A stretch of 54,289 bases of DNA from Fragilaria crotonensis (taxonomy: Eukaryota > Bacillariophyta > Fragilariophyceae > Fragilariales > Fragilariaceae), in contig JAKSYS010000418.1 of NCBI GenBank assembly GCA_022925895.1, positions 1 to 54,289 of the forward strand, read 5' to 3'. Shown piece after piece: positions 1 through 54,289 of the stretch. The position numbers and the translations under genes were made by a program. Position 1 is the stretch's first letter. The number at the start of each line of letters is the position of its first letter. Below the pieces are notes generated by a model. That model worked only from the letters and a program-made list of their open reading frames with translations, was not told where the DNA came from and did no database searches.

Positions 1-26
1 AGTAGACGCCCAAACACTTGAGGATC

Positions 27-1533
27 ATGACAACGTTGTTGTCGGAGACAAAAATCGGCAATAGTAGTAAGGGTGTTGGTGCTGTTGATGTGACACGCAA
101 CACTCACAATCACAAGGCAATGCCATTTCTCAACAAATTAAAGCATGGCGGTGGTGCCATTGTTTCGAGTGGAAGGACGACTCTGAGTAACATGTTTCAG
201 CATTGTGGCACGAGCACGAGCACGAGCACGAGCACAACGCATCATACCATTAGAAGCAATGATGGCAGTACAAGAACAACTGCAACAGCATCAACGTCAA
301 CCACACTGTCGCCACAATCAAAATCAAAAACAAATTCAGAATCAATGAATATGACTCTACTAGCGTCAACATCAATAGAACAACATCCTTCCGTCGTTGT
401 GGTTACTTCTGAGCAACAATCATTCCGTTCCGATTCTCTTTTGGACGACGAGGAACAAGCAACAGAGGATACCTATACTTGTCATACTCCTACAGCAAAA
501 ATCACACCAGATGTCGACATTGTCGGAAGCACTCAAAACAACACTGTCGCAAGACGACAACAACAACTACAAGCACCACCAGTTCCGGACGATGAAACAT
601 TGAAACATATGGATGTCATTCTCAACGACCGTCTGCGTGGCATTACGTTGGAAGAATTTTTCAATATATGGAACGACGATACCGATACCTCTCTGTATCG
701 AAATTGGTTGGAATTGACTGGAAAGAAGGATATCAATATTCAACATTGGAACCTTTCCACGGACGGTGATCACGCTAGCACGAACAACAACAACCATTGT
801 TGGAACGATGGTGAATCGTATCCCCTTCAACGCACCGTTACCTTTACAGTGGCACGAACCTCGCATTTGTACATTGGTCCACCCATGGCAGCAGTCCGAC
901 ATGTCCAAAAGTGTCGTGTCGATCCAAATACCAATCGTTGTGTCCTGACGATGCAAATTGATATGCAGGGAATTCCTTTTGGTGATTGTTTTCAAATACA
1001 CATTCGATGGGTCGCTACTCAATCACAACAGCATGATGGAGCAGCAGCACTTGATATTCAAGTTGGTCTTTTCGTACATTTCATCAAATCAACCATGTAC
1101 GTTCTCTTGAATGATTGTTGTTGTCATATTTCTTATAGTGACAATCTTGTTTTTTTTGGTTGATTTCGATGGAGAACTCACCATTTGAACACATTTTCAC
1201 ACATAATGCCATTACAGATTTGCTGGCAAAATTCGTTCCAGTACCAGGGAAGAAACACGAAAAACACAACTCAGTTTGTTTCATGCCATTCAGCAACATG
1301 CGAAGGAATCAACAACGGTCGATCGTGTCGTTGAGGAAAAAAGTGGAGAGGAATGTATGAATGACGACAAGATTTGCAACAACCAGAACAACAACAAAAG
1401 TATTGATAACGAGGATGGTGATGCCGACGGCGATGAAGAAGACGACTTTGAGAATCCAAGTTGCTTTACCCTGTCCAATGTTTGTGCGGGACTCTTTCGG
1501 AATCGTCACGAGGACGATTCCGCCACGAAATAG
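27..1533 (+). CDS. VASt-domain (StAR-like lipid transfer) protein, two exons
   Basis: Exons 27-1096 and 1218-1533 flank a 121-bp GT-AG intron (donor GTACGT at 1097, acceptor ATTACAG ending 1217) that keeps the frame (AT|A). An in-frame TAG at 3-5 makes the ATG at 27 the first available start, but an upstream exon outside the window cannot be excluded, since the AG at 4-5 could be an acceptor. The first ~190 residues are low-complexity Ser/Thr/Gln. Residues ~200-365 match the VASt fold pattern: LEEFFNIW, a YPLQRTVTFTV strand, YIGPPMAAV, a PFGDCF turn and the VGLFVHFIKST strand, which continues across the intron into IFAGKI. VASt domains in GRAM-domain proteins bind or move sterols at membrane contacts. 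No GRAM or membrane segment is visible here, so localisation is open. The C-terminus is acidic and Asn-rich. Confidence 0.75.
209..234 (+). repeat. Hexanucleotide microsatellite (CACGAG)n
   Basis: About four tandem copies of a CGAGCA hexamer lie inside the VASt gene and encode a Thr-Ser run in its disordered N-terminus. Length variation here would stay in frame. Confidence 0.8.
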
Positions 1534-1852
1534 AATCATGATTATGAAATATTTGAAATTATCTTGTCTTTGTTCATGCCTCATTCTTCGTCAAGATTAC
1601 GAAACTTGTGTCGACAGTTACGGAATGGCGCAAGTCAATCAAACTTGTAAAATGTCGTTTCGTGTCCATCCCTCAGCTTGCAGAGTAGTAGTTGCTTTGA
1701 TTGGTATCGAACCATTGGGTTCGAAACGTGGGTGACAGTGCACGAAGCCACAACACGCAATACAGTTGATCCACTGCAAACGAACAGGGACACCGATCGT
1801 CGCCGAATTCCCTTCCTAATTTCGTCATCATGGGCAAGCAAAGAAAGCAACT
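1534..1852. other. Convergent 3' intergenic region
   Basis: This is the gap between the stop codons of the VASt gene and the convergent K+ channel gene. Short open frames run through it but none has a recognisable domain. It most likely holds the two 3' UTRs. Confidence 0.5.
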
Positions 1853-2777
1853 CTACTTTTCCTTCTTGTCGTCCTTGTCAGGAACGATCTTGGGTGGCGA
1901 TGGAATACAGAATTGAATCAAGCGTTCTTTGGATATATCCAACAAGACACCTGTCACACCCACCACCAAAACGGCATACAATGCCACCAGAATCTTTCCC
2001 ACTTCGGTCGTGGGAGTTAAATCTCCATATCCAATGGTAGTTCCTGTAATGACACTGGCATACAACGCATCTGTAGTCGATATGCCTTCGTACGTGAATA
2101 CCATGACACCCATGGCCAACGTCCACAGTGCCACAGCAAACAACCCACCAGGTATGGTATGCCGCCACGAGGATGTGACTGCCAACAGTGGACCACAAAA
2201 GACACCAAGTCCAAGAAAGGAAATGAGAACAATGAATAGCTTTCCAGCGAGGGGTGCCTGTTTTGTTGGACAAATGTCACCGTATCCAACGCTTTTTTGG
2301 AAAGAATGGTCAACGTATCGGACAATGGAGAGAATAATTTGGACAAGGCGAGATGAGATAACAGAGGGAGATGACGAATCATATTGCCCCTGCACTCAAG
2401 CATGCGAATAATGCACCCATCTCACCCGAACAGAATGCGACAGCAAGGTACTTACGTTGTCAAGGTAATGACAGCACAATAGAATGCATTCACTAGTTTG
2501 GATCCTGATGCATTCGTCTCAATCATGTCATCTATAAAGTAGAATCCAAGGGATGCCGCAAAGACTAATGCTGCCCCCATGGCAAACACCCCTATCGGGA
2601 CTAACACCTTGGTTGACGGTACCTGCAACAACGACGACGACGTGGTCGTTGTTGTATTGTTGACATGGGTTTTGTCAGAACACGCTTATCCTCGCACCCA
2701 TTTTTTGATTGACACACGCACACGCATCACTGATTGCGAAATAGACACTCACCTTCTCGCACTCGAATCAAAGGCAT
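1853..2777 (-). CDS. Two-pore-domain potassium channel, three exons
   Basis: Exons on the minus strand are 2777-2753, 2684-2456 and 2291-1853. The introns (68 and 164 bp) have donors GTGAGT and GTAAGT, and the three exons total 693 nt (230 aa). The last junction rebuilds the canonical filter TLTTVGYGD across the splice. A second filter, TTIGYGDLTP, lies in exon 3. Four hydrophobic helices surround the pores: M1 LVPIGVFAMGAALVFAAS, M2 LFIVLISFLGLGVF, M3 LFAVALWTLAMGVMVF and M4 ILVALYAVLVVGVTGVLL. This is the 2TM-P-2TM plan of TPK/KCNK channels, which make K+-selective dimers. It is short for the family, with no EF-hands and a ~20-residue Lys/Asp tail. The tiny first exon (MPLIRVRE) is the least certain part; its acceptor (GATAAG) was chosen because it alone keeps frame. 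Confidence 0.82.
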
Positions 2778-3262
2778 GCTGGTATATGGTACAGTAGTAG
2801 TAAAAGAGGGATTGATGTAACGCTTGTTTCAGCTTGGAGGTTGCACAAAGAAACCAAGGTCGATATGGGCCATGCAGAAAAATGATTTTACTTAAAAATC
2901 TTGTGATCTTGGATCTTGAACTTCGATACTGGTACTGTAGTACTCTAGTAGAGTTCTACTATGCAGACGGTATCGAGTATTAAACCTACCCATAAGATAC
3001 TACGAATGTATCCGGATTTCATGCATCAAAGCATACCACCGAATACGGCGTCCAACGTGAAGGCTAACGTATGTCAAAACCATACTAAGAGACTACGTAC
3101 AGTTATCGCATCTGTACTCCAAGCTCACATGACATGTCGCGGAAAGGGGGAAAACGATCAAGTCCGAACAAACCCTTCAGATCTTATCAACTTAAACATT
3201 GTAGACAATTCAATCTGAAGAGCTAAAGCCTTTTTATAATACCAGTCATATTTGCCTGTGGA

Positions 3263-3755
3263 TCATTGTACCGACTGTAGATCACGTTGATTGCCCTCTG
3301 GGATCTCTGCCCTGGCAAGTTGAGGACAGTAGGGAGACTCGTATAGCGCCTCAACAAATATGCGACAATGGCAGTCTTCTCCATCCAATGAAAAGAAACG
3401 ATCAGGACCACAACTCAAGACTCCAATCGTGTCGACAACACACCCTTTTGACTTCGTTCCCATCCTTGAGCATTGCAAGTGCCCATGTCCCCGTCCTCGC
3501 AAACAATTGGCGTAGTACAAGGTAGCAAGCTTCGAACTCACCAGCATTTATAATGAAAGCCATCTTTGGCGAACAATTTTGGTGATCCCCAACAAGTCAA
3601 GTTGTACCCGGCACTTCCCATGTTATAGTAGTAGAGGTTGCCCAGAGCAGCAGGTAGTAACCATCAAACAGCAGCATGTAAATGTGGTTCAGGCAGGCGA
3701 GCCAGTAGTCGGGATCGTAGCTTTTCTGGCAATAGACCACCCGTCCCTGAGGAAT
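3263..3755 (-). pseudogene. Possible remnant of a Cys/aromatic-rich protein
   Basis: Reading the minus strand from about 3755, an open stretch carries DYWLACLNHIYMLLFDGYY. After a change of frame it continues as GNLYYYNMGSAGYN, NLTCWGSPKLF and FHYKCW, ending at a GTGAGT that would make a good donor (about 3541). A further open frame to 3263 is Cys-rich (GVLSCGPDRFF, EDCHCRIF). The bias to Cys, Tyr and Trp looks protein-like, but I do not recognise the family. The frame breaks suggest a decayed gene or misread bases. The alternative is chance open frames. Confidence 0.22.
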
Positions 3756-4319
3756 GAAGAAATCAGAGTTCAAAATAGTATTTGTTCACAAACTTCAAAA
3801 TTGCGCTCGTCACTCTCTGCCGCATATCATATCGAATGATTCTGGACCACCTTGTGGGACAACAGCTGGAAGCCGAAGATCGCTTTCGGTCAAAAATGCA
3901 AGAAATCCATCACTCCCCTAGACCCACATTCCGCAAATGTACCAGACCTTTGCTGCGTTTGCTGACGCTGTGGCGTGAATCATGCACAGTAGCTATCACA
4001 GCATCAAACTGTCAAAGATCGTACGTTCTGACCTCTCATGGCAATTTTGAGGTTCGCGGCACCAACGTATCATCAATTATACTCCAAGTAGTATCGACGG
4101 TACTTGTTACTCTTTTTGGTACACATCCTACGGATGGTACGAGTGACGCCAGTGCCAAATTGAAGCAAATTGGGATCAGAATATCCAATTCTGCATGCGC
4201 ATACGTCGCATTTTGATATCATTCCGATCCCGGTACTAGCTACACAAATCTACCTTCCACATATTATACAGTACTCCCGTATTAATTTTCTCGCCTCTTC
4301 AAGAATCTATGCATGCTTT

Positions 4320-4337
4320 ATACCACTTCGGTGGTAT
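4320..4337. other. Perfect hairpin with TTCG tetraloop
   Basis: A 7-bp perfect stem, ATACCAC / GTGGTAT, closes a TTCG loop with a C-G closing pair. In RNA this is the unusually stable cUUCGg tetraloop. It lies ~240 bp upstream of the NDC80 ATG. Whether it is transcribed is unknown. Confidence 0.5.
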
Positions 4338-4580
4338 TTTCCAGATAATACAGTAATACACCTGCTGGTAGTGGAGTAGGAGTACTCGACTATTTTTTGC
4401 CACAGTAGAAACATCAAAAATAGCTCGTGGAGCTCAACCTTGAAAAGCCGTTATGTGCTGCGCCTTCGAATTTGAATTTCAACCTACGAACCACATTCTG
4501 TTCATTTCTCATTCTTGTCGTAAAACGACTCTTTTGGAGTTGACGTTGTCCTCATTTTTACCTCTTTTTCTGTCATCACC

Positions 4581-6757
4581 ATGCCTCGTCCACCAAACCC
4601 TCGTCGTACGACATTGGGTCCAGTCTCGATGAACCGCAGCAGCAGCGGTGGTGGATCCGGCAATGGCTCACTTGCTGGGCCACTAGCATCATCCGCAATG
4701 ACGCCGTCCAAGGTCCCTAAACCTCGAAAAGCAAGACAATCGATGCTTCCACGAATGGGCCGCGAAAATACAGGAACAGCAGGTTCTACTACTTCCAACA
4801 CTTATCCATCATCTCCGTCGAATAGCGTCGTTTCGGTTTCGTCGTATTCTCGACGATCGATTGGAGGTAACCACAACAGTAGCAGTCGTTCAATGCTACC
4901 CGGCCGCCAATCACTTGGTGGAAATAACAACAGCGCTAACGGCAGTGTCGTTAAGCTGATCCTCGACCCATTCAAGATAAGGCCTATCAACAGCATTGTA
5001 TTCGTTCGTTACTCATGTTCCTGACGAAAGCTGGCTATGAATATCCAGTCAATCTCAAGTCACTGGCGCATCCGTCCGGTAAAGACTTCACGCACATTGT
5101 AACCTTCTTGTTGAAACAAGTCGACCCTACCTTTGGTACGACAGATTTGAAGATGGAGGAAGAGGTAGCCATGCACTTTAAAGCACTCGGATATCCGTAC
5201 CCGGTCAGCAAAACAGCGCTTGTGGCTGCGGGTCGCCACACACATGGCCATCACTTTTGGCAGCACTCGCCTGGTTGGTAGAGCACATTATGGTTCTCAA
5301 TGTCAGTGTCGAGGAAGAGGCACAACTGATACAGGATACTGCTGCCACAAAATTTGAATCTCTAGCAGAATTGGAAAACAAGACAGATAAAGCATTCTTC
5401 CAATACTTGCATCGTGCGTACGCCGCGTTCCTCGAAGGAGCAACGGACAAGTCAGATGTCCTCATTGGAAATCTCATTGATATGTTTGAAGAAGACAACA
5501 TTATTATTGAACGAGAAATCGAACGAGTTACGGAAGTGAATGCAACCATTGCAGAAAAGATACACATGTTGGAGCGCCAGAGTGAAACGTAAGTGTCCCT
5601 TTGTCTATCTCTCGTTCTGCCAGTATGCCTTTAATGGACTGCAATGACTTGCCCAACGTTCAATCCATCCAAAAAGCCTTCCAGCTCTTGCCAAAAAGCG
5701 TGAGGAATACGCTACCGATCTGGAACAATTCCATGACTTGATTCGTCAAATGGATGATCACTGCGCCGCGTTGACACTCAAGGTTCAAGAGCGTACGAAG
5801 GAGCTTCAGCAAACTCACGACGAACTGGCAAGTATATCGGAGAGAATGGAGGTACTACAGCAGAAAATTATGACGCAACCCTTGACTGTGGAACAAGTAC
5901 AAAAGATGCATAGCGAGCAGGCTCGTCTCAAGGAGGCCCTGGAGAAGGCTGTCGCATTCAAGCAATTCAATATGGAAGGCTTGGACAAGTCTAATGAAGA
6001 ATTGACATCGCTGTGGGAAGATTTGGAGTTGCTGATGCGGGAGTATAACGACGAGGCGTCAGAACTATCCAGATGCATGATTGAGTTTTTCAACAAGTGC
6101 AGTTTAAAATGACCCTACAAAAAGAAAGCAGCAATGATCAAGCACAACTGCTGAGTGTTGACATTGCTGGTGAGCTGTTGCCATGGCTGGAGCATTGGAA
6201 GGGACGCAATATGGATTTGTTGAATGATACGCGACGCCAGCTTGAGAAGATGCTCGATGATCTCGAAGTCAGCAAGGAAGCCTTCACCGAAGCATCAGAT
6301 CGCGACAAGGTACGACACAAGATGCGCCGGGATCTTCTGGTTTTCTCAACTCTAACTTACTAACATCCCATCATTTGTTCGTTGTCCCATGCAGATTGTC
6401 GAAATGAAGCTGATCAAGTCAGAGGAGACCTATGAAAACGAACGCGAACTGCAGGAGGCGACGCTGCATGTTCGCCTTAAGGAAGTGGAAAGTGTGGAGC
6501 TCAAAATTGAATCTCTCCGTGATCCTGCATCTCTCGAAGAACAAATGTGTGCACTCCAGCGTCAATGCGATAGTTTGGAGAGATTGAGGAATAGACACGA
6601 AGAAGAGACTGTGTCTCAGAAAATGGCTATTCAACAAGAGATCCAAGAAGCAATCCTAGCAGTGGAGGAGTACAATCGATTTGTGTACAACAAATTGAAG
6701 GAATTGCAATCCTACGCGGATGGGCAAAAGAAAAGTGTTCGGAAATTAGAACTGTAG
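4581..6757 (+). CDS. NDC80: Kinetochore protein NDC80/HEC1 (frame broken by three one-base gaps)
   Basis: NDC80 is the microtubule-binding subunit of the Ndc80 kinetochore complex. Residues 1-~125 are the basic Ser/Arg-rich tail. The calponin-homology head follows: DPRPIQDKAYQQHC, LKSLAHPSGKDF, EEEVAMHFKALGYPYPVSK and GSPHTWPSLLAALAWLVEH, all diagnostic of the family. Then come long coiled coils to the C-terminus. Introns are 5589-5676 and 6310-6394. Three single-base losses break the frame, each mended by one extra base in a homopolymer: near 4952 (TTAAG), near 5229 (GCGGG) and near 6086-6090 (T5). Corrected, the product is ~668 aa, normal for the family (~640). An 89-bp intron at 4867-4955 is an alternative explanation for the first break only. 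A gene essential for mitosis is unlikely to be dead, so consensus error is favoured. Confidence 0.88.
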
Positions 6758-7685
6758 GTAGCGGCTCTGTGCGTGGGGGGAATAGTTAAAATTTGCACTC
6801 TCATGTCCGGTGTCACTAGCCATGGATCTATCCGCGTACGCTTGCCAACAGCAGTAGCCTTTCCACAAGCATTCGTGGTACGATACAATGTAATTAGATG
6901 AACTCCGAGACTCCGAGTACACTCGATCGCTCGAAAACCACAGTCGTGCATCCGTTTATACAGTTTCGTGATACGATCATATTGCAGTATGTGGATAATG
7001 TGAGCCAGCCCGAAGGATTGGCGAAAGGTTTGGACATATCGCATATGGCGTACCAATACGTACAGATAATACTGAGAATAGAATGCGTGAATACTGCTCA
7101 GTTCGTACTTGTTACCCATACACTTATATACCTGCTACTCCACTATTGATTTGTATATTGTGCTACTCCGAGTAACCGAGTTTACGGGTAGAAAACAAGG
7201 ATGCGTACGGTAAACCCTCTAGCAAGGTATTCCTAGTACAAATAGTACTTGTTCTTCAGTACAATACTTTCACCCTAATTTCTGGAATGTTATAAAAACC
7301 GGTAAATTGACGGTAACTTGTATCTCTGAAAGATGGCAGAGCGTGAAGAGTACCGGTCGTGCCTGATTGGAAAACTTTCAGCGACGAATACAAGTATATC
7401 GTGCCTGTCTCGGTTTTTCTCCATCCTTGCGGGTTTCAACAGATTCAAATCTGTAGGTAAGGCAGCGATGATCGTATCGCTGTGACACAGATGTTGGATC
7501 ACATATCAACGCATGAAACTCGGACCACAACTTCGAGATTGCTGCGTGTATCATATTCCAGCAGACAAATAGAAGAAGTATCAGCGGTGTATCTCATACT
7601 CCGAGTACAACGTACATAAACATACTTCTTCAAAAGTATATACACTTGTTGTCCTCTGTGAGAAGGTTGTACAAAAGCCGACGAC
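6758..7685. other. Intergenic region upstream of SGNH gene 1
   Basis: No supported gene lies here. The stretch is rich in palindromes built from CTCCGAGTA and GTAC. A TATAAAA-like element (about 7291) lies ~395 bp before the next ATG, but its role is unproven. Confidence 0.45.
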
Positions 7686-9656
7686 ATGATGCCCAGCCGT
7701 GTTGAAAGTCCTATATTCAGGTGCTCTTCCACCTATGTGATCACTGTTGGCGCATTGCTATCGCTAGTTTTCCTTCTATTCCTGTCGAATTCCCCAATAA
7801 GAGGGGAACGATCAACGTCTTCCTCGTGGACAAATACCAATGATGGTGTCCGAGGGAGCGCGGATGTACAATCCAATGTCAAAATCGATGCTCAAGTACT
7901 GCAAGAGCGAATCACGAGTCGTCAATGTTCCTCTGTCTTGAACTTCATCCATTCGGGTATTGGTTTTGAACGTAGGAACGGCGCCACTGCTGATGACACA
8001 GAAACAACGGCTTCCACGACATTTTTACCTTCTATTCACAATATATGGGAAGAAACGGTTCATCCCAAACTCTTACGTCATGCCCTGCGATGGGCAAGCT
8101 TTAAATTGGGAAACAACAAGACGGAGGTGGATTTGGGGAAGATGACACACGATTATACCAAGGTCCACAATGAGTACATCGTTCCAAGACTCCGCAATTC
8201 ACTGATTCGACCCATGGAAGGCAAACAAGTACAACGGATTCTTCAAATTATAGAGAAGCGATTGATGGACCCCGTCAATAATCCACGCCTGGAAATCATG
8301 GTCTTTGGTGGTTCCGTGGTTCAAGGATGGCACAGTGAATTTCATAATTGGTTCCAACCAGGATTCGAGAATAAAGTCAATCCTGAGTGTGCTTCCTTTA
8401 GTTGGCCAGCACGACTGGAGGCAATTCTCAATGAAGTCATCTTTTTTGGTCAAGATGTTGTGCGGGTCACAAACATGGCAGTGGGTGGGACCACCAGCGA
8501 TGTTGGAGCTGTAGCATTGGAGTATGGACTCTTTCCTCCAGATTATCCGGGCCCGGATATAATTATTCATTCTTACGGCAACAATGACGGTAGACAACCG
8601 GGGGCAGACATTGACCGACTGAATCTTATGCAAGATTTCATCCGTGCAGCTAGAACGATGACCTGTGATGTTGAAAAACAACCGTCCATCATCCTCTATG
8701 ATGACTTTCTTGGGTTCTATTTTTATGACATTCATTACGCTATGGGATACTCTCAATATGTGTCAAAGGCAGCAGCTTGGTACGATTTGATGGCCGTGAG
8801 CTTCGCCAACGCATTTCGGCATACAGTCTACTCGGGTGATGGATTTGGGAACGCTACCGCTGTCGAACACGAGCCCGGTGGTGACCTCCCAATGCTAGGA
8901 TGGCGTCTCGAACTTCATCCAGGGATGCTGTATCATTCGACTTCACCATGGACGTTAGTCTACAACCTTTTGGATAACATGATCAACGCCTGTCAAGACT
9001 ACGCAACAATGACGCGGTACGCACCTGCGTTTGACGAGCTTCCATTGAACCAAATACCAGAATTGACGAGGGACTTTATGCTGTCTGATCTTCCCGAAAA
9101 GTGGAACGAAAACATTGCACACCACCAACAAATGTGTCTTAAAACATCGGATAAAACTGGAAGTGTCTGCGCGCCAACATCTTGGATTGCAGGCAGCTTT
9201 GCTGGCGCAAGGTCCCAACCGATCATTGATGAAGAAATGCAGCGATTGTTCTTATCAGGCAATAACGGGTGGCAAGTTGAGAGCATGAGTAACTCCAAAC
9301 CTCGGCCAGGATGGGTTGCTATTGCGGCGAAGGCGAAGTTCAGTCTCACGGTAAAGGATCATGAAGGCATTACATTTGCGACCATTATCTCCATGCAGAG
9401 TTATGGGGCAAAATGGGATGGTAGTCGTGTACGCGTCACTCTCTATGACCTTGGTCCTTCCGGAGCCGGTCCCGTTACAAATGTTGGGCTATATGATATA
9501 TCAGGATATCATAATATTACAACAAGTGTGCTGCATCCGCATAAGCTTCACCTGGAAGGCAATGGCGTTGCCAAAGGCAACTGGTTAATGGCCCACTTCG
9601 ACCTGGTAGGAGGGACTACGTTCAGGATACAGGGCATGCTCTTTTGCACACGCTAG
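7686..9656 (+). CDS. Membrane-anchored SGNH/GDSL-like hydrolase, copy 1
   Basis: This is an uninterrupted 656-aa frame. A single hydrophobic helix (residues ~17-34) after a short basic tail predicts a type II membrane protein of the secretory pathway. The catalytic core (~203-435) has SGNH blocks: I, FGGSVVQG with Ser210; II, NMAVGGTTSD with Gly267/268; III, SYGNND with Gly298/Asn300; V, LELHPGMLYH with His411. A further ~190-residue C-terminal region (GWVAIAAKAKFSLTVKDHEG to FRIQGMLFCTR) looks like a beta-rich ancillary domain. SGNH enzymes are esterases or acyl-group hydrolases; the substrate cannot be read from sequence, and a Golgi or cell-surface glycan is only a guess. It heads a tandem pair with 10483-12416. 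Confidence 0.8.
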   Translation: MMPSRVESPIFRCSSTYVITVGALLSLVFLLFLSNSPIRGERSTSSSWTNTNDGVRGSADVQSNVKIDAQVLQERITSRQCSSVLNFIHSGIGFERRNGATADDTETTASTTFLPSIHNIWEETVHPKLLRHALRWASFKLGNNKTEVDLGKMTHDYTKVHNEYIVPRLRNSLIRPMEGKQVQRILQIIEKRLMDPVNNPRLEIMVFGGSVVQGWHSEFHNWFQPGFENKVNPECASFSWPARLEAILNEVIFFGQDVVRVTNMAVGGTTSDVGAVALEYGLFPPDYPGPDIIIHSYGNNDGRQPGADIDRLNLMQDFIRAARTMTCDVEKQPSIILYDDFLGFYFYDIHYAMGYSQYVSKAAAWYDLMAVSFANAFRHTVYSGDGFGNATAVEHEPGGDLPMLGWRLELHPGMLYHSTSPWTLVYNLLDNMINACQDYATMTRYAPAFDELPLNQIPELTRDFMLSDLPEKWNENIAHHQQMCLKTSDKTGSVCAPTSWIAGSFAGARSQPIIDEEMQRLFLSGNNGWQVESMSNSKPRPGWVAIAAKAKFSLTVKDHEGITFATIISMQSYGAKWDGSRVRVTLYDLGPSGAGPVTNVGLYDISGYHNITTSVLHPHKLHLEGNGVAKGNWLMAHFDLVGGTTFRIQGMLFCTR

Positions 9657-10482
9657 GTGGAGCAACTTTTCTTGATACTTCTGCTTGGAAGTGGGCTTTT
9701 GAACTACCGTACATAGTAGTGGGACTACTGGGTTTATTACCTCATTTTACTGAGAACTCTAGACTACTAGTGTGGACCACACTATTTTGGAATCCACACT
9801 ATTTGCGCAGCCACACGAACACCGTGACCATCGAGAATACTTGCCTTCTCTTCTCACAATCCAGACTCCAGACTATTGAAACTTGAAACTATGCTGCATA
9901 GTAATTGCTGTATACACTCGGTGTAGTAATTGTACTCCGAATACATAGAAGAACTCGAGAAGCACAAAGCACACCACAAACTACCGGTATCATACTGCAC
10001 TACCAGGTACCATACACCATACGTGCAACTCCGACCATCGGGGATGGAAAATTCGGTACCTGGTAAAAGAATAATATTTGAATAAGGCATGCATGTCTCG
10101 GAAATATATCTTAAACAACTTCCCTATTCTATATATAACGAGTGGTATTGCTGCAATTTGAATACCCAGACTGAATTCGGCAAGACTAAATGATACTCAT
10201 AGTACTGCATTATGCATACTAGTACATAAACAGGCGGGAAAAGTTTGCATTGGTTGATACATTTACTTGCATGGCTTTCGGCTCTGCAATTGTAGCTTCG
10301 TCACTGCAAACTGCTAACAGCAAACAGCCAACCACAAACGTACCCCAATTCTCGAGGTAGCCTTTTCGTCAATAGTAGTACTCGCCATGTAAGACACAAT
10401 ACTTGTACTGTACACCTACTGCGCTTGACGACTCCTAAGTTGTCGCAGCAGACGCAAGGCTTGCACCAAAGACACGGTCACG
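9657..10482. other. Intergenic spacer between SGNH paralogues
   Basis: No gene is seen. A perfect inverted repeat (TAGTGTGG-A-CCACACTA, 9768-9784) lies ~110 bp after the copy 1 stop. A TATATATAAC stretch lies near 10131. Confidence 0.45.
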
Positions 10483-12416
10483 ATGCTGAACGGTTGCAGC
10501 AATGCAATTTCAAGAATCGTTGGCTTGCGCTCTCCTCTCATATGCACAGTGCTCAATGTGTCTTTGCTGTCGGTGATCTTTGTGTTACTTCAGACGAACT
10601 TCCCTGAAAGAATAAATAGATCTCCTACCACAAAGAAGGATTCCGATCGAGTGGTCCTTGTCGGCGTAGATGAAGAAAGAGTTGTTTACACTACACATCA
10701 GTGTTCCTCTGTGCTGGACTACATCCAATATGGCGTCAGTATTAACTCCGAATCAGCCGATGTAACAACGACTGTCAAGACCTATTTACCTTCCATTCAC
10801 GATGTCTGGGAAGAGACGGTTCATCCGAAACTCCTACGTCACGCCATTCGGTGGGCGAAGTTTAAATTGGGAAACAACAAGACGGCGGTGAATTTGGAAA
10901 GATGAGACGCGATTTTACCCAGGTCCACCATGAGTTCATCATTCCGAGACTTCGCAAGTCGCTTGTACGACCAATGGACGACAAGCAAGTACAGAGGATT
11001 CTACGAATAATAGAGGACCGATTGATCGACCCGATCAATAATCCACGCCTAGAGATTATGACATTTGGTGGGTCCGTGGTTCAAGGTTGGCACAGCGAAT
11101 TTCATAACTGGTTCCAACCAGGATTCGAGAATGTAATTGAACCTGATTGTGCTTCGTACGCGTGGCCAGCGCGACTGGAGGCTATACTCAATGAGGTCAT
11201 CTTTCACGGTCAAGATGTCGTGCGTGTCACAAACATGGCAGTGGGAGGGACCACCAGCGATGTTGGAGCGGTAGCATTGGAGTATGGACTCTTACCGCCA
11301 GATCATCCTGGCCCAGATATCATTATCCATTCCTACGGTGTCAATGACGGCAGAAGAGCAGGGGACGACTATGAGAGGTTCAATCTTATGCAAGACTTCA
11401 TCCGTGCGGCCAGAGCGATGAACTGTGATGTTGAAAAGCAACCGTCCATCATCCTCTATGATGACTTCATGGGGTTTTATTCTCATGACATCTATAGAAC
11501 GATGGCATACTCTGAGTATGTGTCGAAGGCTGCAGCATGGTACGATTTGATGGCTGTGAGCTACGCCAACGTATATCGACATACGGTGTTCTCGGGCGAA
11601 GGATTTGGCAACGAAACTGCGGTCGAGCACGAGCCCGGTGGTGACCTCCCAATGTTGGGATGGAGCCTTGAAATCCACCCAGGGATGCTGTACCATTCCA
11701 CGTCTCCTTGGATGTTAGTCTACAACCTGTTGGATAACATGATCAACTCTTGTCAAGACTACGCAACAATGACTCGTTACGAACCTGTGTTTGAAGAGCT
11801 TCCATTGAACCAAATACCAGAATTGACGAAGGACTCCATGCTATCTGATCTTCCAAAGAAGTGGAACGAAAATATTGTAGAGCACACGAAATTGTGTGCC
11901 GAGGCATCCAATAGAAAAGGGAACGTCTGCGCGCCAACTTCTTGGGTTGACAGCGCATTCACTGGCTCGAGGGACAAGCCTAAAATTGACGAGGAGATGG
12001 AACGATTGTTTTTATCAGACAATGAAGGATGGCAACTGGAGGAAATGATAAACTCCAAACCTCGTCCAGGATGGGTTGCCTTTGCGCGAACTGCCACGTT
12101 CACCATCACCGTAAAGGACCACGAAGGCATCACATTTGTGACCATTATCGCCATGAAGAGTTATGGGGCAAAATGGAAGGACAGTCGCGTACGCGTCACT
12201 CTTTTCGACGATGGTCCTTCGGGGAAGGGTCCCATTTCAAATGTTGGGCTTTATGAGATACCCGGATCTCACGATACTACAACCAGCGTGTTGTTTCCAC
12301 ATAAGCTTCACCTGGACGGGGACGGTGTTCCCGAAGGCAACTGGTTGACGGCCCGCTTCGATCTGGTAGGTGGAACTACTTTCAGGATACAAGGCATGCT
12401 CTTCTGCACGCGCTAG
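10483..12416 (+). CDS. Membrane-anchored SGNH/GDSL-like hydrolase, copy 2 (one-base frame break)
   Basis: This is a tandem paralogue of 7686-9656. The first frame ends at 10905 and the second runs to 12416. At about 10896 this copy reads AATTTGGAAAG where copy 1 reads GATTTGGGGAAG, and adding one G restores continuous homology (LGKM / LEKM) and a 644-aa product. It has a membrane helix at ~18-36. The core is strongly conserved: FGGSVVQGWHSEFHNWFQPG, NMAVGGTTSD, SYGVND and LEIHPGMLYHS. All presumed catalytic residues are kept, and the N-terminal ~100 residues are the most divergent part. Conserved catalysis plus a single homopolymer break argue for a functional gene with a sequencing error rather than a pseudogene. 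Confidence 0.78.
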
Positions 12417-12972
12417 GTGGAGCATCGGCTGAACCTTGTTCTGGTGTTGGTTCTGATGCTTTGCTTGAGCCAACCCTTGCAATCGAATTCCGACGTTTTG
12501 AGTCTAGGGCTTTCAATGCCATGCTTCACTGAGAACTGTTAGTATCTGCGAAAAGCCACAATTGGCGCCAACAACATTACTAACACAGTTGCTGAACAAT
12601 TTTTTTTTACTGTCGGAGCGTTATACCTTGAGCCTGTGCCGCTGATGGTATTGTTCGCGTTTCTTCTTTTTCTAGAGTTGGGATCTTTAGGTTCCAGGTC
12701 AAATGATCTCAATGAAAAGCTCGTCAACATCGTTGGCAGCGATGACACTGGGTAATTCATGTTGTAGGCGACATGGGCCATATCGAGGAAATAGACTAAG
12801 TCTTATTATTGACGCACGCAGTCAAAAGTTGGAGCCCCAGAGCTTTGTGGATGACGAACGTTACGAGACTGCGGCAAGCAGTCAAGTATCTGGGAAAGTG
12901 ACAACGGACAACTTAACGTGCTATAGCAAACTAATAATGGCAACAAAACCCGACAGTGAAAGGAAGTTTACA
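12417..12972. other. Intergenic region between SGNH copy 2 and S28 peptidase
   Basis: These genes converge here. Open frames up to 100 codons exist but show no recognisable motif, and no gene is claimed. Confidence 0.45.
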
Positions 12973-14783
12973 TTATTCGTTCAAAGCGATCAGCCACATC
13001 CGTAAAATCCGAATGATATCTTCGTGTCCCTTCGCCAAATCTTCCGTCTCGTCAGGTGATGGCCACTCATGGATCAAATCGGAATGATGGGCACCATTCG
13101 GGAAATTCAATGCCAAGATAGAATCCGACAAGTCGGAGGTATACGACGACACGGACCAACCATCACGTAGTCCATTCGTGAACAATATCCGAGACGTTCG
13201 ATTTATCAAATTCGATTTTTGAAAATGCCACATTCGTACCAACGACGGGGTTGTGGTTTGACTTGGAATCGGCTCATGCAATGGTTTGTCAACCAGGAAA
13301 GTGAAAATTCACGAGGTGGGAAGAACATGCTGTTGGGACCAAATCCAGTTTCCACCACCAAATCACGACAAATTTGAAATTCCCAACTGCGAGCCGTGTC
13401 ACCATCACCCGCACCTGACCAATCTGCGGATGAAATCGTGGCATTGGGACCCGCCGCAATTTCTGTTTGCAAATCAAAGCAAGACGACGACGATGATGAT
13501 TGATAGTCATCTCCACCTTGTTTCAGTTGCAAGAATTTTGAATAACGTTCGACAGGATTGGCGTCACTTGTACTTGGGTCTTTCCCAGAAAAGATACGAC
13601 ACGCCTTGACCAGATCCGTGTCGTTGGTGGGTGGATAATAATCCATGTTAAAGTCAGCATTTGACGCAACTACCAACATTGTGAGTTCTTGTGCCAAAAT
13701 ATCGTTCGACACAATGTATTCCGGGAAACTCTTGACACAAATACCAAATTCCGAAGCAAGCTCGGTTGGAGTTTTCGAACTTTGTACGACGTGGTTATGA
13801 ACGGCCTCCAAAGTCGACTTGACACCGTGGGCACAACCTGGAGATGCTTTGTCCGCAACCTAACGTCAAACCATGATGAGAGGTGAGGGATAAAAACGCT
13901 TTTGACGGTCTTTTCATTCTGCAATGGCGGCACGTACCTTTGTCACAAAATCATAGTATCCATCAGCATCAAAACCAGAACTGTGTTCGTAGAGTTTCAG
14001 AGGGGCGGACGACGCATACCCAATGTCCACAACACTTGGGTAATTCAATCTCATCATTGCAGAGAGGAAACCAGGATAGGAACCTCCGATGGTTATCACC
14101 GGACAATAGGAAGATGATGTTTTGTTGTGCAACGAACATCCCAATTGGACTTGGACATGTCGGATGATGCGGATCCAATCAGCAAGAGCTTGTTCTGGAG
14201 AAAGATAGAGGTCCAATTCATGATTGGTTGCATTGAACCCAACTGGTTGAGAGTTTCCGTAAAATCGATGTTCCGTTTGCAGCACATAGGCACCAAACGA
14301 TTTCGCTAACTTGGTCGAAACAAATGGGTAGAGTATGTTTGTCACCGGGCCTTCCCCACCCAAAATAACGAGAATGGGATGACCAGGACCGGCGAAGTGA
14401 GTACCAGAAACAAAATAGGGATGAGACCATGTGGCGTTGTTGGTTGGATCAAAGTGATCAACCATCTGATTCAAGAACAACATGGGTTCTCCACCACCTC
14501 CAGTGGCAACTCCTCCAGCTTCTGCAGCTCCTCCATTTTTGATTCCTGAAACATCAACTACATGAGAGGCAATTAAAGCGCGATGGCCCACCAAGGAGGC
14601 GATCAGGACGAGACCAGCGCAGAATGATCCCAATTGCAACCATCGATTCTTCGGATTGGAGGACGAGTGGAGTTGTTCACTGGATGCGCTTTCTTCGTCT
14701 TGGTAGTTGACAATCTTCACACCATCTTCGATACTTCCATAGCCTCGTTTGGAACGCTGCTCTTGTCGCTGTGGGTCAGTCAT
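12973..14783 (-). CDS. S28-family serine carboxypeptidase (Pro-X carboxypeptidase-like), membrane-anchored
   Basis: Exon 1 is 14783-13938 and exon 2 is 13859-12973. The 78-bp intron joins YYDFVTK to VADKASPGC in phase 0. S28 enzymes remove C-terminal residues after proline or dipeptides, usually in lysosome-like or secretory compartments. The family marks are VDHFDPTNNATW, GGEGPV, TEHRFYGNSQP and the nucleophile elbow GGSYPGFLSAMMRLNYP (Ser235). The distal Asp and His lie in FTNGLRDGWS and PNGAHHSDL. A hydrophobic segment (~48-66) after a cytosolic tail predicts a type II anchor or uncleaved signal. Near 13216-13220 an A5 run is one base short; adding it joins GIFK to KSNLINRTSRILF and gives 577 aa. 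NGLRDGWS is a slight variant of the usual NGxxDPW. Confidence 0.87.
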
Positions 14784-15491
14784 GTTGTGGTCTAGGGTGA
14801 CGCGCGAAACTGAAATGCAGTGATGCCCTTGATCTTAATTTTGTGGTCGTTGCTTGGGTTGCGCACACGTATCGAACACACATCTCACAAACTTGACACA
14901 ACCCACATACATGTACAGATTGTCTGTGAAACGTACGTGGAACAAGAATATGCATACGAGGTAAATACAGATTTACTTGCACTCGGAGTAGAAGTACTTG
15001 CATGGGTGTAATTTCTCGTTGGCATCGCACGGAAATTCATATTAAAGTTCGTCATTTGCTCGTATTCGACTGATGTTAAAATACGATGTTACTGTACGAG
15101 TACCTGGTACCGGAGCTTCCGTGCCTTCAACTTTTGTCATTCAACTGTAGTACTAGACTATACGTACTTGCAGTACGATCTGTAATCTGCAATCGCCTGC
15201 GCTGCATACTGCACATACACTCGCTGGTCTAACTACGGTAGGAACATACGGTGAATTTGTCTACAGTGCAACAAGTAATCCAGTCCATCACAGTTGACAA
15301 GATCATAGCAGTTGCGGTAATAGCAGAGGGACCTGGGGCCTGGGGGCCCTAATAGACGTAGTACTTCAATCCTTTGTCAATGCATGCACAGGATGTATCG
15401 GTCCTGGAGTAAGATTGAGACTGGAGTACTTTTGACTATAATGCTTGCTGGATCAACTGTACTACCGTAGTTCGTGAAAAAAACAGGGGAC
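14784..15491. other. Intergenic region
   Basis: The stretch lies between the S28 gene start and the amidohydrolase stop. It holds many GTAC palindromes and a GC-rich run (CCTGGGGCCTGGGGGCCC, about 15332). No gene is supported. Confidence 0.45.
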
Positions 15492-16508
15492 CTATGCCGA
15501 TGTTGCAATGCATTGCTCGGTTTCATTGTACGATGGAATGCCAAATACCTTTCTGGCGGCACCGTTAAGTGCCCAGCATCGCTCCGAGGGTGTAAAGCCA
15601 GCCCACACCATGGCCTTGATCGACTCCACTAGTGCTTGACGGATTTGACCTTGAAAGTAGCTTGCATCGGATCCCCACAATAGCTTGGGGATGACGCCGG
15701 CCTCTTTGAATTTCTTGGCATTCTCCAACCCGCCTGGGTATTTGAACGATTTGTCCGGATTCTGAGCAAACATGGCCGAAAGGGATATCCAAACATTTGG
15801 GTACTCGGCAGCCATGGCGATGGACTTGTCCACAAACTCAAAGTTGTAGTAAAACGGACTGTCGGGAGGTAGGAATTCGTGACCAGCATGAAGCAATACA
15901 AAGGTAATGTCTGGATACGCCTTGATCTTGGGAAGCAAAAGTTCTGGGTCCACGTATTCACGACCACAACACGTGACGATATTAAATTGCTCTCCCAATG
16001 GTCCACAAAAGGGTGTAGTTCCAATGTGAATGGCAATCACTTTGGCCCTCGTTGCCTTGTTCACAACGTCCAACACATCGTCCATGGCTGGACTTTGCAG
16101 TGGAAGACATGTGTGAGGAGGTGCAATCTTTACACCCAAAACCTCACTCTTGGTCAAAAAGGTCGCCAAGTGTTCCATTTCCGATTCTCGATGATCCTCC
16201 CACACATTATGAGTCGTATTGAGCGATGCCAAGGAATAAATACGACCCTGACTGTGTGCTGCAATCGCGTGTGTGTACGTGTTCATATCAAACGGCAAGG
16301 ACATTTTTGGATATGGATTGTAGAGCAGTCCAATGGAAATGTTGGCCGATTCCAATTCGGCCACCAACGAGCCGCCGCAATCGAACCACGGAGCAATGTG
16401 CAAATGGGGATCAATAATTTCTCCACATCGCGACAGTTCACTCGCCAAGAGACGATCGGGTGAGGTCCACGTCAGGATGAAGGCAATCAAGTCTTGAATT
16501 CCAACCAT
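15492..16508 (-). CDS. Amidohydrolase-family metal-dependent hydrolase (amidohydrolase_2 type)
   Basis: This is an intronless 338-aa frame with ATG at 16508. It has the TIM-barrel amidohydrolase signatures in order: metal-binding HxH in IIDPHLHIAPW (His35/His37), LGVKIAPP, His161 in IAIHIGTTPF, LLHAGHE (His207/His210), and Asp281 in LLWGSDASYF, followed by NGAARKVFGIP near the C-terminus. Relatives hydrolyse or decarboxylate small cyclic or amide substrates (uronate isomerase-like and decarboxylase-like members), so the substrate is unknown. Upstream, a different frame (to 16708) encodes an Arg/Ser-rich stretch like a mitochondrial or plastid presequence that would fuse to this start with one indel, so the true N-terminus may be longer. 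Confidence 0.82.
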   Translation of the reverse strand: MVGIQDLIAFILTWTSPDRLLASELSRCGEIIDPHLHIAPWFDCGGSLVAELESANISIGLLYNPYPKMSLPFDMNTYTHAIAAHSQGRIYSLASLNTTHNVWEDHRESEMEHLATFLTKSEVLGVKIAPPHTCLPLQSPAMDDVLDVVNKATRAKVIAIHIGTTPFCGPLGEQFNIVTCCGREYVDPELLLPKIKAYPDITFVLLHAGHEFLPPDSPFYYNFEFVDKSIAMAAEYPNVWISLSAMFAQNPDKSFKYPGGLENAKKFKEAGVIPKLLWGSDASYFQGQIRQALVESIKAMVWAGFTPSERCWALNGAARKVFGIPSYNETEQCIATSA

Positions 16509-17301
16509 GATGCTGTTGTTGTTGTTTTCAATTCTTCAGTTGTCTTGCGAAACAAGAGATACGAACTTTCGTTAGAATATAGCGAAGCATGGTAACTTTG
16601 GTCGAACAAGTTACACCGTGTAGACGACAATGGAGAACCCAATGAGGTTGCTCGCAGTGTCACTGCTACCACTCGATTCCAAGCTGATGTTCGCCCGACA
16701 ATCAACAAATCTGTTTCACTTGCTACTACCGTATTGGTCTATCACCACTATACCGGGTACAAGTGCAACAGGTACATGTACTTCTCTCGAGATTGTGGCA
16801 TGACAAACTCGAAAAATGGGGCTCGACTTGTACTCGGCATTCCGAACGTACCTGAATCAGATGCGAGTGCAATAATTGTATTGGTGCCACTTCGACAGAT
16901 TGGACGGGACGGGAAAAGTGAGAGAATGGGTTCTTGCTATCTGCTTGGCGCTTCTGTATTTAGTTGGTACTGTACTACGCGAGGAATCTGTTGCACTGCA
17001 CTACAATACACTGAAGATATATCGTGAATCTTGATGCGTATCTTCGCGTTGATGGACGCCAGTCATCCAACGAACACAGACATAAGACATTCGACATCAA
17101 GTATGACGAGCGCCTTGTCAAGATGACAGTACCGGTACGAAAGATCCAAGTACAGGTACAGAACTGTAAACTGCTTTGAACGTGTAGCACTGGTAGTACT
17201 ACAGTACAATCTAAGATGAACCACATTCAATTCACCTCATGATATATCTATTGTGATTAATGCGGATTCGTATAGATGATCATGAGATTGTTGCGTTGTC
17301 G
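16509..17301. other. Intergenic region
   Basis: It contains the amidohydrolase 5' flank and the 3' flank of the OPR-RAP gene. It is palindrome-rich (GTAC, GGTAC) and nothing else is supported. Confidence 0.45.
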
Positions 17302-19921
17302 TCACAATAATACTACACCAGCGTCGGATAGCTTGCTCCGTAGCCATTCTTGGCTCACTTGGTGTTGTCGTGCTTCTGCCCAGTTCAAATTAATGACATT
17401 CCAACCAAGCTGTTGCAACAAACGACGTTTCGCCTTGGTGGGTCCATTCTCAAGTCGGTTCCCCTCGTTGTCACCAGCAACCGATAGGTAATGGCTGGGA
17501 CCATCACATTCAATGGCTATCCGGCGTTCCACGCATGCCAAGTCGATGGAAAGCATTCCAGGGATGGATTCAAAAGGAGAAATTTCGCATTGGTGGGAAA
17601 ATCCAATGTCCCAAAGTGTGGTTGATACTGTCGTCTCAAATCTGGATGATTCAGTAGTAAATGGAACTCGATCAAGCTGCGTTTGAAGAACTGATGATGG
17701 ACTTGCAAGCGCCATGTCAAACGCTGATGCACAGGCCTGTACGTAAACAACTTGTTTCAATTCTTCAATCGGCAAGTCATCAATGTCCCTTGCTATGAGG
17801 TCCTTCCACAGGTTTGCTAGCATGTCTTTCTGACTCACACCACTAAGGTGGAGGACCACTATAGCGTAGCAAACATTGCACAAATCTTGTGAATTTGCAT
17901 CAGCCAGGAACTCATTCAGGCATCGTTCCAAGGCGGAGAAAAATCCACGCGAATGACTTCCCAATACAGCAAGAGCATATGCGCAATTCGCAATTTCCTG
18001 TGATGATCCATGTTCAACTAACCATTCCGCATGCTCGTCCAGCAATCGAAACAAATTCGGAGACTCGATTTCAAGCTTGGCGCACGCCCATGCGCAGTTT
18101 GCTAACCCTTGTGGAGACCCACCGTTGGCAACAAACATTTCCGCGCGTTCGTCCAGTAGCCGAAACAGATTCGAACACTTCATTCCAAGCGTGCCACATG
18201 CCCAGGTACAGTTTGCTATCACTTGTTGATTTCCATTTTCAAATAACCACTCGGCGTGCGCATCGAGCAATCGAAACAGATTCGGAGACTTTAGTCCAAG
18301 CGCACCACAGGCCCATGCACAGTTTGCAATTTCTTGTGGCTTGGCATCTTCAAAAAGCCACTCCGCGCGCTTGTCGAGCAACATGAACAGATTCGGTGAC
18401 TCAACTCCAAGCGTACCACAAGCCCATATACAGCTTGCGATTTCTTGTTGATTACCATACTTAAACAGCCATTCGGCACGTTCTTCCATCAATCGAAAGA
18501 GATTCGGAGACTCCATTCCAAGCTTGGCACATGCCCAAACGCAATTCGCAATTTCTTGTGGCTTTCCATTTTGAAACATCCATGCTGCGCGTTCGTCGAG
18601 CAATCTGAACAGCTTTTGGGCCGTAATTCCAAGACTACCACATGCCCATATGCAGTTTGCAATTTCCTGCTGGTTTCCATTGAAGAACAACCATTCCGCG
18701 CGTTCGTCCAGCAACCTGGACAGATTAGGAGACTCACTTCCAACTCTAGCGCACGCCCATATACAATTTGCGATGTCCTGTTGATTCCCATTGTGAAACA
18801 GCCATTCCGCACGTTCGTCAATCAACCTGAACAGATTCGGAGACTTTACTATCTAGCTTACCACATGCCCACATACAGTTTGCGATAACCTGTGGATTCC
18901 CAAATTCAAACATCCATTCGGCATGGTCATCCAGCAATCGAAACAGATTCGGAGCCTCAATTCCAAGCGTGGCACACGCCCATGCACAGTTGGCCAAGCC
19001 TTGTGGAGTCATCCCACTTTGAACCAACCATTCGGAGCGCTCGTCCAGCAAGCGAAACATGTCATGACACTCGAATTTGAGCCTACCACATGCCCAGAAA
19101 CAATTCGCAATCTCTTGTGGATTCCCATGTTCAAACATCCATTCCGCAGTCGTTGGCTCGTCCAGCAGTTTCATGATATGGAGCGCAATGGAATCAGCCT
19201 TTAGGGGGAGTCCCATCTTTGCAATGGCATGGACTGTATTGCCCAATTCCCGAGTACCTCCCAGCCATGTGATTCCATGCACATGCAGCTTTGTGTTCAG
19301 GTCTGATAAAAATGCTTCGAACAATGGATCATCGTTTCGCAAATGTCGGATGCGCGCTATTTGCGACATGACAGTGGCATGATTGACAGGATCAAAATAC
19401 TGCTTTTGGTTCTGATACAAACTCAATATTTCTTTCCATTTTCCAGCTTTTCCCAGTGTAATGATTTTCTTATTGATTGATATTGACATTGATTTTGCAT
19501 TTCGGTCCACTTTTTGTGCCCCACGATCAGTTGGTCTTGTCGGATTCAATTCTTGGTCTTGTAATGTTGAGGAATACGATACGTGGCGAGACTCTGGAAA
19601 TCTCTTAGCATGCATGCGATCCCGTCGTTCTCTTTCACATAATAATGACTTGTCCAAAGATGCGATTAGAGAGAGATTTACCATTCCACGTCCATGAAAA
19701 GCGCGCCGTAGAAACGTTGGACTGAGACTGGAAGGGAACGAAATCCCCCTCATTGACCGTGTTTTCGAGGCGAATCTCCCAATCATTGTATTAGGGTCCT
19801 CGTCTAAATGTTGATTATTGTTGATACTAATATCATTGAACCCCCTGGGTAGTCTTCGAATGATTGTATCTCGCACTGTCGACTTTATTCCACCAAAGTT
19901 GATTGTGATGGAATATGACAT
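17302..19921 (-). CDS. OPR-like repeat protein with C-terminal RAP domain (organellar RNA-binding type)
   Basis: About 12 tandem repeats of 37 residues (consensus SPNLFRLLDERAEWLFENG / NQQEIANCIWACGxLGIE) fill the middle. Their pattern, with a PQ-L/I-AN-WA-LG core, fits the octotricopeptide-repeat (OPR) class of helical RNA-binding repeats. The C-terminus is a RAP domain: LSIDLACVERRIAIECDGPS, then PTKAKRRLLQQLGWNVINL. OPR-RAP proteins in algae bind specific plastid or mitochondrial transcripts for processing or translation. The N-terminus is Arg/Ser-rich (IRRLPRGF, MIGRFASKTRSMRG), compatible with organelle import. The frame breaks near 18845-18847: one extra A in an AAA run separates GKLDSK from SPNLFRL. 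Removing it gives one 872-aa protein with the repeat phase intact. Confidence 0.82.
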
Positions 19922-22064
19922 ACGACTGTGACAAGTGGGTTGGGGGAGCAGAACAGCGACATCTACGACAACTTATCATCATATCATCATTCTGTGGGTG
20001 CGGTTTCTTTTGTATCAAGTATCGTACGTACATGGACAGTACCAATACACAGTAGGAAGACATGTACTGTATGACTCAAAAGTCATAAAGTCCAAAAATC
20101 ATTTTTACTTCTCCGTACAGTAGCACCTGGATACTGGCTACACAGATTGTCTGAAGTACCGAGGGTACCATGGTACTGTACAATGTGGTATTTCTTCCAT
20201 GTGTCTACTTTGTACCGTAGTCTCCGTAGGTTGACAGCAACCTACTGGGGTACTGTCGTACTATGCTAAGGAGAATTCGCCGTACAAACTTGCATGTACC
20301 ATTCCACGTGCTGGTATGTTTGTAGTGTAGAATCTACTGGTGCTTATTTAAGGTTCCACTTAACAAGACTTCAAAATGGCGCATGGTCGCATGGACCAAC
20401 AAGGCGCCCACCTCAAAGAGGCGATTCCATTGTTGTTACTTTCTATGATTTGATGCAACATTTTGCTTGGAAGAACTTCTCTCTCAAATATGTACCTTTG
20501 CGAATGCCTTGAATCAGATCAGTTCCGTGGTTTTTGTGATGATGTATCCAACAGAACTCGTCGACTCGAGAGCGTCTTGTAGGCTCGACGTAAGCACACA
20601 AAACCTTGGTTTATGTAGCAAGTGGTACATTTTGAACTGAATATCAGACGAGAACTGCTCCTAGCTAGTAGAGAGCATATATGCGACGAGGGGACTGTGA
20701 CCCGAAGAATTCTGCGTATTCCAGAGTGTCGAATGCTCGAGAGCTACTTAAGCTCTTTGTCTCAGAATAGCATCTGGTACTACCAATTGCGAACCCTCAT
20801 TTCGTTATCGAATGTATCACTCACCTATCCACTTGAGCTTGCGACGAGAACTGCGCCATATTCCTGAAATACATACAGGAACACGTAATCGACGAACTGT
20901 GACAAAACTCGACATATCCCTTCCATATTTAACATGTAAAGAACGCGAAGGGGCTATCCCGATCAAGCTGAAGTGGATGCCATTGAGACCTTTGTTGTGA
21001 ATTTAAGATTTATATCCTATGCAAGCATTTTGAAAGGAGCACCTGGTCAAGGAAAAGACCGTACTTACAAGGTCGTGACGACGATCTTGGATGAACGATT
21101 TCCAAGATCCCAGGCGTTGCGACTTTATTATGAATACCGACTTCAAGTACATTTTTCCAACGCGACATTTCGTAGACATTTCCGTGGCGACAAACAGATC
21201 TGAAGAGTCGTATGACTGCATATGGGTGGATGGCTACTGTAGAAGCCTCTATATGATATATTGGGTTTAAAGTTGAAACGCGTCTACGCAATTTTGACGT
21301 CACTGATTGATGGGCCATCGGCCATCGACCATGGGGACACGTTGAAAGTTGCGCCCATTGAATTGATGTGAGGATTAGGCCCTCCCGCAAGGATCCATCG
21401 ATCAACATAGTTAGAGGACCTGTGTTAATCATCGAGAGTAGACTACAGAAGGAGTACAAGCACCAATTGATATGCAGAGGTTAATGACAAAGATCGAAAG
21501 CTAAGTCTCGCCCGTCACCAGCGTTGACACATGACCGAGTTGCTTCATTCAGTGCTGAGCGCAAGTTAATCAATTGCATATTCTAATTCGTTATAACAAA
21601 ACAGTCCATCGTACCGTCTCTGCTTGCAATCTCGTTGGCGGCGTGATTGCACTAATTGCTTGTTTTGGTTTGACCAGCGGCTCTAACAAATGACAAACTA
21701 CTCTCACCACTGTACCAGTATTAACCGACCAACATACTTGATCATGCCAGAACAAATTTCCATTAGATTCTGTTTTAACGTAGACCCTTGCCTGCGAAAG
21801 AGATATTGATAAACTATTCCGAGCGAGATGGCTCTTGAGGTCGCCGACGTGTTTGAAAGTCGACGACGAGCAACTGACTGGGACTTCATCGTTCTCGCGT
21901 CGTACAAACAATTATTTCCTCGAACTCACTGACTCGTTATTGAATCATAGTGGTCAATACAATTTGACAAGGAGGAGCAGGTAAGCTATAACGTTCCCCT
22001 GAAGCCGTTCTTAGGCAATTTACATCAAATCAACAAGCCCTCGATTGTTCCGTGGCTAGATTCG
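19922..22064. other. Long gene-poor interval
   Basis: This 2.1-kb stretch has only short open frames without recognisable motifs. It has dense GTAC/TACGGTAC palindromes at 20030-20290 and a TGACGTCA site (21295-21302). No gene is claimed; decayed repeats are possible. Confidence 0.45.
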
Positions 22065-25000
22065 TCATTCATGGGAGTTCGGGGTGACAGATGCATTGAG
22101 TAAAACCGCAGGGGTAGGAGACATTGACTGAACGCAAGGCGCCTCAGTTTCGTCGATTAGTATTTGCCTTGTCACCGTCTGTACCTCCTCACTATCATGA
22201 GTGGACGAGTCTGGAGAGTGGCACCCCATTGGAGTCTGCGGCGTCACGACGCTACGCACCTTCGCTTGACTTTTGTCATCGTCGGAAACGCCCAATTCTT
22301 CCTCTTGCGTGACATCGAAGGCAATAGGAGCAGTTGATGTCCAGCTACCCGTCTTGACATCGAACCGGTGAGACCGACTGGTTTGGGCTTGGGAATTACG
22401 TAAGAGCATAGCTTCTTGTTCCCTGACTTTCTGAGCATGGACAGGAGCTTCAGTGAAGAAGCGCTTCATTTCCTTTTGCAATCCAGCCCACCCACCATAA
22501 ATAGAATGCGTGCGGGTGTCACCGTTATCTCGCATGGAAAGGTTCCTGACGTGATGGCGCATCCATTTGGGAAGTCGGAGGTGCGCTTGGCAGAGGTGAC
22601 CCTCACGAGGACCTCCATCGTCGCAATGTCTCGAGTCCATTAAGACAATAGTGCCGTAGTCAGATGCATGGCGAATGCATCTACCCAAGGCTTGAGCAAT
22701 GGCGCGGTAGGCCTGTTGAGCGTACCAATCGTTTCCTGGCAACAAATCCAATCGCTTATTCAACTTTCGCTGTTCGTCGTTGTATGCCTTCTTGGCTGTA
22801 ATGGGACGACTGTAAGCACTGGGAAATGGAATACCGACGCAAATGACACCTCTTGCGTTCTCGTCGTTGAAACTGATGCCTTCACTCATCTTCCCGCGAA
22901 ATACAGCCAGCAGGACGCAGCTACCCGTGGCCGAAATCGTACGCGCGTACTCCTCCCGCGCCAACTCAAAATCAGCTTGAGAACCAGTCGGCTCAACAAC
23001 GACCTTACCCTTGCTAGCAACAAGGCGTTCCCAGACTGTTGATCGTGCCCCACTTCTCTGTCGTGCCTGCCACCCATCTGCACCTTGCCGAGCTTGCCAT
23101 GTTGTAACACACTTTCGGAGATTTGAGTAGCTTGAGAAAAACACTAATACCCCACCAGAAGGAATGGACTGGACAACAGTCGCGATCGCATCACCCAAAT
23201 TGCGGACGAAACTGTCCTGGTTCCAAGTACAATAGTTGGCCGTCAGCGGCGAACCTTGGAGTGTAAATCAAAGCGTTAAAAAAAGAACAAAAGCAGTACC
23301 ACGGCCAAAAGGAAACACTCACCATCCATTAGAACACCACAGCTGACAACTAGTAACTGCTTTTCCAAGTCAATAACGTGGTCCGCCTCCAGAGGTTTCG
23401 GCGTCATCTGCAACCGAGGCACTGGCGTAATCACTCCGCAAGGTGGAGACAGAAGCTGTTCCTCCCAGTCAAAAACTCTGTCGGCCTCCGAAACGTCCAA
23501 GGGTTGCTGGGAGTTCTGCGAGTGTGGGAATTCTTTTGTTTCTTTTCCTTGCTCGGATTCGTTCGCAGGTGTTCCCAGCAATCCCGATGATAATAGCGAT
23601 TCTTCTTTGGTTGCTGTTGAGCCGAGTAGGCCTAATTCGGCGCATAGCGATGGTATTGGTGCCAATGAGCCCGAGGCCAACACAACAGTACGACATTGGT
23701 GTCGAAGGTCGGCAAACAACGGTGCTGGTGTTAAAAGCTCGAATCGTAACAACGCTTCCCACCGGGGCTGCGCACCGTCGCAGTATTGCCCATGGCGGAT
23801 GTATGTAAGCTTACCTGTCCGGCTACAGAATGTAGCACGGCATTCAGGACGAGTACATACGCACGTGCTCGTAATCTTGGGTAAACACCGGAATTTGTCA
23901 GTGGGTTGGACAGGCGAGGTGTCATCCTCCGTCTCGTCCCTTGAAGCAAACTCAAGTGATCCATTAGCCTTGATCGCCGACGCAATGTAGTAGTGCTCAG
24001 AGTGTTTGGCCGTGAGAGATAGAATTGTCGTAAGAGCACTCAATTTGTCGAGAATTCCACTGAACTTATCCGTTTGCCAATCTTCCTCACCACGCAGACT
24101 TTTGACGAATTCTGCACTGCTGGATTGCAACTGATCGCCGTCAAAGTCTGTGTCAAGTTTTTCCAAGAACGTGGCACATCCGACAGCTTTTCCCCGCACC
24201 CCATGGCCGGTGGGGCCGTCAAATGTCATGTCGAAATCCTTGTCATCGTTTACTTGGCCGTTGCGCCATTGTTGGAGCACTTGGGTTGCCTTTGATCGTT
24301 CGAACTTGACTTTGTTGTCAAACAGGCAGCGAAGCAGTGATTCGACGACGAGCAATATTGTATGCGCACAATCGGAGAGTTGAGCAGCTTCGGGAGAACT
24401 ACGGAAGGTTGGTTTGACCGACGCGTATTCATACAACATTTTGACCATTTCGGCCAACTCGAACTCACTAAACGTTCCGGAACCCGATTCACGAAGGATA
24501 TCTTCCACATTGTGAGCTTCATCGAGGACCACAATCGAGTTCCTCAGGTTTATTCCCGACATTTCTCTAATGTTTGGATCCAAGACGTAGTTGTATGGGC
24601 AAAACACGAGTTCGGCATCTTTCGCAAGTCCCTTGGAAAGATAGTAGGGGCACGGAGCATGTTCAGAGAGATCTTCTTCAGTGTCATCCACGACGTGGTC
24701 AGGATTCGAGGTAGTATCCAGCATCAATGGCTTGTCATCTGGAGTCTGCCCTACTTGACGGGCTGCCTGTTGGACGGAAGGAGCAGCTGCTTTCCCATTG
24801 ATGGTTAGGATTACATCGCCAACTTTCACTGCCGCCGATGAAGCTGCTGGACTTGGATTTCGAATGGCTCCAATCCGAATTCTATTTTCGTCTTCAATGA
24901 GCGTCATACCGAATGGTTCCTGCGGAGATCGATAGATGGCAACACCTCGCTGACGATACGGATCTTTTCCAAAGAGTACCAAATCTTCAACATCGTGCGT

Positions 25001-26029
25001 CCCATGCTTGGAATCGGCACCACCGTTTTTGGCCGCGCGAGTTGGCACAAAGCTGTTGCATGCCATGACAGCGGTCCGTCGTGTGCCAATTTGTTGATAA
25101 TGAGGACAGCATGACTTTTTGGGCAATCGTCGAAGCATACCATCATTGTGTTCATCATCATCAGGATCATGCGCGTCTGCTGATGTCGGAGTGGCAGGTG
25201 GTGCTTGTTCTGTCGAATCCTCCCATGAAGGTTTTGGTGGATTGTTGTCGTCATAGTACTCATGACGGGATGTGAGCATGTATTTCCGCATATCTTCCGT
25301 GGTTTTCACACGCACACGACATTCCTTATCCATATTTTTACTGTCCAGTACTCGTTGGTTGATGCACAAGAGTTTTCGGCTCCCCAACATGGCCATTCGA
25401 GGACGGTATGGTGTTTTGCGAAGAGACGAGACCATCTGAGCCACCTGTGAATGAGTTCGAGAGCAGTAAAAGATCCGGCATGGTCTTTCGATTGACGCGC
25501 CTTCCATTTTGGTATGATAACGATGCCAGGCTAGGACGGAACAAAGAATGGCAGCACTCTTCCCCGTACCTGTAGGAGATTCGATGACCACATGCTTGGA
25601 TGCTTTCAGTGCAGTAATTAGATGCATAGCCATTTGGCGTTGGGGTTTCATGACAACTGGAAACGGCCAACCAATTTTTACACCACTGACGAAAAATGAA
25701 GGGTGGAGACTTAGTTTTGGTAGGTCGCCTTCCATGGGTTCTGTAGTTTTTGTAGCAGACTCGAAACGCTCTGTAGGCCGTGAACCATTTCCACTAACCG
25801 GGACAGAATATCCCTTTAAAATTAATTGTTCTCGTAAATTTTCGGCAAGCAAATCCGTGATTCGCTTTTCTTGTGGTTTCTTGACGGCCTTCTCGTCGCC
25901 ATTGTCAAAGTGCGATGAATGAGAGGAAGGGCGTTCAAGTTCTTCATGAATCAATTCTTCAATCCTCGTTCTTTTGGCATTTCGCTGATCAACGTCGGAC
26001 TCCTTGACCTTGGTCATTAATTCACTCAT
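22065..26029 (-). CDS. FANCJ: FANCJ/BRIP1-type Fe-S DNA helicase with inserted PDZ domain
   Basis: Exon 1 is 26029-23323 and exon 2 is 23254-22065. A 68-bp intron (GTGAGT...CCAAG) joins VLMD to GSPLTANY, giving 1298 aa. This is an XPD-superfamily 5'-3' helicase: Walker A SPTGTGKS (~151-158), DEAH box VVLDEAHNVED (~503), motif V AVFRGKMSEGISF, and motif VI QALGRCIRH. Four Fe-S cysteines fit FANCJ: LCINQ, KECRV, SCCPHY and APCPYYLSKG. FANCJ-like flanks are HDVEDLVLFGK and AELVFCPYNYVLD, which favour FANCJ over XPD, RTEL1 or DDX11. FANCJ acts in crosslink repair and G-quadruplex unwinding. Between HDVEDLVLFGK and APCPYY sits an extra ~100 residues containing a PDZ domain (listed separately). The start ATG at 26029 follows a GTG in the same frame. 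Confidence 0.9.
24713..24946 (-). other. PDZ domain inserted in the Fe-S domain of the helicase
   Basis: Residues ~362-440 read as a PDZ fold. They have a carboxylate-binding loop EPFGMTL, then IRIGAIRNPSPAA, the conserved VGDVILTINGK turn, an alpha-2 helix SVQQAARQVG and a final strand KPLMLDT. It lies between the third and fourth Fe-S cysteines. PDZ domains bind C-terminal peptides of partner proteins. It is encoded in the same uninterrupted exon as the helicase motifs, so it is not an annotation fusion. Confidence 0.82.
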
Positions 26030-26846
26030 GATGCTGTCTGGGCTTCGGATGAAGAACACGCCGGTGACAGGCGACAGGCGGCGGACAGCAATTTCACTCT
26101 TTCAGCATTTGCGACGTGCCGTGCTCCTGATGATGTGTGTGAGCTACAGTATGTGCTGTGAGATGAGAACACAGTTGAAAACTTGGCGCGCAATATCATC
26201 AGATTACTTTGCAAGGGTTATCGTTAGGTCTCACATTAAGGACAGCATCAGTTGCATTCCATATTCCGTCAATCGCGGCATACCATGTACGTGTACGTTG
26301 TATGATATTTGACATAGGACGTATTCATAGGGTACAAGTAGCAGTAGTAATACCGGTAGGGTTTGTACTCCAGTCTCGTACTAGTACCAGCATACAGCAA
26401 GTAAGAACAGAGAATGAAGTCTACGGAGAGATGGCCGGCCGGCGCATTTTCGTGTGCTCGCTGGCGAATAATCACAAACGTATATATGTCGACTGCAGGA
26501 CCCTCTATAAAAATGAAACCCAAATATTTTCTTTCGCGTTCGGTCGCTGTTGAATCGTGTGCGTAGCCCATAGTCTTATTTCATATACTTCTTTAGTTTC
26601 GTATAAAGAAAAACTCTTGATAAGAATAACATTGATAGAATGACAAGTTAGGACGGCTTTTACTATCCTTAATGCTCATATGTTTGCATTGCCGTCAGAC
26701 TTGAATCCATGCATATCCATCCTCTTTAGTATACTGCATCACGTTTCCCTCCAATTTAATACTATACATGTGTGATGACCACCATGGATATTGCCAAAGC
26801 TGCACGCTGATCATAAAACAATTTAATCGAAGTTACTCTGGAAACA
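26030..26846. promoter_or_regulatory. Shared upstream region of the divergent FANCJ and LRR genes
   Basis: An ~800-bp intergenic stretch lies between two divergently transcribed genes, so it should carry both promoters. A CTATAAAAATG element (about 26504) could be a TATA box facing the LRR gene. No other known motif is claimed. Confidence 0.4.
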
Positions 26847-29724
26847 ATGGCTCCTGTTTACCATGACGACGACGAAGAAGACATTCCTCCTCCACCACCA
26901 TCTCATCCCCACCCTGATGATGTCAAGGCTGCACCGCTTGATAGTGATGAGAAAGCCGAAACGCACAAGGCCAACGACCTGGAAGATGGGCAATCCTATG
27001 AGATCCCACCGACACCGGTTGTACATCGCATGACGGAAGCGGAAGACAATGCGAAATCTCCAAGCCGGAGTCGCAATGCAATTTACGGTTGTATCATTGC
27101 TGTGTTTGTCATCCTCATCGCAGTAATTCTCGGTGTTGGCTTTGGAACGGGATCATTCCAGGGTGGAAAGTCCTCGAGTGCACCTCCTCCGTCAACTGAG
27201 GAACCTACGCCATCTCCAGCCCCGATTGGAGGACGGGAACAAGCCTTAATCGATTACATTTCTTCTGTATCAGTCAATGGTTCAAACTCCTTTGAGAACC
27301 CAAAATCAGGCGAATCTCTCGCCTTGCAGTGGTTGGTGACCAATGATACTCTGATGCTCGATCCTACGGATCCTGACTTTCATCAGCGCATCAATCAGCG
27401 ATACGCACTTGCGACCCTCTTCTACGCGTCTGACACTTGGAAGGATGAAAGCAACTGGTTGAATGAGGATGAATGTACATGGGCGGGTGTTTCGTGCGAT
27501 TCCAATGCTCAATCGCAAGGAGGACGTCGACGCGGTCTATCCCAAGGAAACACGACAGCACCTGTTTTGGCAATCAATTTGACCAGTAACAGTTACAGTG
27601 GAACACTTCCTGCAGATTTCGGTTTGTTGACTTCTCTTACCAGCATTGACTTTTCTACAAACGAGGTTCAAGGAGACTTTGATAGTGTCAATTGGACCAA
27701 ATTCGCCGACCTTGTCGAGCTAGACGTCTCAGAGAATTCACTCGCAGGATCGCTTGGTACAAGTTTGTTCAAGCTCTCAACTCTTGAGACACTAATCCTG
27801 TCGAACAATCCTGACCTAGTTGGTAGCATCCCATCCACCATTGGCAACCTTGTGAATCTGCAAGTTTTCATAGCCGATAACACTGGTCTCAAGGGTTCAA
27901 TACCCTCCAGCATTGGACTAGCGCAACAGTTGGTGACGTTTGACGTTAGCTCGGCAAAAGTGAGTGGAGCAATCCCTACAGAAATCGGTAATCTCCAGAA
28001 CCTCCAGGTTTTCGTTGCAGATGAAAACTCCTTGACAGGAACGATTCCTGTGCAGGTTAGCAATATGAAGTCATTGGTCGAGTTTAGCTGCCACAGGAAT
28101 GAGTTGTCGGGGACTATCGATGGGATATTTGGAGGGCTTTCAAGCTTACGTAAGTTCCATGAGAAGGTTGTTTCAGATCTCGGAAAGAAATAGTCCAGCT
28201 AACACCACCGTTCGTAACTCAGAAACCCTCCGGTTGGGAATGAACTTGTTCACCGGTGCCCCGCCCCAGGACATTGGGCAGCTCCAGAGTTTGCGTAAGT
28301 TTTCTGAAAGTCAAATATCACGAGCTTTATTTTGCGATTATCTGAACATATGCGGCGCAAACCTCCAGAATCACTTGTCCTTGCTGGCAATGACTTTAAT
28401 GGCAACAGCATACCGACGTCCTATACCAGTTTGACATCCTTGCAACTGCTGAATATGGGAAGTTGCAATCTGACAGGTTTTCTCGATTCGAGTCTTGCAA
28501 ATTTAGTTAGCCTAGTGGAGCTTTTCCTCGATGACAACATGCTTTCAGGAACATTCCCTTCTGCTCTTCTCACGTCCCCAAAACTCGGTACGTACAATTT
28601 CATTTGACAGCCTCTACTTTGATTCTTTGCCTCACGATTTGATTCCCTGTACATAGAAAAATTGTATCTTTCGGGCAATCAATTAACCGGACTTATCCCC
28701 AACGGCTTGTGGCGCATGACCACTCTTGTCGAGTTGTCACTGGGCAGCAACACGAACATGACTGGCCAAATCGGTACATCAATCGGAAATATGGTGAATT
28801 TGGGTAAGTCAACGGGATGGCTTGTTAAAATGGATTAGATGTATTCTCAACTGTTGAGCGAAGTTGTACTTGACTTGCATGATAGCAGCTTGGATGGAAA
28901 CATTCCAGAGCAAATCGGAAACTTGGAGAAACTCGGTACGTGATTGATGACAAACAAGCAAAGTTTCGACCAACATGGTAGCGGGTGTCAATTCGTCTCA
29001 CAAGTTCACTCCTTTGCCCGCAGAAACATTGGATCTCGGGGTCAACGGCTTCAGCGGCACCATTCCGGAGACCATAAGTCAGCTGGGAAACCTCATGATT
29101 CTAGATTTGGAATCGAATTTTCTCAACGGCACAATACCAGCCGCTATTTCCAAACTCAGCAATCTTGGTAAGAAACTCCCCATGAATCTGCCGTGGTGCG
29201 ACATCATCATTTGTCTCACATATTTTTCTGGTGACGCTAGCCAAGCTGGAGCTCCGCTTCAATGACATTGCAGGCCAAATTCCTACCGGTATCGGCGAGC
29301 TGTCCAATCTAGGTAAGTCTATGCATCTTGCAACATAAACCCTCACACTCTGGCGATTTTTACTCATGTCTATGCCTCAGAATACGTGGGTTTGCAGGGA
29401 ATGTTCCTTACGGGGTCCATCCCGGAAAGTGTGGGCGGCCTTCGCAAGGTTACAGACCTCCAACTTCAAGAAAACCGACTCAGTGGTTTCGTGCCTTCCG
29501 AAATCGGACAAATGCAAAGTATCAAGGGAATCAACTTACGCAACAACTCCTTGACGGGCACCGTACCAACTCAATTCGGCGCACTTGCAAGCCTTGACTC
29601 ACTCGTAATCGACGGAAACGTTTTCAGTGGCAGTATTCCTGCCGAGATCTGCGCCGTTGCTCCGCGAGAAATTGTTCGGGATTGTTTTGTAGCGTGCTCG
29701 TGCTGCACTCAGCCATGTACGTGA
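26847..29724 (+). CDS. Membrane-anchored leucine-rich-repeat protein, eight exons
   Basis: Exons are 26847-28149, 28223-28294, 28369-28587, 28657-28803, 28864-28935, 29024-29167, 29241-29312 and 29381-29724, total 2373 nt (790 aa). All seven introns are phase 1 with GTAAG/GTACG donors. An acidic/Pro-rich cytosolic N-terminus (DDDEEDIPPPPPSHP) precedes one membrane helix (IYGCIIAVFVILIAVILGVG, ~79-98). A Pro/Ser linker follows, then a plant-type LRR N-cap (WKDESNWLNEDECTWAGVSC) and about 18 LRRs (LxxLxLxxNxLxGxIPxxIGxL), ending in a Cys-rich cap (CFVACSCCTQPC). The topology is cytosol-in, LRR-out. There is no kinase, so if it is a receptor it must signal through partners. Diatoms carry expanded families of this type; the ligand is unknown. 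Confidence 0.87.
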
Positions 29725-30401
29725 GAATTCTGTTGCTGCTTCAGTTTCAGTGGTAAAATGCTCGTTTTCTTGAATTTAGTTGCCTTGCATTCCCAGAATA
29801 TCCGATATAAATGTTTAGACTTGAAAGCTAGTTCAGCGACAAAGGGTTTCTTTTAGAATGCATTCGCCGCGTGCATTTAGTGAACTCTGTTGAAAACAGC
29901 GTTCGTGAAGCGAGACACAAAACGAGAGAATCGAACTCATTGCAACTTGGCGCAAAATCACCATTGTCGTAGTAAGCTGCCTCATCTGGCGCGTGTTCTG
30001 CAATACAAACGATCCGAGCATATGCGGCTCATGCGGTGCGAGAGGATGTCCGGGAACCTTCGTGACCTCGATGCGATAAAAGAATCTGCCGAAATACATG
30101 TGAGTATTCAGATTCTCTTCGAATGGACTCACATGATTCGCCATCACAACTCACTAAACACTCGCTGGCGGCAATGCACACGAATTAATCGATTAAAATA
30201 GCTCTGGAATTTCCGATTTTTTAATTAACATATATACAAGTATTGATACAGCATAAATCAGCAGTTTAAAAAATCATCGCCTAGCCTCACATTTTCTTTT
30301 TCTTCATCACTCGCTCCTTGTGATTGGTGGCGAACATTTGCATTACTGAAGAACAAGTTGCAATCGAGAAAACTTCACAAAAGCCAACCATTGCTTTTGA
30401 G
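29725..30401. other. Intergenic region upstream of the first Pro/Ser-repeat gene
   Basis: No gene is supported. The last ~100 bp is T-rich (ACATTTTCTTTTTCTTCATC) and is probably leader. A similar CCTCACATTTCT string precedes the paralogue at 33490. Confidence 0.4.
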
Positions 30402-32150
30402 ATGGTGAAAGCGAGAAATCTCGTGTTGCTGGCGCTGGTCGTGATTGGGGGAGTTGACGTTCACGCTGGCAAAGACTGCACTGGAGAAGAATGGGGAGCG
30501 AACTGCTCCTATCCCGATCACAGAGAATTTTGCGACTTCGATTCATCGATTCTTCAGGAAGGCTTCCCCCGAAGTGTTTGCGCTCCTGTTGGCATGCTTG
30601 AATACTTGGTCGGAGAAAAAGACTATTGTGGACGGTGTAAGCCTCCTGAAGACATCGTTTTTGGGATTGCGTACCCATCTCAGGAGCCTACTTCATTGGA
30701 ATCATCGCAGGCATTGGAATTTTCCGTGCCGTCTGCCGAGCCAAGTAGTTTGCCATCCGCTGTCCCTTCTAGCAAGCCATCAGGATCGTCCTTACCATCC
30801 TTGGAACCGAGTGAAGTACCTTCCAGCTTCCCATCTGGAAAGCCGTCGGGATCTTCCTTGCCCTCAGCCGTCCCAAGCAGTATTCCTTCCACTGCATCTT
30901 TGAGCAATCTCTCCGGGTCATTCTTACCATCCTTGGAACCGAGTGGTGTCCCTTCGAGCGTCCCATCTGGAAAGCCATCGGGTTCTTCCTTGCCCTCTGT
31001 CGCGCCTAGTAATTATCCGTCCGCTGTCCCTTCGGGCGAACTGAGCGCTCTTCCTTCGAGCCTTCCGTCAGGAAAGCCATCGGGCTCTTCCTTGCCCTCT
31101 AGTGAGCCCAGCACTTACCCGTCGGGTGTCCCATCCAGCACGCCGAGTGCTCTGCCTTCAAGTCTTCCGTCAGGAAAGCCATCGGGATCTTCCTTGCCAT
31201 CTGTCGCTCCTAGCAATTATCCGTCCGTTGTCCCTTCGGGCGAACCGAGCGCTCTTCCTTCGAGCCTTCCGTCAGGAAAGCCATCGGGTTCTTCCTTGCC
31301 ATCTGCCGCGCCTAGCAATTATCCGTCAGCTGTCCCTTCGGGCGAACCGAGCGCTCTTCCTTCGAGCCTTCCGTCAGGAAAGCCATCGGGCTCTTCCTTG
31401 CCCTCTAGTGAGCCCAGCACTTACCCGTCGGGTGTCCCATCCAGCACGCCGAGTGCTCTGCCTTCAAGTCTTCCGTCAGGAAAGCCATCGGGATCTTCCT
31501 TGCCATCTGCCACGCCTAGCAATTATCCGTCCTCTGTCCCTTCGAGCGAACCGAGCGCTCTGCCTTCGAGCCTTCCGTCAGGAAAGCCATCGGGTTCTTC
31601 CTTGCCCTCCGCTGAGCCAAGTGGCATTCCTAGCGTCGAGGGCTCGCCAGTAGGCGAGACATATTCCCCTGCAATGAATATCGATATTGCTGGTTGGCTT
31701 CGTAACTTGCCTTCGGCCAGTCCGTCAAGTCAAGAGACCGATGCGAACACAGACAACGAATTGCTCGAAACTGCATCTTACACATTCCCTTATGCGTTTG
31801 TCGACGGCGAATTGACTGGAGAGCAGGTGAAAGAGTTCGAATCAGCCATACAAGTGTTTCTCAATTTGGAGTGGTCGCGCTATGATAGCCGAGGTACACT
31901 CATCGTCGAGGTTCATGCAGTTCCAAAAGACCTCAACGAAACAACTCGGCTGCGTCGTCGCGCTCAAAGTGTCAGTACTGTTAATCCACTTGATCTCAAG
32001 ATCAGCGCCGTCGTTCCGCGTCGGGGTGATCAGCCGTACGATCTTCTCGGTATTATTGCCACAATTTTTGACGAGAGAAAGCAGTCGCTGAGACATAGCT
32101 TGGAGGTAATCGGCATTCCTATTGTTCTCACAGTGAGCGGCAACAACTAG
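30402..32150 (+). CDS. Secreted Pro/Ser-repeat protein (PSGKPSGSS type), copy 1
   Basis: The ATG at 30402 is chosen because it gives a clean signal peptide (MVKARNLVLLALVVIGGVDV, cleavage near HAG). A ~60-residue six-Cys module follows (DCTGEEWGANC, HREFCDF, SVCAPVG, DYCGRC). Next comes a ~310-residue low-complexity region built on a 34-residue repeat (SLPSGKPSGSSLPS + xxPSNYPSxVPSGEPSALPS), about six copies of 102 bp. The C-terminal ~150 residues form a non-repetitive domain (SYTFPYAFVDGELTG, LNLEWSRYDSRGTLIVEVH). There is no membrane anchor, so secretion to the wall or extracellular matrix is inferred. Diatom genomes carry many such PSxPS proteins, some linked to adhesion or the cell wall, but no function is proven. 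A paralogue and a relic lie just downstream. Confidence 0.82.
   Translation: MVKARNLVLLALVVIGGVDVHAGKDCTGEEWGANCSYPDHREFCDFDSSILQEGFPRSVCAPVGMLEYLVGEKDYCGRCKPPEDIVFGIAYPSQEPTSLESSQALEFSVPSAEPSSLPSAVPSSKPSGSSLPSLEPSEVPSSFPSGKPSGSSLPSAVPSSIPSTASLSNLSGSFLPSLEPSGVPSSVPSGKPSGSSLPSVAPSNYPSAVPSGELSALPSSLPSGKPSGSSLPSSEPSTYPSGVPSSTPSALPSSLPSGKPSGSSLPSVAPSNYPSVVPSGEPSALPSSLPSGKPSGSSLPSAAPSNYPSAVPSGEPSALPSSLPSGKPSGSSLPSSEPSTYPSGVPSSTPSALPSSLPSGKPSGSSLPSATPSNYPSSVPSSEPSALPSSLPSGKPSGSSLPSAEPSGIPSVEGSPVGETYSPAMNIDIAGWLRNLPSASPSSQETDANTDNELLETASYTFPYAFVDGELTGEQVKEFESAIQVFLNLEWSRYDSRGTLIVEVHAVPKDLNETTRLRRRAQSVSTVNPLDLKISAVVPRRGDQPYDLLGIIATIFDERKQSLRHSLEVIGIPIVLTVSGNN
31054..31670 (+). repeat. 102-bp coding tandem repeat array in Pro/Ser gene 1
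   Basis: Successive 34-codon units each begin CTTCCGTCAGGAAAGCCATC. The variable halves alternate between SNYPS-type and STYPSGVPSSTPS-type. Two STYPS units are almost identical at DNA level, so recent unequal exchange or gene conversion is likely. Confidence 0.8.
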
Positions 32151-33595
32151 TGGAGCGCCAACATGAGAAAACTGTATGTCACATTTGAAAGTTTCCATGG
32201 AGCACATGACGTTGGTGTTTATAGAGTAAAGTTTAGTTTTTGATTTTATTGGTACGACTCCATTGTGCTTTAGAAAGGTTCACTGCAGCCACCATCGGCT
32301 AGCAGAATGATTGCTACTATTATTAGGAGAGCAATTGTTGGGATTAAGTGTATAATACGATACTGGAGTATGACTTGAAGTACTTTATTTATCACTTACC
32401 TATAGGTCATCATCCTCGAAATGTGGCATGTTCTGTACTGTACATACTACAGACGACTTGCTCCGAGTTTATTCCTGCATGCCTCGCCTCTAATAATCTT
32501 TCTCGTTACGTCAACAACGCTAAACAAACTCCACGTTCACGATGCTAATGAATCATACACTAAATAGAAAACATATGAGGTATAAGGTATACATCTTTCT
32601 CGAAGGATTATTATCGGTGTCTTGTCCAAAGACAATCATTGTGAAAGTTGCATGATTAACTTGATGAATAAAGATGTATTGACATAGACTGATTTTGTGC
32701 GGCTTTCGGTTCTCTGTGTCGTTGATTTATTCTTTAAAGATGCGTTTTCCCTTCTTCCATAAAACGCATTGGTTCCGTAGAACTCACTTGTTCCTTTGAT
32801 CACATACTTCGGAAAACACATCACTGTGCCGTGTTGCTAAGGATAAAGGCATAGGCAGCTTTGACGGGTTGATGAGACCGCATACTTCCGGCAATTCATG
32901 AAACAACAGTGCCCTTGTTTTAGGAGTTGGTTCATTATCATTAGAGAGTTAGAGAGAGTATGAATGAGTCCATTTCCTTGTTTGTTTTTCAAGGGCATCC
33001 TTGATCCCTTCTACTTGACCAAAATATCTCCAATATTAAACAGCACAATCAGAAGTGATGGTTATGTAGCACGAATCCAACGCACCAGTACATGGGATTT
33101 CAATATGCTTCGTGTGTGTACAGTTCATTTTGTTTGTTCATTTGTTCATTTGTGTGCTATGGATGGTATGGTATGGACTCGGCTACTAGTGTGTGAAGTG
33201 TGAGTAGGGTGATGACGTCATGATCCATCAGCGCCCATCTGGGGGCAGGGTCCTTGTATGCCTGTGCGCGGACAGCAGAGTCGGGTCGGGTCGTGCCTCG
33301 TGCCTGGTTAGCGCCGTGGACAGGCGCTCGTAGAGACTTGTAATATCCAAAATTTCTCGTTCAGAGCAGGACACACTCTAAGTATCTAAACATACATAGC
33401 TTATCAATGATGTGCAAACGATGGGTTGAGAAGTAGTATATATACATTCATGAGCATTTTGTTAAGAAGGTAGTTTTTTCGTTCATTCATCCTCACATTT
33501 CTGTTTGGTTTACTATCGCCGGTAGATGCCAACAACTCCACACTTCGCGGATCGACATCCGGGACAATATATCTGACCAAGCAATTTACGTTGCC
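32151..33595. other. Intergenic region between the Pro/Ser genes
   Basis: This is 1.4 kb with no supported gene. It holds a GC-rich patch (33225-33335) with a small inverted repeat (AGCGCC/GGCGCT), a TGACGTCA site and a TATATATA run (about 33437), all upstream of the second Pro/Ser gene. Confidence 0.45.
33213..33220. promoter_or_regulatory. CRE-type palindrome TGACGTCA
   Basis: This is a perfect bZIP/CRE palindrome ~376 bp upstream of the second Pro/Ser gene. In Phaeodactylum, TGACGT elements mediate CO2/cAMP response of a carbonic anhydrase promoter. Function here is only inferred, and two other copies occur in the window (21295, 50517). Confidence 0.3.
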
Positions 33596-35115
33596 ATGTT
33601 CAAAATGCGGAGCGCATGCATCCTTCTGATAGTTGTGGCCAATCGAGTGAATGGTCAGGTTGTCCCCGATTGTTCAGGGCAAGAGTGGGGAGCAAATTGC
33701 GAAAATCCCAATTACAGACAATTTTGCGATGCCGACGCAACGATTCTTGGTGAAGATTCAAACAGAAGTATATGCGCTCCAACTCTAGCGCTACCATTTC
33801 TGGTCAGTGATGGAGACTATTGTGGACCATGCTTGCCTCCATCCGCATTGCCAAGTGTGATGCCATCGATCATTCCTTCTCCGCACCCTTCAATGTCGCC
33901 TTCAACCAAACCAAGCGTCAGAGAATCAAGCTATCCATCAAGAAGGCCATCGGGATCTTCGGCGCCTTCAGAGGCAACAAGTAGCACATCAAGCGACATG
34001 CTTTCCATATACCCATCTGGAAAGCCATCAGGATCTTCCTTGCCTTCTGGGAAGCCTTCAGGATCTTCCTTGCCTTCTGGGAAGCCTTCAGGATCTTCCT
34101 TTCCTACTAGAATGCCGAGCGTTCGGCCATCCAATATTCTATCTGAAATACCTTCCAGATCTTCGTTTCCCTCAAGAATGCCGAGCGTTCGGCCATCCAG
34201 TATTCTATCTGAAATACCTTCCAGATCTTCCTTTCCCTCAAGAATGCCGAGCTTTAGCCCATCTACTAATCCCTCTGAAAGGCCTTCTGGCTCAACCCTG
34301 CCTTCTGAGGAGCCAACCTTCGCTCCCTCAAGGAGTCCTTCCGCAATGCCTTCGCGCTCCATCTTTCCCTCTCGTGAGCCGTCAAGTGTTCCGTCAAACG
34401 TTCCCTCAGGGAGACCGTCATACTCGTCCATTCCCTCTCGCGAGCCAAGCGGTGTTCCTTCCAACGTTCCCTCAGGAAAACCATCAGGCTCCTCCTTGCC
34501 CTCTTACGAGCCGAGCGGTGTTCCGTCCAGTGTTCCCTCAGGACGACCTTCAAGCTCGTTCTCACCCTCTCACGAACCAAGCGACGTTCCATCCAGTGTT
34601 CCCTCAAGAAAACCTTCAGGCTCTACCATCCCCTCTCACGAGCCGAGCGGCGTTCCGTCCAGTGTTCCCTCGGGAAAACCATCAGGCTCGACCATCCCCT
34701 CTCACGAGCCGAGCGGCGTTCCGTCCAGTGTTCCCTCAGGAAAACCATCAGGCTCCTCTTTGCCCTCTCACGAGCCGAGCGGTGTTCCATCCAGTGTTCC
34801 CTCAGGAAGACCTTCAGGCTCGTTCTCACCCTCTCACGAGCCGAGCGGTGTTCCATCCAGTGTTCCCTCAGGAAAACCTTCTGGTTCTACCATCCCTTCT
34901 AACGAGCCGAGCGGTGTTCCGTCCAGTATTCCCTCCTTAAAACCATCTGCCTCGTCTTCGCCTTCGTTTCAACCCAGTCATATCTGTCGATTCTACCGAC
35001 ATCAGTGACTTCGTCTTCATCTGAAATTCCAACATTTGTCACGCCCATCGTCTTCATCTTCGTTTTCGCTTGCGCCTTAATACTCGTGATGGTGTTGAAA
35101 CGTACCAAGTCTTGA
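33596..35115 (+). CDS. Membrane-anchored Pro/Ser-repeat surface protein, copy 2 (one-base frame break)
   Basis: A signal peptide (MFKMRSACILLIVVANRVNG) and the same six-Cys module as copy 1 (DCSGQEWGANC, RQFCDAD, SICAPTL, DYCGPC) start this paralogue. Its repeats differ: about nine 22-residue units (SHEPSGVPSSVPSGKPSGST). The literal frame stops at 35008 after SFQPSHICRF. Adding one C in the CCC run at ~34973 continues the frame as QSYLSILPTSVTSSSSEIP, then a hydrophobic helix (TPIVFIFVFACALILVMVL) and a KRTKS tail, stop at 35115, 506 aa. A stop-transfer helix plus basic tail is a textbook type I anchor, which strongly supports the correction. The protein would stand on the plasma membrane, unlike the secreted copy 1. 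Confidence 0.78.
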
Positions 35116-35179
35116 TCAGATCCGCTAACCATCGAGTCCAGCGCATGACTCAAGCGTCACGAGTCTTAGCATCATGAGG

Positions 35180-35612
35180 CGAGCCATGCAAGTTACCCGT
35201 CCTATCCAACAACCCATAAGGATTGTTCACACCATCAATGGAGCGAGTGTAAACCTTCGAGCCTCCCGTCAGGCAAGTCATCGGGTTCTTTCCTTGCTCT
35301 CAGACCATCCAAGTGGCACTCTAAGTGATAAGGGCTAGACAGATGACAAGGAATACTCACCTGCAGTCCTTCAACTCAAGTGACCGATGCGAACACGGAC
35401 GATGGTTTACTCGAAACTACAACTTACACCTTTCCGTACGCGTTTGTCGATGGAAAACTGGCTAGTGAGCAGTTCGGAGAGTTCGAATCAGCCACACAAG
35501 ACTTCCTCAATTTGGAGTGGTCGTGCCAAGATAGCGGAGGTACACTCATTGTTGAGATTCGCATTGTTCCAAAACGCGCATCATTCGTACGGTCGCGTGC
35601 CACATCATGAGC
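35180..35612 (+). pseudogene. Relic of a third Pro/Ser-repeat gene (3' end only)
   Basis: Degenerate repeat sequence (KPSSLPSGKSSGS) with stops is followed by a block aligned to the copy 1 C-terminal domain: DANTDDGLLETTTYTFPYAF, FESATQDFLNLEWS, GGTLIVEIRIVPK. At DNA level it tracks copy 1 from about 31620 with a ~45-bp deletion and in-frame stops, and then loses similarity after VPK. There is no start, signal peptide or Cys module, so it is a 5'-truncated duplicate. Confidence 0.7.
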
Positions 35613-35625
35613 TGTTTCACCCTTG

Positions 35626-35862
35626 TCATTCGTGATGTGTATATCCACCACGTCGCGATGTATAGAATAAAGCACGAATGACTTCCGAATAGCCCTTCAA
35701 GCTTGCCCCAATAGGATCATTGTTGCCGTATTCACCTTTCACATTCACGTGGACCCTGTCTTCAATCAATAAAGCACGAACCGCCTCCAAATAGCCCTCC
35801 AGCTCGCACAGATGAGACCATGTGGTACCGTATTCATCCATGGCATTCAAGTAAGTGCTCAT
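35626..35862 (-). pseudogene. Ankyrin-repeat gene fragment
   Basis: This is a minus-strand 78-codon frame with two degenerate ankyrin units: LEGYLEAVRALLIEDRVHVN, then LKGYSEVIRALF. The spacing (~34 residues) and the VRALL...VxVN pattern match the larger ankyrin gene at 44030-45279. It is too short and eroded to be a working gene, and is probably a relic of the same family. Confidence 0.5.
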
Positions 35863-36048
35863 GAACCTCGACTAGATTAAGAACATTGTCAACGGCGATA
35901 GAAGATGTCCATCCAAACGCCGTGCGACAGTTCTTATCTGACATGGAGTAAGCTAGCCAGCGACAACAAAGTCTACAACTACTAGCTCTTACTTCACTAG
36001 TGGGTTGACAACTACACTATAATCAGATTTTTATCGTCATACTCACAC

Positions 36049-36912
36049 TCATTTCCTCATAGCCCACGTGTTAAAACTATCTTCCCTGTAGGAAATTGTG
36101 AGCTGTCTTCCGACTTCCATCGCAAACTTGTCCACAGCACCCTTGACGACAGTCCTAGTCTCATCTTTAGTCCCATCATAGTTGGTCGTCCAGTCTTGGC
36201 CGCCCTGCTCTGGCCCATCATCTTGTGTGACGTAGTCGTGCCCAGCCATAATGCCACCCTCTCTGAGCTTCGGCCACCACGCGCGTAAGTCCTCATACAC
36301 ACCCTTGAAATCGTGCCTCGCATCCACGTAGATATAGTCAAAGTGACCATCAGGCATATTCTTCACACAAACTGATGTATAATTACGACAAACGTGTATC
36401 TTGTCCTTCCAAGGCTTGGTACGCTCGATGGCTTCATCGTATATGTTGTTCTGTTCTGCTTGGTCGAAATTTGCAAAATCATGGTAGTTTTCTTGATGGG
36501 CCCAAAGATCAACCAGGTGGAACTCTTTGCAGGACGGCCATTGGTCCAAAGTTGAGCTTGAAAAATAGCCTCTCTGTACGCCGAGCTCCACTCCAACCGT
36601 CATGTTTTCTTTCTCAAGAATACTTCCGAGGTTATTACGACTCATGAAAGTCGGAACGCCTTGAAATCTTATTGGTTCCGAGCATGCAACAGTAGTTGCA
36701 TTCTTGACATTGACTGTTTCCTGATGACCTTTCGCAGGCAAGTGATCAAGGGTAAAGCCGAGAATGAAAGATGCGATGCAAGCAAGCGGCAGCATCCAAG
36801 ACGGACGCCTCGCTTTATCCTTGGAATCTATGAGCAATCCTGCGACCATATCCCTCTCCTCATCAGTCGTCGATGTCCCTGTGTTGACGCCGGAAACGTT
36901 GCTTCGAAGCAT
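36049..36912 (-). CDS. Methyltransferase family 24-like, membrane-anchored SAM-dependent methyltransferase
   Basis: The start ATG at 36912 gives 287 aa; a longer frame upstream begins only with GTG. An N-terminal cytosolic segment and a hydrophobic helix (WMLPLACIASFILGFTLDHL) predict a type II membrane protein. The Rossmann-type methyltransferase core shows motif I VGVELGVQRGYFSSS, then FHLVDLWAHQ, and the diagnostic FDYIYVDARHDFKGVYEDLR followed by LREGGIMAGHDY. Methyltransf_24 enzymes use S-adenosylmethionine; members act on sugars or other small substrates and the acceptor here is unknown. A secretory-pathway location would fit glycan methylation, but that is inference. Confidence 0.8.
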   Translation of the reverse strand: MLRSNVSGVNTGTSTTDEERDMVAGLLIDSKDKARRPSWMLPLACIASFILGFTLDHLPAKGHQETVNVKNATTVACSEPIRFQGVPTFMSRNNLGSILEKENMTVGVELGVQRGYFSSSTLDQWPSCKEFHLVDLWAHQENYHDFANFDQAEQNNIYDEAIERTKPWKDKIHVCRNYTSVCVKNMPDGHFDYIYVDARHDFKGVYEDLRAWWPKLREGGIMAGHDYVTQDDGPEQGGQDWTTNYDGTKDETRTVVKGAVDKFAMEVGRQLTISYREDSFNTWAMRK

Positions 36913-37350
36913 TCTGTATATCGGACTGACACAACAAGAGTACAATGACACTTACAAAGCGGATCTGTCGGGAGGGTTTGGACTCGGGTGTTGATAAGCT
37001 TGGCGCGATCAAAGGTTGGAAGTTGGAACACTGTGGCTGCAGACCGTAAGCTGAAACACAGTCGTGTGATGACAACAATGACCTTTTCTGCTACAGCTTG
37101 TCGTCCTCTCACGGTCTTCTTATGCATATACACAGGATTTCAGATACGAAAAGAGACACCCAACTGCACCCACGTGCACCGAAGGGTGCGCAGTCAAACG
37201 CATTCAGGAGGGTGTGTATCCAGATATAACGGTTGCCGTTAATATACGTTTGAACTGCATGCCTGTTTTGATTCTCTCAATTGCTGTAGAGGTTTAGAGT
37301 ACAAGTACGTGTACCAAGTACCAAGTACCAAGTACCAAGAGTATCTTCTA
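36913..37350. other. Intergenic region left of the DNA transposon
   Basis: No gene is supported. A GTAAGT (about 36951) just upstream of the methyltransferase ATG could mark a 5' UTR intron. The right end carries the ACCAAGT microsatellite. Confidence 0.4.
37313..37340 (+). repeat. Four tandem copies of a 7-bp ACCAAGT unit
   Basis: A perfect heptamer array ends 10 bp before the left terminal inverted repeat of the transposon. Confidence 0.85.
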
Positions 37351-37370
37351 CTATGGCTGGGTGCAGAAAA
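37351..37370 (+). repeat. Left terminal inverted repeat
   Basis: This 20-bp sequence is identical to the reverse complement of 41600-41619 and lies beyond the 3' end of the transposase gene. Confidence 0.85.
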
Positions 37371-38282
37371 AAGTCTTTTGGGTAGCCATCGTAGATGTAG
37401 TATGCTATAATTTTGGTTATCAATGAATCGAAGAGCGCTCGTTGAGGATATATATGTCATATTCATATTATGTAACATAATCCGAAATCGTTGCCGATGA
37501 GTGCACAATCGCATTCATGAAGAACACATCAACCTGAGGTCAGGCCTCCTTGACAAACTTGTAGTCGAAGTCAAAGGCACAGCGGTGAGTCTTGAACTGG
37601 CCAATAAGTTTTGTCAGTGCCACAGGGCCGTAAGTCCTGCAATCGTGTCCTGTTTGTTCATCAACTTGATTGGTATCCATTGCATGGTATGCCATCAAAT
37701 ACTGCCGCGCTCGTCTTGCAAATCTTCTGATTCTAACCTTTGTTATTACTTCCTCTGACAGGCAAAAGCACACACTCTTCTTGAAGTTGTCCTTTCCCTT
37801 CTTGTCGCGTAAGCTTAGATTTCGATATGCTCCTTTCACACAAGCCCAGACATATTCAACACCTCGCCAGCAAGTTCTGCATGGCATTTTGGAGTCAATA
37901 GGACCGTGACACCAATACTCTTGGCAATGTATTGCAGCATTCCCTCTTCATTTATGAAATCATTGCACATGCCCATTATGTGCTGCAAGCTTGTGCGCTC
38001 ATCAACTATTCCAAAGTCATCTTTCTTCCCCGTCAGTGAGTACTGCTTCAAATTCTCACCGTCAATAAGTCCTCTTTCCCAGAGAATTTGTGACAAACCT
38101 TTCGCTTTCCCTTCCCATCCTTCTTTGATCTTTTCAACAGTCTTCGTGATTGCAATGTTGTGATGTCCACATAGTTCAACTAACTCCCTTTTATTCTTTC
38201 CCTTCGTTCCGACACCTTTTCCTCGCAGACTAAGTTCCAACTCGGAACGATTTCGTGGCGTGACAGTTGCAGTACACCGCAC

Positions 38283-39011
38283 GTGCCCTTAGTGTAGTGC
38301 TATGCAGTATACTATATTACTAGTATCCAGTACTACAATACAATGACCATGTATAGTACTTGGACATACCGGTAGGCTAGTAATACAATAGTACAGTGTA
38401 ACAATGCAACACTGATCCTGTACTACATCGTTGCGTGAGATTTACGATATGAGATCACAAATGGAACCTAGTATGCAACAGGTGCTATGTAAAGACGTGA
38501 CGGAGCATGTCACAAAAACAACGAGTTACAACCAAAATTGGCTGGCGGTGTATGGTCCCTTGGTGCGTGAAAGCATTAAACGAGCAAAATCTTTGGCAGT
38601 ACAAAATGTGAGACCAATCACGGAGTGGTTAGTTCGAAAATCGACGTCCTGACGATTATCACCTTCTGGATGCTACCTGCACAAGGTACTGTTCAGGCGT
38701 ATAGGTCGAATGTCCCTGGTACGGACATAGCGATAGTACGTTAAATAGATGTTGGTTTTTTTTTTGATCCTGTACTACAGTACAACTGTACAACTATGTG
38801 TAATCATCTACTAGTTAAGATGAGAACTAGTTGACAACTCTTGGAGACTCAATGAGAGTCCAAGAGAATAAAAATCAGAACAGTTCAATCCCATCTGGGA
38901 TGGGATGAAATGGGACTGCTCAGAATTCTTTATCAACTAGTCTCATAACTTTTAGTTAACCCACTTTATCACCCCATAAAAACTAACTGCAAATTACTTG
39001 TTACAAACTGA
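38283..39011. other. Insert splitting the transposase gene, with structured DNA
   Basis: This ~730-bp stretch has no transposase homology. It includes a ~150-bp imperfect palindrome (38812-38960), a T10 run near 38757 and a 73-codon plus-strand frame (38431-38652) without known motifs. A nested small insertion, MITE-like, is the simplest reading; an intron this long would be unusual for this gene set. No target-site duplication was identified. Confidence 0.45.
38812..38960. repeat. MITE-like imperfect palindrome with nested hairpins
   Basis: The outer arms pair approximately (TAGTTAAGATGAGAACTAGT against ACTAGTCTCATAACTTTTAG inverted). Two strong hairpins lie inside: CTCTTGGAGACTC/GAGTCCAAGAG (38838-38866, one bulge) and CCCATC-TGG-GATGGG (38890-38904). 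It could be a miniature inverted-repeat element or a structured RNA. Confidence 0.45.
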
Positions 39012-41599
39012 TTACTTTGCGCGTAGGGCAACAGTTTCCGTTCCGAGTTGGATGTCAAATTGGCATTCTTCTCTCTCGCTCTCACTCATCCAGAAAGGAC
39101 CGCCGGAATCAGAGGCGGAAAAAAGAAGTGATTGAATGCTTCCGGGCTCAAGCACTCTTTGGAATGGTCCGAGAAAGCCCTCTTCCTGTGTGATCAGAGT
39201 ATCTCGCATCGCAGCTGCCTTGCCCCCATAAGACCTGTTCATCCTATGTTGATTGAGGCCATCGGGACGTTTTTTTGAGTGGCCAGCACTATGGTCAAAC
39301 AGGAACACAAAGTCAAAGGATGGGTGCATAACTTTTAGCACATCCACAGCGTCCTCAAACTGGAGTACCATATGATTGTAGGCCCAATAGCATTCACGGT
39401 TCTTGCCATATTCAAAAAGAACAAGAAAGGGAGACTTGTCTGCTGTCAGCGGTCGCTTCTCAGCACTTCCTAGGATCTCAACTGCTGCCTCAGGATCAGC
39501 GTATGTCTGCCCCGCACGTTGAGCATTCACTTGGACAAGTATCTCTGGTGGAAGAAATCGAATAAGGCCATGTTCACGGCAAATGAATGCCGATATCATT
39601 GTACCACTTCCCTCATCCTTTGGGAGAAGTGGTCTTTGACCGCTCGGGCCAACCCACATACTTGTCAGGAAAAGGAATTGTTTAAAAATTGCTTCGTCCT
39701 GACCGATGAAGATCACTGCCTTACTGTCGATTGGCTTTCGAACACTGAGGTTGCCTCCGAAGGGAAGCAAAAGAAGTTGCTCCTCAAAGGCATAGGATGC
39801 ATCAATGTGATACTACTCGACCATATCGACATGTTTGTCATCAACATAGTGATAGCCACAATTTAAAGCTATCATACTCTTGTTTGATTCCATTTCTTGC
39901 GATTGTATCAAAGTGATCTGGATCCACCGGTGTGCTCGAATCTCATCATTGAGATACTTCTTTGTGAAGATTGGTCTGTATGCAATAGTTTCAGGGCGTT
40001 CGTGCCCGTCCACAAAATAATGCTTCTCTCGTTTCTTAAATCTAAACCCGCAAGCATGCATCCACCTTGCTATCGTTGTGATACTTAGAGTTGAAAGGCC
40101 GTATGATTGCAAGAAGGACTCTTTAGTAGTAGGAGTTACATCTTTGTTGTTGTTGTCTTGCAATGATCCTACTTCTATGTCATCACCATTGTCATCGTAC
40201 AATGAATCGTTCTGAAGCAGGATGAGCTTCGGAATAAGTTCAGAATGAACATACTCCAGCATCATCTCGACCCGGAGGTCCTTGATGTTGGCAAGTCCGT
40301 ATTGTTTGAATGCTTCCATTGCATCAGGATTGTCGAGAAAGAAGCGGGGACACAAATTCTTTTCACCTGGTGCCTTGTAAAAAAAGAATCGATTTCGTGC
40401 GAACTTCCTGTGCCAGCGTGCCAGGGTTGAGAAGTTTGAATAGAACTCAATACCCACATCGTTCATTGCTTGGATGGCATACTGGAGGCATCGTTTCCAA
40501 GTCCACTGAGTCCGCAAATCGCCGGTGACGTTGAGCACAAATTGCTTCAATGCAATTGCCAAGTACATGCTTCTAAATCTCAACGAGAGCACATCCGCTT
40601 CAGAGTAATTCTTCAGACTTTGATCTCCCCCACTTGTATCCACAACAAAGTTCCAGTTACTGCCAGTGCAATTTACAGCCTCAAACACTTCGATTCTATT
40701 CATGACAACTTCCTTCACAGAACAGCGGGTATCATATTTAGAATCAGAGCAGGAGTGTGACGGCGCAAACAACCGTCGTGCATCTCCAGATTTCCACCAA
40801 TCACCATCATGACGAGGACCGCTATCAACAAAAGAAGGCGGAGGAGCACCAAGAGGGTCATCATTGACTTCCTTGGCGGTTGCTTCCACCGCTATGTGTT
40901 GCTCAGTGCTTGCAGCAACGTTGCCTGCAATTATCATCCCCTTCTTTTGTCGCTTTGATTCTGGCTCCTCTAACGTGCTGAGGCTCAATGGCTGTTCACG
41001 ATTTCCAGCTAGCAGCCTTGTCACAGCACAGTATTCTTCCCATGCTGTTGAATTCATTTGTGATGGTAGTGATGGACGAAGTCCAACCTGAGCTGTTACC
41101 CAAAAGAAGTACCTCCGAGTCCGATTTTGAAATGTGTGGCGAAAGACTTGAAGCTGCGGTCCGCCTGCTGGAATATCGACCAAATTTGGATCTGTGCTTG
41201 TGAGAGGAAGCATTTTATTCACCACTCTTTTCATTGAACTCAATGAGAACTTGATGTCGTCTCCGATTTGGAACTTCATGTGCATATACATGAGCAGTTG
41301 CTCAGCTGGTAGCCATCTCCCATGCAATTGTCGTTCCCTTAAAACCCTCCGCAGACAAGTCAAGATAAAAGCAGATCCATTATGTTTGCCGTGTGCATCT
41401 AAAGTGGAACTGCTCATTGTGCACTTGATGTAGCTTTTGAGCTATAGATGCACACGGGAGGTGGTTTTGATCAAAAGATAATTGATATCGAAGGTTAGTG
41501 TCAATGAAGCACGATGTTTGACGTGATGAGTGCATCGGCGGATGGAGTATAGAACCAAAATGTCATACTATGGTCTACTGAGGCTACCCTAATTTCCCA

Positions 41600-41619
41600 T
41601 TTTCTGCACCCAGCCATAG
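41600..41619 (-). repeat. Right terminal inverted repeat
   Basis: This is the exact inverted copy of 37351-37370 and lies ~180 bp upstream of the transposase start. Confidence 0.85.
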
Positions 41620-44029
41620 AGTAGCACCTGAATTGTTTGTATGAACTGCTGCGTCCGCCATCTGGACGTATAATAACTACTGTACATTTACTATCGGTAC
41701 CAGTACCTGGTAGTGTCTATTGTCTATTAGGGTCTGCGCCAGATTTTTTCGATTTTCGCCACTGTAGCTTCTGGTAGTGGTAGCACTTCGCATCTTTGTA
41801 CATGAATCTGCAGTATGCATACTCTTAGTACATGTTACTCACTCCTACCCCAGTATGACAAAATTCAAAACTCAGAAGGACAACGCTCACATCCCAAATC
41901 TCAATGCCGTTCGCAACTGTTATTGCTATTGATTGACCGTATTGTTGCATTCATCATTACGTATTGTTTGTTCCAGAACTGATTGATTTGGGATTGGAAA
42001 TGGAAAGGAAGAAAAGGCATTCAGAGGCGGCTATTTGTTTTGAGTACCTCAAGATACAATGTCATCCAAGGTGGTCGTGCAGTCGTCGTGATCCATCCTT
42101 TTGGATTGTCGGACTCAAAGGATTCGTTGATGCACTGGTTGTTCGTGGGAGTGTGTACAGATGATGACTTTGCTGAAATGTTAGCTTCGCTACTAATTGT
42201 GTGATGCATTTCTTGGGATTTCTGTACGACTGTATCATTCCTCATGGTAGTAGTCAACCAGAAGAGATGTGTCGGGCACCTCTTCAACTGAATCGTGGAC
42301 AGTCGCGCCAAAGCTACGTACCGCGACCGGTCACCAGCCAGTTAACGATTGCCAACACTGTCCGCTGTATGAGTATTGAAGCGCACGACATTACCTTGAT
42401 GTGGCACTACTTGTAGCTTGTGTGCTGCACCGTGACGGAACGCTGCCATGAGCAGATTGCAGCTTTGAATGTATTGCAGAGACGATGAGGTTGATGCGCC
42501 AAGTAAGTCAACAAGTCAGCTTGACATGACCCTCTCTTTCCGACTTTTATTGCATTGCTCGCTTGAATTGTCTGCTGGTTTCACAGGACTTATCTTCTCA
42601 ATGAGTTTGCCGTGTTTTGTGAGTGACAAGTTGTACGTCACAGTTCGTGCACTGCACTCGTCGTTCCAGGGATTGGTACCCAAAGAAAAATTGGCGTGAG
42701 ATGCTCGGTAGTAAACGCATGCTGTATACCTCATGGCCAACCGCCATTGCGATTTCCTCGTCGTCGTCGAGACCAGCCAGCCTTCTACGGAGTACCGAAA
42801 GAGATCCAATGATACTGCAGCTGAAAATCTTACTAGTTATGCCATGTTGAGCTTCGAGAGCGGCACAACTTGAAACCACCAGCATTGCAAGAGGGATTCA
42901 CAGGAACTACCACAAGAGCAAGAACAACAACTACAACCGTCACCACCAGATCTTTTGAGCCAACTTCTTGTCGGACTACGAATGGTGGTTACCTACCATC
43001 ACATGGATTGTATTGGTCTCAAGATAGGTCTGCCATATTGCTTAGATTTTGACTTTCTAGGAATGCAGTCCCAAAGACTGTTCGGTACAATTGAAAGGAA
43101 AGATGTATAGCTAAACGGTGCGGTACTCAGCTTTAGGGTCCAACAATTCGGCTTTGTCTCAGATATCAGGGAAGTATCTCGAAAACAACAAATAAACTGG
43201 AGGTTCTCGTTCATGGCAACTTGCCGCATCCGATACACGACAAGAATAAGGGTGACGATAATTAGGATGCCGTCTTTGTTATTGAATTGGATTGTTAATG
43301 ATGACGAGGGACACAGATACGTTCTGTTGTTAGTGTCAAAGGCGGTTCCAATGTCACTTGTGACAATGCGCTGGGAGTAGGCCTATACAGCAGCAAGACT
43401 CTGTTGGTGTAGACGATCGTAGTTGTAAAAACACTCGGAATGACTTTCCATTTCAAAGGGCTTGGGGTGCATCCTACTAGATTCGCTGTTGCTCAATGCA
43501 GAATGAAAATATACAATAATCTCACTACCCTTGGGGTCGCACTACCATACTCAAGTACATGGTTACAACTGATGCATCTGATCAACCAAATTGATTTGCA
43601 TTTGCTTTTTCAATACCAGTATGCACTATATCCATTGAAAGGTTTGCATTCCTCCGTTGGCATCAACTCCGTCAAGTCAGAGCACGACAATTGTCATCGG
43701 GAGCATGTTGGATTAGACGACGGCGCCGCTGGTTCTCCATTGCGATCCACTTTAATTCCATGGCCTCCACGTAGAAAAAAAAATGCTTGTCGTCGTTTGT
43801 TTCCTTCCACACCCAATCTTGCTGTACATTCTCTGGGAGCATCATTTTCCTTTCCAAAGAGATGATCGTGTTGCCATAACTTTTTCTTCCGACGCCATGG
43901 GTCTTGATGCGAGCAGTCGCCAAGTGACAGTGACCGCGATCATCATCGTCAGCTCCCAAATTACTAAAACGATCAACAAGACAGCCTTTTGTAGGAAATG
44001 ATAACGTCTGGGAGATTCATAATGCAGAA
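41620..44029. other. Gene-poor region right of the transposon
   Basis: This 2.4-kb stretch has no intact gene. A possible peptidase fragment (42720-42885, minus) is listed separately. A plus-strand stretch near 41980 (LIDLGLEMERKKRHSEAAIC) faintly resembles a TPR helix pair. An Arg-rich minus-strand frame (43672-43959) is unrecognised. Confidence 0.4.
42720..42885 (-). pseudogene. Possible M48-type metallopeptidase fragment
   Basis: The minus-strand frame contains LDDDEEIAMAVGHEV, close to the DDDELAxVxGHExAH zinc-site motif of M48/Oma1 peptidases. The second His of HExxH is not in the same frame, although a shifted frame gives QHAFTTEH, and a GTATAC directly after GHE could be a donor. No further M48 motifs could be joined. 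It is a fragment at best. Confidence 0.28.
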
Positions 44030-45279
44030 CTAGTAATGTTCCAGATTCACATCGACCCTTTTGTTTTGGAGCAACTCACAGGGGACTTGCACATGGCCAT
44101 TATGACTCGCAACGTAAAGGGCTGTTGAACCATCAGTTCTTTGGAGATTCACGTCCACCTATTTTATTTCGAAGCGACTCGCGGACGACTTCCACATGCC
44201 CCTGTTGACTCGCAACGTAAAGGGCTGTTGAACCATCAGTGCGTTGTAGATTTACAACCACCTTAATGTTTTGGAGCAACGCCCGGACGACTTCCACATG
44301 CCCCTGTTGACTCGCAACGTAAAGAGCTGGGCTGTCGCACCATTCTTACATTGGAAATTCACATCCAGTTTGTTGTTTCGGAGCAACTCGCGGACAACTT
44401 CCAGATGGTCATTTTCGCTCGCAATGTAAAGGGCTGTTTCACCAGTGTGACGTTGGAGATTAACATCCACCCTGATGTTTTGAAGCAACGCGCGGACAAC
44501 TTCCACATGGCCATTTTGACTCGCCTTGTAAAGCGCTGTTGTACCACCATCAACAGTACGTTGTAGATTCACATCCACCTTGTTGTTTTGGAGCAGCTTG
44601 CGGACAACTTCCACATGCCCATTTTGACTTGCATGGTAAAGAGCTGTTTCACCATCCTTACATTGGAGATTCACATCCACCTTGTTGTTTTGGAGCAGCT
44701 TGCGGACAACTTCCAAATGGCCATTACAACTCGCCATGTAAAGGGCTGTTGCACCATCTTTACATTGGATATTCACATCCACCTCATTGTTTTGGAGCAA
44801 CTCACGGACAACTTCCAAATGGCCCTTACAACTAGCCATGTAAAGGGCTGTAGTACCATCAGTCTTTTGGAAATTCACATCCACCTTGTTGTTTTGGAGC
44901 AACTTGCGGACGACATCCAAATGGCCATTAAAACTTGCCATGTACAGGGCTGTTGCACCTTCTTTACATTGGATATTCACATCCACCTTGTTGTTTTGGA
45001 GCAACTCACGGACAACTTCCAAATGGCCCTTACAACTAGCCATGTAAAGGGGTGTTGCACCATTAGTGCTGGGAGATTCACATCCACCTTGTTGTTCTGG
45101 AGCAACGCCCGGATGACTTCCAAATGTCCATAACAACTCGCCACGTAAAGGGCAGTTACACCAACATCATCATGTTGAGAATTCACATTGGCTCCCGCTC
45201 GTAACAGGTCACGAACCTCCTGGAGATTTCCTTGATAGGCATAGTGAATCAAATTATGATCATTCGCACTCAACGGCAT
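44030..45279 (-). pseudogene. Ankyrin-repeat protein, frame broken at three sites
   Basis: About 12 ankyrin repeats of 34 residues (102 bp) with consensus GATALYMASCNGHLEVVRKL and a LLQNNKVDVNLQ end start at MPLSANDHNL (45279). Breaks: one base short at the GGG of 45071-45073 (VDVNL to STNGATPLY); a 5-bp insertion CTGGG at ~44327-44331 inside ATALYVAS; and one extra base near 44160 inside NKKVDVNL. After these corrections the frame runs to a TAG at 44030-44032 and is 414 codons long. The ladder of near-identical repeats suggests recent internal duplication. Ankyrin proteins bind other proteins; no partner domain is present. The 5-bp insertion is harder to blame on sequencing, so I label it pseudogene with doubt. 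Confidence 0.65.
44060..45180 (-). repeat. 102-bp tandem repeat array (ankyrin units)
   Basis: Direct repeats of 102 bp, each with a CACATCCACCTTGTTGTTTT plus-strand core, code for the ankyrin units. Several adjacent copies differ by only a few bases. Confidence 0.8.
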
Positions 45280-45622
45280 GGGTTGAAGTTTTACGTTAAA
45301 GACACAAGGTCAAGGGATGCACAAAAACCATGAAGAATCAATGAGCGCCTTTTTCTTTCCGTGCGAATATGGACCATGATTGAAATTGGTTCCGAGGGGA
45401 GTCTTGATTATTCGTGTTGGCCGATTTTAGGCCCTTCCTTATCGTATGCAAAAAACCTGTGTCAAAGTTGAGCCCCAATTTTCTTAGATCGAAATCATGT
45501 TCCCACCGCCCATATCGTAAAAACAAAAAACGTTGGCTTTTCCGGGTGCTTTGACCGTAGATCTGCTCGGAATTGGAGTAAAGTTTATTTGAGGTAAAAT
45601 AATTTAGGTACTCTCGACTACC
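45280..45622. other. Intergenic region between divergent genes
   Basis: It separates the ankyrin gene start from the hypothetical gene at 45623. Nothing else is supported. Confidence 0.4.
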
Positions 45623-46204
45623 ATGTTGCCAACATCCTCTAAGAAGACAGCTTCTAAGAAGCTAGAGTCCATCAAGTTTGTTGGCGGTTCCAAGTTCATG
45701 AAAGAACTGCAGAAGACTGTCTTTTTTTCAGCTTATGATTCTGTCGTGTTTTTGTCCGGGAGGAGCATGACAGAGAAGGAGCAGAAAGAAATGCTTCGCA
45801 CTACTAGCATCATTGGATCTGCTGGTGCAGTTCTTGATGAAATGACTCTCCCAGAGCAGATGGTCCTTGGTCTGAATCAGTTCTCTCACCTTTATGATGA
45901 AGAAGTTGACATCGATATAAACGACGACAGAAATGCGTTGTCTTCCTCCGTTTCAGAAGGCGGTGTTGTTGATCGGCATGGCGGCGGCAGTACAGAAGAA
46001 GGTGGAGAAATGATCTCCTCACCACAATGGTATGACAAGAAACTGAAAGACTGTTTCTTCCCCCAGAAAAGCTCTTGCGGAAAACTGGCGATCTACGCAA
46101 ACAAGCCCGATGGAATTACGAAGTCCCTGTTGATGTCATGCACTGCTACCAGGTACAAAGGCTCTGAACTCGGAGTACAGAACTCCGTACTGTTGTACTG
46201 TTAG
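45623..46204 (+). CDS. Hypothetical protein, possibly 3'-truncated
   Basis: This is a 193-codon frame with a Lys-rich start (MLPTSSKKTASKKLES), a predicted helical middle (SMTEKEQKEMLRTTSIIG) and an acidic stretch with Gly/Ser (GGVVDRHGGGSTEEGG). I recognise no family. The last ~15 codons are poor quality and begin at a CCAG|GTACAA that could be a donor, after which the sequence turns into palindrome-rich repeat DNA. The real gene may therefore continue in a distal exon or have been cut by the repeat. Codon usage of the first 170 residues looks coding. Confidence 0.4.
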   Translation: MLPTSSKKTASKKLESIKFVGGSKFMKELQKTVFFSAYDSVVFLSGRSMTEKEQKEMLRTTSIIGSAGAVLDEMTLPEQMVLGLNQFSHLYDEEVDIDINDDRNALSSSVSEGGVVDRHGGGSTEEGGEMISSPQWYDKKLKDCFFPQKSSCGKLAIYANKPDGITKSLLMSCTATRYKGSELGVQNSVLLYC

Positions 46205-46606
46205 TGTTGCACAGTGCGCAGTATACGGTATGTTACTGCAGCTCCTATTGGAAGTAGTATCAGTATGTGTCGTATACTGCAGTACGTGCTGCAGCTCATA
46301 GACATATGATACTGCAGTACATACTGCTGCTGGGACAAACTGCAGTACTGTACTGTAGCTCCGTAAAATAAAAATACTGGTATGCAGTATTATCTTTTCC
46401 AGAGCCTGTCCCAGTGCTCAATACTTCCGTGGTCTTGCCGAGCCGCGCACTGTACTGGCGCACGGCCTTCAGTATGAAAAATGCATCGTTTTGTCAGGAA
46501 CAATCGTCTGGCCGAGCATACCGTTCATGCCTACGACAATCAGTACAAATAGTTTTCGTCCGCCAACAAAAACGTTTTATAACCGGCGTGACGATTCGAC
46601 AAAAGT
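46205..46606. other. Palindrome-rich spacer
   Basis: It holds repeated ACTGCAGTA/GTACTGCAG palindromes (46230-46360), then unique sequence up to the tandem duplication. No gene is supported. Confidence 0.5.
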
Positions 46607-48557
46607 CTGATAAGCGGTGGAGGAAATCATACACCTAAGATATGACTCTGAAAAGGTACGTAAATGGTATAAGGAAGTGAAGTTATCCAATGTTAGTTAT
46701 ATTGAAACTAGAACCATGAAGTATCAATAGGACAGGAATGTGTGTATCGCTTTACGTAGGGCATTACGTAGGACGTTACATAGTATTAATACTCGAGTAC
46801 TCCATTACGTAGTGCAATACATTGTACTCCGAGTACCAGGTACAGTACAAGTACATTACGTTCATCACTATGTCATACGTAACTCGGTACGCACATGATT
46901 TCCGTAGTAAATTCAGTACAGTAGTACTCCATTTCATAGTACTAAGTACATTCCGTATTTAATTCAGTAGTACATTCCGTAGTACAGTAGGGCTTTTGGT
47001 TCTAGCAGTACAGTACTTACAACTTGTACTCCAGAGTCCAGATACACTCTCAGCAGAGTATTACCAGCGATTCACAACTCTGAGGGATTGTTCTCATGTT
47101 TCCTTTAGCTAGAGTCCATTGATTCCTCCCAATTGGAGCATCACTGTGGATTCACAAACTTCTGTTCATGGGGCATTTGCCAAAACATTTGACAAAGAAT
47201 GCATGGAATCTGTCTTCCCTAAATTGATCAACTGGGAAGCTCATTCTAGTAAAGTGAGTCTTTTTGTCCAGGTCATCCACTCAAGAATGCACAAGCATCA
47301 TCACTTCTAGCCTCAGCATTAGGCTACTAGTACTAGTACTAGCTACTATATGATGTGCTGAGCTTAGCAATTGCATAGAATGGCACAATCAGTTCTTGAC
47401 TGGACTTAAATTGCAATTTCTTTCTTCAGCCAAACACCTTCCTGCTGCTTTGTGCTTCTGCTCTATTGTTGGATGGGTTATGCCAGGCAGTGCTGGTTCT
47501 GCTCCTGTACTGATATTGAGAACTATCACCCCACAGTGCAACACATAATCATACAACAAAACAGGAATGGATGGGCTCCATTATTTTGGAGGAGATTTAT
47601 AGGCAACACCAGCAATGCTACTACTACTCATCTCCTCAATGAGATGACAATGATGACCTCAATCAATATACTAGCGGCATGGCAGGCAAATTTAATCCAA
47701 CTCATATGTTGGGAACAATGGTGCAAGCTTTGGAAACATCAGAATCAAGGGACACACGGGCACTACAATCACACCCAAGCAGAGGCCTCAAAATGCAAAT
47801 GCGCCAGCAATTAACGGAGGTCTAGTAGTAGTACTGATGTCCTCATACAATGCAGTACGAGGTGAAAGTACAAAGCTGTCACATCAAGACGTTTCTGATC
47901 ATGACCAACATCCCCTAGTAGGAGTCACCAAAATTGCTCGCGATTCATGTGTCTATCTTTCGGAAAAGTTATCGACTCATCAGAGAAGCAATACTTTAAT
48001 TTGCCATTGTTGTCATGATGTCACCTACTGAAAAATGATTGCAGATCCACAGTGTTATGCCTATCCATGTGAGTCAAATACCTTCATCTTAGGCATAGTG
48101 GTAGCAGGTATAATAGACTTGCTATTATTTAATAGCTATTTCTCAATGCATAGTTGTTCTTAGTACAACACAAACTGCAACGACACGACGCTGGATATAT
48201 AGGTATTGTACTACTGTAGTACTGCTCTATTGTCGTTCATTTTTCTTATGTACTGTACTTCGAGTACTGTCGTACAAATCTCGATTAGTGCGCGAAATTC
48301 AAAATGTCGAAGTAAGTACAGGGGAATAACCATTCTTTAACTGTCAACGCTCGTCAAAACACGGACGTGAATTGGATTAGGGCCGCTCGGAAAGTCATAC
48401 AGCTAGAAGTATGATTTTCGACGTTTGCCCTTGTTCCTACGTGTCGTTTGTACCAGAACGTACGCACAACTGGACCTTAGGGCAGGTCGGAAAGTATACT
48501 TTAATTGTATGACTCTCGAGAAAATCCTTGTACTGCAGTGTATACTCCGCTCAGGTC
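46607..48557. repeat. 1.95-kb tandem duplication, copy 1
   Basis: It starts CTGATAAGCGGTGGAGG and is repeated almost base for base from 48558. Scattered 1-3 base indels, mostly in homopolymers, separate the copies. The content is non-coding or decayed: short open frames (PPNWSITVDSQTSVHGAF; KFNPTHMLGTMV) broken by stops, plus many GTAC palindromes. It is probably an old transposon remnant. Confidence 0.85.
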
Positions 48558-50506
48558 CTGATAAGCGGTGGAGGAAATCATACACCTAAGGTATGACTCT
48601 GAAAAGGTACGTAAATGGTATAAGGAAGTGAAGTTATCCAATGTTAGTTATATTGAAACTAGAACCATGAAGTATCAATAGGACAGGAATGTGTGTATCG
48701 CTTTACGTAGGGCATTACGTAGGACGTTACATAGTATTAATACTCGAGTACTCCATTACGTAGTGCAATACATTGTACTCCGAGTACCAGGTACAGTACA
48801 AGTACATTACGTTCATCACTATGTCATACGTAACTCGGTACACATGATTTCCGTAGTAAATTCAGTACAGTAGTACTCCATTTCATAGTACTAAGTACAT
48901 TCCGTATTTAATTCAGTAGTACATTCCGTAGTACAGTGGGCTTTTGGTTCTAGCAGTACAGTACTTACAACTTGTACTCCAGAGTCCAGATACACTCTCA
49001 GCAGAGTATTACCAGCGATTCACAACTCTGAGGGATTGTTCTCATGTTTCCTTTAGCTAGAGTCCATTGATTCCTCCCAATTGGAGCATCACTGTGGATT
49101 CACAAACTTCTGTTCATGGGGCATTTGCCAAAACATTTGACAAAAGAATGCATGGAATCTGTCTTCCTTAAATTGATCAACTGGAAGCTCATTCTAGTAA
49201 AGTGAGTCTTTTGTCAGGTCATCCACTCAGAATGCACAAGCATCATCACTTCTAGCCTCAGCATTCAACTGACTGCACATAACTCACTATACTGAGTGCA
49301 GTATAGCCAATTGTTTAGGATGGCACTGATCAGTTCTTGACTGGACTTAAATACAATTTCTTTCTTCAGCCAAAACCTTCCTGCTGCTTTGTGCTTCTGC
49401 TCTATTGTTGGATGGGTTAATGCCAGGCAGTGCTGGTTCTGCTCCTGTACTGATATTGAGAACTATCACCCACAGTGCAACACATAATCATACAACAAAA
49501 CAGGATTGGATGGGGCTCCATTATTTTGGAGGAGATTTAGCATGGGCAACACCAGCAATGCTACTACTACTCTCTCCTCAATGAGATGACAATGATGACC
49601 TCAATCAATATACTAGCTTGGCATGGCAGGCAAATTTAATCCAACTCATATGTTGGGAACAATGGTGCAAGCTTTGAAACATCAGAATCAAGGGACACAC
49701 GGGCACTACAATCACACCCAAGCAGAGGCCTCAAAATGCAAAATGCGCCAGCAATTAACGGAGGTCTAGTAGTAGTACTGATGTCCTCATACAATGCAGT
49801 ACGAGGTGAAAGTACAGAAGCTGTCACATCAAGACGTTTCTGATCATGACCAACATCCCTAGTAGGAGTCACCAAAATTGCTCGCGATTCATGTGTCTAT
49901 CTTTTTGGAAAAGTTATCGACTCATCAGAGAAGCAATACTTTAATTTGCCATTGTTGTCATGATGTCACCTACTGAAAATGATTGCAGATCCCACAGGAG
50001 TGTTGTGCCTATCCATGTGAGTCAAATACCTTCATCTTAGGCATAGTGGTAGCAGGTATAATAGACTTGCTATTATTTAATAGCTATTTCTCAGCATGCA
50101 TAGTTGTTCTTAGTACAACACAAACTGCAACACGACGCTGGATATATAGGTATTGTACTACTGTAGTACTGCTCTATTGTCGTTCATTTTTCTTATGTAC
50201 TGTACTTCGAGTACTGTCGTACAAATCTCGATTAGTGCGCGAAATTCAAAATGTCGAAGTAAGTACAGAATAACCATTCTTTAACTGTCAACGCTCGTCA
50301 AAACACGGACGTGAATTGGATTAGGGCCGCTCGGAAAGTCATACAGCTAGAAGTATGATTTTCGACGTTTGCCCTTGTTCCTACGTGTCGTTTGTACCAG
50401 AACGTACGCACAACTGGACCTTAGGGCAGGTCGGAAAGTATACTTTAATTGTATGACTCTCGGGAAAATCCTTGTACTGCAGTGTATACTCCGCTCAGGT
50501 CCTGAT
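48558..50506. repeat. 1.95-kb tandem duplication, copy 2
   Basis: It is near-identical to 46607-48557. It differs clearly only around 49260-49320, where copy 1 has a CTAGTACTAGTACTAG stretch (~47326) and this copy has an unrelated palindromic segment (ACTCACTATACTGAGT). The 5-bp string CTGAT occurs at all three boundaries (46607, 48558, 50502). Confidence 0.85.
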
Positions 50507-50897
50507 TGGTACGCCTTGACGTCATTTCGTTGCATTCCATTCGGATCCGTCTAAGCGCCCGGACCATGTGCCTTAATTAATGCCGTCAGGCCGATGCTTA
50601 CGGTAAACAAAACTGTCCAACAAAATCACAACTGACCGGAATTTTTGTAAAACACGGTCCTTATTCACACAAAACTTCTCACACAACTTCCTGTCAGTTG
50701 TGTAAAGCCGGGTTAGTTAGAAAAATTCCCCGAAACAGAAATGCAGTTTTGTGGAAGACCAAGACCCTCCACAAAACTTCCATTTGATGGAAGGATACGC
50801 GTTCACTCCTGAAATTTGTCAATAATTGATCATCAACATCAGCAAAGTTCTTCCTCTTTCCTCTCATTCCTTCGTGCAGTGTCTCACAAACTCCAGA
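50507..50897. other. Region left of the Harbinger-like transposase
   Basis: No gene is seen. It contains TGACGTCA (50517) and an AT-rich segment with short repeats of ACAAAACT. It may include the 5' end of the transposon, but no terminal repeat was identified. Confidence 0.4.
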
Positions 50898-52640
50898 TGG
50901 GCAATTCCCAGAGTTCTACCAACAACATTAGCCATGTCTTTGGCTTAATGCAGTATCCTCACCAGCGTAAACGATAAAAGCGCAGATGATGAACGCCCTA
51001 CCAATGAATCAGCCTGCTACGACGACGGCGGTGCTTTCAGCGATGAACTCTTCCAAGACTACCTTGACCGACAAAGAGATGAGGATTTGGCAAAGATAAA
51101 GTCGGATCCTTCTCATGCACATGTTGGAACAGGACAATAGGGCAATTGAATGCGAACCACCATCAAAAGATCCCGTCGCGTCAAGACGTTCATTGACCCG
51201 ATCACGCATTTGGCTCGTCCAATTACGCCAAGACTTAGCCACTGGTGGATATTGTACATAGAAGACCCAAAGGTGAACGACCCACATTGGAACAAGCAAT
51301 TTAGAACAGATTCCGACTTCCTTATGAATCATACCTCAACCTTTTGTACCATATTCTCGAACTTGAGAATGATTCCGAGGTAATTGATCCTTTTCAAGGT
51401 GGAGAGATGTAGCCAAGGGTGATGAGTCAAAGAAGAAGAAGGCAAAAGTGTCACCCATTGAACTGTTGGTCTTAGGAAGTCTTCGGTACCTTGGACGTGG
51501 ATGGACGTTCGACGATCTTGAGAAGCACATACATTGCGAGGACGTCCACCGTGTCTTCTTTCATAAATTTGTTGAGTTTGGTGCAAAGTTTCTTTACAGT
51601 ATACGTCACGATTCCCTCAACACTTGAAGAGTTGAAGGAATGTGAACTTGAGTACCAAAAAGCTGGCTTTCCTGGTTGTATTGGAGTACCGATGCAACGC
51701 ACATAAACATGGACAAGACAAACTTTGGTGTTCGTCAAGCACATCTTGGATTTAAATCAAAAGGAACTACTACGCGAACATTCAATTTAACTGTCAACCA
51801 CCGTCGAAGAATAATCCATACTACGACCGGTCATCCTGGTAGATGGAATGATCAGACTCTCATTAAGTTCGATGGGTTAATGGATCAGCTGAGACGTGGT
51901 CTATTCAACTCGACCATGAGCTTTGAATTGCAGACGCGGGCAGGCCGCAGCATCAGCATAAATGGGTGCTATGTCATTGTTGATAATGGTTATCTGCAAT
52001 GGTCGACTACTGTACCACCACACAAAAGCTCCTCGAATCGCTCCGAGCTTCGATTTTCGCAGTGGTTGGAATCTTTGCGAAAAGACGTGGAGTGTACATT
52101 TGGAATACTCAAGGGTCGCTGGAGGATTTTAAAAACAGGCATTCGACTCCATAATACAGAAATTGTGGATAATATCTCTGGATGACATGCTGCGCCTTGC
52201 ATAACATGCTGCTCGATGTTGATGGTTTGTCTGCTGGATGGCAAAACGGGGTACCATCACAATGGGAGTTAGAGTCTGGACAGTTTGATGACATTGATGT
52301 TCCGGCATCGATTCGGAAGCTAATTGACCCAAATGGAATCAATCCGAGGGCAGTTTGGTCATACGATACGAGCTACTGCGGGTATATGGATGCTGTTGAT
52401 GATGACAACGACTGTCGTGAGTGAACAGAACCAGCCGAACAACAACAACGACGATCATGATGCTGTAGAATTCCGCAACGAAAGTCCTATTTCGGTGAAC
52501 AATATATCTCTGAAACGTTTTCGAGAATGCTTGTGGAACATTTCAATATACTTTTCACGACAACAAAATCATTTGGCCCCGACGCCTCCCTGAGAAGCCT
52601 CGTTATGTTCCAGCATGACTTGCGGAAACATTGTTCTTAG
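50898..52640 (+). pseudogene. PIF/Harbinger-like DDE transposase, multiply frame-broken
   Basis: Family motifs occur in order but in changing frames: MGNSQSSTNN (possible start), LARPITPRLSHWW, IELLVLGSLRYLGRGWTFDD, TLEELKECELEYQKAGFPGC, then the first catalytic Asp in STDATHINMDKTNFGVRQ, the second in VIVDNGYLQWST, the Glu region RKDVECTFGILKGRWRILK, then WMTCCALHNMLLDVDG, and a tail ECLVEHFNILFTTTKSFGP ending with a TAG at 52638-52640. Frame shifts lie near 51598, 51689, 52171, 52412 and 52537, and stops occur near 51137 and 51416. All three catalytic positions survive. The number of breaks in ~1.7 kb exceeds that in nearby host genes, so real decay is likely. Confidence 0.78.
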
Positions 52641-52722
52641 AAGTGGCTACTAGTGTTGTCGATGTCCTAATACTCCTTGATTCACTACCAAATACTACTG
52701 CTTCATTCCTCTACTACCTCTT

Positions 52723-54278
52723 TTACTCCTCGTCGTCGCTTTCATAATTGCCCGCCCGAATTTGCTTTTGATTGCTGAGACTTTCATTCTCAAAACAGCT
52801 CTCACATATCATTTCCAAACCACGCTTCACCGAACAACAGATATCACACACAAATTCTTTACACTTTCGGCATTTGTGTGTTGACGGATTCTTTCTGCAG
52901 TCAATGCACATGAAGGATGCGTCGCACGCTGGCGGTTCATCGAGTCCCGGTAATGGTACAGAGAAGAATGTTGTTGCTGGAGACGTTGTTCGAAGAGTTT
53001 CAGAGCAATCAATCACCGAGGAGGCTCAGTGCCACCACTCGTTGCGTATGACGCGGCAGCCGCAGCCTGACGAACGAGAATGACATTCTTTCGTCTACTC
53101 ACCTCAGCTTCTTGAAGTTTCTTTATACTTGTTTCCAATTCAAGAATCTCGTTTTCGTATCGATCCAGATTATCCTTAATCTCAGCTTGTGCAGGACCGT
53201 TTTGGGTGCGATAATACCTTTCCAGCAGCCTGTCATGTCTTTTATTCAGCGACGTTAAATTGTCGCGAATTATTCGTAGTTCAAGGTGATGCGTATTCTG
53301 TAGTTCCTTCTCAATAAGCTCTGCCTCAAACAGCTTGTAAGTCTTCTCCAGCACATTCGTATGCTGTTGGTTTGCGACTGAATCCATTTTCATTTGTTCT
53401 TGACCTCTTTGTTGCTTTTGCTTTTTTGATGATCTTTCCACGTCGTCGTATGCTGCTGATGTGCTATTGGATTTCATGGCCCGTCGTGATGCTATCTTTC
53501 TTCCAAATGATGTGTTACATTTGGCATCTGAAAAGAGGAACGACTTCATCGATGAACCAGGTAGAATTGGTATCCAGCCCCATAAGCACCAGGCGAGGAA
53601 TCCCTTGAAGAAGTAATTCTTAGGAACTTCAAGAACTTCAAGGTTGTCGACGATGTTGGTTTTACCATTGGATGGCGGTACATCTTCGGGAGAAACATCC
53701 TCCAAATTGTCATCCTCGTTGTCATTAGAATTGTCTTTATTAGAAATATTACCTGTTGTAGTAGCTGGAAGCGAGGAGCGAACACGAAGGTTTAGTGGAC
53801 GTAAATTCAATTCGTTTCATGTTGTCGATATTCATGTACTTACTTTTTGCTTTTCATTGTTTTGTTCTGCATTGTACATAGCTGATAGGCACCACTTTAC
53901 GTAATCCTCATAATTTGTTCCTGACGGAGTGTAATTGATATCCTTATAAGGCAAGTCACTTCGAGTCACCAAGGCCTGCATCTTCTTGCAGTTACTCAAA
54001 ACATCTTTGGCGAGCCGCGGCATTGTCCTACCAGAGATTTGAGTTGAATTTACAAGTGATTTGCTACAAAGCAGCTCCTTTTCAATAGACCCGCTTCCAA
54101 CGTAGATGTGCACACCACTTTGTCGATGGAGTAGCACTGGAATGCTGAGTATCAGCGCTGAATCGTGTTGCTGTGCATCTTCACTTGCAGGAGATGCAGT
54201 GAACAGACCCTTGAATCGGTTCAGACCGGCAAGAAACTGGTCAACGTAAGACATGGTTTCATCATCTGACATCACCAT
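52723..54278 (-). CDS. Coiled-coil protein with C-terminal Cys cluster, partly frame-broken; may extend past the window
   Basis: Exon A (start ATG at 54278 or 54272, unless an upstream exon lies outside the window) runs to 53844. A ~79-bp intron (GTAAGT...TTCCAG) leads to 53764. The phase fits only if the A5 before the donor is one base short. The middle is Lys/Gln-rich and helical (ELIEKELQNTHHLELRIIRD, RYENEILELETSIKKLQEAE). At ~53013 one missing G splits TEPPR from VIDCSETL. The end carries paired cysteines (FMCIDCRKNPSTHKCRKC, EFVCDICCS, MICESCF), a zinc-binding treble-clef-like pattern. I do not recognise the family. It converges on the Harbinger-like transposase, and such elements often carry a second, DNA-binding gene, so a transposon partner role is possible. 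Confidence 0.55.
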
Positions 54279-54289
54279 CACCAAAACAT

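Follow-up and report, generated by a model that had tools for sequence, protein, structure and literature searches.

A PDZ domain nested in the Fe-S domain of a predicted FANCJ-type helicase from the diatom Fragilaria crotonensis

In contig JAKSYS010000418.1 of the diatom Fragilaria crotonensis, analysed here over positions 1 to 54,289 (the window), a frame with the motifs of an iron-sulfur (Fe-S) helicase of the FANCJ type is enlarged by a segment that resembles a PDZ domain. Is this a PDZ domain inserted into the Fe-S domain of a repair helicase, or an intron, an artefact or a decaying spacer; and if it is a PDZ domain, what might it do there? The minus-strand open frame at 26101..23276 comprises 941 codons and is uninterrupted through the insert. 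Joined by script to a second exon across a short intron, and with the frame's first Met taken as the start, it yields the following gene model:

26029..22065 (-): FANCJ-like helicase gene, whole model, two exons, 1298 residues
23323..26029 (-): exon 1, from the first Met (predicted start) to the donor GTGAGT
23255..23322 (-): predicted intron of 68 bases, GTGAGT...CCAAG, from sequence reading and in-frame joining by script
22065..23254 (-): exon 2, C-terminal helicase domain and protein tail, from Pfam and PDB relatives

Exon 1 carries helicase domain 1, the Fe-S domain with the PDZ insert, the arch region and motif III, while the stop codon (22067..22065) follows a protein C-terminus that reads NSHE. 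Near its end exon 1 also contains a repeat, 23491..23429 (SEADRVFDWEEQLLSPPCGVI) and 23392..23330 (LEADHVIDLEKQLLVVSCGVL), both on the minus strand, whose copies agree at 12 of 21 residues and at 36 of 63 bases, as if an old partial duplication had occurred just ahead of the intron. On the opposite strand, a neighbouring frame at 26847..28193 (+) and later frames encode an acidic, proline-rich N-terminus followed, by eye, by a membrane helix and leucine-rich repeats.

Both exons point to a helicase of the XPD/FANCJ type. In exon 1 Pfam detects DEAD_2 (E 1.9e-36) and DEAD, in exon 2 Helicase_C_2 (PF13307, E 1.8e-41), and for either exon the Fanconi anemia group J protein heads the PDB matches: E 4.3e-40 for exon 1, with 140.8 bits against 55.4 for XPD, and E 5.3e-32 for exon 2, with 114.5 bits against 71.3 for CHL1. 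The solved chain in question, 9ej9, we take to be human FANCJ/BRIP1. The supported assignment is thus to a predicted FANCJ-type helicase nearer to FANCJ than to XPD or CHL1, on bit scores against PDB chains of these three; no RTEL1 helicase chain is among the matches, and what speaks against an RTEL1 identity is solely a separate RTEL1-like gene in the same genome. The initial annotation, made from the letters alone, had also called the gene FANCJ-type, in agreement with the top place of FANCJ among the solved relatives of each exon. It had further placed the PDZ segment in the same exon as all helicase motifs, which stands for motifs I to III, including GTGKS (motif I) and DEAH (motif II), and fails for the C-terminal helicase domain, which lies past the 68-base intron. 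The assembly contains one full-length match to the exon. Three further Fe-S helicases occupy separate loci in the genome, one XPD-like (L071), one RTEL1-like (L070) and one CHL1/DDX11-like (L072), the names RTEL1 and CHL1 for the last two being presumptive, from motifs.

The features that define the insertion are as follows:

24997..24965 (-): HDVEDLVLFGK, 5' flank of the insert, open frame
24659..24964 (-): inserted segment, DPYRQ to LSEH, 102 residues (net about 100 extra), from the gap against other helicases
24704..24946 (-): PDZ domain, GVAIYR...DTTSN, from Pfam, a sequence search of solved chains and the predicted fold
24823..24791 (-): VGDVILTINGK, PDZ core motif, open frame
24658..24641 (-): APCPYY, 3' flank of the insert, open frame

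From the anchor Gly of the first flank to the fourth cluster cysteine, a script counts 105 residues in the diatom helicase and 5 in each of four other helicases (the XPD-, CHL1- and RTEL1-like proteins of the same genome and a helicase, L001, from Sifarchaeum, which we take to be an Asgard archaeon); the spacing is likewise 5 in the aligned FANCJ and XPD. In a query stripped of the insert and of a portion of another linker, the flanks co-align with FANCJ (WDIEELVSLGKKLKACPYY), with E 3.6e-27 for the whole query, and with XPD (NLDDLKALGRRQGWCPYF). The junction of the insert-removed query leaves a two-residue gap against FANCJ and XPD alike. A Pfam scan of an alignment (A3) of the diatom helicase with nine others, drawn from 33 helicase loci (30 on GTDB contigs and 3 on viral contigs), finds PDZ in one of the ten members, the diatom helicase itself. 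That the flanks are adjacent in known proteins, as had been proposed, is therefore borne out by FANCJ, XPD and four further helicases, and the alignments together with the spacing of 105 against 5 uphold the placement of the PDZ segment within the Fe-S domain. At the level of sequence, we consider both the helicase identity and the insertion firm.

Whether the inserted segment is a PDZ domain was judged first by profile. A profile search of the translation, from which the initial annotation had expected PDZ and the helicase family, returned DEAD_2 as above and PDZ (PF00595) over its cut-off on the 102-residue insert alone (25.8 bits, cut-off 23.2, E 1.4e-5); on the whole exon PDZ scored 20.9 bits, under the cut-off, which counts against the explanation that we favour. 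PDZ_2 and PDZ_6 match the insert as well, each under its own cut-off. In a genome-wide scan the insert, above the cut-off with its 25.8 bits, ranks 20th among the 40 PDZ matches listed. Shuffled inserts gave a PDZ match in none of ten cases, one shuffle matching TAFA at E 0.23. Searched by sequence against solved chains, the insert finds the PDZ of MAGI-2 at the top (E 5.9e-4), then DegP-type proteases and PDZ scaffolds; the best 60 of 100 rows also include glyceraldehyde-3-phosphate dehydrogenase 4lsm (E 0.74), which is not known to be a PDZ protein. The Pfam match spans positions 3-57 of the 81 in the profile, and it is the DegP alignment and the predicted fold that support the last third of the domain. 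The range first assigned to it, 24713-24946 (open-frame residues 386-463), coincides almost completely with the PDZ, the full extra segment being 24964..24659.

The AlphaFold2 prediction covered open-frame residues 370-493, aligned with 17 PDZ-like rows from viral contigs, and showed a PDZ-like order of strands and helices, with block pLDDT of 69-85 in the core and a mean of 58.9. Because this alignment was assembled from PDZ sequences, we count the predicted fold as support and not as independent proof. Foldseek with the insert model gave a best E of 5.2e-3 and none at or below 0.001, yet the best 50 of 894 rows (E up to 10) are all PDZ by title or proteins that bear a PDZ domain, among them CtpA, DegS, GIPC and Tiam1. 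VIA-align placed the PDZ of EpsC first (Z 7.3, rmsd 2.7, 76 aligned), a Z under 8 being one that may reflect merely a common arrangement. The modelled insert thus resembles PDZ with modest scores. In a model of the helicase with its insert the mean pLDDT was 47.8, with block means of 20-43 over about residues 101-350, where the alignment used (A6) has relatives' rows missing across most of the Fe-S region; Foldseek with this model lists XPD and DinG, with E down to 5.2e-7, the Fe-S region being unusable there. Since pLDDT is so low in the helicase context, we make no claim on the position of the PDZ relative to the Fe-S lobe. Three alignments (A3, A4 and A5) with misplaced helicase parts were kept out of fold prediction, A3 serving just for the single-member Pfam scan. 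Taken with the profile and chain searches, the sequence supports the identification of the insert as a predicted PDZ domain.

A segment that interrupts a conserved loop might instead be wholly or mostly an intron, or be skipped in some transcripts. By hand count, 69 frame-preserving GT..AG pairs of at least 60 bases lie within 24640-25010, and four of these (24954..24673, 24954..24676, 24945..24673 and 24945..24676, 270-282 bases) would drop nearly the whole PDZ in frame. None of the 69 matches the edges of the insert, however, and the donor sites of the four, GTCAGC and GTGTTG, like their acceptors rich in purines (CTGAAGAAG), look weak beside the GTGAGT intron of the gene itself. The segment also matches PDZ, and its G+C of 0.50 equals that of the remaining coding sequence (0.50) as opposed to 0.40 in the 68-base intron. 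By codon score the segment looks weakly coding, with 0.007 in frame against -0.039 and -0.029 out of frame, a value near the bottom of the range for windows along the gene (-0.011 to 0.130); G+C at third positions is 0.39 in the insert and 0.49 elsewhere in the coding sequence. Both the low score and this difference count against the favoured explanation. Codon usage overall lends weak support to a coding insert, and we consider removal by splicing very unlikely. An assembly or pseudogene artefact, for which one could cite the single draft assembly and its one full-length match, we hardly credit at all, given the 941-codon open frame, a canonical intron that joins both exons, and an insert that is in frame and at a site like a domain boundary.

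A second issue is whether the Fe-S domain could still hold its cluster. The relevant positions, with residue numbers that refer to the 1298-residue model, are:

25364..25366 (-): Fe-S cysteine 1, C222, aligned to the Cys of HTC in FANCJ
25319..25321 (-): Fe-S cysteine 2, C237, aligned to NEKC of FANCJ
25112..25318 (-): linker between cysteines 2 and 3, 69 residues with an acidic stretch, from length and charge by script
25109..25111 (-): Fe-S cysteine 3, C307 (alternatively the neighbouring C308), by position only
24653..24655 (-): Pro459, in the position of A349 of human FANCJ, from sequence
24650..24652 (-): Fe-S cysteine 4, C460, in APCPYY, aligned to ACPYY of FANCJ

The four cluster cysteines are kept in the sequence, as had been supposed, C222, C237 and C460 by phmmer alignment to FANCJ and C307 by position, at spacings of 15, 70 and 153. 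The acidic run DPDDDEHND between cysteines 2 and 3 marks a second enlargement of the same Fe-S domain. Immediately before the fourth cysteine the four helicases measured have V, W, A and I, and the diatom has Pro. In human FANCJ, A349P is described in the excerpts of two papers as a Fanconi anaemia allele in which iron is lowered and translocation is uncoupled from unwinding (PMC7316351, PMC4204437). Since Pro459 stands at the place of A349, cluster binding and 5'-3' unwinding by the diatom helicase become a real question.

This arrangement invites the alternative that the PDZ acts as a regulatory gate, in which binding of a ligand or of the protein itself would alter the Fe-S lobe and toggle unwinding, with no recruitment of a partner. 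The insert stops two residues short of the fourth cluster cysteine, and the residue between sets both cluster binding and the coupling of translocation to unwinding in human FANCJ, as the excerpts on A349P describe (PMC7316351, PMC4204437), and is Pro here; against this, NSHE, with which the protein ends, is atypical of PDZ ligands, and the exit linker appears flexible. We give the gate rather little credence. To a bolder variant we attach less still. In it, this diatom lineage would have built peptide recognition into the wedge of a crosslink-repair helicase: a C-terminal tail bound to the PDZ would open or close the Fe-S lobe, Pro would be tolerated as the PDZ re-routes the chain into the fourth cysteine, and unwinding would be conditional on a partner.

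If the domain binds anything, its groove should be recognizable in the sequence. One further feature is needed:

24899..24919 (-): putative carboxylate-binding loop EPFGMTL, with Arg ahead in IYRSPQ, aligned to IHRKENEGFGFVI of the MAGI-2 PDZ

A loop of this type binds the ligand's terminal carboxylate and is defined by Arg followed by X-phi-G-phi. IYRSPQEPFGM aligns with IHRKENEGFGF of MAGI-2, keeping the Arg and X-phi-G-phi, and SVQQAARQVG aligns with SFAALRAQVG of DegP; the Val of the former we take to be alpha-B1, the start of helix alpha-B. The carboxylate-binding loop thus looks intact and, by the usual rules, the Arg with its X-phi-G-phi loop and the Val at alpha-B1 together lead us to predict a hydrophobic C-terminal ligand. 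Candidates screened by C-terminus were MLH1 (AFER), PCNA (DEDN) and the helicase (NSHE), none of which resembles a hydrophobic PDZ ligand. The Ctf4_C profile had no match, a result that does not show absence. The gene encoding the MLH1-like protein (L073, near position 1500 of G000:C687) ends AFER and then TGA. MLH1 usually ends FERC, the Cys completing the nuclease site of a partner; the predicted MLH1-like protein seems to be without this terminal Cys.

The source of the domain was sought within the genome (62.1 Mb, 881 contigs). Thirty-six of the 40 listed PDZ matches were excised and 35 compared in frame with the insert by blastp and phmmer; outside the comparison were the helicase itself, C20:30159 (inside L052), C107:38617, C135:37868 and L034. 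The nearest segment among the 35, L039, is 41% identical over 41 residues, and we therefore reject the insert as a recent copy of any of them. It may be that the PDZ is real and inert, a tolerated and decaying spacer that binds nothing. In favour of this, the insert has no close relative among the compared segments and matches the PDZ profile only in part, and in engineering work three enzymes tolerated PDZ inserts at several sites (PMC12328240); the loop and core positions are nevertheless retained in the MAGI-2 and DegP alignments, the insert is free of stops and frame shifts, and the helicase motifs are intact. We think an inert spacer unlikely, if far from negligible.

We hypothesize instead that the gene encodes a FANCJ-type helicase with a complete nested PDZ that serves as a docking module, recruiting a partner by the partner's C-terminus, a reading that we regard as probable, though narrowly so. 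The PDZ is inserted ahead of the fourth cluster cysteine, in the loop that follows the DVEDLVLFG helix. It would fold independently with its two ends near each other, and a brief lead-in, together with an acidic linker of about 19 residues at the exit, would allow the Fe-S fold to close around it. The X-phi-G-phi loop and the hydrophobic first residue of alpha-B would bind a C-terminus of hydrophobic type (class II or HtrA-like). Most likely the domain would tether the helicase to a nuclear partner at a stalled fork or a crosslink, bringing the Fe-S wedge to the junction. We favour docking on a nuclear partner because, in the excerpted accounts, the Fe-S cluster of XPD-type helicases is a wedge-like element required for unwinding (PMC7316351) and FANCJ is positioned by partners such as MLH1 (PMC4204437) and also AND-1 (PMC10897178). 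An additional effect on unwinding may be possible, because the insert enters just before the Pro-Cys step that controls the cluster of human FANCJ. Recruitment, peptide sensing and regulation of unwinding, the roles put forward in the initial annotation, are each plausible for this domain.

A natural insertion of a whole docking domain before the fourth cysteine would mean that a module is tolerated at this place of the Fe-S lobe, and would suggest a repair helicase that depends on a partner. The loop ahead of that cysteine has five residues in the helicases compared, and one of them decides whether human FANCJ unwinds DNA. The insertion would offer a test of the coupling between translocation and unwinding by the Fe-S lobe, with a bearing on the failure of A349P.

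The arrangement is known from one genome, the only eukaryotic one covered. Searches with the exon found no relative in viral contigs (1 pattern-matched stretch) or genome contigs (15 stretches), and a search with the insert found none in viral contigs (26 stretches); a search with a 79-residue fragment found 30 helicase loci in GTDB contigs (225 stretches) and 3 in viral contigs (11 stretches). The same genome has silicon transporter genes (of 19 matches listed, 18 exceed the cut-off, and some have internal stops), as expected of a diatom. Some of these matches lie head to tail in one frame, three in G000:C97:29749-33762 (1456 codons) and two in C771:21664-24330 (1008 codons), an arrangement suggestive of transporters with several units.

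In the titles and abstract openings of the literature surveyed, which includes few subscription journals, no FANCJ with a PDZ is reported. PDZ as an inserted domain is already known: in the excerpt of one study it is the most promiscuous insert domain of the data set, with 11 parents (PMC12328240), and in that of another PDZ inserts occur in 13 host groups (PMC13114784). Neither excerpt names an Fe-S or XPD-type helicase as host, unlike the diatom case (PMC12328240, PMC13114784), and as far as these portions of the literature extend, a PDZ in the Fe-S domain of a FANCJ-type helicase appears new. The PDZ domains of MAGI-2 and DegP share with the insert the loop motif, the GDxIxxING core and the predicted order of strands and helices, the host being a scaffold or a protease in those proteins and an Fe-S helicase in the diatom. 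The three other Fe-S helicases of the genome (L071, L070 and L072) have in common with the FANCJ-like protein the helix of the Fe-S domain and a CPYY, CPFY or CSYY motif, and differ from it in a Gly-to-Cys spacing of 5 as opposed to 105. FANCJ/BRIP1 (9ej9) is the closest parallel by score, sharing the helicase motifs, the Fe-S cysteines and the stretches FCPYNYxLDxxIRE and VxLDEAHNxED; it has no PDZ, its WDIEELVSLGKKLKACPYY is uninterrupted, and before the fourth cysteine it has Ala where the diatom helicase has Pro.
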